Shown here piece by piece: positions 1 to 53,039 of a DNA stretch of 53,039 bases. Source of the stretch: Bacteroidales bacterium (GTDB taxonomy: Bacteria > Bacteroidota > Bacteroidia > Bacteroidales > Marinilabiliaceae); assembly GCA_024401335.1 (NCBI GenBank), contig JAKSLH010000020.1, forward strand, positions 1 through 53,039. The letters run 5' to 3'. A program made the position numbers and the translations under genes. How positions within the stretch are numbered: position 1 is the first letter of the stretch; every line of letters begins with the position of its first letter. The notes beneath the pieces are model-generated. The model was not told where the DNA came from, did not search any database, and saw nothing but the letters and a program-made list of their open reading frames with translations.

Positions 1-205
1 TGCAGAGGTCGGCATAGCAATCCTGAAGACCCGCCCAGATAGTGTCGATAGAGTATGTCCAGAGACCATCTACGAGTTGATTTTCCCATGCATGGCTTCC
101 CTGAGCGATTGGCTTGTTGTTATTGTCAATAAGAACAGCCTTTATACGTGTAGAACCAAACTCAATACCAAGAATGGCCTTACCTGATTCAATAAAATTC
201 TTCAT
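1..205 (-). CDS. FGGY-family carbohydrate kinase, probable L-ribulokinase (N-terminal part, cut by window edge)
   Basis: Only the first 68 codons are in the window; the gene starts at 205 and runs off the left edge. The product begins [20 protein letters not shown] and continues to a tryptophan-rich stretch, the typical first ATP-binding strand-loop (G-I-E-F-G-S-T-R) of FGGY sugar kinases. It starts 10 nt after the araA stop, so it is the last visible gene of the arabinose operon. The expected role is ATP-dependent phosphorylation of L-ribulose to L-ribulose-5-phosphate in the cytoplasm. In Bacteroides the arabinose kinase resembles xylulokinase more than E. coli AraB, so the sequence alone cannot separate the two; the assignment rests on operon context. 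Confidence 0.8.
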
Positions 206-215
206 TGATTACGAA

Positions 216-1748
216 TTATTTAAGTGCCTTATTGAGCATGTAGTAAACTTCGTTGTTTCTCAACTGCTGCTTGAAGTTAGAGATTGTAGTATCCTTGTTG
301 ATACCGATGAACTCGATGCCCATCATCTCTGCGAAGTCCTCCCAGTACTCAGCTGTGATCTCATAAGAGAAAGCTGAGTGGTGAGTACCACCAGCGAGGA
401 TCCATGCACCAGCACCGATCTCGAATGTAGGCTGTGGCACCCAAAGAGCAGAAGCTACTGGCAACTTAGGCATAGGTTTTGGCTTGATACATTCAACATC
501 GCTTGTGATGAGACGGAAGCGGTTACCGAGGTCTACGATTGTAGCCTTGCAGCCTGCACCTGTCTTAGAAGTGAACACAAGACGAGCTGTCTGCTGCTTG
601 CGGATGCCTATATCGAGGTGGTGTACTTCGAGAGTAGGCTTATCAACAGCAATGAGAGGAGTCACCTCAAGCATGTGGCTCTGGAGCGATGATGTCTGAC
701 CGTCAGCGAAGTTAAGAGTGTAGTCCTCGAGGAACGAGCAACCCTTCTCCATGCCCTGATTCATGATCCAGAGTGAACGGTAGAGACAAGCTGTCTTCCA
801 GTCACCCTCTGCACCGAAACCGATACCCTCAGCCATCAAACGCTGAGAAGCGAGACCAGGGATCTGGTCGAAACCGCAGAAATTAGGATCGTTGATGTCA
901 GCATCTCCAAGGTCGTCGAAGTTAGTAGTGAAAGCAGTAGCGCCCTCATCCTTCAACACGCGGCGGATAGCTATTTCTGCCTTAGCAGCATTCTTTACTT
1001 TTTCCCAGTAAACCTTCTCGCCACTTTCGTCAATCTTGATAGTATAGAGTTTCTTGTATTCTTCAACGAGAGCATCAGCCTCAGCATCAGTAACCTTCTT
1101 GAAGTAGTCCATCAAAGAAGATACTGGATAGTAGTCAACATGGTAGCCAAGACGCTGCTCAAACTCTACGCGGTCGCCATCTGTTACGGCAACATTGTTC
1201 ATGTTCATACCGAACATCAAGCAACGAACATTGTGAGCATCATTTACTGCTGCTGCTACACGAGCCCATACAGCGATCTTCTTAAGAGCCTCTTTGTCCT
1301 TCCAGTAACCAACAACAACCTTACGCTGGATGCGCATACGAGTGCAGATATGACCATACTCGATATCGCCGTGAGCCGACTGGTTGAGGTTCATGAAGTC
1401 CATGTCCATTGTATCCCAAGGAATCTCAGCATTGTACTGAGTGTGGAAATGGAGCAATGGCTTCTGAAGCTGCTGAAGACCCTTGATCCACATCTTAGCT
1501 GGAGAGAATGTGTGCATCCAAGTGATAACACCGGCACACTTAGGATCGTTATTAGCAGCCTGCATAACAGCCTCAACCTCCTTTGAAGAGTTAGCTGTAC
1601 CCTTATATACGACTTTTACAGGAATGATACCGCTCTTGTTCAAGCCTTCTACCATTTCCTTAGAGTGACCGTCAACAGCAACAACAGCGTCGCCACCATA
1701 GAGCAACTGCGCACCAGTCACCCACCACAATTCTATATTTTCAAACAT
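216..1748 (-). CDS. araA: L-arabinose isomerase
   Basis: A 510-residue product, close to the usual 500 for AraA. It starts MFENIELWWVTGAQLLYGGD, the standard N-terminus, and contains the family segments GVITWMHTFSPAKMWI, LHFHTQYN and GGTHHSAFSY; the last carries one of the metal-binding histidines. It converts L-arabinose to L-ribulose with a divalent metal, in the cytoplasm. It is transcribed leftward, downstream of the inserted four-helix-bundle gene and 10 nt upstream of the kinase gene. The 57 nt before its start hold one arm of the inverted repeat described separately, so its translation region may have been altered by that insertion. Confidence 0.96.
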   Translation of the reverse strand: MFENIELWWVTGAQLLYGGDAVVAVDGHSKEMVEGLNKSGIIPVKVVYKGTANSSKEVEAVMQAANNDPKCAGVITWMHTFSPAKMWIKGLQQLQKPLLHFHTQYNAEIPWDTMDMDFMNLNQSAHGDIEYGHICTRMRIQRKVVVGYWKDKEALKKIAVWARVAAAVNDAHNVRCLMFGMNMNNVAVTDGDRVEFEQRLGYHVDYYPVSSLMDYFKKVTDAEADALVEEYKKLYTIKIDESGEKVYWEKVKNAAKAEIAIRRVLKDEGATAFTTNFDDLGDADINDPNFCGFDQIPGLASQRLMAEGIGFGAEGDWKTACLYRSLWIMNQGMEKGCSFLEDYTLNFADGQTSSLQSHMLEVTPLIAVDKPTLEVHHLDIGIRKQQTARLVFTSKTGAGCKATIVDLGNRFRLITSDVECIKPKPMPKLPVASALWVPQPTFEIGAGAWILAGGTHHSAFSYEITAEYWEDFAEMMGIEFIGINKDTTISNFKQQLRNNEVYYMLNKALK

Positions 1749-1763
1749 CGTTTTAAAATTTTC

Positions 1764-1795
1764 AATTCACAATCTACAATTCACAACTCACAATT
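1764..1795. repeat. Left arm of 32-nt imperfect inverted repeat around the four-helix-bundle gene
   Basis: The arm is itself repetitive, made of AATTCACA-like units. Its reverse complement matches 2189-2220 at 28 of 32 positions. It lies between the araA start and the stop of the four-helix-bundle gene. Confidence 0.85.
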
Positions 1796-1805
1796 AAGTG
1801 AATTA

Positions 1806-2180
1806 TCACTGAGACTGTGATAAGTTATTTTTTAGTTTATTAATTATCGATATAAGCAATCTATTAATCTCTTGACAATCATTATTCAGACTTTCATATT
1901 GCCTCTGATCTATATACTCAGATTGGTACAACAATTCCAACCAATACTCCGTTTCGTTAGCCTCCTTCAAAGCCAACTTCAACTTATGTATAAAATCAGT
2001 TCTACTTTCTGCATGTTCAGCTTCTCTGATATTTGCACCAATACTAGTACCTGATTTTAGTATTTGTGTACAGATAGGATGCTCTGCGATTGACATATTG
2101 CAAAGAAGAAAACGAGACATCTTTACTATCCTAACAGCAAAGTCTAAACTTTTCCTTTTTACAATATTATCACTTTTCAT
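1806..2180 (-). CDS. Four-helix-bundle protein of the 23S rRNA intervening-sequence (S23) family
   Basis: A 124-residue, almost entirely helical product with the S23-family pattern: an N-terminal KSLDFAVRIV helix, then KSGTSIGANIREAEHAESR (the conserved S-x-S/T-I-x-x-N-I-x-E-x loop), then KLKLALKEANETEYWLELL. Such proteins were first seen in insertions in bacterial 23S rRNA genes and are common as stray genes in Bacteroidetes; Avd of diversity-generating retroelements has the same fold. The function is unknown. No reverse transcriptase or variable repeat is nearby. The gene sits between araD and araA, is more AT-rich than both, and is enclosed by 32-nt inverted repeats, so it is probably a later insertion. 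Confidence 0.9.
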   Translation of the reverse strand: MKSDNIVKRKSLDFAVRIVKMSRFLLCNMSIAEHPICTQILKSGTSIGANIREAEHAESRTDFIHKLKLALKEANETEYWLELLYQSEYIDQRQYESLNNDCQEINRLLISIINKLKNNLSQSQ

Positions 2181-2188
2181 CTCAAGGC

Positions 2189-2220
2189 AATTGTGAATTG
2201 TGAATTATGAATTGTGAATT
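2189..2220. repeat. Right arm of 32-nt imperfect inverted repeat around the four-helix-bundle gene
   Basis: Built of TTGTGAATT-like units and complementary to 1764-1795 with four mismatches. It ends 3 nt from the araD stop codon. No target-site duplication could be recognised outside the arms. Confidence 0.85.
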
Positions 2221-2223
2221 TAA

Positions 2224-2934
2224 CTAATGCTTCTGTCCCTTCTGACCATAATATGCATTAGGCCCATGCTTACGCATGTAATGCTTCTCTACAAGAAGAG
2301 GATTCATTGTTGTCATAGGGTTAACACTGAAGCTGATAAAAGCCATTTGTGCTACCTGTTCCATAACCTTTGCATTGTAAACAGCATTGTCTGGCGATGT
2401 ACCCCATGAGAAAGGACCGTGGTTCTTTACGAGAACGGCTGGAGTGTGATCAGGATTGATCTTGCGGATATTCAAGATTTCATCAACAATTACATTACCT
2501 GTCTCAAGTTCATACTGACCTTCAACCTCTTCCTTTGTCATGTCACGTGTACAAGGGATAGCCTTGTAGAAATAGTCGGCATGTGTTGTACCGATATTAG
2601 GGATATCCTGACCCGCCTGAGCGAAGGCTGTAGCGTATGTCGAGTGAGTATGGACAACACCCTGGATATTAGGGAAAGCACGATAGAGTACCAAGTGAGT
2701 TGGAGTGTCTGACGATGGGTTAAGATCACCCTCTACAACCTTACCAGTGTTGAGGTCGACAACAACCATATCGGAAGCCTTCATCGAGTCATAATCAACA
2801 CCCGATGGCTTGATAACAACGAGGCCTTTCTCGCGGTCGATACCGCTAACGTTACCCCAAGTAAATATTACAAGTCCCTGCTTAACCAAGTCGAGGTTAG
2901 CCTTAAAGACTTTTTCCTTAAGTTCTTCAAGCAT
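2224..2934 (-). CDS. araD: L-ribulose-5-phosphate 4-epimerase
   Basis: A 236-residue class II aldolase/epimerase of normal length. Visible motifs are the zinc-binding pair in [17 protein letters not shown], the ISGxxxG-type phosphate loop (VSGIDREKG, with KPSGVDYD), and KNHGPFSWG with the third zinc histidine. It converts L-ribulose-5-phosphate to D-xylulose-5-phosphate, the last step of arabinose catabolism, feeding the pentose phosphate pathway. It lies downstream of the symporter gene, separated by about 90 nt that contain a 30-nt palindrome. Confidence 0.95.
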
Positions 2935-2966
2935 TGCTATATGTCTATATTGTTAGTTTGAGATAA

Positions 2967-2996
2967 AGTAGAGACGTGGCATGCCGCGTCTCTACT
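2967..2996. repeat. REP-like 30-nt palindrome between symporter gene and araD
   Basis: Two 15-nt arms (2967-2981 and 2982-2996) abut with no loop and pair at all but one position, where the plus strand has T opposite G. It has no T-tract in the direction of operon transcription, so it is not a classical terminator. The inner 12 nt of both arms (AGAGACGTGGCA and TGCCGCGTCTCT) recur exactly at 17331-17366, which indicates a dispersed repeat family. Confidence 0.8.
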
Positions 2997-3023
2997 TGCT
3001 ATTGATTATCAAAAATCTATTGT

Positions 3024-4748
3024 TTAGAAGAAGTATGCATAGAATGCAGCGCAGCAAGCGATAACACCAAGTGTGCCAACGATATCCCATACATTCCAGC
3101 TATCGCGAATCTGCTTCTTGAAGTCGGCAGTAAATGTGATAGCTGCAATCTGCTCCTCTGTTGGTTTTGGAGTGAAGAATGAAACTACAACCATCAAGAC
3201 AACAAGGAATACAAGCAACCAGCACTCGAATACGAGCCAGTTTGTCTGCCAGAACCATGCTGTGTTCTCCCAGAAAGCACCTTCCATAACATCGTGACCT
3301 GTGTTAGTCAAGATGTTAGTAAGGAGACGGATCATACCGATAACGAAACCAGCTATCATGCCCCACTCACCTGCCTTAGGAGTGATCTTCTTAGAGAAGA
3401 TACCGAGAGTAAACACGGCAACCATAGCAGGAGCGAGGAGCGACTGAATACCCTGGAGGTAGTCGTAGAGTGAACCGAGGCTCATCATTACAGGAATCCA
3501 AGCGAAACCGAGGATAACGACAACAACTGTTGCGATACGGCCAACGAGAACATAATGCTCCTCTGTCATACCCTTCTTCATTGGCTTGTAGAAGTCCTCT
3601 GTGAAGAGTGTTGCGCATGAATTGAAGAATGCTGCGAGCGAAGCAACGAGAGCACAAACGAAACCGATAGTCACAATACCCTTAACACCAGCAGGAAGGA
3701 TATTCTTAACCATGATGGCAAATGCAGCATCTGTCTCGTCAAGAGCGATATCTCCACGTGAAGCGAGTGCTGCGCAGATCATACCTGGAATAAGGAACAT
3801 GAACACTGGCAAGAGCTTGAAGAAACCGGCAGCAATAGTACCACGACGTGCGCGCTGCATGATAACCTCGTTGCTCTCGTTAGGAGTCTGACCAAGTACA
3901 CGCTGTACGATATGCTGGTCAGTACACCAGTACCAGAAACCGATGATAGAAGCACCGATGAACACTACGAAACCAGGATAATCCTGATACATGCCATCTC
4001 CTTCTTCCCAGTGGAACATGTGTGTTGTACCGTAACCATTGTTGAGCTTACCGCAGAAGTCCATCATTGAAGTCCAACCCTCGCAGATGCTACCATTGCC
4101 GAGTGTTGCAAGGCCAAGGAAGAGCACGAGGAACGAACCGATGATAAGGATAGGAGTCTGGATTGTTGAAAGTGTCATTACACCCTTCATACCACCAAAG
4201 ACAGTAAAGACGCATGTGATGAGGATAAGACCTACAGCACCATACCAGAATGGAATGCCAAGGAGAAATTCGAAGAAGATACCACCTGTAAACGCTGTCA
4301 CACTCACCTTTGTGAGGATATACGCTACGAGAGTAATGATCGAAAGCCAAGAACCTGTTGCCTTTGTATAACGGAACTTGAGGAAGTCTGGCATTGTGAT
4401 GATCTTGCCCATCTTGTTGATGAGAAGCTGATAGAAAGGAACGAAGAGCCAGCCGAGGATGAGGATCATCCATCCCTGCATCTCCCAGTGAGCCATACCT
4501 ACACCCGACTTAGCACCTGTACCTGCCAAACCAACGAGGTGTTCAGAACCGATGTTGGCAGCAAAAATTGCCATACCGATTACATACCAAGGTTCACCCT
4601 TACCGAAAAGGTAAGCTGATGAGTCTTCGCCCTGCTGTGCCATCTTGTCTTTCTGGATAGCACGCCAAACTGCCCAAATCACACCAAGCAGACCAACGAC
4701 GAGAATCGCCCAGTCAAGCCAGATGAATTCATTTATTGTCCAATTCAT
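3024..4748 (-). CDS. Sodium:solute symporter (SSS family), probable L-arabinose transporter
   Basis: A 574-residue polytopic membrane protein with about 14 hydrophobic segments. It has the SSS signature regions: WYVIGMAIFAANIGSEHLVG near the N-terminus (unwound first helix), FWYWCTDQHIVQRVLG in the middle and SSS-type spacing of polar residues, as in the SGLT/vSGLT sugar symporters. It should import sugar with sodium across the inner membrane. Its place as first gene before araD, araA and the kinase matches the Bacteroides arabinose operon, whose transporter is of this family, so arabinose is the likely substrate; a related sugar cannot be excluded. A Bacteroidetes -7 box lies at 4791-4798. 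Confidence 0.92.
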   Translation of the reverse strand: MNWTINEFIWLDWAILVVGLLGVIWAVWRAIQKDKMAQQGEDSSAYLFGKGEPWYVIGMAIFAANIGSEHLVGLAGTGAKSGVGMAHWEMQGWMILILGWLFVPFYQLLINKMGKIITMPDFLKFRYTKATGSWLSIITLVAYILTKVSVTAFTGGIFFEFLLGIPFWYGAVGLILITCVFTVFGGMKGVMTLSTIQTPILIIGSFLVLFLGLATLGNGSICEGWTSMMDFCGKLNNGYGTTHMFHWEEGDGMYQDYPGFVVFIGASIIGFWYWCTDQHIVQRVLGQTPNESNEVIMQRARRGTIAAGFFKLLPVFMFLIPGMICAALASRGDIALDETDAAFAIMVKNILPAGVKGIVTIGFVCALVASLAAFFNSCATLFTEDFYKPMKKGMTEEHYVLVGRIATVVVVILGFAWIPVMMSLGSLYDYLQGIQSLLAPAMVAVFTLGIFSKKITPKAGEWGMIAGFVIGMIRLLTNILTNTGHDVMEGAFWENTAWFWQTNWLVFECWLLVFLVVLMVVVSFFTPKPTEEQIAAITFTADFKKQIRDSWNVWDIVGTLGVIACCAAFYAYFF

Positions 4749-4790
4749 GTTTTTAGTATTATAGTTATTGTTTTTATTCTTTTACGAATG

Positions 4791-4798
4791 CAAAGATA
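4791..4798 (-). promoter_or_regulatory. -7 promoter box of the arabinose operon
   Basis: On the minus strand this reads TATCTTTG, a perfect match to the Bacteroidetes TAnnTTTG box, 42 nt before the symporter start. No good TTTG -33 box is present at the usual distance, which is compatible with an activated promoter. Confidence 0.65.
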
Positions 4799-4826
4799 AG
4801 TTAACGACATGATTGGATGGTGCGAA

Positions 4827-4857
4827 AAAAGTACATTTTAAGTGGACAAAAGTACAT
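4827..4857. promoter_or_regulatory. Pair of AAAAGTACAT direct repeats, candidate operator of the arabinose operon
   Basis: AAAAGTACAT occurs at 4827-4836 and again at 4848-4857, with a period of exactly 21 nt (two helical turns), just upstream of where RNA polymerase would contact the symporter promoter. The Bacteroides ortholog of this operon is controlled by the Nudix-type regulator AraR. Assigning these repeats to AraR is inference; its gene is not in the window. Confidence 0.5.
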
Positions 4858-4862
4858 CAAAT

Positions 4863-4894
4863 GAAAAAAAAGGCCGTTGGAACACCAACGGCCT
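4863..4894 (-). terminator. Intrinsic terminator of the glucokinase gene
   Basis: A 10-bp stem (4871-4880 with 4885-4894) with a 4-nt loop is followed on the minus strand by an uninterrupted run of eight T. It begins 43 nt after the ROK kinase stop codon. Confidence 0.9.
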
Positions 4895-4936
4895 CACATA
4901 TGATATTGTAATAAATATCTAAGATTGAGCTATTTG

Positions 4937-5908
4937 CTATGCCTTTTCTACTTCTTTCCAAACGAGTGACGAAGCACCTACGATTGCGGCATCACCGAGT
5001 TTCAATTTAGAAGGAAGGATCTTGACTTTACCCTTGAAAGTAGCGAGAAGATAGCCTTCAAGTTTCTCCTTGATAGGGTTGAAAAGAATGTCACCGGCAG
5101 CTGTTGGACCACCGAAGAGGAATATAGCCTCAGGGCTTGTGTGGTGGATAGTGTCTGCCAAACCACGAGCGAGATAGTCACCAGTGATCTCAAATACCTT
5201 AAGTGCTATCTTGTCACCCTGAACGGCTGCGTTGTAGATATCCTTTGACTCAAGGTCGTTGTATGACTTATTTGCCAAGAGACTGTCTGTTGCATTGTAA
5301 TATGCGAGGAGCTCAAATGCTGTACGCTTCATACCACCAGCCGAGCAATAAGCCTCAAGGTGACCATTGATACCGCAACCGCAAGCACGACCACCTGGTA
5401 CGAGCATTGTGTGACCACACTCACCAGCGAAACCGTCATGACCATAAACGAGGTCACCGTTAACGATGATACCAGAACCAACACCTGTACCAAGTGTGTA
5501 CATCACGAAGTTCTTCATTCCCTTAGCACCGCCATAGATCATCTCACCCATAGCTGCTGCATTGGCATCGTTTGTAAGAGCAATGTTACGCATCTCTGGC
5601 ATTGCACTCTTAAGAAGGCTTACGAGTGGTACAACACCCTTGAATGCCAAGTTTGGAGCATGCTCAATATTACCAGTATAGTAGTTCGCATTTGGCGCAC
5701 CAATACCAATGCCTTCGCAGTCAACCATACCCTTTAAGCCGGCGAGAAGCTCACGAACTGTTGCTGCTATGCTTGCAACATATGAATCTACATTACCGTC
5801 TTTAGGAGTTGGAATAGATGTCTTTGACAATACATCACCTTCCTGATCAACTACACCGATGGCTGTATTTGTACCGCCAATGTCAATTCCTAATGCTACT
5901 TTTTTCAT
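4937..5908 (-). CDS. ROK-family sugar kinase, probable glucokinase
   Basis: A 323-residue ROK kinase. The ATP-binding phosphate-1 motif DIGGTNTAIGVVD is near the N-terminus, followed by the catalytic segment TNDANAAAMGE, phosphate-2 GTGVGSGIIVNG, GECGHTMLVPGG, and the zinc-binding CGCGINGHLEAYCS. The expected reaction is ATP-dependent phosphorylation of glucose, but ROK kinases also act on N-acetylhexosamines, fructose or allose, and the residues seen here do not fix the substrate. It is a single gene between its own terminator on the left and a leader of about 200 nt with a promoter at 6118-6150 on the right. Confidence 0.9.
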   Translation of the reverse strand: MKKVALGIDIGGTNTAIGVVDQEGDVLSKTSIPTPKDGNVDSYVASIAATVRELLAGLKGMVDCEGIGIGAPNANYYTGNIEHAPNLAFKGVVPLVSLLKSAMPEMRNIALTNDANAAAMGEMIYGGAKGMKNFVMYTLGTGVGSGIIVNGDLVYGHDGFAGECGHTMLVPGGRACGCGINGHLEAYCSAGGMKRTAFELLAYYNATDSLLANKSYNDLESKDIYNAAVQGDKIALKVFEITGDYLARGLADTIHHTSPEAIFLFGGPTAAGDILFNPIKEKLEGYLLATFKGKVKILPSKLKLGDAAIVGASSLVWKEVEKA

Positions 5909-6117
5909 TTTTATTATAGTTTATTCTTGTTGTTTAATGAATTGTGCAATTTTATCAATTTTAACGCAATTTTCCAAATGAAAATCAGAAAACTAGAACC
6001 TCCATAAAACAAAGCGACCAACCCACTAAGGAGCTGGCCGCTTTTGTCGTCAAACTTATATAATACTAAAAAAACTCGAAAATCTTTTTCTGGTTATCGA
6101 TGTGTTATCGAACAATG
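5909..6117 (-). promoter_or_regulatory. Long leader of the glucokinase gene (candidate attenuator or small-RNA region)
   Basis: About 200 nt separate the mapped promoter from the glucokinase start. The region holds a long hairpin with a T-rich tail (6003-6047), described separately, and two TCGATAAC copies near 6100. No convincing ORF was found in it on either strand. Plus-strand sequence between 6150 and 6375 is AT-rich and shows no further gene. Confidence 0.5.
6003..6047 (-). terminator. Terminator-like hairpin inside the glucokinase leader
   Basis: On the minus strand, a 16-bp stem (6047-6030 with 6024-6009, one bulged A) with a CTTAGT loop is followed by TTTTATG. Several pairs are G-U on the minus-strand RNA but would be A-C mismatches on the opposite RNA, so the structure is adapted to leftward transcription. 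It lies about 65-110 nt downstream of the expected start site and 95 nt before the glucokinase ATG. Confidence 0.65.
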
Positions 6118-6150
6118 CAAAGATAGGCTCATCAAGTGGTTGGATACAAA
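6118..6150 (-). promoter_or_regulatory. Promoter of the glucokinase leader
   Basis: On the minus strand, TTTG (6150-6147) is followed after 21 nt by TATCTTTG (6125-6118), a full match to the Bacteroidetes sigma-ABfr consensus. Transcription should start near 6111 and run leftward. Confidence 0.75.
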
Positions 6151-6375
6151 TAATCATCAACATAAATATACGCCATTGCTACGTATCAACCATTTTTATA
6201 ATACGCTAGCAATACGTCAATATTTCACACAACGCTGATTATCAATATATTACTCTAAATACCACTACTCAAACTAATAATTCACCTCAACAAATATGAT
6301 ATTTAGATAACCAAAACATGACGGCTTACGTAAAACAACACAACTAGAATAAAGAATACTAATTTACATATCAAA

Positions 6376-7014
6376 ATGAAGAAGATTACACTCATTATTG
6401 CCGCTATTGCAGCACTCTTTTCGACAAATGCAAACGCACAGTTGAAGAACGACACAGAAGGCTACCAGCGCTACGAAGTATCATTTGTTGCACAGAAATT
6501 CGACTGGGGACATGATGACAACACTAAACTCAAAGGCTTTGAGCTCGGCTACATCAATGGCATAAACGTAACCAACAAGCTCCCTATATTCTTGGAACTC
6601 GGAGGTCAGCTTACATGGACACACGCTAACGATGAAATCGCAACTGGCGAAGAACTGAAGCATACTTTCATGAGCATCGCTATACCTGTCAATGCTGCAT
6701 ATAAGATAGCATTCGCAAGCAGCGAAAACATCACTATCGTTCCATTTATAGGTCCTAACTTCAAGTTCAACCTCATCGGCAAGGAAAAGGGCTCTATACT
6801 TGGCAACGAATACGACTTGTCATTCCTCAACAAGGATGATATGGGCGGTAAAGATAACAAGGCATCCCGTTTCCAGGTTGGCATGAACCTTGGTGTAGGT
6901 GTGAATATCAGCAAACTTCTTTATATAGGCTACCATTTCCAGCCTGACTTCGCAGACTATCTTGATGGCGTCAAGGCTAAGACTAACTACATTACAGTTG
7001 GTGTAAACTTCTAA
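6376..7014 (+). CDS. Outer-membrane beta-barrel protein (porin-like family)
   Basis: A 212-residue protein with a clear signal peptide (MKKITLIIAAIAALFSTNANA, cleavage before QLKND). The mature part alternates hydrophobic and polar residues as in beta strands, with aromatic girdle residues, and ends in YITVGVNF, a terminal-strand pattern with the C-terminal phenylalanine needed for BAM insertion. It resembles the small OMP_b-brl barrels abundant in Bacteroidetes. No substrate can be named. It is a single-gene unit that ends in a strong bidirectional terminator. Confidence 0.85.
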   Translation: MKKITLIIAAIAALFSTNANAQLKNDTEGYQRYEVSFVAQKFDWGHDDNTKLKGFELGYINGINVTNKLPIFLELGGQLTWTHANDEIATGEELKHTFMSIAIPVNAAYKIAFASSENITIVPFIGPNFKFNLIGKEKGSILGNEYDLSFLNKDDMGGKDNKASRFQVGMNLGVGVNISKLLYIGYHFQPDFADYLDGVKAKTNYITVGVNF

Positions 7015-7050
7015 GCTGACACAAAGGAAGTCTATAGAAGACATAAAACA

Positions 7051-7090
7051 ACAAAGGAGTGCAAGTCAACTTGCACTCCTTTGTTTGTTA
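7051..7090. terminator. Bidirectional terminator between the beta-barrel gene and the convergent signalling operon
   Basis: A nearly perfect 16-bp stem (7051-7066 with 7069-7084) is flanked by a TTTGTT tail on the right and by an A-rich stretch (AAAACA) on the left, which gives a T-rich tail on the minus strand. It should stop transcription from both convergent sides. Confidence 0.85.
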
Positions 7091-7135
7091 TTGTCTTCAA
7101 CTTCTACGTGAGCATTAACATACAAACGCTCGCCA

Positions 7136-10100
7136 TTATACAGACATATCAGCATCTGTCACATCACTCAGTGATATGGCTGCCTTACGTCCCTTGCCAT
7201 TCATCTTTATCGACAATGGAGCATTTGCACGAACATGCTTGAAGTGCTTTGTCTCTTCTACAATCTCCATGCTACGGATATTGGTCCAGTTTATATAATC
7301 GCGGTCAGACATGTCCTGAACGCTCAGATAACCGATATTCATAGATGTGACATTGTGGAAGAAGTGAGATCCAAGAGAAGAGTCAAGAGGGAAACCAGGA
7401 AGACTCATCTCTACGATAACCTTGGCCATTGATATCTGCGACCACTGCACAGGGATACCGATAAATCTGTCGCGAGTACCCCAACGTCCTGCGCCTATAA
7501 GTACGTAATGTCTGTCTTCGGCTAGCATCTTTGTATTGAGAGCATCAATCTCCTTGGCCATCTCCTCTGTCTCCATCTTGTCGAACAGGTCTGGATCGGC
7601 ATATATAATATCAGTAATACCCTGCAGATCACCATTACCGAGACTCTGCTCTGTATAGAGCACAGACTCTTTTTCAGACGGCTTTTCTACCACGACAGAC
7701 GAACCTTGAAGTTCTGTAATAATAGGTTTCATCTGCAACAGATAGAACGAAGGCAAGCCGTTCTTTGCATCAGGATCAAGATCTACAGCCCACTCTATCT
7801 CGACAGGAGAACCCAACGCATCTTTTGCGGTATTGAGCAACAGACTGATGAGGTTCGGCATTGGTATATAATTATACTTAAGTATATCGGCGAAATTCAC
7901 GATACGTGGTCCATACGCATCGGTACCTGCCTCGATAGAATCATTGTCTGGGTTATAGACAGACAGGCAGTGACGCAAAGTACCATGTTTTTCGGCATCA
8001 TAGATGTCAAGAGTTGCCAAAGGTGCATGCTCTCCATCATGAACATAGTCGATATTCTTCTTGCTCAAATCAACCGCAAGCATATTGACCTGCGTGTTCT
8101 TGACCATGTCCTTAACAGACGCTGTATCAATAGATGGCCATACTGGCGAGAATCGGAACGCCTTAGAACCACCAACTACATAATAGCCCAACCCTACAGC
8201 AGCAACAGCGAATCCCTCCTCTGGCTTCATGTGGGCAACTGGGTAATAGTTATATGACTGTGCCGTACCAGAGACATGAGGATAATAGTATCCGCTATGG
8301 TCGTTGCCTACAAGAACCTGAAGCACAACAGCCATCTTTTCAGCCTCGATATTGAGGTGTATCGTCTGGAAGTATGTGCGCGACGTCTCGGAGTAGATAG
8401 AAGAATAGACCATCTTGATTGCTGTAGCTACAAGACGGACATTCTCTTCGAGCGTATCGGCGTTGTTAGGCACCAGATATGTATCGAATACACCAGCAAA
8501 CGGCTGGTTCATGGAATCTTCTGACAAGCTGGAAGACCTCACCGCTATTGGACGGTGTATCTTACTGAGAAAACGTTTCAGTCGATCCATAAGCTTATCA
8601 CTCAATGGAGTCGCGGCGAAACGTTCACGAAGCTCCTGGTAGTCAGGAACCTTCCCATCGACAGCAAATGCATATTCAAAGAGGTTGCCTCTTTCCATGA
8701 AATGCGTAAACTCATCAGTACCCACAATGGCCGTGATAGGCATACGGATATTTATCTCCTGGTCGAACTGCGACGTGTCGATATTCTGAATAAGAGTATT
8801 GATAAACGCTAAGCCACGGCCCTTACCGCCCAACGAACCAGGAGCCATGCTTATGACGTTACGCTCGTCGAGTGTCTCGATATCATCGAAGTCGAGAATC
8901 TTACCCCTACGGCGATTAGCCCTATAGTCGTCCATCATATCAAGGATGTCACGACGGAACTGCTCTGGATCATCATAATCGTCAAAACGGATAGGATTTA
9001 TCTTACGAGCCAAAGGTATCTCGCCACGTGACATAAGCCAAGAGGAGATGCGGTTATCATAGCAATACTCGCCGAGCAGATCAGCTGGTATATTACGGAA
9101 GATCGTCTCAAACTCCTTGAAGCCTTTGGCCTGCGCCAATGGTCGTCCGCTATGGTTACGGAAGATGAAGTCACCAAAGCCAAGACGTGACGTAAGGAAC
9201 TCTACAAGGTCACTCTGCAATGTATCGCTGTCTTTATTAAGGAACGCTACACCCAGCTGTTCAGCCAACTGACGATTAGAAGGCTCCGCACTCTGCAATA
9301 TAGCCGGAAGAGTTGGCAACTGATGCATGATATAGTCAACCAGCTTTATACCTGCGTGCAAGTCACTCTTGCCATTGTGCTCAAACTCCACGTCCGAAAT
9401 AACGCACAAAAGATAGTCCTTATACTTTTCAAAGATATACATGGCATCCTCATAGTTGCGAGCATGCAGAATCTTTGGACGCTGACGCATCTTACTGATC
9501 TTGTTTATCTCATTGCGTTCTACCTCACCCTCACCGAGCAGACGCTGCACCTGGTTGAATACGGTAGAAAACAGGATCTGTAGATATTTAGAGTAGTATA
9601 TAGGAGAGTCTTCAACTAGAAGGATAACGCGAACGAGACCTATCTTGGTGTCATTCTCGACATTGGCACTATCCTCTATAGATTTCACTATAGAGAACAA
9701 TATCTGAGAGTTTCCACTCCACACAAACAACTTGTCAATAGACGGAGTATAGCTGACAAGATTCTCAAAATACTTCAGATTACTCTTCTGGTTCAAGAGG
9801 AGGAACACTGGGATATCATTCTGTCTCTGCTTGATGTCGGCACTAAGATCAATAGTAGCCTTAGTATCGAGGCCAACCATGAGAATAGCTAAATCAAAGC
9901 GCGTGCTCTCCATAAGTTCAAGAGCCTCTGACGCAGATGTCACACCAGTGATACGTGGTAACGAGAAGAGAGAATACTGATAGATTTCACCCATGAACTG
10001 CTCGAAGAACGAGTCATCGTTTTCAAGGGTGAACGCATCATATAGAGTAGCAACGAAAAGAATGTTCTTGATCTTATACTTCATCATATCAAGATATACA

Positions 10101-10927
10101 TACTTTTCGAGTATCTGCTTGTTGAAGAAGAGCTGCAGAGGCTGTTTATCGGTAGTAAGTGTCTTACGGAAATCCTCATTGACCTGTGTTGCTACGTTTG
10201 TCTTCTTCACAAAGACATCCCTGCCTTTGTAGTTGTTCAGATAACCACATACTAATCGGGCCACATTATCGACAACTTGTTTCTCCTGCTGCGCAAACGC
10301 ATCTTCGTCATCTGACACATCCTCCTGCAAACTGAAGACTTCGAGAATCCCTTTCTTACTGTCGAGGGTGACAAAATTAGAGGCATATACCCTATTACTT
10401 GTCTTGAAATCTTCGCTGACAACCACGTTGCTCTCGAATGTAAGACGCGCATATGTCATATCAGGCAATTGCATGGCAGAAGGCACCATATTGACGATCT
10501 CTTGCAATGTCTCCTTTATCGACAAGCCACGGCTTATAACCTCCGACACCTTGTTTATCACATCAAGACCCTTAATCGATCCAGACGCTGCTGAAGCTAC
10601 AAAGCTGGCTAGACAGCCCTTGATCATGGTCATCGCCATATCAACAGTCCCATCGGCAAGAGCCGCATCGTAGTTTGCCACATCATCAGCAAAATAGAAA
10701 TCGAAAACGGCATCATACCCCTGAGCTACATTGAGAGTGTAACTTTTGCATAAAGAGGTCTCAGAAAAGCCTGTCGAACAGGAGCTATACCCGAAAAAAA
10801 CAATGCGTACAGATGATGCGCCGAAGCCACTCATTGCATCGCACAACTTACCCATTGATTGCTGAAGATCAAGATGAGCGTTGTTTATGTCTATTATTGT
10901 GCTGTAAATGTTCTTTATCCTATTCAT
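7136..10927 (-). CDS. GAF / receiver / receiver / PEP-synthase-type ATP-grasp protein
   Basis: A 1263-residue multidomain cytoplasmic protein. Residues 130-230 resemble a GAF domain. Residues 287-420 look like a receiver whose phospho-acceptor position is Met (FDLAILMVGL). Residues 433-575 form a second receiver with acidic pair VED (439-440), acceptor Asp 512, QSAE and LNKDS. From about 690 to the end is a PPDK_N/PEP-synthase ATP-grasp domain with APGSLGGKGRGLAFI, RPIAVRSSSLSED, and EIEWAVDLD ending in LLQMKPI, followed by a conserved tail (GAGRWGTRDRFIG, LGSHFFHNVTSMNIGYLSV). No swivelling phospho-histidine domain (GGxTSH type) or TIM-barrel PEP domain is seen, so it is unlikely to be a PEP synthase; a phosphotransfer or nucleotide-sensing role is inference. 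It follows the phosphatase gene by 36 nt. Confidence 0.85.
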   Translation of the reverse strand: MNRIKNIYSTIIDINNAHLDLQQSMGKLCDAMSGFGASSVRIVFFGYSSCSTGFSETSLCKSYTLNVAQGYDAVFDFYFADDVANYDAALADGTVDMAMTMIKGCLASFVASAASGSIKGLDVINKVSEVISRGLSIKETLQEIVNMVPSAMQLPDMTYARLTFESNVVVSEDFKTSNRVYASNFVTLDSKKGILEVFSLQEDVSDDEDAFAQQEKQVVDNVARLVCGYLNNYKGRDVFVKKTNVATQVNEDFRKTLTTDKQPLQLFFNKQILEKYVYLDMMKYKIKNILFVATLYDAFTLENDDSFFEQFMGEIYQYSLFSLPRITGVTSASEALELMESTRFDLAILMVGLDTKATIDLSADIKQRQNDIPVFLLLNQKSNLKYFENLVSYTPSIDKLFVWSGNSQILFSIVKSIEDSANVENDTKIGLVRVILLVEDSPIYYSKYLQILFSTVFNQVQRLLGEGEVERNEINKISKMRQRPKILHARNYEDAMYIFEKYKDYLLCVISDVEFEHNGKSDLHAGIKLVDYIMHQLPTLPAILQSAEPSNRQLAEQLGVAFLNKDSDTLQSDLVEFLTSRLGFGDFIFRNHSGRPLAQAKGFKEFETIFRNIPADLLGEYCYDNRISSWLMSRGEIPLARKINPIRFDDYDDPEQFRRDILDMMDDYRANRRRGKILDFDDIETLDERNVISMAPGSLGGKGRGLAFINTLIQNIDTSQFDQEINIRMPITAIVGTDEFTHFMERGNLFEYAFAVDGKVPDYQELRERFAATPLSDKLMDRLKRFLSKIHRPIAVRSSSLSEDSMNQPFAGVFDTYLVPNNADTLEENVRLVATAIKMVYSSIYSETSRTYFQTIHLNIEAEKMAVVLQVLVGNDHSGYYYPHVSGTAQSYNYYPVAHMKPEEGFAVAAVGLGYYVVGGSKAFRFSPVWPSIDTASVKDMVKNTQVNMLAVDLSKKNIDYVHDGEHAPLATLDIYDAEKHGTLRHCLSVYNPDNDSIEAGTDAYGPRIVNFADILKYNYIPMPNLISLLLNTAKDALGSPVEIEWAVDLDPDAKNGLPSFYLLQMKPIITELQGSSVVVEKPSEKESVLYTEQSLGNGDLQGITDIIYADPDLFDKMETEEMAKEIDALNTKMLAEDRHYVLIGAGRWGTRDRFIGIPVQWSQISMAKVIVEMSLPGFPLDSSLGSHFFHNVTSMNIGYLSVQDMSDRDYINWTNIRSMEIVEETKHFKHVRANAPLSIKMNGKGRKAAISLSDVTDADMSV

Positions 10928-10963
10928 ATCTTCATTGAGGTAAATATTGCGAAAACGAGTCTA

Positions 10964-13201
10964 TCAGAAACGTATTCCCAATATTGTAATATCATCTATC
11001 TGCGATATCGAGCCACGCCACTTGTCTATATGCTCATTTATCATTTTGCGCTGAACACTCATATCTTCCTTCTTCACAGAGCGAAGCATATCTACAAAAC
11101 GCTTCTTTGTGAACCTCACACCCTCCAGGCCATACTCGCCCTGTCCACCAAACTGGTCCATTATGCCGTCAGTAGCCATATAAATGATATCACCTGGCGA
11201 CATGTTGTATGTATATTTCACAAACTTGCGTTCATGCGACCTTGTCTCCCTATCACCTATACTTCTGCGCACACGATCGACCTCAATACATTCATCACCC
11301 TTGAAGATGACGACGTTGCCTCTAGCAGAAGAGATGCGGATTTCGTGAGTCTCTGTGTTGTAGGCCATAATAGAGACGTCCATGCCGTCCTTGACTTCAG
11401 CATGGTCCTTGCGGGTCATCACATCGATGATCTGTCTGTCGAGTTCCTCTAGAATCTCTTCAGGCTCTGGCAGTTCGACATGTGAGCATACCTCGTTGAG
11501 CACCGTCGATCCGATCATCGACATCAACGCACCCGGCACGCCATGACCGGTACAGTCGGCACAAGCAATGAGAAGATCATCACCATGCATGGTTGCCCAA
11601 TAGAAGTCTCCACTAACAATCTCACAAGGTCTGCAGATAGAAAATGCACCATCGATGCCATGACGAACATATTTCTCAATATCAGGCAAGATAGCCTCCT
11701 GTATCTTCTGAGCGTAATTGATGCTGGCAGTGATATCTCTGTTCTTCTCACGCAGTTCCGAAGTCTGCCTTACCACCTCTTCCTCGAGGTTCTTCTTCTG
11801 CTCGGCCAACATTTCCCTTCGTTCATTACCGCGACGCACCTCAACGAATATCGCAAAGATAAGAGTTACGAGGACCGCTATGATCGAGAAGAACACCCAA
11901 GAACGCTTCTGCTCTGCGAGCTCATAAGCCTTCTTCTCATATTTCTCAATACCCATAAGCACACCCAATTCATCTACCGACGAGTTAAATCGGTTGTCAC
12001 TCATAGAGTCGGTCAGCTCAACAATACGTCGGGCCATTTCGTATGTCTGGTCGGTAAAAGGCTTGGTTTTCTGCCATGCGAATCTCATCTTGAGAACCGA
12101 AAGCTTCTGCTCCAAGCTGGCTTCAGACACGGCAGTCATACTGTCGAGACAGGCCTCAAAAGCCTTTTCGTCACCAATCATGATGTTATATCTGGCCATC
12201 GTCTTATATCCAGATGCTCCAAGCATGGTGGAAGCCTCCGAATAGCCATTTATAATCTCCAGCAACCTCATGTAGTGGTGTGTTGCCCTTGCCCTTTCGT
12301 TGATGTCACAATACACATCAATATAACGGCAACGCTGGAAAACGTCATAGAAGAAATAATTCAACTGATATGTCTTGTCGGCACCTGCAAGTTCCTTTAT
12401 TGTCCGGTCATAAGATTTAAGCAACTTTAGAGTCTCAATCTTATCCTGCTCCTCTGGCGTACAAACCTCACCATCGGAATACTTTCTGAACTTTGGACTC
12501 TCTAGTCGATATGTAGCCATGATAAGATCACTCTCAAGGTCTAGCAACTCGCTTGAAAACACCGACTTATTGACAGAGGCGATCTCTATGCCCTCGTTAA
12601 TATACACCAGCGCGTCCTCTGTCTTGTTTACACCCATATATGCTGTGGCCAAGCATCGCAAGGCCGACAGACGACAGGAGACCTGAACCGGCGCCTCATA
12701 AAGGTCATTTTCACCAGGCGGCACATTCTTCACTTCTTCCAACGCCTCGTCGAAGCCCTCTATATCGCGGCTCACCTCATAGAGTTTCTTGGCCTGCTGA
12801 ATAGCCAACTTGAACCTCGAACGGTGCACGTTCGACATGACCTGCGTATAAAGCACGAAGTAGTAGCACGCAATATTATCTTCTGGAATCGTCGTATGCA
12901 TCTCAAGGCTATCTACAAACTCATCCAACTCACTGAACATGCTCATATTCACGTAGGTGCCTGCCTTATACTCCAGAGCAAGACACTCCAAAGCCTTATT
13001 GCCACTCTCAAGCGAATACTCATGAAGATCCTTGATAGCTCTCATCCCCAAAGCACCAGAACAATAATAGTTCTGCACCCTAGAAACAAGAGTATCCTCT
13101 TCAGCGGTAACAATATCTGAATTTGACGTTTTGCCGGCACACGACTGTAATACAAGAACGAAGACAACCGAAAGAAAACAAACTATCTTGCTGTATTGCA
13201 T
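10964..13201 (-). CDS. Lipid-anchored SpoIIE-family protein phosphatase with TPR-like sensor
   Basis: A 745-residue protein. The N-terminus is a lipoprotein signal (VLVLQSCAG, Cys 21). A periplasmic part of about 400 residues is helical and TPR-like. A transmembrane segment (SWVFFSIIAVLVTLIFAIFV) leads into a charged coiled coil, and the last 245 residues are a PP2C/SpoIIE phosphatase with metal-binding aspartates in SGDFYW, ADCTGHGVPGALMSMIG, YMATDG and QIDDIT. This is the RsbU/SpoIIE type that dephosphorylates anti-sigma-antagonist proteins. No STAS or anti-sigma gene is next to it; the only partner is the downstream receiver/ATP-grasp gene, probably cotranscribed. No clear -7 box was found upstream. 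Confidence 0.9.
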   Translation of the reverse strand: MQYSKIVCFLSVVFVLVLQSCAGKTSNSDIVTAEEDTLVSRVQNYYCSGALGMRAIKDLHEYSLESGNKALECLALEYKAGTYVNMSMFSELDEFVDSLEMHTTIPEDNIACYYFVLYTQVMSNVHRSRFKLAIQQAKKLYEVSRDIEGFDEALEEVKNVPPGENDLYEAPVQVSCRLSALRCLATAYMGVNKTEDALVYINEGIEIASVNKSVFSSELLDLESDLIMATYRLESPKFRKYSDGEVCTPEEQDKIETLKLLKSYDRTIKELAGADKTYQLNYFFYDVFQRCRYIDVYCDINERARATHHYMRLLEIINGYSEASTMLGASGYKTMARYNIMIGDEKAFEACLDSMTAVSEASLEQKLSVLKMRFAWQKTKPFTDQTYEMARRIVELTDSMSDNRFNSSVDELGVLMGIEKYEKKAYELAEQKRSWVFFSIIAVLVTLIFAIFVEVRRGNERREMLAEQKKNLEEEVVRQTSELREKNRDITASINYAQKIQEAILPDIEKYVRHGIDGAFSICRPCEIVSGDFYWATMHGDDLLIACADCTGHGVPGALMSMIGSTVLNEVCSHVELPEPEEILEELDRQIIDVMTRKDHAEVKDGMDVSIMAYNTETHEIRISSARGNVVIFKGDECIEVDRVRRSIGDRETRSHERKFVKYTYNMSPGDIIYMATDGIMDQFGGQGEYGLEGVRFTKKRFVDMLRSVKKEDMSVQRKMINEHIDKWRGSISQIDDITILGIRF

Positions 13202-13320
13202 ATGTTATTAGACTCTTTTTTCATTTATATATCTGTGCAATTTAAAAATTATGTCAGTAAATCGGAAACGTTTGCGACGATTTTTGGTTCGTCAGGTCTT
13301 TTTTTTCTATAAAACCCGTT

Positions 13321-13349
13321 TTTGCCACCGTCAATCTTCACTATCTTTG
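13321..13349 (+). promoter_or_regulatory. Promoter of the GH13 gene
   Basis: TTTG at 13321 and TATCTTTG at 13342-13349 match both Bacteroidetes boxes, with a slightly short spacer of 17 nt. The box ends 33 nt before the ATG. Confidence 0.6.
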
Positions 13350-13382
13350 CGCTCAAAGAATTAACTCATATCTTTCTGATTT

Positions 13383-14735
13383 ATGAAGCATTATCTCTCT
13401 ACAACCGCAGCCATAGCCGCTGCACTTCTCGGCACAGCATGTCAGACTGCACCAAAGGGACAAGACACCAACGAGGCACAGTCGGTCAGCTCATGGGCTA
13501 ACCAGGGCATTATTTATGAGGTCAACATACGCCAGTACACACCAGAAGGTACATTCAACGCATTCAGCGAACATCTCCCACGCCTCAAACAGCTTGGCGT
13601 AGATATATTGTGGCTCATGCCTGTCAACCCTATATCGGTAGAAGGCCGCAAGGGCTCACTCGGCAGCTACTATTCCGTAGCCGACTATAAAGGCGTAAAC
13701 CCACAGTTTGGCACAGAAGAGGACCTGCACAACCTCATCAGCAAGGCGCATGAACTTGGCATGAAGGTAATATTGGACTGGGTTGCCAACCACTCGGGAT
13801 GCGACAACATTTGGACTAAGGAACATGCCGACTGGTATGTCAAGAACGACGACGGCTCTTTCTACTCGCCTTACGACTGGACTGACACTTATGAGCTGAA
13901 CTACGACAATAAGGAGATGCGTCTAGGCATGATAGACGCCATGAAATACTGGGTCAACGAATACGGCATCGACGGTTTCCGTTGTGACGTGGCCTATGAA
14001 GTGCCTAACGATTTCTGGCCAGAGGCTCGCCAGGCCCTCGACTCCATCCGTCCTCTCTTCATGCTTGCTGAGAGCGAACAGCCTGCTCTTCAGCACACTG
14101 GAGCTTTCGACATGTGCTACAACTGGCCTCTCAAGAATATACTATTCGACATTGCTAAGGGCAACAACAACGCCGCAGGCATCGACACTATGCTCGTGGG
14201 ACAGGAGAAGCGATTCCCTAAAGGCAACATCATGATGAACCATCTGACTAACCACGACCTTAACTCATGGGACGGATCTGAGTTCGTACGATTCGGCGAC
14301 GCTGTCGAAGCTTTTGCGGTGCTCACCTATACCATTCCTGGTATGCCATTGCTCTATACAGGACAGGAAGTGGGAATGGACAAGACGATAGCATTCTTCG
14401 AGAAGGATAGCGTAGGAAGCTGGGAGGCAAACGGTTGGACTGACTTCTATACAAAGCTCAACGACATACGTCATTCAAATGCCGCACTCAATTCATACAC
14501 TGCATGGAGCGAGGCGACAAAATACGAGACTTCGTCAGATAACGTCCTGGCCTTCAAGCGATCAGTCGATGGTAACGAAGTGATAACAATACTCAATCTT
14601 TCTGCTGAAGATATCGAACTCAAGTGGAACGGAGAGTCGCCTGATATCACTGGATACACTGACGCATTCAACGGCACAAATGCCGAAATGCCATCAGTTC
14701 TTAAGGCGTGGAGCTATTACGTACTCACGAAATAA
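13383..14735 (+). CDS. GH13 alpha-amylase-family lipoprotein
   Basis: A 450-residue glycoside hydrolase. The signal ends in AAALLGTACQTAPKG, a lipobox, so it is membrane-anchored, probably surface or periplasmic. Conserved GH13 regions are all present: DWVANHSG (region I), GFRCDVA with the nucleophile Asp (II), MLAESEQ with the acid/base Glu (III) and LTNHDLNSWD with the third Asp (IV), followed by a C-terminal beta domain. It should hydrolyse or transfer alpha-glucosidic bonds of starch-like oligosaccharides. It stands alone, not in a SusCD-type locus, and is shorter than SusG. A bidirectional terminator follows. Confidence 0.93.
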   Translation: MKHYLSTTAAIAAALLGTACQTAPKGQDTNEAQSVSSWANQGIIYEVNIRQYTPEGTFNAFSEHLPRLKQLGVDILWLMPVNPISVEGRKGSLGSYYSVADYKGVNPQFGTEEDLHNLISKAHELGMKVILDWVANHSGCDNIWTKEHADWYVKNDDGSFYSPYDWTDTYELNYDNKEMRLGMIDAMKYWVNEYGIDGFRCDVAYEVPNDFWPEARQALDSIRPLFMLAESEQPALQHTGAFDMCYNWPLKNILFDIAKGNNNAAGIDTMLVGQEKRFPKGNIMMNHLTNHDLNSWDGSEFVRFGDAVEAFAVLTYTIPGMPLLYTGQEVGMDKTIAFFEKDSVGSWEANGWTDFYTKLNDIRHSNAALNSYTAWSEATKYETSSDNVLAFKRSVDGNEVITILNLSAEDIELKWNGESPDITGYTDAFNGTNAEMPSVLKAWSYYVLTK

Positions 14736-14779
14736 GCACAAGAGATTCATAGATAAATAGTATAAAAGTTTGATTACAG

Positions 14780-14812
14780 CAGAGGCGCACTCCATAACGG
14801 GATGCGCCTCTG
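14780..14812. terminator. Bidirectional terminator between the GH13 gene and the convergent unknown gene
   Basis: Ten-base-pair GC-rich stem (14780-14789 with 14803-14812). It lies between two convergent stop codons; the T-tracts are short on both sides. Confidence 0.65.
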
Positions 14813-14835
14813 TTGCACTTCTATGGTTGTCGTAA

Positions 14836-15393
14836 CTAATTGCAAGACATGCCTTCTGTCAGCTTATAACCTAGCTGGTTGAGCCATACTGCAGCACCAA
14901 TCTGATAAAGCACCTTGATGCTCCTCGCATAGACATGCAGAGCTAATGGACTCTGAGGCTCTACCTGCTCATGGCGTATGGCGTCAAGCGACATTTCTGC
15001 ACACGACAGGACTAGCTCCTCTGCTCGCTTGAAGTCATCTCCTTCAAGTCCTAGGATCTGCCCCCTCACTACCTCATCGAGATAGTCAAAACCGCGAATA
15101 TCACGCACATATTCGTAGATATTCTCCACCGCGTCATACCTAGCCCAGTCGGTGTCCCACATCGAGGCTACGGCCATGCCCATATACATAGCCCAGCCTA
15201 GCGAAACGGTAGGATACTGAACTATCTCCTTTATGGCATCGGCTACATATGAAGGGGCCATCTCCCTCCATTTGTCATCGATATCAGGAGTCTGTAGCAT
15301 CACCCCACTGAGATACTCCTTAGACGTGCACGAACGAAGCAGATTCTGCCTCAACTGCTCCTCATACTGATTCAAAAAACCCAACTGCTCCAT
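14836..15393 (-). CDS. Conserved-looking hypothetical protein, mostly helical
   Basis: A 185-residue protein I do not recognise. It has no signal peptide or membrane segment; composition is acidic and helix-rich (EEQLRQNLLRSC, DAIKEIVQ, YDAVENIYEYVRDIRGFDYLDEVV). A stretch near residues 62-80 (YPTVSLGWAMYMGMAVASMWD) is hydrophobic but short and interrupted. A minus-strand TATCTTTG box at 15421-15428 lies 27 nt before the start, which supports expression as a single gene. Confidence 0.7.
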   Translation of the reverse strand: MEQLGFLNQYEEQLRQNLLRSCTSKEYLSGVMLQTPDIDDKWREMAPSYVADAIKEIVQYPTVSLGWAMYMGMAVASMWDTDWARYDAVENIYEYVRDIRGFDYLDEVVRGQILGLEGDDFKRAEELVLSCAEMSLDAIRHEQVEPQSPLALHVYARSIKVLYQIGAAVWLNQLGYKLTEGMSCN

Positions 15394-15420
15394 TATGTCA
15401 CAATGCTATAAAAAACATCG

Positions 15421-15428
15421 CAAAGATA
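15421..15428 (-). promoter_or_regulatory. -7 promoter box of the hypothetical gene at 14836
   Basis: Minus-strand TATCTTTG, perfect TAnnTTTG match. No TTTG was found at the -33 position. Confidence 0.5.
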
Positions 15429-15764
15429 ACAACATTTCTGCGACAATCATAGCCGAATGATCACGCAACACACCTGCTGACCAACAAATCGTGAAACATC
15501 AGCAGAACTCCTCTCTAGCTTACAATCCGTAATAGCAATACGCTCCTCTTGCTCACAATCTGTTGCCTCATGGAACTATGCTATAAAGCGATAGGATAAC
15601 GATAGGATAGCGACAGGATAGCGACAGGATAAGGGCACCTATGCCGATTTACTTGATTGTAAGTTGCCCGTTTAGCAAAAACTCTTAACCATGTTTTAGA
15701 ATTAAAACCCATTTTATTGCCAATAATTAAGCGTTTGGATGTTGTGTTGTTAACAAATAAATCA
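15429..15764. other. Intergenic region with an 11-bp tandem repeat
   Basis: About 340 nt without a credible gene between divergent promoters. The only distinct structure is the fourfold 11-bp repeat at 15589-15632. A minus-strand open frame over 15581-15778 contains the repeat but has no protein-like composition. Confidence 0.6.
15589..15632. repeat. Four tandem copies of an 11-bp unit (CGAYAGGATAR)
   Basis: Units start at 15589, 15600, 15611 and 15622. Units differ only by T/C at position 4 and A/G at position 11, which suggests recent slippage duplication. Confidence 0.85.
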
Positions 15765-15772
15765 TAACTTTG
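15765..15772 (+). promoter_or_regulatory. -7 promoter box of the pseudouridine synthase gene
   Basis: TAACTTTG matches TAnnTTTG. A partial -33 box (TTGT, 15742-15745) is 19 nt upstream. The start codon is 37 nt downstream. Confidence 0.55.
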
Positions 15773-15808
15773 TCGCAATAAATATTACAATAAGCTATAT
15801 AGCAGATT

Positions 15809-17305
15809 ATGGAAAAAAATTTTGACAACAACGAGTCTGGCTACGGCTTCTCACCACGTCGTGAGGGTTCCGACAGATTCAACGCCCGCCGCGATGGCAG
15901 CCGTGAAAGCCGTCCACGCTTTAACCGCGATGGCAATAGCTACGGCAATCGTCCACGTTACAACAGCGAAAACGGCGAGAGCCGCCCACGCTACAACAGC
16001 TACAGCGATGGCGAAAGCCGCCCACGTTACAACAGCTACAACAACAACAATTCAGAACGACGTCCACGTTACAACAGCTATAACAGCGAGAACGGTGAGA
16101 GCCGCCCACGCTACAACAGCTACAACAACGACAATTCAGAACGACGCCCACGTTACAACAGCGAAAACGGCGAAAGCCGCCCTCGCTTCAACCGCAACAA
16201 CGATGGCGAAGGCCGTCCACGTTTCAACCGCTTCTCTTCAGAAGGCGGAGACCGTGAGCAGCGTCCAAGATATAACAGCGGCGAAGGTCGTCCTCGTTTC
16301 AACCGCAACAACGATGGCGAGAGCCGTCCACGTTTCAACCGCAACAACGATGGCGAAGGCCGTCCACGATTCAACCGCAACAACGATGGCGAAGGCCGTC
16401 CACGTTTCAACCGCAACAACGACTCACGCAACGGCCGTAGTGGCTATAGCGAGAGCCGTCCACGATTCAACAAAGACCATGGCTTCCATGCACGTCCTGT
16501 AGAGGGTCAGCAGAGATCATCTATCACTGAAGATCTTTTCGTTGAAAACGAGATGGCAGCGGTGGCAGAAGAGACAACAGTCATCTCAACAAAGATGCGT
16601 CTCAACCGATACATCGCTATGGCAGGCATCTGCAGCCGACGCGAGGCTGACGAACTTATCAAGCAGGGCTTTGTTAAGGTCAACGGCCAGGTTGTCACAG
16701 AGATGGGTGTAACTCTCCAGAAAGATGACGTCGTTGAATACCAGGGCCGTCAGCTCCAGGCTGAGCGCAAGGTTTACGTACTTCTCAACAAGCCAAAAGA
16801 TACTGTTACAACAACAGACGATCCAGAGGACAGACGTACAGTAATCGACCTTGTAGAGGGCGCTTGCGAAGAGCGTATCTACCCAGTAGGTCGCCTTGAC
16901 CGCAACACAACTGGCGTGATACTTCTCACAAACGACGGAGAACTCACAGAAAAGCTCATGCATCCAAGATACGGCGTAAGAAAGATATACCACGTATTCC
17001 TCGACAAGCATGTAACAGAAGACGACATGCGTAAGATGGTTGATGGCCTCGAACTCGAGGACGGACCTATCGCAGTTGATGACGTTCGCTTCGTTGACAA
17101 TGCCGACAAGAAGCAGGTTGGCGTTCAGATCCACTCTGGCCGTAACCGCATCGTTCGACGCATATTCGAACATCTCGGATATACAGTAGAAAAACTCGAC
17201 CGTGTATACTTCGCTGGTCTTACAAAGCTCAACCTCCCACGCGGCAAATGGCGTTTCTTGACTGATGCAGAGGTCAACAAGCTCAAGGCTGGTTTCTACA
17301 AGTAA
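15809..17305 (+). CDS. RluB/RsuA-type pseudouridine synthase with long Arg/Asn-rich repeat N-terminus
   Basis: A 498-residue protein, about twice the usual 240-300. Residues 1-240 are low-complexity, built from RPRYNS(Y/E)N and RPRFNRNNDGE units, strongly basic and disordered. The enzyme starts at about residue 263 with an S4 RNA-binding domain (MRLNRYIAMAGICSRREADE) followed by the RsuA/RluB catalytic domain with the uridine-modifying aspartate in YPVGRLDRNTTG and the C-terminal HSGRNRIVRRIFEHLGY. It should isomerise a uridine in 23S (RluB/RluE/RluF) or 16S (RsuA) rRNA. The tail could bind RNA, as RGG-like tails do, but this is inference. A terminator follows closely. Confidence 0.92.
   Translation: MEKNFDNNESGYGFSPRREGSDRFNARRDGSRESRPRFNRDGNSYGNRPRYNSENGESRPRYNSYSDGESRPRYNSYNNNNSERRPRYNSYNSENGESRPRYNSYNNDNSERRPRYNSENGESRPRFNRNNDGEGRPRFNRFSSEGGDREQRPRYNSGEGRPRFNRNNDGESRPRFNRNNDGEGRPRFNRNNDGEGRPRFNRNNDSRNGRSGYSESRPRFNKDHGFHARPVEGQQRSSITEDLFVENEMAAVAEETTVISTKMRLNRYIAMAGICSRREADELIKQGFVKVNGQVVTEMGVTLQKDDVVEYQGRQLQAERKVYVLLNKPKDTVTTTDDPEDRRTVIDLVEGACEERIYPVGRLDRNTTGVILLTNDGELTEKLMHPRYGVRKIYHVFLDKHVTEDDMRKMVDGLELEDGPIAVDDVRFVDNADKKQVGVQIHSGRNRIVRRIFEHLGYTVEKLDRVYFAGLTKLNLPRGKWRFLTDAEVNKLKAGFYK
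16286..16429 (+). repeat. Four 36-bp in-frame repeats in the synthase N-terminus
   Basis: Units start at 16286, 16322, 16358 and 16394, each encoding 12 residues of the form G/S-RPRFNRNNDGE; the last unit diverges in its final three codons. Copies are nearly identical in DNA, including third positions. Related shorter RPRYNS units precede them from about 15950. Confidence 0.9.
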
Positions 17306-17330
17306 ATCAATTACACAAGACATATTCTGA

Positions 17331-17371
17331 AGAGACGTGGCAACCTCAAAAGTGTGCCGCGTCTCTTTTTT
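17331..17371 (+). terminator. Terminator after the pseudouridine synthase gene, member of a shared palindrome family
   Basis: A 12-bp stem (17331-17342 with 17355-17366; one U-G pair), a 12-nt loop and six to seven T. The arms are identical to the inner arms of the palindrome at 2967-2996. Confidence 0.85.
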
Positions 17372-17403
17372 CAACTAACCCAATATCAATCAAAAACATC
17401 AAT

Positions 17404-18216
17404 ATGGCCTGCAAACTCGTTGTGCTGGATCTTGACGGCACACTCACAAACTCGGAGAAGAAACTGCCAAAGGAAAACTACGAGGCTCTTATGCGACTTC
17501 AGAAAAAAGGAGTACGCATAGCCCTGGCTTCGGGACGACCAACATACGGCATACAGCATTTGGCACGAGAATTGCAACTCAAAGATTATAACGGCTACAT
17601 AATGGCCTATAACGGAGGATTTGTAATCGACTGCACAACTGGCAAGGCTATGTCGCGCAACATACTGCCTCGAGACCTCTTCTCTGAATTGCGAGAGGCG
17701 TCTAAGGAGTATAATGCGGCGATCATCACATACGACGATGCCAACGATACGATACTCACCGAGACTGAGGGCAACAAATGGATTGAGCACGAAGCTTGGC
17801 TCAACAACCAGATGAACCTCAAGGTAGTAGCCGACATCAACGCGGCAGCACCGGCAGAACTGCCAAAGTGCCTTATGGTGGGAGAGCCTGAACACATGGC
17901 TGAGATAGAGCCACTGATGCAGAAGAGATTTCCTCAGCTGGCTATTTACCGTTCGTCACCATTTTTCCTCGAGATTGTTCCACAAGGCGTCGACAAGGCT
18001 AAGTCAATAGACAACCTCAGGAAGATGATCGACGTAGAAGTGAGCGAGATAGCAGCTTTCGGTGACGGATACAACGACATATCAATGGTCGAATATGCCG
18101 GCATCGGAGTAGCCATGGCCAATGGTTGTGACGAGATAAAGAAGGTGGCCAACTTCATCTCTGTCTCTAATGACGAAGCAGGAGTGGCCTACGCCATCGA
18201 CAAGCTCGGCCTGTAA
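17404..18216 (+). CDS. HAD-superfamily Cof-type phosphatase
   Basis: A 270-residue HAD hydrolase of the Cof (IIB) subfamily. Motif I is LDLDGTLTNSEK with the nucleophile Asp near residue 9, motif II lies in RIALASGRPTYG, and motif IV is FGDGYNDISMVEYAG; the C2 cap lies between. It removes phosphate from a small metabolite such as a sugar phosphate, nucleotide or flavin precursor; the substrate cannot be read from sequence. It starts 98 nt after the synthase stop, beyond the terminator, and 49 nt before the TonB-like gene. Confidence 0.93.
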   Translation: MACKLVVLDLDGTLTNSEKKLPKENYEALMRLQKKGVRIALASGRPTYGIQHLARELQLKDYNGYIMAYNGGFVIDCTTGKAMSRNILPRDLFSELREASKEYNAAIITYDDANDTILTETEGNKWIEHEAWLNNQMNLKVVADINAAAPAELPKCLMVGEPEHMAEIEPLMQKRFPQLAIYRSSPFFLEIVPQGVDKAKSIDNLRKMIDVEVSEIAAFGDGYNDISMVEYAGIGVAMANGCDEIKKVANFISVSNDEAGVAYAIDKLGL

Positions 18217-18265
18217 CACCATTGCCAGCTATCAAACACGTTGAACTGCAATAAAACGAGAAACT

Positions 18266-18904
18266 ATGCGTACCCTACTTGTCATAATCCTCAGCCTCTT
18301 GTCGCTGACTGCTCTTGCACAGAGCAAGACCGTCAAGACGAAAAACATAACTCGCAACCGCGACATATATGTTGAGAAATATTCCGCATTGGCTTCAGAC
18401 ACTTCGGTCAAGCATGGCACGTATAAGCTTCTCTACAAGGGCAAGGTCATAGAGACTGGCGACTACAAGAAGGGTGAGCGCATCGGTCCGTGGACTTTCT
18501 ATAACCTGAAGGACGAGGTGGAGTTCATATACGACTACGACAAGAATCTTCCGTTTCAGATAATGCCTCATTACGGCTCCGTATACAGTGCGAAACAGTT
18601 CCCTAGCCTTTTCCTCGGCAGCCCGCTTATCCCCTATCATTTCATCGCCCGCAGCACCTACTATCCTGTAAAAGAATCGGGCAACAAAAGGGACTGCAAG
18701 GTGGTGCTGGCTCTCGAGATCAACGCCAACGGTCGCATGACTGGCTATCACCTTGAGACATCAAGCCGTGATGACTTCAACCGCGTTGTGCTCGATGCCG
18801 CTTCACGAATACCTAAGCATTGGCGATGGGTGCCTGCACGCGAAGGCGGACGCAACATACCTAGCAACTACCGCATCACTTTGATATTCGAGGCTGTTGA
18901 CTGA
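18266..18904 (+). CDS. Periplasmic protein with MORN-like repeats and a TonB-like C-terminus
   Basis: A 212-residue product with a signal peptide (MRTLLVIILSLLSLTALAQS). Residues 50-85 (HGTYKLLYKGKVIETGDYKKGERIGPWTFYN) resemble MORN-type beta repeats. The last 75 residues match the TonB C-terminal fold (VVLALEINANGRMTGYHLETSS, WVPAREGGRNIPSNYRITLIFE). There is no Pro-rich linker and the N-terminal helix looks cleavable, so it is probably not a true energy transducer. Bacteroidetes have many such short TonB-domain proteins of unknown job. Confidence 0.75.
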   Translation: MRTLLVIILSLLSLTALAQSKTVKTKNITRNRDIYVEKYSALASDTSVKHGTYKLLYKGKVIETGDYKKGERIGPWTFYNLKDEVEFIYDYDKNLPFQIMPHYGSVYSAKQFPSLFLGSPLIPYHFIARSTYYPVKESGNKRDCKVVLALEINANGRMTGYHLETSSRDDFNRVVLDAASRIPKHWRWVPAREGGRNIPSNYRITLIFEAVD

Positions 18905-18965
18905 TTTTTTTACAAAACGTGCCGAAAAAGTTTGTTGTAGTTAAACTAATTTAACAAAAAAGTGT

Positions 18966-18973
18966 TAGCTTTG
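18966..18973 (+). promoter_or_regulatory. -7 promoter box of the DJ-1-family gene
   Basis: TAGCTTTG matches TAnnTTTG. The ATG at 19025 lies 51 nt downstream. Confidence 0.5.
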
Positions 18974-19024
18974 CAACAGTATTCAAAGTAATGTCAGGTG
19001 CAGTCCGACACCAGTATTTTGACC

Positions 19025-19576
19025 ATGGGAAAGAAAGCTATAGTTTTTTTGGCAGACGGTTTTGAAGAGACAGAGGCATTGGCTCCTGTCGATATAATGC
19101 GTCGTTGTGGCATAGAAGTCACTCTAACAACAATCAACGCTACACGTAGCGTAACCAGCTCGCATAACATCACATTAACAGCCGACAAGACGATTGCCGA
19201 AGGTATTGGCGAATATGACCTTCTCATGATCCCTGGTGGTATGCCGGGCACATCCAACCTCAACGCCAACCAGCTGGTGAAGGACGAAGTGGTCCGCGCC
19301 AACAACAATGGCAAGTGGATTGCTGCTATTTGTGCCGGACCAATGATACTTGGTCAGCTCGGATTGCTCAAGGGCAAGAATGCGACTTGCTTCCCAGGAT
19401 TTGAGCAGTATCTTGAAGGTGCCAACGTTACAGGCACAGGAGTGGTCAGAGATGGCAACATCATAACCGCCATCGGCGCCGGCGCATCTATAAAACTGGG
19501 CATTGAAATTGTAAGTGCCGTCATCGATAAAGAGACTGGCGACAAGGTTGCATCACAAATACAGATGAACAAGTAA
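19025..19576 (+). CDS. DJ-1/PfpI-family protein (YajL-like)
   Basis: A 183-residue DJ-1-superfamily protein. It begins MGKKAIVFLADGFEETEALA, with the conserved Glu of the family, and carries the reactive cysteine in AAICAGPMILGQLG and the CFPGFE loop. A GTG at 18998 would add nine residues with no family similarity, so the ATG at 19025 was chosen. DJ-1 proteins are linked to protection from reactive carbonyls or to deglycase and chaperone activity, and the exact role is debated. It is followed after 10 nt by a lipoprotein gene, so the two are probably cotranscribed. Confidence 0.92.
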   Translation: MGKKAIVFLADGFEETEALAPVDIMRRCGIEVTLTTINATRSVTSSHNITLTADKTIAEGIGEYDLLMIPGGMPGTSNLNANQLVKDEVVRANNNGKWIAAICAGPMILGQLGLLKGKNATCFPGFEQYLEGANVTGTGVVRDGNIITAIGAGASIKLGIEIVSAVIDKETGDKVASQIQMNK

Positions 19577-19586
19577 AAGAGACCTG

Positions 19587-20276
19587 ATGTCAGCGATGAG
19601 ACAATTGATAATGAGTTTTCTATTGGCAGTAACGCTCGCTAGCTGCTCCTTGTTCTATCACAAGGCAGACAAGCAGAGCTCAGAGCTGTCGGGCATCATC
19701 CCATTCCAGGAAGACGGCACAGGCACGTATGCCATGGAAGCTCGCTACTCTAACTGGCCAGACCCCGACACTCTTATCATATACATCGACGGACTTCGCT
19801 ACAAGGTGTCCGCAACGGGCAAGGTGTTCGACCCGAACGGAAACAAACAATATGATTTCGGCAATGAATATCCTATAGAGCAGCTTTTCTTCTTCCAGAA
19901 AGGACGCGATCTGTTCCTGTTCTACACCGATGTAGATATAAATGGAGCTGGCTCGTTTGTAAAGAGAATGTCGATCGACTCAGGCAAGATGATTTGGGAA
20001 ATAGAGGTAGAAGGCTTCTCCTTCTCTCGTCCACTCGTTCGCGGACAGTTCGCCTACATAGGAACAATAGGACTCATTGGTAAGCTCAAGCTCAAGAACG
20101 GAGCCTTCGACTGGAAATTCTCTGGATTGGGCAACAACGGACGATTCAACCATTTCCGCGACATCGACTTCCCCGACGAGAAACACGTGCGTTTTGTTTC
20201 TCCTCACCCATTTTCTAATCACTCCGACACAATCATTGTCAACGACATCACCGGTGTGATAAAAAGCATGAACTAG
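19587..20276 (+). CDS. Hypothetical lipoprotein
   Basis: A 229-residue protein with a lipoprotein signal (MSFLLAVTLASCSLFYHK; lipobox L-A-S-C). A second ATG at 19596 fits the signal peptide better and may be the true start. The mature part is rich in beta-strand pattern, with repeated short motifs such as KMIWEIEVEGFSFSRPLVRGQFAYIGTIGLIGKLKLKNGAFDWKFS that recall PQQ/WD-type beta-propeller blades, though too few for a full propeller. The function is unknown. It is the second gene after the DJ-1 gene and ends 3 nt from the convergent 88-residue gene. Confidence 0.75.
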   Translation: MSAMRQLIMSFLLAVTLASCSLFYHKADKQSSELSGIIPFQEDGTGTYAMEARYSNWPDPDTLIIYIDGLRYKVSATGKVFDPNGNKQYDFGNEYPIEQLFFFQKGRDLFLFYTDVDINGAGSFVKRMSIDSGKMIWEIEVEGFSFSRPLVRGQFAYIGTIGLIGKLKLKNGAFDWKFSGLGNNGRFNHFRDIDFPDEKHVRFVSPHPFSNHSDTIIVNDITGVIKSMN

Positions 20277-20279
20277 CCT

Positions 20280-20546
20280 TTATTTCTCTGGCTCACCAAT
20301 CAAAACATCAATACCTTCTGTCTCAAGCTTTGCAATAAGCTTAGAGCATATATTGTCAGAGCACAAGAGACTGACCTTGACATGAGGGTCCTTAGTGTGA
20401 ATGGCATTGGCCACTTCAATGAGCGAATCAGCATCTTTCACGAGCAGACGACGTGAGACAAAACGTATGATGGCAATATGATCAGGGCCAATATATTCTA
20501 TGCAAGTCTTAGCAGACAAGCCGTAACGTTGACTAAGGCTTTCCAT
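20280..20546 (-). CDS. Small hypothetical protein (88 residues)
   Basis: Not recognised. It is soluble, with an alternating strand/helix pattern (HIAIIRFVSRRLLV, DADSLIEVANAI, VKVSLLCSDNICSKLIAKLETEGIDVLIG) that suggests a small alpha/beta fold. It starts 12 nt after the stop of the DUF493 gene and is probably cotranscribed with it. No motif supports a function. Confidence 0.65.
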   Translation of the reverse strand: MESLSQRYGLSAKTCIEYIGPDHIAIIRFVSRRLLVKDADSLIEVANAIHTKDPHVKVSLLCSDNICSKLIAKLETEGIDVLIGEPEK

Positions 20547-20558
20547 ATCTATAACAAT

Positions 20559-20849
20559 TTAAAGTGAGATAACCCCCTCAATAGCAGTAGCGCGTGTAAC
20601 AGCGTCGATAATAGAATCGGCAGAAGGCATATTATTGACATGAGTAACCGACACATAATGGAGGTCTTTACTAGGTTTGAAAGTCGTCTGTCCGCCTTGA
20701 GGCAATGTCTCGACGACAGCATTCACGCGGCCGTTGCTGTTAGGGACGATGAATTTGAACATATATTTGAGAGGCCACTTTTCGGTTTTCAGCAATTGCA
20801 ATCTGAGACGTTCAAGCGTTTCTACATTCTTCTGTTGAACAACATTCAT
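20559..20849 (-). CDS. DUF493 (YbeD-like) protein
   Basis: A 96-residue protein when started at the ATG at 20849; an upstream in-frame codon at 20888 would overlap the -7 box and was rejected. It has the YbeD/DUF493 pattern of an ACT-like fold: YMFKFIVPNSNGRVNAVVETLP, then SVTHVNNMPSADSIIDAVTRATAIEGVISL. In proteobacteria YbeD lies next to lipB; here the neighbour is an unknown small gene. The role is unknown and probably regulatory by ligand binding. Confidence 0.85.
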   Translation of the reverse strand: MNVVQQKNVETLERLRLQLLKTEKWPLKYMFKFIVPNSNGRVNAVVETLPQGGQTTFKPSKDLHYVSVTHVNNMPSADSIIDAVTRATAIEGVISL

Positions 20850-20885
20850 AATGAGGTATAATTCAAAATAGGAGTATAATCGTCG

Positions 20886-20934
20886 CAAATATATAGAAAT
20901 CTCTTATATCATACGACTAAAATTCATATCTTTG
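20886..20934. promoter_or_regulatory. Divergent -7 boxes for the DUF493 gene and panB
   Basis: Minus-strand TATATTTG (20893-20886) faces the DUF493 gene; plus-strand TATCTTTG (20927-20934) faces panB. Both fit TAnnTTTG, and each lies 24-37 nt from its start codon. Confidence 0.6.
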
Positions 20935-20957
20935 TTATTAACTAAACATCGCACATT

Positions 20958-21779
20958 ATGTCAGCAGCAGTAGACACTAAAGTAAAAAAAGTCACGACTC
21001 AGCGCTTCATAGAGATGAAGCAGCGAGGCGAGAAGATATCCATGCTTACATCCTACGACTTCTCGATGGCGAGGATAGTAGATGGTGCAGGCATAGACGC
21101 CATTCTAGTAGGCGACTCGGCATCGAATGTAATGGCAGGATGGGACACCACCCTACCGATCACGCTTGACCAGATGATATATCATGGTGCATCGGTTGTA
21201 CGTGCTGTGAAGCGAGCACTTGTCGTTGTTGACCTGCCTTTCGGAACCTACCAGGGCAACTCTAAGGAGGCTCTTAGCTCGGCCATCAGAGTGATGAAGG
21301 AAACCGGAGCCGACGCTATCAAGATCGAGGGCGGCGAGGAGATCATCGAATCTGTTCAGCGCATATTGTCGGCCGGCATCCCTATCATGGGCCATCTCGG
21401 ACTAACACCTCAGTCTATCAATAAATTCGGCACATTTGCTGTCCGTGCCACAGAAGAGGCTGAAGCTCAGAAGCTCATTCGCGACGCTCACCTGCTCGAA
21501 GATGCAGGTTGCTTTGCCATTGTTCTCGAGAAGATACCGGCAGAGCTAGCTGCGAGAGTAGCAAGAGAACTGAAGATACCAATCATCGGCATAGGAGCCG
21601 GTCATGAAGTAGATGGTCAGGTGTTAGTAGTGCATGACATGCTAGGCATTACAAATGAGTTCTCGCCACGTTTCCTACGTCGCTACCATCATCTATACGA
21701 AGAGATATCGAGTGCAGTAGAGAACTACGTAAAAGACGTCAAAGAGGTGAATTTCCCTAACGACAAGGAGCAGTACTAA
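20958..21779 (+). CDS. panB: 3-methyl-2-oxobutanoate hydroxymethyltransferase
   Basis: A 273-residue enzyme of normal length. Recognisable segments are [70 protein letters not shown] and [22 protein letters not shown]. It adds a hydroxymethyl group from 5,10-methylene-THF to alpha-ketoisovalerate, giving ketopantoate for pantothenate and CoA. It is a single gene with its own -7 box and a strong terminator at 21822-21851; panC and panD are not adjacent. Confidence 0.97.
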
Positions 21780-21821
21780 CGACGCCCTGCCCTCGCGACG
21801 GATTCCAGCCGCATCATACAG

Positions 21822-21851
21822 TCCTCCTCTCTTGCGAGTGGAGGATTTTTT
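21822..21851 (+). terminator. Intrinsic terminator of panB
   Basis: A 10-position stem (21822-21831 with 21836-21845, one T-T mismatch), loop TTGC, then six T. Confidence 0.9.
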
Positions 21852-21860
21852 CGTCATTTA

Positions 21861-21869
21861 CCCCCCCCC
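21861..21869 (+). repeat. Poly-C tract of nine next to the CE15 promoter
   Basis: An uninterrupted run of nine C ends 4 nt before the -33 box of the next gene. It is the longest G/C homopolymer noticed in the window. Confidence 0.85.
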
Positions 21870-21873
21870 TTTA

Positions 21874-21905
21874 TTTGTGCGAACGCTACGAAGAGGTTAT
21901 ATTTG
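21874..21905 (+). promoter_or_regulatory. Promoter of the CE15 esterase gene
   Basis: TTTG (21874-21877), 20-nt spacer, TATATTTG (21898-21905): a full Bacteroidetes consensus promoter. It overlaps the TTG at 21875, which rules that codon out as the start; the ATG at 21938 is 32 nt downstream. Confidence 0.8.
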
Positions 21906-21937
21906 CGTGGTTCAATCTATTTAGAAATTCTTATACT

Positions 21938-23167
21938 ATGAGCAAACAAATCATCTCGGCACTCTTATGTGCCCCACTTTGCATTAACGCTGTTGCGCAA
22001 GATATCCCTGCTGTTTACGAAGTGGAAAACACAGGAGCACACTTCTCTTCTCCTGCCATGCCCAACATCGACGGACTCAGATACTGCCAAGAACTTACCG
22101 ATCCTCTCGAATGGAGCGACGGTAGTGGACGCATTGCTTCATTTGATGAATGGGCTAAGCGACGCAATGAGATAGCCAACGAGATAATGCACTATGAGAT
22201 AGGCACTAAGCCTGCTGTCAATCGAGAGAATATCAAGGCCCGCATGGATGGCGACACGCTATACGTAGATATCACAATAGGTAGCAACACGCTAACACTT
22301 CGCACAGAGATAGAATATCCGGTGACAGGCGAGGCTCCATACGCTCTGATGATAGGCACCAGTCACATATCGTTGCCTGGCGATGTCATGGCCGACAGAC
22401 CAATTGCTAAGCTGACATTCCACGAGCGACAGGTCAACGGATACAGCCAGTTTAGAGGCGACCTCGACAGGAAAAACTACGGCTTTGTGAAGCTCTACCC
22501 TGACCTCATCAACAACGGCGCCTACAGTGAGTGGACATGGGGCGTGAGCCGACTGATCGACGCTCTGCAGATATTGGGACCAGAGGTGACCCGCATCGAC
22601 ACTAAGAGAATAGGCGTGACAGGATGTTCGTATGCAGGCAAGATGGCGTTGTTTAGCGGAGCCTTCGACGAGCGCATAGCTCTCACCATAGCTCAGGAGC
22701 CCGGTGGCGGAGGTGCGGCTGCATGGCGTGTATCACATACAATGACCGAAGTAGAAGACCTCGACAGAACCGACTATCACTGGTTCAAAGAGTCACTCAA
22801 GGAACAGTTCCACGGCGATAGCGTATATTACCTGCCCTACGACCATCACGAGCTATGTGCAATGATATTCCCTAGAGCGTTGCTCGTACTGGGCAACCCC
22901 GACTACAAATGGCTCGCCGACGGTTCTGCCTACGTGTCCGTCAATGCGGCACGTAAGGTTTGGGAGACATTTGGCGTAGAAGACAGGATAGGCTATTCGA
23001 TATTAGCCAACCATCCACATTGCCAGCTGCCACGCGAGCAATATAACGAAGTGATGATGTTTATCGACAAATTCCTGCTCGGCAAGAAAGACATCGACAC
23101 CCAGAATGTCAGAATAGCGCCCATGTTCGACGGCGTAACAGACCTCGACAAATGGATAAAGGAGTAA
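21938..23167 (+). CDS. Carbohydrate esterase family 15, probable glucuronoyl esterase
   Basis: A 409-residue secreted alpha/beta hydrolase; the signal is MSKQIISALLCAPLCINAVAQ. The nucleophile is Ser 231 in VTGCSYAGKMALFSGAF, the acid lies in TIAQEPGGGGAA and the base histidine in ANHPHCQLP, the CE15 triad layout. CE15 enzymes split ester bonds between glucuronic acid of xylan and lignin alcohols. The usual nucleophile motif is GCSRxGK, where Arg helps the oxyanion hole; here Tyr stands in that place. It is a lone gene, with no xylanase nearby, with a consensus promoter and an adjacent poly-C tract. Confidence 0.85.
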   Translation: MSKQIISALLCAPLCINAVAQDIPAVYEVENTGAHFSSPAMPNIDGLRYCQELTDPLEWSDGSGRIASFDEWAKRRNEIANEIMHYEIGTKPAVNRENIKARMDGDTLYVDITIGSNTLTLRTEIEYPVTGEAPYALMIGTSHISLPGDVMADRPIAKLTFHERQVNGYSQFRGDLDRKNYGFVKLYPDLINNGAYSEWTWGVSRLIDALQILGPEVTRIDTKRIGVTGCSYAGKMALFSGAFDERIALTIAQEPGGGGAAAWRVSHTMTEVEDLDRTDYHWFKESLKEQFHGDSVYYLPYDHHELCAMIFPRALLVLGNPDYKWLADGSAYVSVNAARKVWETFGVEDRIGYSILANHPHCQLPREQYNEVMMFIDKFLLGKKDIDTQNVRIAPMFDGVTDLDKWIKE

Positions 23168-23265
23168 ACCTCTAACTTGATATCATTCTCTACGTCCTCA
23201 AGGTGTTATCTGTCACTAGTAGGCATTCAATATGAACAAGACCTTCTAGAATTTGTTTGTAGATT

Positions 23266-23301
23266 ATGTAACCTTCCCTGTTAATGTAACCTTCCCTGTT
23301 A
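23266..23301. repeat. Perfect 18-bp tandem duplication
   Basis: Two identical 18-nt units (23266-23283 and 23284-23301), each ATGTAACCTTCCCTGTTA, lie just upstream of the -7 box (TATATTTG, 23322-23329) of the next gene. Confidence 0.9.
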
Positions 23302-23346
23302 GTTGGACTGCGATTTATTGGTATATTTGCTAAATATATATTGAAT

Positions 23347-24558
23347 ATGCTATTTGGATTATTCAAAAGGAAATCAGAAAAAGTAGAGCCGCAAGTTGCT
23401 CCAAAGCCTGCTGACGGAATCAGAATAACAGGCACAAGCTCGTATATTGATGTCGAAATCGAAGGCCGAACTTGCAGAATTGCGGGTGAACTCGGGCAAG
23501 GCTATTTCCTCTGCTATGAGGAGACAATAAGTGAATGGATGACTCCTGAAGTGAAACCAATAACTGACGAGGAGAAGAAATATATCATAGAAAAGCTCAA
23601 TGAGAAGTCGGAAAAGAATCCGAGGATGAAGATAAAGATACGCAAGGATAAGAACATCTTCATAAGTCGACAGGAAAAGATATATCAAGACATGGTGGCT
23701 ATCTGCAGCGCATTTGCACAGAGTAGAGCCGAAGTGGTTTTTCTCTACATCTGTGTCGACGAGAATAACAATCTGTTTGCCGAGCAGTTCTATCAGATTG
23801 ACGGACGGATTTGCAGAATAGATGATCTGAGGGAAAACCATGATGATTTCGATCAGATTGCCCAGAATACTAAGAATCACCTTTATGGCCAGCTTATAGA
23901 TCTGGCGTCGTTATATATTGAATATAATGAGATAATGCCGAGAGCGTGGAAAGTCAGATATTCAGATGGCGAACTAAAAGTAACGGAAAAATACGTTAAC
24001 CCAAGCAAGGGTGAGACATTGGGCGATTTTACGCTTGAGAATTGGATAGAAGAACGTAATGAAGTTTTGCAAATAGGCGAACTGAGTAAACCACATAGTA
24101 TTGAAGAGTATGCCGAGATAATCAAGGCAAGATTTGTTCGCAGATTGAAAATGTCATTTACAAGCATTACTCTCAAGAAGATATTCTTTGACTACACAGA
24201 ATATGAGACAGGCGAAGACCCAGAAATGCCAGAAGAGACATGGAATAAAAAGTCAATGATGTTTTGCATCACAATAGGTAGTCAAGAATTGTATGTAAAG
24301 GCGAAAGAAGAATTGGTGTCGGAAAAAGGGTATACTGAAGAAGAAGCAGAAGCAATATGTGATGGTAGTGGAATATATGAGTACAGAATGATAAATGTCA
24401 TCTACTATGACTTTGAAGAATATGAAGATATGGGTTTGACAAGCGACATGCTGATAGATAGTTTCAGATTAGGTATAGAAAAAATCAAGGCCATCGATAT
24501 GGGAGAATATTGTCTTGCCGCCGATTTCTGCTTTGATGAACTTCGTGTGATAGATTGA
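23347..24558 (+). CDS. Hypothetical acidic cytoplasmic protein (403 residues)
   Basis: Not recognised. The start ATG at 23347 is preferred over a TTG two codons earlier. The protein begins MLFGLFKRKSEKVEP and has no signal peptide. It is rich in Glu, Lys, Tyr and Ile, with two beta-rich parts (residues 20-60 and 190-230) and a C-terminal acidic region (YYDFEEYEDMGLTSDMLIDSFRLG). Composition recalls the acidic DUF and immunity-type proteins of polymorphic toxin loci, but no toxin is adjacent, so this is only an impression. Codons are more A/T-rich than in panB or the CE15 gene, which suggests a different history. Confidence 0.7.
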   Translation: MLFGLFKRKSEKVEPQVAPKPADGIRITGTSSYIDVEIEGRTCRIAGELGQGYFLCYEETISEWMTPEVKPITDEEKKYIIEKLNEKSEKNPRMKIKIRKDKNIFISRQEKIYQDMVAICSAFAQSRAEVVFLYICVDENNNLFAEQFYQIDGRICRIDDLRENHDDFDQIAQNTKNHLYGQLIDLASLYIEYNEIMPRAWKVRYSDGELKVTEKYVNPSKGETLGDFTLENWIEERNEVLQIGELSKPHSIEEYAEIIKARFVRRLKMSFTSITLKKIFFDYTEYETGEDPEMPEETWNKKSMMFCITIGSQELYVKAKEELVSEKGYTEEEAEAICDGSGIYEYRMINVIYYDFEEYEDMGLTSDMLIDSFRLGIEKIKAIDMGEYCLAADFCFDELRVID

Positions 24559-24763
24559 TCGGTTTGACGGGAGTCCCCCTGTGAAGCCTGTATTCTGCGA
24601 TAAACCCAGGAAGTCTGCAATGACAGGATTCTTTATGTAGACAGAGGCAATACCCGGCATCCAGAGAGGTAAATATCCTATCAAGGCCTTGTATGTGTTA
24701 CCTGGTAAGGGTGTAACTTCAACATATAAACTTAACGCAGAAATCAAACAAAAATAAAAAGAT
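24559..24763. other. Unassigned stretch, possible gene remnant
   Basis: A minus-strand open frame (24747 leftward) reads VEVTPLPGNTYKALIGYL and continues with a plausible hydrophobic composition until it runs into the 3' end of the 403-residue gene. It has no promoter or recognisable family, so it may be a relic or chance. Confidence 0.35.
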
Positions 24764-24889
24764 ATGAAACTAAAGAAATTACTTTATGCTTTAGCAAGCA
24801 TTGTTGTGTCGGTCAATTTTTCCTCGTGCAAAGACGAGTGTCTTAAACTGAAAAAAGTTGACTCTCAAAAACAAGTCAACCTAATTTAG
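24764..24889 (+). CDS. Very small lipoprotein (41 residues), perhaps a truncated gene
   Basis: An ATG at 24764 opens a 41-codon frame starting MKLKKLLYALASIVVSVNFS, then SCKDECLKLKKVDSQKQ, ending at TAG 24887-24889. The basic start, hydrophobic core and N-F-S-S-C form a credible lipoprotein signal. The mature part would be about 20 charged residues, which is unusually short, so it could also be the surviving 5' end of a larger lipoprotein gene. It is followed by about 130 nt of AT-rich sequence without a gene. Confidence 0.5.
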   Translation: MKLKKLLYALASIVVSVNFSSCKDECLKLKKVDSQKQVNLI

Positions 24890-25022
24890 GAAAGTACACT
24901 GAAGAATAATCAAGCAGCCTCCCCCCAAATCAACCACAATCTAGTTAGAGACTAAGCGAGAAAGACAAGCAAAATCAAAAAAGTTTTATAATTTTGCACC
25001 TTATACTAAACGATTAGGAGTC

Positions 25023-25700
25023 ATGCTCGAAGTACTTTACGAAGACAACCACATTATCGCTGTCAACAAGTCGAATTCGGAGATTGTTCAGGCCGACAAG
25101 ACAGGCGACGAGACACTTGCCGACAAGGTCAAGGCATACATCAAGGAGAAATACAACAAACCAGGCGATGTGTTCCTTGGTGTGGTGCATCGTCTCGACC
25201 GACCAGTGAGCGGTGTAGTGCTTTTTGCACGTACAAGCAAGGCCCTTGCCCGCCTCAACCAGATGTTTGTCGATAAGACTATCAAGAAGACCTACTGGGC
25301 TATCACGCAGAACCGTCCGCCACAGGTGGAGGAGGAGCTGCATCACTATATGAGCAAGAACGAGGAGAAGAACAGAGCCCTCGTGTCGGTGAGTCCGCGC
25401 ACAGGCTACAAAGAGGCTATCCTCTCATATAAACTGCTCTCGAGCACTCAGAATCTCAACCTTCTCGAGGTGAGCCTCAAGACAGGACGTCACCACCAGA
25501 TAAGGGCTCAGCTCGCACGTATAGGTTGCCCTATCAGAGGCGACCTCAAATATGGCGCAAAACGATCACTGGAAGAGGGCGGCATCAACTTGCACTCTCG
25601 CTCGATAGAGTTTGTTCACCCTGTGAAAAACGAACCGGTGAAGATCGTGGCTCCACTGCCAAAGGATAGCGTGTGGCATGTTTTTGGCGTAGCAGAATAG
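25023..25700 (+). CDS. RluA-family pseudouridine synthase
   Basis: A 225-residue catalytic domain without an S4 domain. It begins MLEVLYEDNHIIAVNKSNSE and has the catalytic motif VVHRLDRPVSGVVLFA with the essential Asp, plus LLEVSLKTGRHHQIRAQLA and GDLKYGA. It isomerises a uridine in rRNA or tRNA; without S4 it is closest to the RluA/TruC type, and the target cannot be told. A -7-like box TAATTTTG lies at 24989-24996. The gene ends 4 nt before the Sua5/YrdC gene and probably shares its transcript. Confidence 0.93.
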   Translation: MLEVLYEDNHIIAVNKSNSEIVQADKTGDETLADKVKAYIKEKYNKPGDVFLGVVHRLDRPVSGVVLFARTSKALARLNQMFVDKTIKKTYWAITQNRPPQVEEELHHYMSKNEEKNRALVSVSPRTGYKEAILSYKLLSSTQNLNLLEVSLKTGRHHQIRAQLARIGCPIRGDLKYGAKRSLEEGGINLHSRSIEFVHPVKNEPVKIVAPLPKDSVWHVFGVAE

Positions 25701-25704
25701 CACT

Positions 25705-26322
25705 ATGATAATACGCATTCACCCTGATAACCCCGACGAACGCAACATCAACAAGGTCGCTGACTGTCTGCAGAAGGGAGGCATCGTGGTCTACCCTACC
25801 GACACGGTGTATGGCATAGGCTGCGACATAACCAACCAGCAGGCTGTAGAGAAGATTTTGCGCTTCAAAGACATCAATGTCAAGAAGACTAACCTGTCGT
25901 TCATATGCCACGACATGAGCCATATATCGGACTATGTGAAGCCACTCGACAACGCTATCTTCAAGCTGATGAAGAAGAACCTTCCTGGTCCTTTCACCTT
26001 TATCCTCGAAGCTAATAACAACGTGCCTAAGCTCTTCAAGGCTAACAAGAAGACTGTCGGCATACGTATTCCTGACAACAAGATAATACGCGAGATTGTA
26101 AAAGTATTGGGCAACCCTGTGCTCTCGACTTCGGTGAAGAACGACGGCGACGATGATGATGAGTATATCCGCGACCCTGAACTTATCGAGGAGCGACTGG
26201 GTAAGCTGGCCGACATCGTGATTGATGGTGGCTACGGCGGATACGAAGGCTCAACGGTCGTTGATTGCACTGGCGGAGGGTATGAGATTGTACGCCAGGG
26301 CAAGGGTGAACTTGAAGAATAA
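25705..26322 (+). CDS. Threonylcarbamoyl-AMP synthase (Sua5/YciO/YrdC family)
   Basis: A 205-residue YrdC domain with the substrate pocket motif GGIVVYPTDTVYGIGCDITN, the KxR-type segment KKTNLSFICHDMSHIS, and FTFILEAN, TVGIRIPDN and PVLSTSVKNDGDDDDEYI. It makes threonylcarbamoyl-AMP from Thr, bicarbonate and ATP, the first step of t6A37 tRNA modification; TsaD at 34307 carries out the later transfer. A YciO-type paralogue cannot be fully excluded: the acidic DDDD stretch is seen in YciO-like proteins. Confidence 0.85.
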   Translation: MIIRIHPDNPDERNINKVADCLQKGGIVVYPTDTVYGIGCDITNQQAVEKILRFKDINVKKTNLSFICHDMSHISDYVKPLDNAIFKLMKKNLPGPFTFILEANNNVPKLFKANKKTVGIRIPDNKIIREIVKVLGNPVLSTSVKNDGDDDDEYIRDPELIEERLGKLADIVIDGGYGGYEGSTVVDCTGGGYEIVRQGKGELEE

Positions 26323-26349
26323 GACATTTTAGAAAACACAAAAACAAAT

Positions 26350-26994
26350 ATGATAGTCTCTCCATCTCTTTTATCTGCCGATTTCGGCAATCTGCAGCGC
26401 GACTGCGAAATGCTCAACGAAAGTCAAGCCGACTGGATGCACGTTGATGTCATGGATGGTGTTTTCGTACCAAACATCTCATTTGGAGCTCCTGTAATCA
26501 AATATATCAAGAAACATTCTCAGAAGCCGCTCGATGTTCATCTGATGATTGTCGATCCGCAAAGATACATTAGCATGTTTCGCGACCTCGGTGCCGACAT
26601 TCTTAATGTCCACTATGAGGCATGCAACCACCTGCACCGCACAATAGAGCAGATTCGCCAGGCTGGTATGCGTCCGGCGGTGACTCTCAACCCTCATACT
26701 CCAGTGGAACTTCTTGAAGATATCATTCAGGATGTTGACATGGTGCTGCTCATGTCGGTAAACCCTGGTTTTGGTGGGCAGAAATTTATCATGAACACTC
26801 TCGACAAGGCTAAGCGCCTCAGAGCTATGGCCGACCGCAAGGGTCTCAACACTATCATTGAGGTCGACGGTGGTATAGACAAGAACACTGCTCCACTGGC
26901 CGTAGAAGCTGGCATAACAGCTCTTGTCGCAGGTAGCTTCGTCTTTGGCAGCGAGGATCCAAAGGCTACAATTGCTTGGATGAAGAGTCTTTAA
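26350..26994 (+). CDS. rpe: Ribulose-phosphate 3-epimerase
   Basis: A 214-residue TIM-barrel enzyme of standard length. It starts MIVSPSLLSADFGNL and shows the metal and phosphate motifs WMHVDVMDGVFVPNISFG, DVHLMIVDP, VLLMSVNPGFGGQKF and IEVDGGIDKNTAP. It interconverts ribulose-5-phosphate and xylulose-5-phosphate. It lies 27 nt after the YrdC gene and 9 nt before the ECF sigma gene, so all may be one transcript. Functionally it links to the arabinose operon at the left end, whose product is xylulose-5-phosphate. Confidence 0.97.
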   Translation: MIVSPSLLSADFGNLQRDCEMLNESQADWMHVDVMDGVFVPNISFGAPVIKYIKKHSQKPLDVHLMIVDPQRYISMFRDLGADILNVHYEACNHLHRTIEQIRQAGMRPAVTLNPHTPVELLEDIIQDVDMVLLMSVNPGFGGQKFIMNTLDKAKRLRAMADRKGLNTIIEVDGGIDKNTAPLAVEAGITALVAGSFVFGSEDPKATIAWMKSL

Positions 26995-27003
26995 CGACAC
27001 CCT

Positions 27004-27576
27004 ATGGATGTAAACATAACCGACACAGAACTTATAGATAAGATGTCATCCGGCAACGAAATGGCTTTTCGTATGCTGTTTGACCGATACTATACACCTC
27101 TGTCGGTTTATGCAGACAAGATCCTCAACGACATGGACGCCTCCATTGACATCGTGCAGGCTCTATTTGTCAATATCTATGAAAATAGGAAAGAGATCAA
27201 GGTCAGCAACGTTCGTTCGTTCCTCTACCAGTCTGTGCAAAACAGATGCCTTAACGAGCTGAAGCATCGCAAGGTGATAACAAACTACTCTGCCCAGGTC
27301 TATACTTTCAGCAGCGAGGAGACTAACGAGACTGACGAACTTATCGAGGTTTCTGAACTTGAGGCGCAGCTGGCTAATGCGATCAACCAGCTACCTGAAC
27401 AATGTCGCAAGATATTTGAAATGAGCCGTTTCGACGGCATAAGTAACGGCGAGATTGCTGAACGTCTCAACATATCAAAACGAACAGTAGAGACACAGAT
27501 TAGCAAAGCTCTCAAGTTCCTGAGAGATAAGCTGGGTGCTGGCTTTATTATCATCTCTATCCTTTTCGACCTATAA
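27004..27576 (+). CDS. ECF-type RNA polymerase sigma factor
   Basis: A 190-residue sigma-70 family ECF factor of the Bacteroidetes FecI-like group. Region 2 covers FRMLFDRYYTPLSVYADKILNDMDASIDIVQALFVNIYENR; region 4 covers QLPEQCRKIFEMSRFDGISNGEIAERLNISKRTVETQISKALKFLR, with a helix-turn-helix. Such sigmas are usually followed by a FecR-type anti-sigma gene and SusC/D genes; here the next gene is tex, 49 nt downstream. Its regulator and regulon are therefore not visible. The C-terminal tail (GAGFIIISILFDL) is hydrophobic. Confidence 0.92.
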   Translation: MDVNITDTELIDKMSSGNEMAFRMLFDRYYTPLSVYADKILNDMDASIDIVQALFVNIYENRKEIKVSNVRSFLYQSVQNRCLNELKHRKVITNYSAQVYTFSSEETNETDELIEVSELEAQLANAINQLPEQCRKIFEMSRFDGISNGEIAERLNISKRTVETQISKALKFLRDKLGAGFIIISILFDL

Positions 27577-27625
27577 CTACCCTACCATTATCGTCCAACA
27601 TTTTCAAACCCAATCATAATCTATC

Positions 27626-29731
27626 ATGACCATAGAGCAACTTGTGGCCAACGCTGTTGGCGTCAATATCAAACAGGCTTCCAATACGATAAAACTGCTT
27701 GTAGAGGGCGCTACAGTTCCTTTCATCAGCCGATATAGAAAGGAGATGACGGGCAATCTTGATGAAGTGAAGATTCAAGAGATAAAAGATAAGCATACAT
27801 ATTACACGGAACTCCAGCAACGCAAGGAGACGATACTCAAGACTATTGACGAGCAGGGCAAACTCACTCCTGAACTCAGAAAGAAGATTGAGGAGCTCTG
27901 GGACGCTACAGAGATAGAGGACTTGTATCTGCCTTACAAGCCTAAACGTAAGACGCGTGCTGCTAAGGCTCGCGAAAACGGACTGGAACCGCTTGCTACG
28001 ACACTGCTGCTACAGCAATGCAAGGATATCGACCTGGAAGCAGAGAAATACATCAGCGACAATGTGCCTACCGCTGACGATGCTCTGCAGGGTGCTCGTG
28101 ACATCATTGCCGAAATGGTCAGCGAAGATAAGCAGACACGCGACATCGTCCGTGATGCGTTCAGCCGCTTTGCCCGCATAACGACAAAGAAGGTGAAAGG
28201 TAAGGATGCCGAAGCTGAGAAGTATCGCGACTACCTCGACCGCAACGAACAGCTGAGCAGATGCCCTAGCCATCGTCTGCTTGCTATGATGAGGGCGCAG
28301 AATGAGGGTGTTATCAACATACACATCGCTCCAGAAGATCCTGAGAGGACAATAGAACGTATAGAACGCCACTACATCAAGGCTCGCAACACTTCGGCGG
28401 CTTACGTCAAGCAGGCAATAGGCGACTCCTACGACCGCCTTATCGAGCCTTCTATTGAAACAGAATTCAGCAACTCATCAAAGGAAAGCGCCGACACGGA
28501 GGCTATAAAGGTGTTCACAGATAATCTGCGTCAGCTGCTCCTTGCTGCTCCTCTGGGACAGAAGCGTATCCTGGCTATCGACCCGGGTGTCCGCACTGGT
28601 TGCAAAACTGTTGTTCTCGATGCACAGGGCAACCTCAAGCATCATACGGTGATATTCCCTCAGCAAAGAGCACAAGAGGCTGAACAGATGGTTAAGGATC
28701 TCATTAAGAGACATGACATAGAGGCTATCGCTATAGGTAATGGCACGGCTTCACGCGAGACGGAGAGTTTCATTCGCTCTGTCGCTCCACAATCTGCTGT
28801 GTTTGTGGTTAGCGAAGATGGTGCCTCGATATATTCGGCTTCTAAGATTGCCCGAGATGAGTTCCCTGATGAAGACGTGACGGTGCGTGGCGCTGTATCA
28901 ATAGGACGCCGTCTGATGGACCCTCTGGCCGAACTGGTTAAGATAGATCCTAAATCAATAGGCGTGGGACAGTATCAGCACGATGTTGACCAGAATAGAC
29001 TAAAGGATGCCCTGAATACAACAGTTGAGAGCTGCGTGAACCTTGTCGGCGTGAATGTCAACACTGCCTCTATGCATCTGCTGACTTACGTGTCGGGTCT
29101 TGGCCCTACTCTGGCTCAGAATATTGTTGACTACCGAACTGAAAACGGGGCTTTCAAGAGCCGTAACGAGCTCAAGAAGGTGCCTCGCCTCGGCCCTAAG
29201 GCTTATGAGCAATGTGCTGGCTTCCTTCGCATCGACGGCAAGAATCCTCTCGACAACTCTGCCGTACATCCGGAATCATATCACATAGTGGAGCAGATGG
29301 CTAAGGATCTTGGCTGCACGGTGAAGGACCTCATCAGCGATGCTTCAAAACGCAAACAGATAAACCTGCAGAGATATGTGACTGCTGAGGTGGGACTGCC
29401 TACGCTCAACGATATAATGAAGGAGCTGGAGAAGCCTGGCCGCGACCCTCGTGAACAGATTGAGGAATTCCACTTTGCCGACGGCATATCGAGCATCGAA
29501 CATCTTATTCCGGGAATGGAACTTCCGGGCATAGTCACTAATATAACGGCATTTGGCGCGTTTGTTGACCTCGGTGTGCATCAGGACGGACTTGTTCATA
29601 TCAGCCAATGTTCCGACAAGTTTGTCAAAGACATCAATGAGGTTCTCAAACTCCATCAGCATGTCAAGGTTAAGGTGTTAGATGTTGACATACCAAGGAA
29701 ACGAATAAGCCTTACAATGAAAGGGCTGTAG
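27626..29731 (+). CDS. Tex-family S1 RNA-binding transcription accessory protein
   Basis: A 701-residue Tex protein. It has an N-terminal helical domain (MTIEQLVANAVGVNIKQASN, VPFISRYRKEMTGNLDE), a YqgF/RuvC-like domain (ILAIDPGVRTGCKTVVLD), two helix-hairpin-helix motifs (YVSGLGPTLAQNIVDYR, PRLGPKAYEQCAGFLRI) and a C-terminal S1 domain (GIVTNITAFGAFVDLGVHQDGLVHISQ). Tex binds nucleic acid and RNA polymerase and supports gene expression under stress. Length is slightly below the usual 720-780 residues. It ends in a strong intrinsic terminator. Confidence 0.95.
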   Translation: MTIEQLVANAVGVNIKQASNTIKLLVEGATVPFISRYRKEMTGNLDEVKIQEIKDKHTYYTELQQRKETILKTIDEQGKLTPELRKKIEELWDATEIEDLYLPYKPKRKTRAAKARENGLEPLATTLLLQQCKDIDLEAEKYISDNVPTADDALQGARDIIAEMVSEDKQTRDIVRDAFSRFARITTKKVKGKDAEAEKYRDYLDRNEQLSRCPSHRLLAMMRAQNEGVINIHIAPEDPERTIERIERHYIKARNTSAAYVKQAIGDSYDRLIEPSIETEFSNSSKESADTEAIKVFTDNLRQLLLAAPLGQKRILAIDPGVRTGCKTVVLDAQGNLKHHTVIFPQQRAQEAEQMVKDLIKRHDIEAIAIGNGTASRETESFIRSVAPQSAVFVVSEDGASIYSASKIARDEFPDEDVTVRGAVSIGRRLMDPLAELVKIDPKSIGVGQYQHDVDQNRLKDALNTTVESCVNLVGVNVNTASMHLLTYVSGLGPTLAQNIVDYRTENGAFKSRNELKKVPRLGPKAYEQCAGFLRIDGKNPLDNSAVHPESYHIVEQMAKDLGCTVKDLISDASKRKQINLQRYVTAEVGLPTLNDIMKELEKPGRDPREQIEEFHFADGISSIEHLIPGMELPGIVTNITAFGAFVDLGVHQDGLVHISQCSDKFVKDINEVLKLHQHVKVKVLDVDIPRKRISLTMKGL

Positions 29732-29745
29732 AAAAGCGAACCATA

Positions 29746-29784
29746 CAGGCGTCGTGCAAACATTGAGTTGCACGACGCCTTTTT
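29746..29784 (+). terminator. Intrinsic terminator of tex
   Basis: A 13-bp perfect stem (29746-29758 with 29767-29779) is followed by a T-rich tail. Confidence 0.92.
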
Positions 29785-29817
29785 CTTTGTGTTTGTGAAA
29801 ACATTTCGGTAGATTTG
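29785..29817 (+). promoter_or_regulatory. Promoter of the nucleoside kinase gene
   Basis: TTTG (29785-29788), 21-nt spacer, TAGATTTG (29810-29817): a full consensus match directly abutting the tex terminator. It overlaps the TTG at 29815, so translation must start further downstream. Confidence 0.8.
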
Positions 29818-29844
29818 CGTAAACACATGAAAAAATCTATAAGT

Positions 29845-31515
29845 ATGGCAGACCAAACAATAAAGATCATATGTGCCAATACTGGCGCAACTCATGAGGT
29901 AGAGAGAGGATTGACTTTAAGTGAGATAGCGACAAAACTCGGTGTCGAATTGAAATATTCCATACTCGGTGCTCAAGTCAATAATAAGAATGTGGGATTG
30001 ACCTACAGACTATACCAACCTAAGAAAGTTCAGTTCTTCGACATAACACATCCCGAAGGCCGCAGGACGTATCTGCGTAGCCTGAGGCTTTTGCTTATCG
30101 TTGCCGTTAAGGAGACTTTGCCTGATGCACAGCTTCGCATTACACACTCTGTCTCTCGCGGACTCTATTGCGAACTGATTCGCAACGGACAATGCTCTGT
30201 CTCTCTCGATGATGTAGATGCTATCAAGGACCGCATGAGACAGCTCGTCGCAAGCAAGCTGCCTATCACACGCGAGGAAATTGAGACTACAGAGGCTATA
30301 AAACTGTTTACCGACATGCCCGACAAGCAGCAGCTTCTCACACAGCATGGCGATATATTCACTACTGTGCATCACCTCAACGGCCACTCATCAGTGCTCT
30401 ATGGCGACCTGGTGCCTAACACGGGGATTGTTGATGTATGGGACCTCATTCCATATTTCGACGGCATGCTGCTCAGACTGCCTTCATCAGCAAATCCTGA
30501 AGTGCTCGGCGACATGGTGAAGCAGGACAAGATGTTCGGCATTTTCCAGGAATTCGACTCTTGGCTTAACCTGATGCACGTGCAGACTCTCAGCGACCTC
30601 AACAAGGCTATAATCGAGGGTAAGGGCGGACAGATAATAAACATTGCAGAAGCACTGCACGAGAAGAAGATTAGCCGCATTGCCGACATGATTGCCGAAC
30701 GACGCGATAAGGTGAAGGTGGTGCTCATCAGCGGACCATCAAGTAGCGGAAAGACGACTTTCAGCAAGCGCCTTGGACTTCAACTCATGGTCAACGGCAT
30801 TCGCCCTGTGACGCTCTCTATCGACAACTATTTCGTTGACAGGGAAAAGACTCCGCTCGACGAGAATGGCGAGTATGACTTTGAGGCTGTAGAAGCTATC
30901 GACATTAAGACGTTCAACGAGCAGCTTCTCGCCCTAACACAAGGCAAAGAGGTTGAAATACCAAAATTCGACTTCAAGAAGGGTGCTCGTTATTATGACG
31001 GAGAAAAACTCAAGATGGAAGAGGGCGACGTGCTTGTCATAGAGGGCACTCACGGCCTCACCCCACAGCTGACTGAGGACATCCCTTCCGATGTGAAGTT
31101 CAGGATATATGCTGCTCCACTGTCGGGTATCAACATAGATGCTACAACTCGCATACAGACAACGGACAACCGTCTTATCCGCCGCATCGTGCGCGACTAT
31201 CAGACTCGTGGATATTCAGCACAAGATACTATTGCACGTTGGCCAAGTGTGAGAAGAGGCGAAGATAAGTACATCTACCCTAACCAGGAAGAGGCTGACG
31301 TGATGTTCAACTCTAACCTGCTCTACGAGATGTGCGTGCTCAAGGCTAAGGCTGAACCAATGCTTCTCGAAGTGGCACCAAACGCTCCTGAATATGCTGA
31401 GGCCCGCCGACTCATCAAATTCTTGAGTTATTTCAAGGCTCTCGCTTCTGACAACCTCCCACCTACTTCTATACTCAGAGAATTCATGGGGGGCAGCTCA
31501 TTCCATTATGACTAG
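29845..31515 (+). CDS. TGS-domain nucleoside (uridine) kinase
   Basis: A 556-residue protein from the ATG at 29845; the ATG at 29827 is possible but would leave almost no leader after the promoter. Residues 1-65 form a TGS domain as in threonyl-tRNA synthetase (MADQTIKIICANTGATHEVE), followed by a ThrRS-like second domain. From about residue 285 comes a uridine-kinase P-loop domain (VVLISGPSSSGKTTFSKRLG, LSIDNYFVDREKTP, VLVIEGTHGLTPQL). Such TGS-kinase fusions are typical of Bacteroidetes. It probably phosphorylates uridine/cytidine; the role of the synthetase-like part is unknown. Confidence 0.9.
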   Translation: MADQTIKIICANTGATHEVERGLTLSEIATKLGVELKYSILGAQVNNKNVGLTYRLYQPKKVQFFDITHPEGRRTYLRSLRLLLIVAVKETLPDAQLRITHSVSRGLYCELIRNGQCSVSLDDVDAIKDRMRQLVASKLPITREEIETTEAIKLFTDMPDKQQLLTQHGDIFTTVHHLNGHSSVLYGDLVPNTGIVDVWDLIPYFDGMLLRLPSSANPEVLGDMVKQDKMFGIFQEFDSWLNLMHVQTLSDLNKAIIEGKGGQIINIAEALHEKKISRIADMIAERRDKVKVVLISGPSSSGKTTFSKRLGLQLMVNGIRPVTLSIDNYFVDREKTPLDENGEYDFEAVEAIDIKTFNEQLLALTQGKEVEIPKFDFKKGARYYDGEKLKMEEGDVLVIEGTHGLTPQLTEDIPSDVKFRIYAAPLSGINIDATTRIQTTDNRLIRRIVRDYQTRGYSAQDTIARWPSVRRGEDKYIYPNQEEADVMFNSNLLYEMCVLKAKAEPMLLEVAPNAPEYAEARRLIKFLSYFKALASDNLPPTSILREFMGGSSFHYD

Positions 31516-31536
31516 ATCAATGGTGACATCATAAGC

Positions 31537-31577
31537 ACAAGGGTGATTAAACGGGTTTTAATCACCCTTGTATTTTT
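31537..31577 (+). terminator. Intrinsic terminator of the nucleoside kinase gene
   Basis: A 15-bp perfect stem (31537-31551 with 31557-31571), 5-nt loop, then ATTTTTC. Confidence 0.9.
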
Positions 31578-31672
31578 CTGACTAAAGCAACGACTTTTTC
31601 GTCTGCCTGGCAAGTGTTATATTACAAGAAAAACATACATTTGTACATCACACTTTGCATAAGACAACGATT

Positions 31673-33505
31673 ATGAGAAACAACATCCTATTTGCCATAT
31701 TGGCAATACTCGTTACTATACCTCTACACGCTCAACGTCGCACTAATGTGCCTGTATTCGATGTCACCGCCCTGCCATCTGAATATCGCGCGTTCTTTCC
31801 CGACTATAACGGGTTCTTCAACTACGCTGCCCCTGTGGTGTCCGACGGATATGTGTATTTTGAGGAAATGATTCCTTCGGGTACAGACTCTATTCGACTG
31901 CTGACACGCATTTATCTACCTGAAGGTGACGGACCTTTCCCTGTCGTCGTTACACGCACACCTTATGTGTTCATGAAGGACGACTATATCTCAATAGCAC
32001 GCGAATATGCCCGTCATGGCATCGGATATATACAACAGGACTGCCGAGGTAAAGGTGGCTCAGAGGGTTTCTTCACCCCAAATGTCAACGAACGTGCCGA
32101 CGGCATCGCTCTCTACCGATGGCTCGACGCTCAGACTTGGTGCAGTAGCATCGGAATATTCGGTTCGTCATACACGGCTTTAACGGGTTGGATAGTTGGC
32201 GACTCACTGCCAGAAAAGATTAAAGGAATGTATCTGAGCCACTACGGTGTTGACCGTCATATATCATGTTTCCGAGCTGGACTATTCCGCGAAGATATCA
32301 TGAGCGGATGGCTTATCGACAACGCGGAAGAAGATATACACAAGCCAGAAAAGATGAAGGGCCAAGCACCTGGCACTAACTACTATGATTTTTATCTTTA
32401 CCGACCTCAGGTAGAAGCCGACGTTGCCATACTCGGACAAAAACTGCAGTACTACCGTGACTGGATTACTCATACGGACTATACCGATGAATATTGGAAT
32501 AGCGGTGTGTGGGCGGACTTGAAGATGGCCTCTGCATCAGTAAACGTACCAATGACTATCGTCGCAGGACAGTTTGACCATCACGAGGAGGGAACTATCT
32601 TGGGTTATGAACGACTCAACCCTGACATCAAGGAGAAATCACGTCTTATACTGGGCGCATGGAACCATAGCTTTGAGACTACACCTACACATACGCCAAC
32701 AGCTCACGCAAGGGATTTTGACACTACAAAGGACCAGTTTGAATGGTTCTACTCACTGCTGGTCAGAAAAGAAGAACCTAAGGGCGAAATAAAGGTCTAC
32801 AACATCGAAGCGGATCAATGGGATTCCTTCTCTTCATGGCCTATAAAGCCGTCAGAGGAACTCTCGCTGTCTCTCTCTTCATCTCGCTTGTCCGACAAAA
32901 ACAATGTCTTCAGACTAGAAGACAAGACGCCATCTACACAAACGATGGTCGAATACACTTATGACCCTACAGACCCTGTTTATGCCGAAGGCGGAGAGAC
33001 GATATTCACATCGTCAGCTATCCGAGGATGCCATCCTATGAGCGCTCCGGGCTATCGCGACGACATGGTCAGCTTCATCAGCAATCCGCTGACTGATGAT
33101 CTCACTATTGGTGGCGAAGTCAAAGTGAAACTCAAAGTCAGAACCGATGTCGACGACACTGCATTCGCTTTTACTCTTGCTGAGGAGACTCCCGATGGCG
33201 TCACCTACAATATGCGAACAAGCATTATAACATTGGGCTATCGCGACGGCCTTCTTAAGCCACGCGTCACATATACACCTGACGAAATAGTCGAGGTGGA
33301 AATTGTTGCCCTTCCGATACTATGGACTGTCAAGGCTGGTAATTCACTCCGCATCGACATTAAGTCGTCACAGTTTCCTGAATACGCTGTCCACAGCAAC
33401 TATGCTGGCGTATGGGCCGAACAAGCTGTGACACGCAAGGCAAAACAGCAAATTTTCGTGGGAGGTGTTGACGGCTCACGCATCATTCTGCCTGTCATCA
33501 AATAA
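31673..33505 (+). CDS. CocE/NonD-family hydrolase, X-Pro dipeptidyl-peptidase-like
   Basis: A 610-residue secreted protein from the ATG at 31673 (signal MRNNILFAILAILVTIPLHA; an upstream TTG adds no signal-like residues). The alpha/beta hydrolase part has YIQQDCRGKGGSEGFF, the nucleophile elbow IGIFGSSYTALTGW, AGQFDHHEEG and the histidine-bearing GAWNHSFE; the C-terminal 200 residues form the jelly-roll domain typical of CocE and PepX (GYRDDMVSFISNPLTDDLTIGGEVKVKLKV). Family members split X-Pro dipeptides or acyl esters. A -7 box TACATTTG lies at 31636-31643. It is a single-gene unit. Confidence 0.9.
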   Translation: MRNNILFAILAILVTIPLHAQRRTNVPVFDVTALPSEYRAFFPDYNGFFNYAAPVVSDGYVYFEEMIPSGTDSIRLLTRIYLPEGDGPFPVVVTRTPYVFMKDDYISIAREYARHGIGYIQQDCRGKGGSEGFFTPNVNERADGIALYRWLDAQTWCSSIGIFGSSYTALTGWIVGDSLPEKIKGMYLSHYGVDRHISCFRAGLFREDIMSGWLIDNAEEDIHKPEKMKGQAPGTNYYDFYLYRPQVEADVAILGQKLQYYRDWITHTDYTDEYWNSGVWADLKMASASVNVPMTIVAGQFDHHEEGTILGYERLNPDIKEKSRLILGAWNHSFETTPTHTPTAHARDFDTTKDQFEWFYSLLVRKEEPKGEIKVYNIEADQWDSFSSWPIKPSEELSLSLSSSRLSDKNNVFRLEDKTPSTQTMVEYTYDPTDPVYAEGGETIFTSSAIRGCHPMSAPGYRDDMVSFISNPLTDDLTIGGEVKVKLKVRTDVDDTAFAFTLAEETPDGVTYNMRTSIITLGYRDGLLKPRVTYTPDEIVEVEIVALPILWTVKAGNSLRIDIKSSQFPEYAVHSNYAGVWAEQAVTRKAKQQIFVGGVDGSRIILPVIK

Positions 33506-33575
33506 AAAAACGCCTCTCATGGAGACTTCTCAATAGAGAAATACTGCTGATTTTGCAAAAAAAGCACCATATGAC

Positions 33576-33606
33576 ATTGTTATCACCTATCAAAACCATA
33601 CATTTG
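33576..33606 (+). promoter_or_regulatory. Promoter of the LiaF-like gene
   Basis: ATTG (33576-33579), 19-nt spacer, TACATTTG (33599-33606); the -7 box matches fully and the -33 box at three of four bases. The ATG follows 32 nt later. Confidence 0.6.
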
Positions 33607-33638
33607 CATAACTTATTACGAACATCAAAATTTCAAGT

Positions 33639-34178
33639 ATGAAACGATTTATTGGACTAATTCTTATCGCCGTAGGCGTTGTTGTTCTTCTCAAGAACCT
33701 TGGATATATCAACCTCGATTGGCTTCACTCCATAGAATGGAAGATCTATATCTGGCCTATAGTACTCATCTTTGTTGGTATCAACCTCCTTTCTAGCAAC
33801 AACAGAAAGAACAGACTTGAAACAGTAAAATTGTCAGAGCCTGCCGAAGGAGAAGCAATAAAGATATCTTGCTGTTTAACTGGCAACAGAAGCAGCCTAA
33901 ACGGATCAAGATTTTATGGGGCAAAGATAGAGACATTATGCGGCGGTGCTGAACTCGACTTGCGAGGCGCAATTATCGGACAAGACGTGAAAATAGACAT
34001 AAGCACTCTCATGGGTGGCGTGTCGCTATGGGTTGACAAAGACGTAAACATCCAGGTTTCCAACAGCGGATTTGCTGGAGGAGTAAACAACAAGACATCT
34101 AATAGCACAAACGCCAATTCAAAGACTATTCTCATCAACGCCCAGTGCTATTTCGGAGGTGTCAGCATCCAAAACTAA
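33639..34178 (+). CDS. LiaF-like membrane protein (two TM helices plus beta domain)
   Basis: A 179-residue protein. Two short membrane helices (FIGLILIAVGVVVLLKNLG and IYIWPIVLIFVGINLLS) have the DUF5668-type layout, followed by a beta-helical domain (residues 75-179) with GGAELDLRGAIIGQDVKIDISTLMGGVSLWVDKDV, typical of the LiaF C-terminal (DUF2154) family. LiaF inhibits the LiaRS envelope-stress system in Firmicutes; no LiaRS-like pair is present here, so the role in this organism is unknown. Confidence 0.85.
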   Translation: MKRFIGLILIAVGVVVLLKNLGYINLDWLHSIEWKIYIWPIVLIFVGINLLSSNNRKNRLETVKLSEPAEGEAIKISCCLTGNRSSLNGSRFYGAKIETLCGGAELDLRGAIIGQDVKIDISTLMGGVSLWVDKDVNIQVSNSGFAGGVNNKTSNSTNANSKTILINAQCYFGGVSIQN

Positions 34179-34274
34179 CCGGCTACACTATTCACATCAG
34201 TGGCCTGATTTCCTCCACAAAGGTCTGCCATAGTTAAAATATACGAAAAGGCCGCTAGTCAGCGGATAATCACG

Positions 34275-34282
34275 TATATTTG
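34275..34282 (+). promoter_or_regulatory. -7 promoter box in front of tsaD and the PqqD cassette
   Basis: TATATTTG, perfect TAnnTTTG, 24 nt before the tsaD ATG. No further promoter box was seen before 38733, so this may serve the whole run tsaD to ABC transporter. Confidence 0.55.
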
Positions 34283-34306
34283 TATGTTTTGCAAAACAGA
34301 CTCAAA

Positions 34307-35320
34307 ATGGGAACAATCATACTCGGCATAGAGAGCTCTTGCGATGATACATCGGCAGCTGTTCTCGATGACGGCAAGGTACTATCCAATGTAATAGCAT
34401 CACAGGCCGTACACATGGCCTATGGCGGTGTCGTACCTGAACTGGCCTCTCGCGCCCACCAACAAAATATCATACCTGTAGTCCATAAGGCTCTTTCCGA
34501 TGCCGGAGTCAGCGTGTCTGATCTATCCGCCATTGCGTTCACTCGCGGTCCGGGACTTATGGGTTCTCTGCTCGTCGGAACATCCTTTGCTAAGGGACTA
34601 GCATTGGCTAGCGACATCAAAATGGTAGATGTCAACCACCTACAGGCTCACGTGTCTGCTCATTTCATCGTCGAAGAGGGCAAAGAACTGCCACAGTTCC
34701 CATTCCTCTGCCTCCTTGTCTCCGGCGGCAATAGTCAGATACTTCTGGTGAAGGACTATATGGACATGGAGATAATCGGACAGACTATTGACGACGCTGC
34801 TGGCGAAGCCTTCGACAAATGCGCTAAGGTTATGGGGCTCGGCTACCCTGGTGGACCAGTAATCGATAAGCTTGCTCAACTTGGCAACCCTGAGGCATTT
34901 GAATTCGCTAAGCCTAACATAAAGGATTACGACTATAGCTTTAGCGGACTGAAAACGTCGTTCCTCTATACTCTTCGCGATAGACTTAAGGAGGATCCTG
35001 ACTTCATCGAAAAGAACAAGGAGGATCTCTGCGCCTCTCTTCAGAAAACTGTCATCGACATCTTAATGAAGAAACTCATCAAAGCTGCTAAGGATCTCAA
35101 GATAACCCACATTGCTCTTGCTGGTGGCGTGTCTGCAAATTCTGGTCTGAGAAAAGCATTCGAGGAACTTCATACAAAACGAGGCTGGACTGTTTTTGTC
35201 CCTAAATTTGCCTTCACCACCGACAACGCTGCTATGGTGGCATCGGCCGGTTATAGAAAATATAACAAGGGCATTTTCTGCGACCAGACAGTAGCCCCTT
35301 ATTCTCGTACCGTCATATAG
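34307..35320 (+). CDS. tsaD: tRNA N6-adenosine threonylcarbamoyltransferase
   Basis: A 338-residue Kae1/TsaD protein. The ATG at 34307 gives MGTIILGIESSCDDTSAAVL, the family start; the TTG upstream lies on the -7 box. Metal-binding histidines appear in VDVNHLQAHVSAHF; the ATP site includes LVSGGNSQILLVKD, DDAAGEAFDKCAKVMGLGYPGGP and ALAGGVSANSGLR. It transfers threonylcarbamoyl from TC-AMP to A37 of ANN-decoding tRNAs, with TsaB and TsaE (not in the window). The next gene starts 9 nt after the stop, an unusual link of an essential tRNA gene to a peptide-maturation-like cassette. Confidence 0.97.
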   Translation: MGTIILGIESSCDDTSAAVLDDGKVLSNVIASQAVHMAYGGVVPELASRAHQQNIIPVVHKALSDAGVSVSDLSAIAFTRGPGLMGSLLVGTSFAKGLALASDIKMVDVNHLQAHVSAHFIVEEGKELPQFPFLCLLVSGGNSQILLVKDYMDMEIIGQTIDDAAGEAFDKCAKVMGLGYPGGPVIDKLAQLGNPEAFEFAKPNIKDYDYSFSGLKTSFLYTLRDRLKEDPDFIEKNKEDLCASLQKTVIDILMKKLIKAAKDLKITHIALAGGVSANSGLRKAFEELHTKRGWTVFVPKFAFTTDNAAMVASAGYRKYNKGIFCDQTVAPYSRTVI

Positions 35321-35329
35321 TCTTTTGCC

Positions 35330-35617
35330 ATGGAGAATACCAGATTTAAAGCCAACGATAACTTTGCTATAAGCGAAGTTGCCGGAGAAACAGTAATCGT
35401 TCCTGTGAGCGACTCAGTCGACACTCTCAACAACCTATTCGTCCTCAACGAGACTGGTGCATTCATAATCAACATGATGAACGAAGGGAAGAATCTAGGA
35501 GAGATCGCCGACGCATTAGTGGCATCCTACGAAATAGATCGCGAGACTGCCCTCAACGACGCATCTGAATATGCAAAGAGAGCTGTCGAACGAGGATTCT
35601 TCACTGTAGAACAGTAA
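35330..35617 (+). CDS. PqqD-family protein (RiPP recognition element-like)
   Basis: A 95-residue winged-helix PqqD fold: three strands (FKANDNFAISEVAGETVIVPVS), then FVLNETGAFIINMMNEGKNLGEIADALVASYEIDRETALNDASEYAKRAVERGFF, with the conserved L-N-x-T/S-A-x-x-I-x-x-x-L-type segment. PqqD proteins bind leader peptides of ribosomally made, modified peptides and present them to the modifying enzyme. Here no radical SAM, cyclase or protease gene is adjacent. It is the first gene of a four-gene run with almost no gaps. Confidence 0.88.
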   Translation: MENTRFKANDNFAISEVAGETVIVPVSDSVDTLNNLFVLNETGAFIINMMNEGKNLGEIADALVASYEIDRETALNDASEYAKRAVERGFFTVEQ

Positions 35618-35631
35618 CAATCTATCCTTTG

Positions 35632-36525
35632 ATGAGTAACTCTCCTGTCATAGTTTCTGTAGCGGGACTAAACATCCGCTATTCTGCGGAACCCCCTTTG
35701 TCTTTCTCCCAAACTGACTATCGAGGCTTCGCAGTTGACAACGCTTGCGACATAACGCTAGACATCAACATTGTCGACTCGCAGGAAACTGGACATGATG
35801 AATCAGATCGTGAGGTGTTCTTTGTGGGCGACTGCCGTGGCACCGAGATGCCTGACCATCGTTGGGAAGTGGGATATACCAAAGATGGTAAGGAATATAT
35901 CGCTGTCGACTTCTTCAACGACTTCCTGCCTCTCAACTGGCTGAAACTTGTGTTCGACGACAAGAACGGCACTCTATACATATCACGTCGCGACAAAGAC
36001 ACGCTTCAGATCGACCCATATATCTACCCACTTAACAACATACTGATATCTCGCCTTCTCCGAAGATATAACTCTTTCCTTATCCATTCTTCTGTAGTTG
36101 ACGATAATGGCAAAGGATATCTTTTCACAGCAGTCTCTGGCACAGGGAAATCTACAATGGCACGCCTGTGGCAAGGAGAGGGAGCGACTATTATCAATGA
36201 TGACATGTTGGCTATTCGCACTGATTCCGGCGAGATAACCGCCAACAACATCCCTATGCCCTACTACAACGACTCATCACGTGGTGTTGCCCTCAAAGGC
36301 ATTTTCCTAATAAGCCAATCAAAAGACGACTACGTCTCTCCTATAAGCGGCGCTAAAGCTACGCTGAAGCTCCTTGCAAATACGATCCACCAGCCGTGTG
36401 ACAAGACATCTGCCATAGATCATCTTAAAAACATTGAGCTAGTGAGCAAAAACGTTCCTATTTATGAGTTGGGATTTAAGATAAGCAACAACATCGTCAA
36501 TATCATCAGACAGTTGAACCTCTGA
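35632..36525 (+). CDS. HPr-kinase-like P-loop protein of peptide-maturation type
   Basis: A 297-residue protein; the ATG at 35632 is preferred over a TTG one codon earlier. The N-terminal half is beta-rich. The second half has the HprK/PEPCK-like kinase core: NSFLIHSSVVDDNGKGYLF, Walker A TAVSGTGKSTMARLW, then IINDDMLAI (Mg-binding acidic pair) and GVALKGIFLISQSKDD. In lasso-peptide and related clusters such HprK-like proteins sit beside PqqD, and some phosphorylate the precursor peptide. The HPr Ser-46 loop residues of true HprK are not recognised. It starts 14 nt after the PqqD gene and ends 6 nt before the S26-like gene. Confidence 0.82.
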   Translation: MSNSPVIVSVAGLNIRYSAEPPLSFSQTDYRGFAVDNACDITLDINIVDSQETGHDESDREVFFVGDCRGTEMPDHRWEVGYTKDGKEYIAVDFFNDFLPLNWLKLVFDDKNGTLYISRRDKDTLQIDPYIYPLNNILISRLLRRYNSFLIHSSVVDDNGKGYLFTAVSGTGKSTMARLWQGEGATIINDDMLAIRTDSGEITANNIPMPYYNDSSRGVALKGIFLISQSKDDYVSPISGAKATLKLLANTIHQPCDKTSAIDHLKNIELVSKNVPIYELGFKISNNIVNIIRQLNL

Positions 36526-36531
36526 CAACAC

Positions 36532-36999
36532 ATGCAACAACGGGACCTAAAAAACATAGTGATTGATTTGCTCCGTAACGGCCATACAGTCAAACTACGT
36601 GCTACCGGATTTAGTATGGTGCCAACTCTTTGGCCATACATGAATCTTATCGCACGACCAGCAGTCTCTTCAGAGCTAAGCTGTGGTGACATTGTTCTCT
36701 TCAACAGTGAAAAAGATGCTCTTATCGCACACCGCATTGTCAAAGTCGGTAACAATAGCATGTTAATCCAAGGAGACTCGTGTATATGCCAAGACGGATG
36801 GATAAATAATGATGAGATAGTCGGCAAAGTAATTGGTGCAGAAGTTTTCGGCATAAAACTCAGCATGACATGGAGTGGATTCAGAATATACACCAGACTC
36901 ATGCTCTCTTCATCTCCAATGTCGCACAAGGCGAACAACATACTCGCGACTGCGATATACAATGCCATAAACCTGAAAAACAAGTTGATAGGCAAATGA
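36532..36999 (+). CDS. S24/S26-type peptidase-like protein, possibly Ser-His type
   Basis: A 155-residue protein with the signal-peptidase-like fold: ATGFSMVPTLWPY contains the catalytic serine motif (S-M-x-P-T-L), CGDIVLFNSEKDALIAHRIVKVGN is the strand-loop where bacterial signal peptidase has Lys but Sec11-type enzymes have His (here AHRIV), and MLIQGDSCICQDGWINNDEIVGKVIG resembles the GD-x-x-x-x-D box. It has no N-terminal membrane anchor, so it may act in the cytoplasm or at the exporter, for instance on a leader peptide. The stop overlaps the ABC start (ATGA). Confidence 0.8.
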   Translation: MQQRDLKNIVIDLLRNGHTVKLRATGFSMVPTLWPYMNLIARPAVSSELSCGDIVLFNSEKDALIAHRIVKVGNNSMLIQGDSCICQDGWINNDEIVGKVIGAEVFGIKLSMTWSGFRIYTRLMLSSSPMSHKANNILATAIYNAINLKNKLIGK

Positions 37000-38732
37000 A
37001 GAAAATAGAAACATATTATCTTTTCCGCACCATGAGACTCATCTGGAGATGTAGTCCCAAATGGTCATTGGCCAATGCATCACTTGTAATAGTCCGAGGT
37101 CTCATTCCATTGGCTCAGTTATGGGCTGTAAAGGTTGTCATAGACATCACATCGACACAGGTAGGTACCGGAGTATTTAATCTATCTGAAGCAGCTTTAG
37201 GACTAGCAATAATGGCAAGCCTGTTCGTCATCAGTTCTGCTACCGATTCATTACATTCTATAGTCAAAGAACGGCACAGCTACCATCTCAGCAATGTCAT
37301 AGCACATATCATACACCACAAAACCACAACTATCGGCTACGGATTCTTTGACGACGCCAATTATCACGACATATTCTTCCGCGCAGTAGCGGAATCAACA
37401 AGCAAACCGCAGGGAGTCTTCTACAATGTGATCAACCTCATACAGAACACCCTCACCATAGGTTCACTGGCTATATTGCTGACGGCTATTCACTGGACGT
37501 TGCCTGTCATTATCTTGGTAATGGGTCTGCCTATTGTCATCGTCAGAGTGATATTCTCTAGGCGATACTTCGCGCTACAACGCGAACAAACAAATGACGA
37601 ACGAAAGGTACAATACTACAACAGAGTGCTTACTGCTCGCGAATTTGCCAAGGAGATAAGAACATTCCATCTCGCAGAGCATTTCAAAAACTTATACTAC
37701 AGCACATTAGCATCACTTCGCCACAAGAGACTCAAACTTATGATAGACGACTCTATCAGAGAGTCAATAGTTCAGTTAATAGCGTCACTACTTTTTGTCG
37801 CAGTCTTCGGCTTTGTGATGTACCGCGCCGTAACGACACAAATGTCTGTCGGCTCTTTGGCCATGTACCTGATGGCTCTACAACGAAGCTACGGCGTAGC
37901 ACAAGACATTCTTGGCCGCATTGCGTCATTATACGACTCCAACCTGTTCCTCAAGAATTTCTATTCATTCATCGACATGAATGATAGCTACAACGGCATC
38001 AGCAACCTTTCATCACCAACAACAGAGCCTGGATACATATCATTTGAAAACGTCTCGTTCAGTTATCCGAACACGACACGAACCGTACTCAGTAACATAT
38101 CATTTAGCATAGAAAAGGGCGACACCATTGCCATAGTAGGACGAAATGGATGCGGCAAAAGCACTATCATAAAACTCATTTGCGGACTTTATAAGCCGAC
38201 ATGCGGACAGGTCAACGTTGGAGGTTCTATATCTGCGATATTCCAGGACTTCATGTTATACAACGCATCTGCTCACGACAACATTCGTTTTGGCAATATA
38301 CATAAAACAGATACTCCACAAGACATCAAACAGGCTGCCCAGAAAGCAGGCGTCGACAAACTGCTGAGCGACCTGCCACATGGCTACGAGACTCAGCTGG
38401 GCACACTGACTGCTGAGAGCGAAATGCTCAGTCAAGGAGAGTGGCAACGCATAGCACTCTCGCGCTCGTTCTATGCCGATAGCGACATAATTGTAATGGA
38501 CGAGCCTACTAGTTCCCTCGACGCATTTACCGAGGCTTCACTCATAGACAACTTCAGAGCTATCACACACGGACGCACTGCTGTCATCGTCAGCCATCGC
38601 ATAGCATCTATCAAAATGGCACAGAAAATCATGGTTGTTGACAATCACCAGATAGCAGAATTCGGCACTTACGACCAACTCATATCACTCAATGGATTAT
38701 TCACTGAAATGGTGAGAAGCCTCGAAAAATAA
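36996..38732 (+). CDS. ABC exporter, fused membrane and ATPase domains
   Basis: A 578-residue half-transporter. The ATG at 36996 overlaps the upstream stop; an open frame further upstream lies inside the S26-like gene. Six membrane segments cover residues 20-310; the ATPase part has Walker A VGRNGCGKSTIIKLI, a signature LSQGEWQRIALSRS (variant of LSGGQ), Walker B DIIVMDEPTSSLD and the switch HR in VSHRIAS. No N-terminal C39 peptidase domain is present. The order PqqD, HprK-like, S26-like, ABC suggests export of a modified peptide; the substrate is unknown. Confidence 0.9.
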   Translation: MKKIETYYLFRTMRLIWRCSPKWSLANASLVIVRGLIPLAQLWAVKVVIDITSTQVGTGVFNLSEAALGLAIMASLFVISSATDSLHSIVKERHSYHLSNVIAHIIHHKTTTIGYGFFDDANYHDIFFRAVAESTSKPQGVFYNVINLIQNTLTIGSLAILLTAIHWTLPVIILVMGLPIVIVRVIFSRRYFALQREQTNDERKVQYYNRVLTAREFAKEIRTFHLAEHFKNLYYSTLASLRHKRLKLMIDDSIRESIVQLIASLLFVAVFGFVMYRAVTTQMSVGSLAMYLMALQRSYGVAQDILGRIASLYDSNLFLKNFYSFIDMNDSYNGISNLSSPTTEPGYISFENVSFSYPNTTRTVLSNISFSIEKGDTIAIVGRNGCGKSTIIKLICGLYKPTCGQVNVGGSISAIFQDFMLYNASAHDNIRFGNIHKTDTPQDIKQAAQKAGVDKLLSDLPHGYETQLGTLTAESEMLSQGEWQRIALSRSFYADSDIIVMDEPTSSLDAFTEASLIDNFRAITHGRTAVIVSHRIASIKMAQKIMVVDNHQIAEFGTYDQLISLNGLFTEMVRSLEK

Positions 38733-38849
38733 CGGAAGGCGACAGCATTCAAGCGCTTAATCATATTTATTCTAAAAAAAGATTGCGACACTTGCCCGTA
38801 TATGCCAAAAAAGTATTATTTTTATCGAGTCTATTTATAGCAAAAACAA

Positions 38850-39335
38850 ATGGCAGAAGAATTAAACACCAATAACAGCTCAAACGCACCTCATAAGGAG
38901 TCCATCAAGGAGTTATTCACTAATTATCTACAAAGCAAAGGACACCGCAAAACGCCAGAGCGCTACGCCATACTTGAAGAGATATACTCTCACAAAGGTC
39001 ATTTCGACATTGAGACGTTATACACTTTCATGAAAGACAAGAATTATCGCGTCAGTCGCGCTACACTATACAACACAATAGACTTGCTATTAGATTGTAA
39101 ACTTGTCATCAAACACCAATTTGGCAAGAACATGGCTCAATTCGAAAAGGCCTTGGACATCAATCCACATGATCATCTCATTTGTACAAAGTGTGGCAAC
39201 GTGATAGAGGTTGTCGATCCCGGCATTCAGCAAGTTATAGAAACATCTGCCGCCGAGAAAAACTTTACAGTCAATCATCATTCGCTCTACATCTACGGTA
39301 TATGCGAAGACTGTGCAAAACAGGCAAACAAATAA
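38850..39335 (+). CDS. Fur-family transcriptional regulator
   Basis: A 161-residue Fur-family protein. It has a winged helix ([49 protein letters not shown]) and a dimerisation domain with two CxxC zinc motifs (CTKCGN and CEDC) and metal-site residues in HDHLIC and HHSLYIYG. It could sense iron, zinc or peroxide; the residues seen do not decide between Fur, Zur and PerR. The N-terminus has 20 extra polar residues. It stands alone upstream of purA. Confidence 0.9.
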
Positions 39336-39434
39336 CGAGACTGTCGGCATTGAACTAAAAACATAACCACATTATCAATTTATTTAAATGCAGTCTAAAA
39401 TAAGTTATAAGAAAAAAGAAAAACCGCATTTCAG

Positions 39435-39465
39435 ATTGATAATTAACGACATTAACGTATCTTTA
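39435..39465 (+). promoter_or_regulatory. Possible promoter of purA
   Basis: ATTG (39435-39438), 19-nt spacer, TATCTTTA (39458-39465): near-consensus, one mismatch in each box, with a leader of about 80 nt in which no riboswitch was recognised. The rest of 39336-39551 is AT-rich without a gene. Confidence 0.45.
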
Positions 39466-39551
39466 CACATCGGGATTTCAAGGCATTGGAGTTCCGATTT
39501 TTTGTGCAATAATAAAAAAACAAGCTTGCAAAAGCCGAATATATAACTAAT

Positions 39552-40820
39552 ATGAAAGTAGATGTATTACTAGGACTTCAGTGGGGTGACGAAGGCAAAG
39601 GGAAAGTTGTTGACGTTCTCACACCTAACTATGAAGTTGTAACACGTTTCCAGGGTGGTCCAAACGCAGGACATACACTTGAATTTGAGGGACAAAAATA
39701 CGTACTCCGTTCTATCCCATCCGGAATATTCCAGGGTGGCAAAATCAACATTATCGGTAACGGCGTTGTACTCGACCCAGCTCTTTTCAAACAAGAGGTT
39801 GAACAGCTCGAGGCATCTGGCCACGATTTGACAAAGCGTCTTTTTATATCTCGAAAAGCACACCTTATCCTTCCTACCCATCGTCTACTCGATGCTGCAT
39901 ATGAATCAGCCAAGGGTTCTGGCAAGATCGGAACAACAGGAAAAGGTATCGGACCAACATATACTGACAAGATAAGCCGCAATGGCCTTCGTGTTGGCGA
40001 CATCGAAATCAATTTCGAAGAAAAGTACAAAGCTGCTATAGCACGTCACAAGGAGATTCTCTCTCACTACGACTTCAAGTATGATCTTGAACCTATTGAG
40101 AAGGAATGGCTTGCCGGTATTGAAAAACTCAAGCAGTACCAGTTTATTGACAGCGAGCACTTTATCAACCACACTCTAGCAGATGGTAAAAAGATACTTG
40201 CAGAAGGAGCTCAAGGCACTATGCTCGATGTCAACTTCGGATCTTACCCATTTGTAACTTCATCTGATACTATTTGTGCAGGTGCTTGTACTGGTCTCGG
40301 AGTTGCCCCTAACAAAATAGGCGACGTTTATGGCATTTTCAAGGCATATTGCACTCGTGTAGGTAGTGGACCATTCCCAACAGAGTTGTTCGACGAAACA
40401 GGCGAAGAACTACGCAAACTCGGCCACGAATTTGGTGCAGTAACAGGACGTCCACGTCGTTGCGGCTGGATCGACCTTGTAGCACTCAAATATGCGGTTA
40501 TGCTAAACGGCGTGACTAAGCTTATCATGATGAAGAGCGACGTTCTTGACGGATTTGACACTATCAAGGCTTGCGTTGCATATAAGGTCAACGGCAAGGA
40601 AACACAGGACTTCCCATTCGACATCACTGAGGGCATCGAACCTGTTCTTACCGAATTTGATGGTTGGAAGACAGACATGACAAAGATGACAAATGAGAAT
40701 GAATTCCCAGAGGAGTTCAACGCTTATATCGACTTTATCGAAGAATATCTCGGTGTTCCTATCCACATAATCTCAATAGGTCCTGACCGCGATCAGACAA
40801 TCGTTCGTAGCCAAGATTAA
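39552..40820 (+). CDS. purA: Adenylosuccinate synthetase
   Basis: A 422-residue enzyme of normal length. It begins MKVDVLLGLQWGDEGKGKVV with the GTP-binding P-loop, followed by FQGGPNAGHTLEF (catalytic His), GTTGKGIGPTYTDKISRNG, AEGAQGTMLDVNFGSYPFVTSS and FGAVTGRPRRCGWIDLV. It joins IMP and aspartate with GTP in AMP synthesis. The stop is 2 nt before the 5-formyl-THF cyclo-ligase gene, so the two are cotranscribed. Confidence 0.98.
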   Translation: MKVDVLLGLQWGDEGKGKVVDVLTPNYEVVTRFQGGPNAGHTLEFEGQKYVLRSIPSGIFQGGKINIIGNGVVLDPALFKQEVEQLEASGHDLTKRLFISRKAHLILPTHRLLDAAYESAKGSGKIGTTGKGIGPTYTDKISRNGLRVGDIEINFEEKYKAAIARHKEILSHYDFKYDLEPIEKEWLAGIEKLKQYQFIDSEHFINHTLADGKKILAEGAQGTMLDVNFGSYPFVTSSDTICAGACTGLGVAPNKIGDVYGIFKAYCTRVGSGPFPTELFDETGEELRKLGHEFGAVTGRPRRCGWIDLVALKYAVMLNGVTKLIMMKSDVLDGFDTIKACVAYKVNGKETQDFPFDITEGIEPVLTEFDGWKTDMTKMTNENEFPEEFNAYIDFIEEYLGVPIHIISIGPDRDQTIVRSQD

Positions 40821-40822
40821 TT

Positions 40823-41374
40823 ATGGATACTCTCGAAGCAAAGAAATCACTTCGTAAAGAGATAAAATCACTAAAAGCCCGCCTGACAGAATCTCAAAAG
40901 CAAGAAGCTGAAGAGATAGTCCTAGGCGGGCTTCTTCGTGACAAGAGGTTCATGTCTTGCCAGAACATCATAGCTTATTCATCACTCCCAGACGAGCTCC
41001 CTACAAGCAAAATAATAAGCGAATTGATGCGGTATGGACATAATATATATCTTCCCGTCATAATAGGCGAAAACATAGAATTTCACCTATATGAAGGCGT
41101 AGAAAACATGAAGGAAGAGGTTCAGTTCGGAATAAAAGAACCACTTCAAAGCTGCAGAGTATTACCTGAGAACGAAGCTGTATCAATCATAGTACCGGGC
41201 ATAGCATTTACCACAACAGGCAAACGTCTCGGACGAGGAGGAGGATATTACGACAGATACCTTACAAAACAAAAAAACTCCTACAAAGTAGGAGTCGCTT
41301 TTAAATGTCAATGCGTCACAGATATTCCAACTGACGAATTTGATATATCAATGGACAAAGTCCTTTTCGGATAA
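40823..41374 (+). CDS. 5-formyltetrahydrofolate cyclo-ligase
   Basis: A 183-residue enzyme. Family motifs are the N-terminal KKSLRKEIKSLKARL, IIAYSSLPDELPTSKII, EVQFGIKEP, SIIVPGIAFTTTGKRLGRGGGYYDRYL (ATP/folate site) and VGVAFKCQ. It converts 5-formyl-THF to 5,10-methenyl-THF with ATP, returning stored folate to one-carbon metabolism. It is coupled to purA. Confidence 0.94.
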   Translation: MDTLEAKKSLRKEIKSLKARLTESQKQEAEEIVLGGLLRDKRFMSCQNIIAYSSLPDELPTSKIISELMRYGHNIYLPVIIGENIEFHLYEGVENMKEEVQFGIKEPLQSCRVLPENEAVSIIVPGIAFTTTGKRLGRGGGYYDRYLTKQKNSYKVGVAFKCQCVTDIPTDEFDISMDKVLFG

Positions 41375-41383
41375 GAAATCCTA

Positions 41384-41683
41384 TTAAGCATCACCTTTAG
41401 GAACATTAAACCCTACCGGAACCTTAGTCCCTGTAGATACACGGCCATGTTCCATTTCATACTTATCGACATTCTCCTTGAGAGCATTCAAAAGACGTTT
41501 TGCATGCTCAGGAGTAAGTATTATTCGCGCCTTAACATTAGCCTTTTGTACTCCAGGCATCACTCGTACAAAATCCAACACGAACTCGCTAGACGAATGA
41601 GTGATAATTGCGAGATTAGAATAGACTCCTTCTGCAACTTCTTCTGTCAAATTGATATTAAGCTTCTGATTAGACTCTTCCAT
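41384..41683 (-). CDS. DUF3467-family protein
   Basis: A 99-residue protein with the DUF3467 pattern EGVYSNLAIITHSSSEFVLDFVRVMPGVQKANVKARIILTPEHAKRLLNALKENV. It lies beyond the rpoC terminator in the same orientation, 16 nt past the hairpin base, so it depends on read-through or on an unseen promoter. Function unknown. It converges with the cyclo-ligase gene, 9 nt apart. Confidence 0.9.
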   Translation of the reverse strand: MEESNQKLNINLTEEVAEGVYSNLAIITHSSSEFVLDFVRVMPGVQKANVKARIILTPEHAKRLLNALKENVDKYEMEHGRVSTGTKVPVGFNVPKGDA

Positions 41684-41703
41684 CGCTTTATTTATTAGAT
41701 TGA

Positions 41704-41734
41704 TAAAAAAGAAGGCTACCCGAAAGTAGCCTTC
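41704..41734 (-). terminator. Terminator of the rpoBC operon
   Basis: A 9-bp stem (41711-41719 with 41726-41734) is followed on the minus strand by six T. It lies 31 nt after the rpoC stop. Confidence 0.9.
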
Positions 41735-41765
41735 ATATAATACTTATTATCTAAGCTATCCAGTA

Positions 41766-44700
41766 TTACTTCAAAATAGCATCAGAGACTGTCTCACGAT
41801 TAGAAGCCACGAGTGCATCATAATCATCCTTAGAGCCTACGATGTCATCAAGAAGAGTACGAGTACCTGTACCAGCTGGGATAAGGTGACCACAGATAAC
41901 GTTCTCCTTCAAGCCCTCAAGGTAATCAACCTTACCCATGATTGCTGCCTCATTAAGAACCTTAGTTGTCTCCTGGAATGATGCAGCAGACATAAAGCTC
42001 TTAGTGTGGAGAGCCGCACGTGTAATACCCTGAAGTATCTGACTAGATGTAGCAGGAACCGCATCTTCAGCCACAACAAGCTTCAAGTCCTTACGACGCA
42101 ACTGTGAATTTTCATCACGCAAACGACGAGCGCTCACAATCTGACCCTCATGGAGAGAAGTAGAATCACCTGCATCGGTAATAACCTTCTGACCCCACAA
42201 CTTGTCATTAGCTTCCATGAAGTCAATCTTATCAACGATCTCCTTCTCAAGGAAGTTAGTGTCACCTGGATCAACGATCTCTACCTTACGCATCATCTGA
42301 CGAACAATGATTTCGAAGTGCTTATCATTGATCTTCACACCCTGCAAACGATAGACATCCTGAACCTCGTTTACGATATATTCCTGAACTGCTGTAGGAC
42401 CCATAATTGCCAAGATATCAGATGGAGTAACTGCACCATCAGACAACTGCATTCCGGCTCTTACATAGTCATTATCCTGAACAAGGATCTGCTTAGAAAG
42501 CGATACAAGATATCTCTTTACTTCACCAGTCTTAGAAGTGATGATAATCTCACGGTTACCACGCTTAACCTTACCATATGTAACTGTACCATCGATTTCA
42601 GATACAACAGCAGGATTGCTAGGATTACGAGCCTCGAAGAGCTCAGTAACTCGTGGAAGACCACCGGTGATATCACCAGCACCACCTCCAGCTGCACGTG
42701 GCTGCTTAGAAATGATTTCACCCTGCTTGATTTCCTGGCCATCCTCAACAGCAACGTGAGCACCTACGGCTACGTTATATGAATGGAGAATTTCACCAGA
42801 AGCACTAACGATATTGATAGCAGGTGACTTAGTTCTATCACGACTCTCGATGATGACCATTTCACTATTGTTGGTCATTTCATCAGTTTCGAGCATATAT
42901 GTGATACCTTCTTCAAGGTTATCGAACTGAACCTTACCAGTGTACTCAGTAATTACAGGAGCGTTGAATGGGTCCCATTCGCAGATCACGTCACCCTTAG
43001 CAATTTCCTGGCCATTCTTAACGAACAACTTAGAAGCATACATGATAGGGTGAGTCTCGAGAGCAATCTTTGTATTCTTGTCTACAATCTTCATCTCTGC
43101 AAGACGACCTACAACGATATCCATTGAGTTGCCATCCTTGTCAGTATAAGGGACGCTACGCAGTTCTTCAATTTCAACGATACCATCATACTTAGCTACG
43201 AAGCTATTCTCAGACGCTGAGTTAGAAGCTGTACCACCGACATGGAATGTACGAAGAGTAAGCTGAGTACCAGGCTCACCGATTGACTGAGCAGCGATTA
43301 CGCCGACAGCCTCACCGAGGTTAACCATCTTACCTGTTGCAAGGTTACGGCCGTAACACTTAGCACAAACACCCTTCTTAGATTCACAAGTGAGTACAGA
43401 ACGTATTTCAACCTGCTCAATTGGAGAATCCTCGATAATCTTAGCCTTCTTCTCATCGATTTCCTCACCAGAACGAACGATAAGCTCATTTGTAAGTGGG
43501 TGGTAAACATCGTGTACAGAAACACGACCAAGTATTCTTTCGTAGAGTGATGCAATAACATCATCGTTATTCTTAATTGCCTTGCAAGTAAGACCACGAA
43601 GAGTACCACAATCCTCCTGAGTAATGATAACGTCGTTAGAAACGTCAACGAGACGACGTGTCAAGTAACCAGCATCGGCAGTCTTCAAGGCAGTATCGGC
43701 AAGACCCTTACGAGCACCGTGTGTTGAGATAAAGTACTCCAACACAGAAAGACCTTCCTTAAAGTTAGCCAAGATAGGGTTTTCGATAATCTGAGGACCC
43801 TCTGCACCAGACTTCTGAGGCTTAGCCATCAAACCACGCATACCGCAAAGCTGACGGATCTGTTCCTTAGAACCACGGGCACCAGAGTCAAGCATCATGT
43901 AAACAGAGTTGAATCCCTGACGGTCGCTGCTCAACTGCTTCATCAAGATAGATGTAAGCTCAGCATTGACGTGTGTCCAAATATCGATAATCTGGTTGTA
44001 TCGTTCGTTGTTGGTGATGAAACCCATGTTATAGTTAGCCATCACCTCTTCTACTTCCTCAAAGCCTCTCTTGACAAGCTTTTCCTTCTCTGGTGGGATA
44101 AGCACGTCGGCAAGGTTGAATGACAAACCACCTTCGAACGCCATACGATAACCCATATTCTTAACAGCATCAAGGAACGCTGCAGTCTTAGGAATACCAC
44201 AAACCTTCTGTACATTTGAGATGATATCACGCAATGACTTCTTAGTAATAAGAACATTGATGAAACCAACCTCACGTGGAACAACCTTGTTGAAGAGGAT
44301 TCTACCAACAGTAGTATCAATAAGCTTAAGCTCGAGCTCACCATTTTCGTTAAGGTCGTAAGTACGAACCTTTACCTTAGCATGAAGCTCTGCACGCTTT
44401 TCATTATATGCTATTTCAGCTTCTTCTGGAGAATAGAACACAAGACCTTCACCCTTAGCACCTGGACGCTCCTTAGTAATGTAGTACATACCAAGGATCA
44501 TATCCTGTGATGGTACGGAGATAGGAGCACCGTTTGCAGGGTTCAAGATATTGTTTGAAGCAAGCATAAGGAGCTGTGCCTCAAGTACGGCAGCATTACC
44601 GAGTGGCAAGTGAACCGCCATCTGGTCACCATCGAAGTCAGCGTTGAACGCTGTACAAGCAAGTGGATGCAACTGAATAGCCTTACCCTCGATCATCTTA

Positions 44701-46052
44701 GGCTGGAAAGCCTGAATACCGAGACGGTGAAGAGTTGGGGCACGGTTCAAGAGAACTGGGTGATTCTTCATCACATTCTCAAGGATATCCCATACTACAG
44801 GAGCCTTCTTGTCAACAATCTTCTTTGCAGACTTAACGGTCTTAACGATACCGCGTTCGATCAACTTACGAATAACGAATGGCTTATAGAGCTCAGCAGC
44901 CATATCCTTAGGCAAACCGCACTCATGCATCTTCAATTCAGGGCCAACGACAATAACCGAACGAGCAGAGTAGTCAACACGCTTACCGAGCAAGTTCTGA
45001 CGGAAACGGCCCTGCTTACCCTTCAAGCTATCGCTAAGAGACTTAAGCGCACGATTTGAGTCAGTCTTAACTGCATTAGACTTTCTTGAGTTATCAAGAA
45101 GAGAGTCAACAGCTTCCTGAAGCATACGCTTCTCGTTTCTCAAGATAACCTCTGGAGCCTTAATTTCGATAAGACGCTTCAAACGGTTATTACGTATGAT
45201 AACACGACGATATAAATCGTTAAGGTCTGATGTTGCGAAACGACCACCATCCAGTGGAACGAGAGGGCGAAGCTCAGGTGGTATAACAGGAACAACCTTT
45301 ATAACCATCCATTCAGGCTTATTCTGGCCTTCTGATGCACGGAATGACTCAACAACCTGAAGGCGCTTCAAAGCCTCATTCTTACGCTGCTGAGATGTCT
45401 CAGTCTTTGCACGTGAACGAAGTTCATAAGAAAGAGAATCGAGGTCAACACGCTGCAAAAGCAACTCGAGAGCCTCAGCACCCATCTTAGCAATGAACTT
45501 GTTAGGGTCATCGTTTTCGAGGTATTGATTCTCCTTAGGAAGCTTATCCATAATATCGAGATATTCTTCTTCTGTAAGGAAATCAAGAGCATGAACACCT
45601 TCCTGCTCCATGATACCAGGCTGAACGACAACATATCTTTCGTAATAGATAATAGCGTCGAGCTTCTTAGTTGGAAGGCCGAGAAGATAGCCAATCTTGT
45701 TAGGCAAAGACTTGAAGTACCAGATATGAGCAACAGGAACAACAAGAGATATGTGTCCCATTCTCTCACGGCGTACCTTCTTCTCAGTCACTTCAACACC
45801 ACATCGATCGCAAACGATACCTCTGTATCGAATACGCTTATACTTGCCACAGTGACATTCGTAGTCTTTTACTGGACCAAAGATTCTCTCACAGAACAAG
45901 CCATCGCGTTCAGGCTTATAAGTTCTGTAGTTGATAGTCTCTGGCTTCAGTACTTCGCCACTCGACATTTCAAGAATCTCTTCAGGCGATGCAAGGCCTA
46001 TTGAGATTTTTGAAAAGTTACTTCTATTTTTTTGATCTCTTCTGAATGCCAT
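41766..46052 (-). CDS. rpoC: RNA polymerase subunit beta'
   Basis: A 1428-residue subunit. The first zinc site is [20 protein letters not shown], the active-site Mg loop is [15 protein letters not shown], the second zinc site is [15 protein letters not shown], and the trigger-loop/bridge region contains [25 protein letters not shown]. It forms the catalytic centre of transcription with RpoB. It starts 72 nt after rpoB; the gap has a short GGAGAC/GTCTCC hairpin with no T-tract. Confidence 0.99.
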
Positions 46053-46124
46053 ATTTAGTCGAGAAATTTAAATTCAACTCTAAGGGAGTTAATGGAGACG
46101 AGTCTCCTCGCCTCCAATTAATAT

Positions 46125-49100
46125 TTAATCCATTGTAACGCTCAAGCCGAGACCTCTCATCTCATGCAGAAGCACATTGAGTGATTCTGGTATACCAGGT
46201 GTTGGGAGCAAATCGCCCTTAACAATAGCCTCGTATGCCTTAGCACGACCGATGACATCATCTGACTTAACAGTCAAGATTTCCTGAAGAATATTTGATG
46301 CACCCCAACCTTCGAGTGCCCAAACTTCCATCTCACCGAAACGCTGACCACCGAACTGCGCCTTACCACCAAGCGGCTGCTGAGTAATAAGAGAGTATGG
46401 TCCGATTGAACGTGCATGCATCTTATCATCGACCATGTGACCCAACTTAAGCATATAGATAACACCTACTGTTGCTGGCTGGTGGAATCTTTCACCTGTA
46501 CCGCCATCGTAGAGGTATGTTCTACCTACTTCAGGAACACCTGCCTTACGAGTCAATTCATTGATATTTTCAAGTGTAGCACCGTCGAATACAGGAGTAG
46601 CGAACTTAACTCCGAGGTTACGTCCAGCCCATCCAAGGACAGTTTCATAGATCTGACCAAGGTTCATTCGTGAAGGCACACCAAGTGGGTTCAACACGAT
46701 ATCTACTGGAGTACCATCCTCAAGGAATGGCATGTCTTCTGGACGAACGATACGAGACACGATACCCTTGTTACCGTGACGACCGGCCATCTTGTCACCT
46801 ACGCGAATCTTACGCTTCTTAGCGACATAAACCTTTGCAATCTGCATGATACCAGATGGCAATTCGTCACCGATAGTAACATTATACTTCTTACGCTTTT
46901 CAATAGCCTCGTATTCCTTATACTTCATACGATAGTTATGGATACAGAGGTATATCAAATCGCTCTTGTCTTTATCAGAAAGCCACTTAGCAGGGTTAAC
47001 AGTCTGGTAGTTGATATCGTTAAGAATAGAATGAGTGAACTTAACGCCCTTTGCAACCACGTCAACACCGTAGTAGTCCTTAACACCCTGAGAAGTCTTG
47101 CCATCAAGGACAGTCATAAGCTTATCGATGAGTGTTCTTCTCAAGCTATCAACGTTAGCATGGAACTCTTCATCAACTCTTGCAACAGCTTCCTTTTCAG
47201 TGCTTCTAGACTGCTTATTCTTGATAATTCTAGAATAAAGCTTACGACCGATTACGACACCATGAAGAGAAGGAGTAGCCTTAAGTGAAGCATCCTTCAC
47301 ATCGCCAGCCTTATCACCGAAGATAGCACGGAGAAGCTTCTCTTCAGGAGTAGGGTCGCTTTCGCCCTTAGGAGTGATCTTACCGATAAGGATATCACCT
47401 GGCTTAACATGAGCGCCAATTCGAATGATACCATTTTCGTCGAGATCCTTAGTTGCATCCTCACTAACGTTAGGGATATCAGAGGTCAACTCCTCCATAC
47501 CACGTTTTGTATCACGTACTTCGAGTGAATACTCATCTACGTGTACAGAAGTGAAGATATCTTCGCGAACAATCTTCTGAGAGAGTACGATAGCATCCTC
47601 GAAGTTGTAACCCTTCCATGGCATGAATGCCACCTTCAAGTTACGGCCGAGAGCCAACTCACCGTTCTGTGAAGAGAAACCTTCTGTAAGCACCTGACCC
47701 TTTACGACGCGCTGACCAAGCTTAACGATTGGTCGGAGGTCGATAGTAGTGCTCTGGTTAGTCTTCTGGAACTTAGGAAGAATGTAGCGCTTAGTATCTG
47801 GTTCAAACTTAACGAACTTCTCGTCGTCAGTATAATCATAACGGACAACGATTTCGTTAGCATCAACATAATCAATAACACCATCCTTTTCAGCAGTGTA
47901 CTGAGTTCTTGAGAAGCGAATGATAGGCTCTTCAAGACCAGTTCCGACGATAGGAGATTCAGGTCGCAAAATAGGTACAGCCTGACGCATCATGTTCGCA
48001 CCCATCAAAGCGCGGTTAGCGTCGTCATGCTCAAGGAATGGGATAAGAGAAGAAGCGACAGACGCGATCTGGTTGGCAGCGACGTCGATAAGTTCAACTT
48101 CCTTCTTGTCAACTACAGGGAAGTCACTATCCTGACGAGCCTTGATATGCTCATCGAAGAAGTTACCTTCATCATCCATTGGAGTACAAGCCTGAGCGAC
48201 AATCTTATGTTCTTCTTCTTCAGCAGAATAATACTTCAATCCTTCTTCAGAGAAATCGACTTTACCATTAACAACTCTACGGTAAGGAGTCTCGATGAAA
48301 CCGAGATCATCGACCTTAGCGAAGATAGTAAGAGAAGAGATCAAACCGATATTTGGACCTTCTGGCGACTCAATAGGGCAAAGACGGCCATAGTGAGTAT
48401 AATGCACGTCTCGAACCTCGAAACCGGCACGGTCACGAGAAAGACCACCAGGACCGAGAGCAGAGAAACGACGCTTGTGAGTAACCTCAGCAAGTGGGTT
48501 AATCTGGTCCATGAACTGAGAAAGAGCATTAGTAGCGAAGAAGCTATTAATAACAGATGCAAGAGTCTTGCTGTTGATCAAATCGGTAGGAGTGAACACT
48601 TCGTTATCGCGAACATTCATTCTCTCACGAATAGTACGAGCCATACGAGCGAGACCAACGCTAAACTGGTTAGCGAGCTGTTCGCCAACAGTTCTAACGC
48701 GACGGTTGCTCAAGTGGTCGATATCATCAACATCAGACTTAGAGTTCAAGAGCTCGATCAGACGCTTAATGATTTCAATCATATCCTCCTTAGTGAGGAC
48801 ACGGATTGAAGGATCAACCTTAAGACCAAGCTTCTGGTTCAAGCGGTAACGACCAACCTCGCCAAGGTCATATCTCTTATCGGAGAAGAAGAGCTTGTCG
48901 ATAACGTCGCGAGCAGTTGCCTCATCAGGTGGATCAGCATTACGGAGCTGACGGTAGATATAAACAACGGCTTCCTTTTCAGAGTTACAAGGGTCTTTCT
49001 GGAGCGAGTTATAGATAATCGCATAATCAGCAAGTCCCTGAACTTCCTTATGAACCAAAATAGTTTTTGCGCCAGATTCTACAATATCGTCGATGTGTTC

Positions 49101-49934
49101 ATCGAGGAGAACTGTTTCACGATCGACGATGATCTCGTTACGTTCGATTGAAACAACCTCACCAGTATCCTCATCAACGAAGTCTTCTACCCATGAATTG
49201 AGAACACGGGCAGCCAACTTTCTACCGACGCATTTTTTGAGATTAGCCTTAGTGACTTTAATTTCATCAGCAAGGCCGAATATTTCGAGTATATCTTTAT
49301 CCGATTCAAAACCGATAGCACGCAACATTGTCGTAACAGGCAGTTTTTTCTTACGGTCAATGTAAGCGTACATTACGTTATTGATATCGGTAGCAAATTC
49401 TATCCAAGAGCCTTTGAATGGGATGATTCTTGCCGAATAAAGCTTAGTACCATTAGCGTGTACACTCTGTCCGAAGAACACACCAGGAGAACGGTGCAAC
49501 TGAGAGACAATTACACGTTCAGCACCATTGATAATGAAGCTGCCCTTTTCGGTCATATAAGGAATCATGCCAAGGTAAACGTCCTGTACAACGGTAGCAA
49601 AATCCTCGTGCTCAGGATCGTTACATGACAATTTGAGAGTTGCCTTCAATGGGACATTAAATGTAAGTCCCTGTTCGAGACACTCTTGTATTGTATAACG
49701 TGGTGGATCGATACAATAATCCACAAATTCGAGGACATAATTATTCCTCGTATCGCTTATAGGGAAGTTTTCAGCAAATACCTGATACAACCCCTCTTTT
49801 TTTCTATCTTCCGAAGTCGTGCCGAGCTGGAATAACTCACGGAAAGACTTCAACTGTACCTCAAGAAAGTCATTGAACTCCAATGGCTTTTTCAAAGTTG
49901 AAAACGAAACTCTTTCGGCTTTGATAGGATTCAT
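46125..49934 (-). CDS. rpoB: RNA polymerase subunit beta
   Basis: A 1269-residue subunit of the length normal for Bacteroidetes. The rifampicin region reads [20 protein letters not shown], then SALGPGGL; position 518 (E. coli numbering) is Ile where E. coli has Asn. Other motifs are [16 protein letters not shown], the Mg/NTP-binding [27 protein letters not shown] and the C-terminal [20 protein letters not shown]. It follows rplL after about 95 nt that include an attenuator-like hairpin. Confidence 0.99.
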
Positions 49935-49970
49935 CTATAAATCAATTTGGTGAACTTAATAAAAGAAACA

Positions 49971-50007
49971 CGAAAAGGTTTGAGACACTTTTAGTGTGTC
50001 CCAAACC
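49971..50007 (-). terminator. Attenuator-like hairpin between rplL and rpoB
   Basis: Stem 50007-49996 with 49988-49977; the one non-Watson-Crick pair is G-U on the minus-strand RNA but A-C on the other strand. A TTTT follows. It probably lets only part of transcription pass into rpoB, as known for the corresponding E. coli gap. Confidence 0.7.
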
Positions 50008-50029
50008 ACATCCTTAACAGGAATCGTTA

Positions 50030-50404
50030 TTACTTAAGTTCAACTTCAGCACCAGCCTCTTCGAGCTTAGCCTTGAGTGCCTCAGCGTCAGCCTTAGAGA
50101 TCTTCTCCTTAACTGCACATGGAGCCTTGTCAACGAGTTCCTTAGCTTCCTTAAGACCGAGACCTGCGTTCTCCTTTACAGCCTTAACAACGCCGAGCTT
50201 CTGAGCACCTGCGCTCTTGAGGATAACGTCGAATTCAGTCTTTTCCTCAGCTGCTGCTGCACCACCAGCTGCTGGAGCTGCTACTGCTACTGCTGCTGCA
50301 GCTGGTTCGATACCGTATTCATTCTTAAGAACTTCTGCGAGCTCGTTTACTTCCTTTACAGTAAGATTAACCAATTCTTCTGCAAGCTGCTTAATATCTG
50401 CCAT
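50030..50404 (-). CDS. rplL: Ribosomal protein bL12
   Basis: A 124-residue L7/L12 with its N-terminal dimerisation helices, an Ala/Gly hinge ([20 protein letters not shown]) and a C-terminal factor-binding domain ([35 protein letters not shown]). It forms the stalk that recruits translation factors. It starts 31 nt after rplJ. Confidence 0.98.
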
Positions 50405-50435
50405 TTTATTCTAAAATTAATGTGTTTCTAAATAA

Positions 50436-50951
50436 TTACTTTTTACTTAATGTTTCAAGGACGCCGTGAATTGTATTTGCACCGCTCTGGAGAGCAGAAA
50501 TAACATTCTTGGCTGGAGACTGAAGGAGAGCGACGATATCGCCAATGAGCTCTTCCTTGCTCTTGATAGCAACAAGTGCCTCGAGGTTCTCTTCGCCTAC
50601 ATAGATAGACTGCTCAACAAAAGCACCCTTCAAGATAGGCTTCTTATTCTTAGCAGAGAACTCTTTGATAAGTTTTGCAGGAGCGTTACCAGTATTAGAG
50701 AACAATACTGCTGAATTTCCCTTAAGTGCTGCGTGGAGCTCAGTGAAGTCGCCTTCAACCTGCTCGAGCGCCTTCTTAAGAAGAGCGTTCTTCACAACCA
50801 ACAACTTAATTTCCTTACCGAAGCACTCACGACGGAGCTTACTAGTAATCTCTGCGTTGAGACCCTCTATGTCAACGATATAGAAGTGAGCGTAAGACTT
50901 TACAACCTCAGCTACGTTCTGTATAAGGGAATTTTTATCTTCTTTTCTCAT
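50436..50951 (-). CDS. rplJ: Ribosomal protein uL10
   Basis: A 171-residue L10, the base of the L12 stalk. Recognisable parts are EVVKSYAHFYIVDIEGLNA, LRRECFGKEIKLLVVKNALLKKAL and the C-terminal helices that bind L12 dimers. Only 28 nt separate it from rplA, so any autoregulatory L10 leader would have to overlap the rplA 3' end; none was recognised. Confidence 0.97.
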   Translation of the reverse strand: MRKEDKNSLIQNVAEVVKSYAHFYIVDIEGLNAEITSKLRRECFGKEIKLLVVKNALLKKALEQVEGDFTELHAALKGNSAVLFSNTGNAPAKLIKEFSAKNKKPILKGAFVEQSIYVGEENLEALVAIKSKEELIGDIVALLQSPAKNVISALQSGANTIHGVLETLSKK

Positions 50952-50979
50952 GATTCCTAATTCTTCTGTTAAACATCAA

Positions 50980-51675
50980 TTAAGCTTCAACTGACTTGAA
51001 GTCAACATGAACACCAGGACTCATTGTGCTAGAGACAAAAACGCTCTTAACGTAAGTACCTTTAGCTGACGAAGGTTTCAACTTCAATATAACGCTAACG
51101 AATTCCTTAACGTTTTCAACGATCTTCTGAGCATCGAAAGATACCTTAGCAACAGAAGCGTGAACGATACCGAATTTGTCAACCTTGAAATCTATCTTAC
51201 CAGCCTTAACTTCTGTTACCGCCTTTGCCACGTCCATAGTTACAGTACCGCTCTTAGGGTTTGGCATAAGTCCACGAGGACCCAATACACGACCGAGAGC
51301 ACCTACCTTAGCCATGATGCTAGGCATAGTTATAATTACGTCAACATCAGTCCAGCCTCCCTTGATCTTTTCGATATACTCGTCAAGACCAACATAATCT
51401 GCACCAGCAGCCTTAGCTTCAGCTTCCTTATCAGGAGTACAAAGTACGAGTACACGAACCTGCTTACCAGAACCATTTGGCAATGTACATACGCCACGTA
51501 CCATCTGGTTTGCCTTGCGAGGGTCAACACCCAAACGAATATCAACATCAACCGAAGCATCGAACTTAGTAGTCGTCATCTCCTTAACAAGAGATGCTGC
51601 TTCCTCGATACTATATTGCTTGTTGGCTTCGATTTTGCTTAAAGCTAACTTCCTATTTTTTGTTAGTTTTGTCAT
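50980..51675 (-). CDS. rplA: Ribosomal protein uL1
   Basis: A 231-residue L1. Typical segments are [61 protein letters not shown] and [20 protein letters not shown]. It binds 23S rRNA at the E-site arm and often represses its own operon. It lies 19 nt after rplK. Confidence 0.98.
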
Positions 51676-51694
51676 TGTCGCAAAAAGGTATTAA

Positions 51695-52138
51695 TTAGTT
51701 ATTGCTTGGGAATTCACCTGTCACGGTTACGCCCATACTTCTGGCAGTACCAGCAATCATCCTCATTGCAGAGTCAATGGTAAAACAGTTCATGTCAACA
51801 ATCTTATCCTGAGCGATAGTCTTAACCTGATCCCAAGACATAGAACCAACCTTCTTACGGTTAGGTTCAGCTGAACCAACCTTAACTTTTGCTGCTTCCA
51901 TAATCTGCACTGCAGCTGGAGGAGTTTTAACAACAAAATCGAAAGATTTGTCCTTGTAGACTGTGATGACAACTGGCAAAATCTTACCAGCCTTGTCCTG
52001 TGTTCTAGCATTGAACTGCTTACAGAACTCCATGATATTCACACCTTTCGAACCCAATGCTGGACCGATTGGAGGTGAAGGATTTGCGGCACCACCTTTA
52101 ACTTGAAGTTTGATAAAGGTTTCTACTTCTTTAGCCAT
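51695..52138 (-). CDS. rplK: Ribosomal protein uL11
   Basis: A 147-residue L11. It has the proline-rich [36 protein letters not shown] and a C-terminal rRNA-binding domain ending in [22 protein letters not shown]. It forms the GTPase-associated centre. It begins 91 nt after nusG. Confidence 0.98.
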
Positions 52139-52229
52139 TGTAGCAATTCTTATTAAAATAGTTGTTTATTATAACAGCAGCCTGTATGTCTATCTCACGA
52201 TAGAGGAAGCATTTATACTCGACTACCAA

Positions 52230-52775
52230 TTATTCTTTTTCTACTTGCAAATATCCCAATTCGAGTGGAGTCTTACGACCGAAGATCTTAACCATAACAG
52301 AGAGAGTCTTCTTTTCAGCATTAACGCCTTCGATCTCACCACTAAATCCATTGAACGGACCATCAGTAACCTTAACTGTTTCGCCAACAACATAAGGCAC
52401 TTCAACATCGGCAGTTTCATCACCAAGTTCATCAGCCTTACCGATCATGCGAGCGACCTCAGCGGCGCGCATTGGTTCAGGATTATTCTTCTTGTCGCGC
52501 AAGAAGTCGATGATATTTGGCACGTTGCTGATAATGTACTCTGCTTCCTTATCAAGAGCAGCCTCAACGAAAACATATCCACTAAAAAGGATCTTCTCCT
52601 TCATTACCTTCTTGCCGTTACGCTGCTGATAAACATGCTCTACAGGAACGATAGCTGGGCTCACGATGTCGCTCATGCCATTACGAAGAATCTCAGCATC
52701 AAGAGCTTCCTTAGCCTTCTTCTCCTTGCCACCTATAGCGCGAAGTACATACCAGTGTTTTACTATCTCTGCCAT
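52230..52775 (-). CDS. nusG: Transcription elongation/antitermination factor NusG
   Basis: A 181-residue NusG with the NGN domain (KHWYVLRAIGGKEKKAKEAL, FSGYVFVEAAL) and the C-terminal KOW domain (YVVGETVKVTDGPFNGFSGEIEGVNAEKKTLSVMVKIFGRKTPLEL). It couples transcription with translation and modulates pausing. It starts 5 nt after secE. Confidence 0.97.
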   Translation of the reverse strand: MAEIVKHWYVLRAIGGKEKKAKEALDAEILRNGMSDIVSPAIVPVEHVYQQRNGKKVMKEKILFSGYVFVEAALDKEAEYIISNVPNIIDFLRDKKNNPEPMRAAEVARMIGKADELGDETADVEVPYVVGETVKVTDGPFNGFSGEIEGVNAEKKTLSVMVKIFGRKTPLELGYLQVEKE

Positions 52776-52780
52776 TATAA

Positions 52781-52975
52781 TTAATATAACACGTTATACA
52801 CGAACTTGAGCAGGTGCTCGAAACAGAAATCCATTGCAAATACAACAAGGGCAATGATAACAGAAGCCACCATTACAACAATTGCGCTATTTGACAATTC
52901 AGACCAAGAAGGCCAAGATGTCTTATTAACGAGTTCGTTTTGAACGTCCTTAAAATAGTTTATTATCTTACTCAT
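52781..52975 (-). CDS. secE: Preprotein translocase subunit SecE
   Basis: A 64-residue single-span SecE of the short type. The amphipathic KIINYFKDVQNELVNKTSWPSWSELSNS is followed by a membrane helix (AIVVMVASVIIALVVFAMDF). It clamps SecY in the inner membrane. It is directly downstream of tRNA-Trp. Confidence 0.96.
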   Translation of the reverse strand: MSKIINYFKDVQNELVNKTSWPSWSELSNSAIVVMVASVIIALVVFAMDFCFEHLLKFVYNVLY

Positions 52976-52995
52976 AATTCATTCCGAATCTTTAG

Positions 52996-53039
52996 CACGG
53001 GAGGAGAGACTCGAACTCCCGACACCTGGTTTTGGAGAC
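52996..53039 (-). tRNA. tRNA-Trp (3' part, cut by window edge)
   Basis: On the minus strand the visible part starts in the anticodon stem-loop (TCTCCAAAA: U33, anticodon CCA, A37), followed by a 5-bp T-arm with TTCGAGT loop (GGGAG/CTCTC) and the 3' acceptor strand CTCCCGT with discriminator G, as usual for bacterial tRNA-Trp. CCA is not encoded. It lies 20 nt upstream of secE, the common Bacteroidetes arrangement. Confidence 0.9.

What the first reader, a model, noticed from the sequence alone, without database searches (positions are those of the whole stretch)
34307..38732. PqqD / HprK-like / S26-like / ABC exporter cassette fused to tsaD: a RiPP-type system without visible precursor
Four genes follow tsaD with gaps of 9, 14, 6 and -4 nt. 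PqqD domains bind leader peptides, HprK-like kinases occur in lasso-type clusters where some phosphorylate the precursor, an S26-like protease could trim a leader, and the exporter lacks its own C39 peptidase. No cyclase, radical SAM, transglutaminase-type protease or small precursor ORF was found between 34179 and 38850. The precursor may be encoded elsewhere, or the cassette may modify a different target. The tie to the essential gene tsaD suggests steady expression.
Basis: partly seen in the sequence, partly recalled or inferred. Interest (0 to 1): 0.75.

Follow-up and report, generated by a model that had tools for sequence, protein, structure and literature searches.

The report
Trans-acting peptide maturation cassette, precursors found
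Four genes behind tsaD look like one machine that recognises, phosphorylates, trims and exports small peptides, and likely peptide genes for it were found scattered over the same genome, three of four beside a gene for a protein that looks destined for the cell surface.

Summary
[quoted passage not shown] no precursor lies in the window. Candidate precursors were found elsewhere. In 14 related loci of the family (Marinilabiliaceae) a 64-79 aa peptide follows pqqD; a model of these finds four relatives in the window's own genome. They share a leader with YxxP, D and S/T (S/T at Y+20 in 53 of 54) and vary in the C-terminal core. RRE and protease occur in 35 of 37 family genomes, peptides in 34; in a class-wide sample kinase and peptide coincide in 7 genomes. 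Dispersed peptides sit beside a gene with a type IX secretion (T9SS) sorting domain in 27 of 40 loci (8 of 237 other genes), and in 13 of 19 loci outside the family. The parts match the core of the linear polyphosphorylated peptide (LPP) system reported from Bacillota in 2026, but the NTP-transferase was not found, precursors act in trans, and the T9SS link seems new. Binding, phosphorylation, cleavage and export are inferred, not shown.

The parts
34307..35320 (+). tsaD, tRNA threonylcarbamoyltransferase; probable first gene of the transcription unit, not part of the machine
   Evidence: TIGR03723 407 bits; adjacent to pqqD in 26 of 34 family loci
35330..35617 (+). PqqD-type RiPP recognition element (RRE), 95 aa
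   Evidence: PF05402 55.7 bits; profile matches lasso RRE 5v1u 2.3e-9 and the LPP RRE LppB 9x8z 5.4e-8
35447..35572 (+). span with the codons of N40, D77 and Y81, aligned without gap to LppB N33, D70, F74 that hold the leader Y and P
   Evidence: alignment; residue roles from PMC13381572 section 8; in the 16 rows of A3: N 16, D 13 (E 2, G 1), F/Y 16
35632..36525 (+). HprK-like kinase, 297 aa
   Evidence: 22-row alignment with invariant H152, P-loop, N189-D190-D191; AF2 pLDDT 93, PEPCK/HprK fold
36136..36156 (+). Walker A (P-loop) SGTGKST of the kinase
   Evidence: and sequence
36532..36999 (+). SEC11/archaeal-type signal-peptidase-like protease, 155 aa, candidate leader peptidase
   Evidence: TIGR02228 31.6 bits, below cut-off; SEC11C 4.1e-8 by profile; AF2 pLDDT 94.3
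36613..36795 (+). span with the codons of S28, H67, D88, invariant in 23 sequences; likely counterparts of LppS S29, H68, D93
   Evidence: LppS residues from PMC13381572 section 11; pairing by motif order, no direct alignment with LppS
36996..38732 (+). MsbA-like ABC exporter without C39 peptidase, 578 aa
   Evidence: TIGR02203 MsbA best NCBIfam hit, 237.9 bits (below its cut-off 602); PF00005 above cut-off
34275..34283 (+). TATATTTGT, candidate Bacteroidota -7 box upstream of tsaD; weak
   Evidence: pattern scan; consensus TAnnTTTG recalled; no TTG at the -33 spacing

Best explanation
The cassette is an LPP-like RiPP maturation and export machine that works in trans. Small precursors encoded elsewhere (four candidates in this genome) carry a leader KKxYxxPx[I/L]xxxx[L/I]D; the PqqD-type RRE binds the YxxP part (inferred from homology) and presents the peptide to the HprK-like kinase, which phosphorylates a Ser/Thr near the leader-core junction, most likely the near-invariant S/T at Y+20 (inferred). 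The SEC11-type protease cuts the leader off near that point (inferred), and the MsbA-like exporter moves the linear core of about 28-51 residues out of the cytoplasm (inferred). Because most of the dispersed precursors examined are directly beside, and probably co-transcribed with, a gene with a T9SS sorting domain, the mature peptide most likely acts in the envelope together with that cargo (inferred from gene order only).
For: Peptide directly after pqqD in 14 related loci. A model of these 14, none from the window's genus, finds four peptides in the own genome at E 1e-7 to 2e-6. Shared leader, variable core: leader identity 0.363 (shuffled 0.142), core 0.264 (shuffled 0.221), 600 pairs; S/T at Y+20 in 53 of 54 and D at +11 in 52 of 54 (which mends a wrong anchor); outside the family 21 of 21 for both in the set typed (many near-identical), and 5 of 6 S/T and 6 of 6 D in six left out of it. 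Family, 37 genomes: RRE 35, protease 35, peptide 34 (32, partly by construction since its model holds these peptides, plus G002 and G003); 24 other genomes of the order: RRE 4, protease 3, peptide 1. Class sample of 247: kinase at E<=1e-50 in 8, peptide in 9, both in 7, neither in 237 (Fisher 3e-11, 7e-10 without the own genome; relatedness ignored; cut chosen at the gap in the list). RRE keeps the leader-binding residues of LppB. Protease and exporter in one ORF in L028. T9SS domain: 27 of 40 loci versus 8 of 237 other genes; TIGR04183 in 26 of 79 neighbours versus 5 of 75 sampled other genes; 13 of 19 loci outside the family; PorU sortase in the own genome, 995 bits.
Against: No biochemical step was shown. 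No peptide was found in G006, G012, G014, which have the RRE and protease. G027 and G032 have peptides but no RRE match; G027 and G028 no protease match; these are incomplete drafts. In the class sample G151 and G215 have peptides but no kinase hit, G245 the kinase but no peptide; at the looser kinase cut of 1e-10, 9 of 16 kinase genomes have no peptide hit. Six of the strong class-wide genomes belong to one genus. Protease and exporter are found behind the kinase in only 23 and 15 of 34 family loci; some contigs end there, but in others the protease lies elsewhere. 13 of 40 dispersed peptides have no T9SS-domain neighbour by my model. One peptide in L169 has S at +19 and E at +20. The kinase has only a partial sub-threshold Pfam match. 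The S26-ABC fusion is one draft contig and could be an indel.
Confidence: 0.75

Rival explanations
1. The cassette matures only the one cassette-type peptide (ending NPFGG[D/G]xPxY); the peptides beside T9SS cargo genes are paralogues with another, cassette-independent role such as cargo chaperones.
For: A cassette-type peptide sits right after pqqD in 14 loci, and an orphan look-alike exists in four genomes without a peptide in the pqqD-hprK gap (L101, L106, L107, L108); its C-terminus differs from the cargo-linked ones.
Against: Both classes share the same leader block including D+11 and S/T+20, the part expected to meet the RRE and protease. In family f36 the cassette-side peptide (L236) and the cargo-side peptides are near-identical. 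Peptides were not seen in the order genomes without the cassette, except G048 which has one, although most of these have T9SS sorting domains.
Confidence: 0.12
2. Lasso-peptide-like system whose macrolactam cyclase is encoded elsewhere.
For: RRE matches lasso RREs (5v1u 2.3e-9); YxxPx[I/L] leader; HprK-like kinases occur in paeninodin clusters (PMC13381572 section 6).
Against: No cyclase or B2 protease among the five genes, nor seen by eye in 12 neighbourhoods; the protease is SEC11-type. The own genome was not searched for a cyclase.
Confidence: 0.06
3. The four genes serve something other than the peptides (for example maturation of another exported protein), and peptide and cassette co-occur only through common descent.
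For: Co-occurrence inside one family can be shared ancestry; no activity shown.
Against: The pairing recurs in other families of the class and in a Chlorobiota record; peptides are inside the cassette in many loci; YxxP is the known RRE ligand and its binding residues are kept.
Confidence: 0.07

Closest known systems
Linear polyphosphorylated peptides (LPP) of Bacillota, Popov et al. 2026, PMC13381572
   Same: Discrete RRE, HprK-like kinase, archaeal-type signal-peptidase-like protease and MsbA-like exporter; YxxP leader; no cyclase; RRE residues N33/D70/F74 have counterparts.
   Different: Bacteroidota, while the paper calls LPP restricted to Bacillota; precursors dispersed and acting in trans; no PF14907 match in the own genome; leader lacks the HQxIxFET block; T9SS-domain neighbours instead of capsule loci; family-wide inheritance instead of patchy spread.
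Paeninodin-type phosphorylated lasso peptides
   Same: RRE and HprK-like kinase; phosphorylated peptide expected.
   Different: No cyclase and no cysteine B2 protease in the cassette; Y, not W, in the leader motif.
PCAT exporters (C39-ABC)
   Same: Peptidase coupled to an ABC exporter; in L028 the protease is fused N-terminally to the exporter.
   Different: Protease is a SEC11-type serine fold, not a C39 cysteine protease; leader has the RRE motif, not double glycine.
HprK/P and NCBIfam ScmC, HprK-related kinases A and B
   Same: P-loop kinase domain.
   Different: Hits are far below the equivalog cut-offs.

Membership tests
LPP (PMC13381572) | discrete RRE | tested here: met
   PF05402 55.7 bits; LppB 9x8z 5.4e-8
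LPP (PMC13381572) | HprK-like kinase | tested here: met
   alignment, fold and sub-threshold TIGR04249/04352 hits; activity untested
LPP (PMC13381572) | archaeal-type signal peptidase I-like protease with Ser-His-Asp | tested here: met
   SEC11C match 4.1e-8; S28, H67, D88 invariant in 23 rows
LPP (PMC13381572) | MsbA-like transporter | tested here: met
   TIGR02203 best hit, below its cut-off
LPP (PMC13381572) | NTP-transferase (I took PF14907 as its model; the paper's own model was not checked) | tested here: not met
   0 matches in the own genome, 84.6% complete; present beside hprK in L169 and L176
LPP (PMC13381572) | precursor with YxxPxVLxHQxIxFETxxS consensus in the cluster | tested here: not met
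   candidate precursors have YxxPx[I/L]...D..I.L...S/T and none is in the window
LPP (PMC13381572) | polyphosphorylated Ser in a linear product | not testable with these tools
   needs mass spectrometry
LPP (PMC13381572) | RRE in the LPP clade of the tree | not tested
   no tree was built
Lasso peptide cluster | macrolactam cyclase and B2 protease in the cluster | tested here: not met
   none among the five genes; whole genome not searched for them
PCAT | C39 peptidase domain on the exporter | tested here: not met

The most novel reading that the evidence does not exclude
Some Bacteroidota with a type IX secretion system carry a housekeeping, chromosomally inherited RiPP-type pathway in which one cassette phosphorylates, trims and exports a whole set of small peptides, each encoded next to and made together with its own T9SS cargo protein: a dedicated peptide-partner system for surface proteins, unlike any RiPP role that I know of.
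Probability: 0.5. Interest if true: 0.92.

Novelty: new variant of a known kind. Interest (0 to 1): 0.8.

Why it matters
It turns an orphan cassette into a testable pathway with named candidate substrates. RiPP machines are usually looked for by precursors inside the cluster; here one cassette seems to serve dispersed precursors, which cluster-based mining would miss. It extends an LPP-type system beyond Bacillota and links such peptides, for the first time as far as my searches go, to T9SS cargo genes, a concrete lead on what phosphorylated RiPPs do.

Tried and rejected
Rejected: precursor hidden in the window (none). Rejected as main reading: lasso peptide (no cyclase in the cassette) and strict LPP membership (NTP-transferase and consensus leader not met). 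The tsaD tie as a functional link: unneeded, since five loci of the same genus lack it. Pfam and NCBIfam scans of the 54 peptides gave no useful family (Pfam none; NCBIfam one stray hit at 0.0083). Foldseek for the protease gave no match at E<=0.001, so I rely on profile matches too. A paper search joining PqqD, HPr kinase, Bacteroides and precursor peptide found none. Promoter scan: one -7-like box before tsaD, no -33 partner. One search failed on a library attribute after its first result and was rerun. Searches anchored one peptide (L054) on the wrong Tyr; one search mends this (S/T+20 from 52 to 53, D+11 from 51 to 52 of 54; L038 would add a D if anchored on its second Tyr). Left out of the typed outside-family set: three peptides in L169, three tandem copies in L242; L258 gave no ORF by my pattern.
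Full report
What is there. The window (contig C13 of a 2.7 Mb, 84.6% complete genome) carries tsaD, pqqD, an hprK-like gene, an S26-like gene and an ABC exporter gene on the + strand with gaps of 9, 14, 6 and -4 nt. PqqD and the exporter ATPase pass Pfam cut-offs; the kinase and protease do not. Both were checked further. The kinase alignment (22 rows) keeps H152, the P-loop S-G-x-G-K-[S/T]-T and N-D-D; its model (pLDDT 93) matches PEP carboxykinase and HPr kinase structures at E 1e-6 to 1e-5, with low TM-scores. The protease alignment (23 rows) keeps G-x-S-M-x-P, H-R, G-D and D; its model (pLDDT 94.3) and profile have SEC11 signal peptidases as best matches, by structure only at E 1.5e-3, by profile at 4.1e-8. 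In the LPP system LppS uses S29, H68 and D93; S28, H67 and D88 here are the likely counterparts, by motif order.

Conservation. A PqqD homologue was found in 39 of 61 genomes searched, 35 of 37 in the window's family and 4 of 24 elsewhere in the order. I fetched 38 neighbourhoods. In the 34 of them from the family, tsaD is adjacent in 26 by script (27 counting L027), hprK follows in 32, the protease in 23 and the exporter in 15; several contigs end inside the cassette. The protease was found in 35 of 37 family genomes and 3 of 24 others; where it is not beside hprK it can lie elsewhere, for example in G015, G018, G021 and G036. The kinase and exporter were not searched genome-wide in the relatives. 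The named records place the family as Marinilabiliaceae, with herbivore-gut MAGs in the window's genus; that G014 is L155, G004 L156, G005 L157 and G036 L160 (Marinilabilia salmonicolor) is my inference from equal contig lengths.

The precursors. In 14 family loci a small ORF (64-79 aa) follows pqqD, where the window has a gap of 14 nt. Aligned, these peptides share K, Y-x-x-P-x-[I/L] and D, and in most a C-terminal P-F-G-G-x-x-P-x-Y. A model of the 14 gave 77 rows in 35 of 61 genomes at E<=1 (rows counted by hand), four of them in the own genome, none of whose genus was in the model: C3:77285, C2:20303, C1:194282, C23:208411 (E 1e-7 to 2e-6). Of the 63 rows that were not seeds I fetched the context of 40. 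A model of 54 peptides (these 40 and the 14) then hit 33 of 61 genomes at E<=0.01: 32 of 37 in the family, partly by construction, and G048, which has its own cassette (L028). A genus-specific model added G002 and G003, a peptide at the same place between the same neighbour genes in both (E 0.001-0.004; the neighbours look like smpB and rlmH by eye); G006, G012 and G014 stayed without. In the 54 peptides Y and P are invariant because the motif was the anchor; S/T at +20 is kept in 53 and D at +11 in 52. Outside the family both are kept in 21 of 21 peptides typed, many of them near-identical, and in 5 of 6 (S/T) and 6 of 6 (D) that I had left out. The leader block is more alike than the core (0.363 against 0.142 shuffled; core 0.264 against 0.221), and P-[F/L/Y] occurs in the last 18 residues of 45 of 54 cores against 0.247 in shuffled cores. 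The peptides matched no Pfam family, and NCBIfam gave one stray hit.

Independent test. In 247 genomes drawn evenly from the class, kinase hits at E<=1e-50 occur in 8, peptide hits (model trained in the family only) in 9, both in 7 and neither in 237 (Fisher 3e-11, or 7e-10 without the own genome). The cut of 1e-50 was chosen after seeing the list, which has a gap down to 3e-27; at 1e-10 there are 16 kinase genomes, 7 with peptides (p 4e-8). Relatedness is ignored: six of these genomes are of one genus, g58; the strong kinase hits and the peptide hits fall in the same five genera. Against the pairing: G245 has the kinase without a peptide, G151 and G215 peptides without a kinase hit. The 80 best named kinase loci (a capped list) also contain cassettes in Bacillota and one in an Atopobiaceae record (kinase, RRE and protease together in 36 of the 65 loci L170-L234) and peptides with the same kind of leader in Crocinitomicaceae, Flavobacteriales and Chlorobiota records (L167, L168, L169, L176).

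Link to type IX secretion. Of the 40 dispersed peptides, 27 have an immediate neighbour with a T9SS C-terminal domain by a model made from 15 own-genome TIGR04183 matches; 8 of 237 other genes in the same loci do. Three of the 15 seed domains come from own-genome neighbours of the peptides; without the own genome it is 24 of 36. With the official model, 26 of 79 neighbours and 5 of 75 sampled other genes (of 237) match TIGR04183 (p 4e-5). In the own genome, with 25 TIGR04183 matches, three of four peptides have one of these genes as immediate neighbour. Outside the family, 13 of 19 loci examined have such a neighbour, in all 13 directly upstream on the same strand (22 rows, the other three being tandem copies seen inside L242). 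The own genome has the PorU-type sortase. The sorting domain is present in 59 of 61 genomes searched, so T9SS does not need the peptides; the link runs from peptide to cargo.

How it most likely works. Shown by sequence: the parts, their co-occurrence, the shared leader, the kept leader-binding residues. The RRE profile aligns to LppB (PDB 9x8z) so that window N40, D77 and Y81 fall on LppB N33, D70 and F74, which hold the leader Pro and Tyr; the chain numbering is shifted by 18 against the paper, which I matched through N33, C39, D70 and F74. Inferred: binding of YxxP, phosphorylation at S/T+20, leader cleavage near there by the SEC11-like protease, export of a linear core. LPP gives the precedent: LppK puts several phosphates on S3 of the core, and in a cell-free assay LppS cut the leader only with LppB present. 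In L028 the protease domain is fused to the N-terminus of the exporter (PF00717 25.5 bits, cut-off 23.3, and PF00005), the place that C39 has in PCAT exporters (recalled), which suggests cleavage coupled to export; it is a single draft contig. The role beside T9SS cargo is inference from gene order.

Known or new. The closest system is LPP (PMC13381572; I saw abstract, sections 6, 8, 11, 12 and passages). Four of its core features are met, the NTP-transferase and the leader consensus are not, so I do not file it as LPP, but as an LPP-like variant. PMC10352776 on RiPPs of Bacteroidales was seen in passages only; HprK does not occur in its main text. PMC12710340 and PMC7470986 hold none of the terms kinase, HPr, S24 or Bacteroid-. 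Searches joining T9SS with PqqD or RRE found no paper and one hot-spring paper (listing only).

Noticed in passing
L028 1716-3956: S24/S26-like protease fused to the N-terminus of an ABC exporter in one 746-aa ORF; single draft contig.
   Followed up: partly
L169 and L176: pqqD-hprK followed by a PF14907 NTP-transferase, with peptide, a large protein with T9SS-like C-terminus and protease on the other strand: an LPP-like cluster with a cargo gene inside.
   Followed up: partly
L242 1262-1722: Four tandem mini-peptides (about 25-38 aa as called) with near-identical leaders and almost no core, near pqqD of G247.
   Followed up: no
L090 and L094: Peptide plus T9SS-domain gene shortly upstream of an rpsL-like gene in two species of the genus.
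   Followed up: no
L093, L112, L117, L119: Orphan peptides of the genus next to a metallo-beta-lactamase-fold hydrolase gene (Pfam only for L093, the others by eye; NCBIfam hydrolase hits among the neighbours).
   Followed up: no
L037 9859-18865: pqqD, peptide, then a very large secreted protein gene and no kinase nearby; the protease lies about 30 kb away (G015:C10:118002).
   Followed up: no
L171-L234: Kinase-RRE-protease(-exporter) cassettes are common in rumen and gut Clostridia; their precursors were not sought beyond the peptide model, which gave no hit there.
   Followed up: no
window 33639-34178: LiaF-like small membrane protein gene directly upstream of tsaD.
   Followed up: no
G055:C102:132509-133985: Protease hit about 1 kb from a weak peptide hit (E 0.05) in another family of the order, perhaps a further divergent copy of the system.
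   Followed up: no
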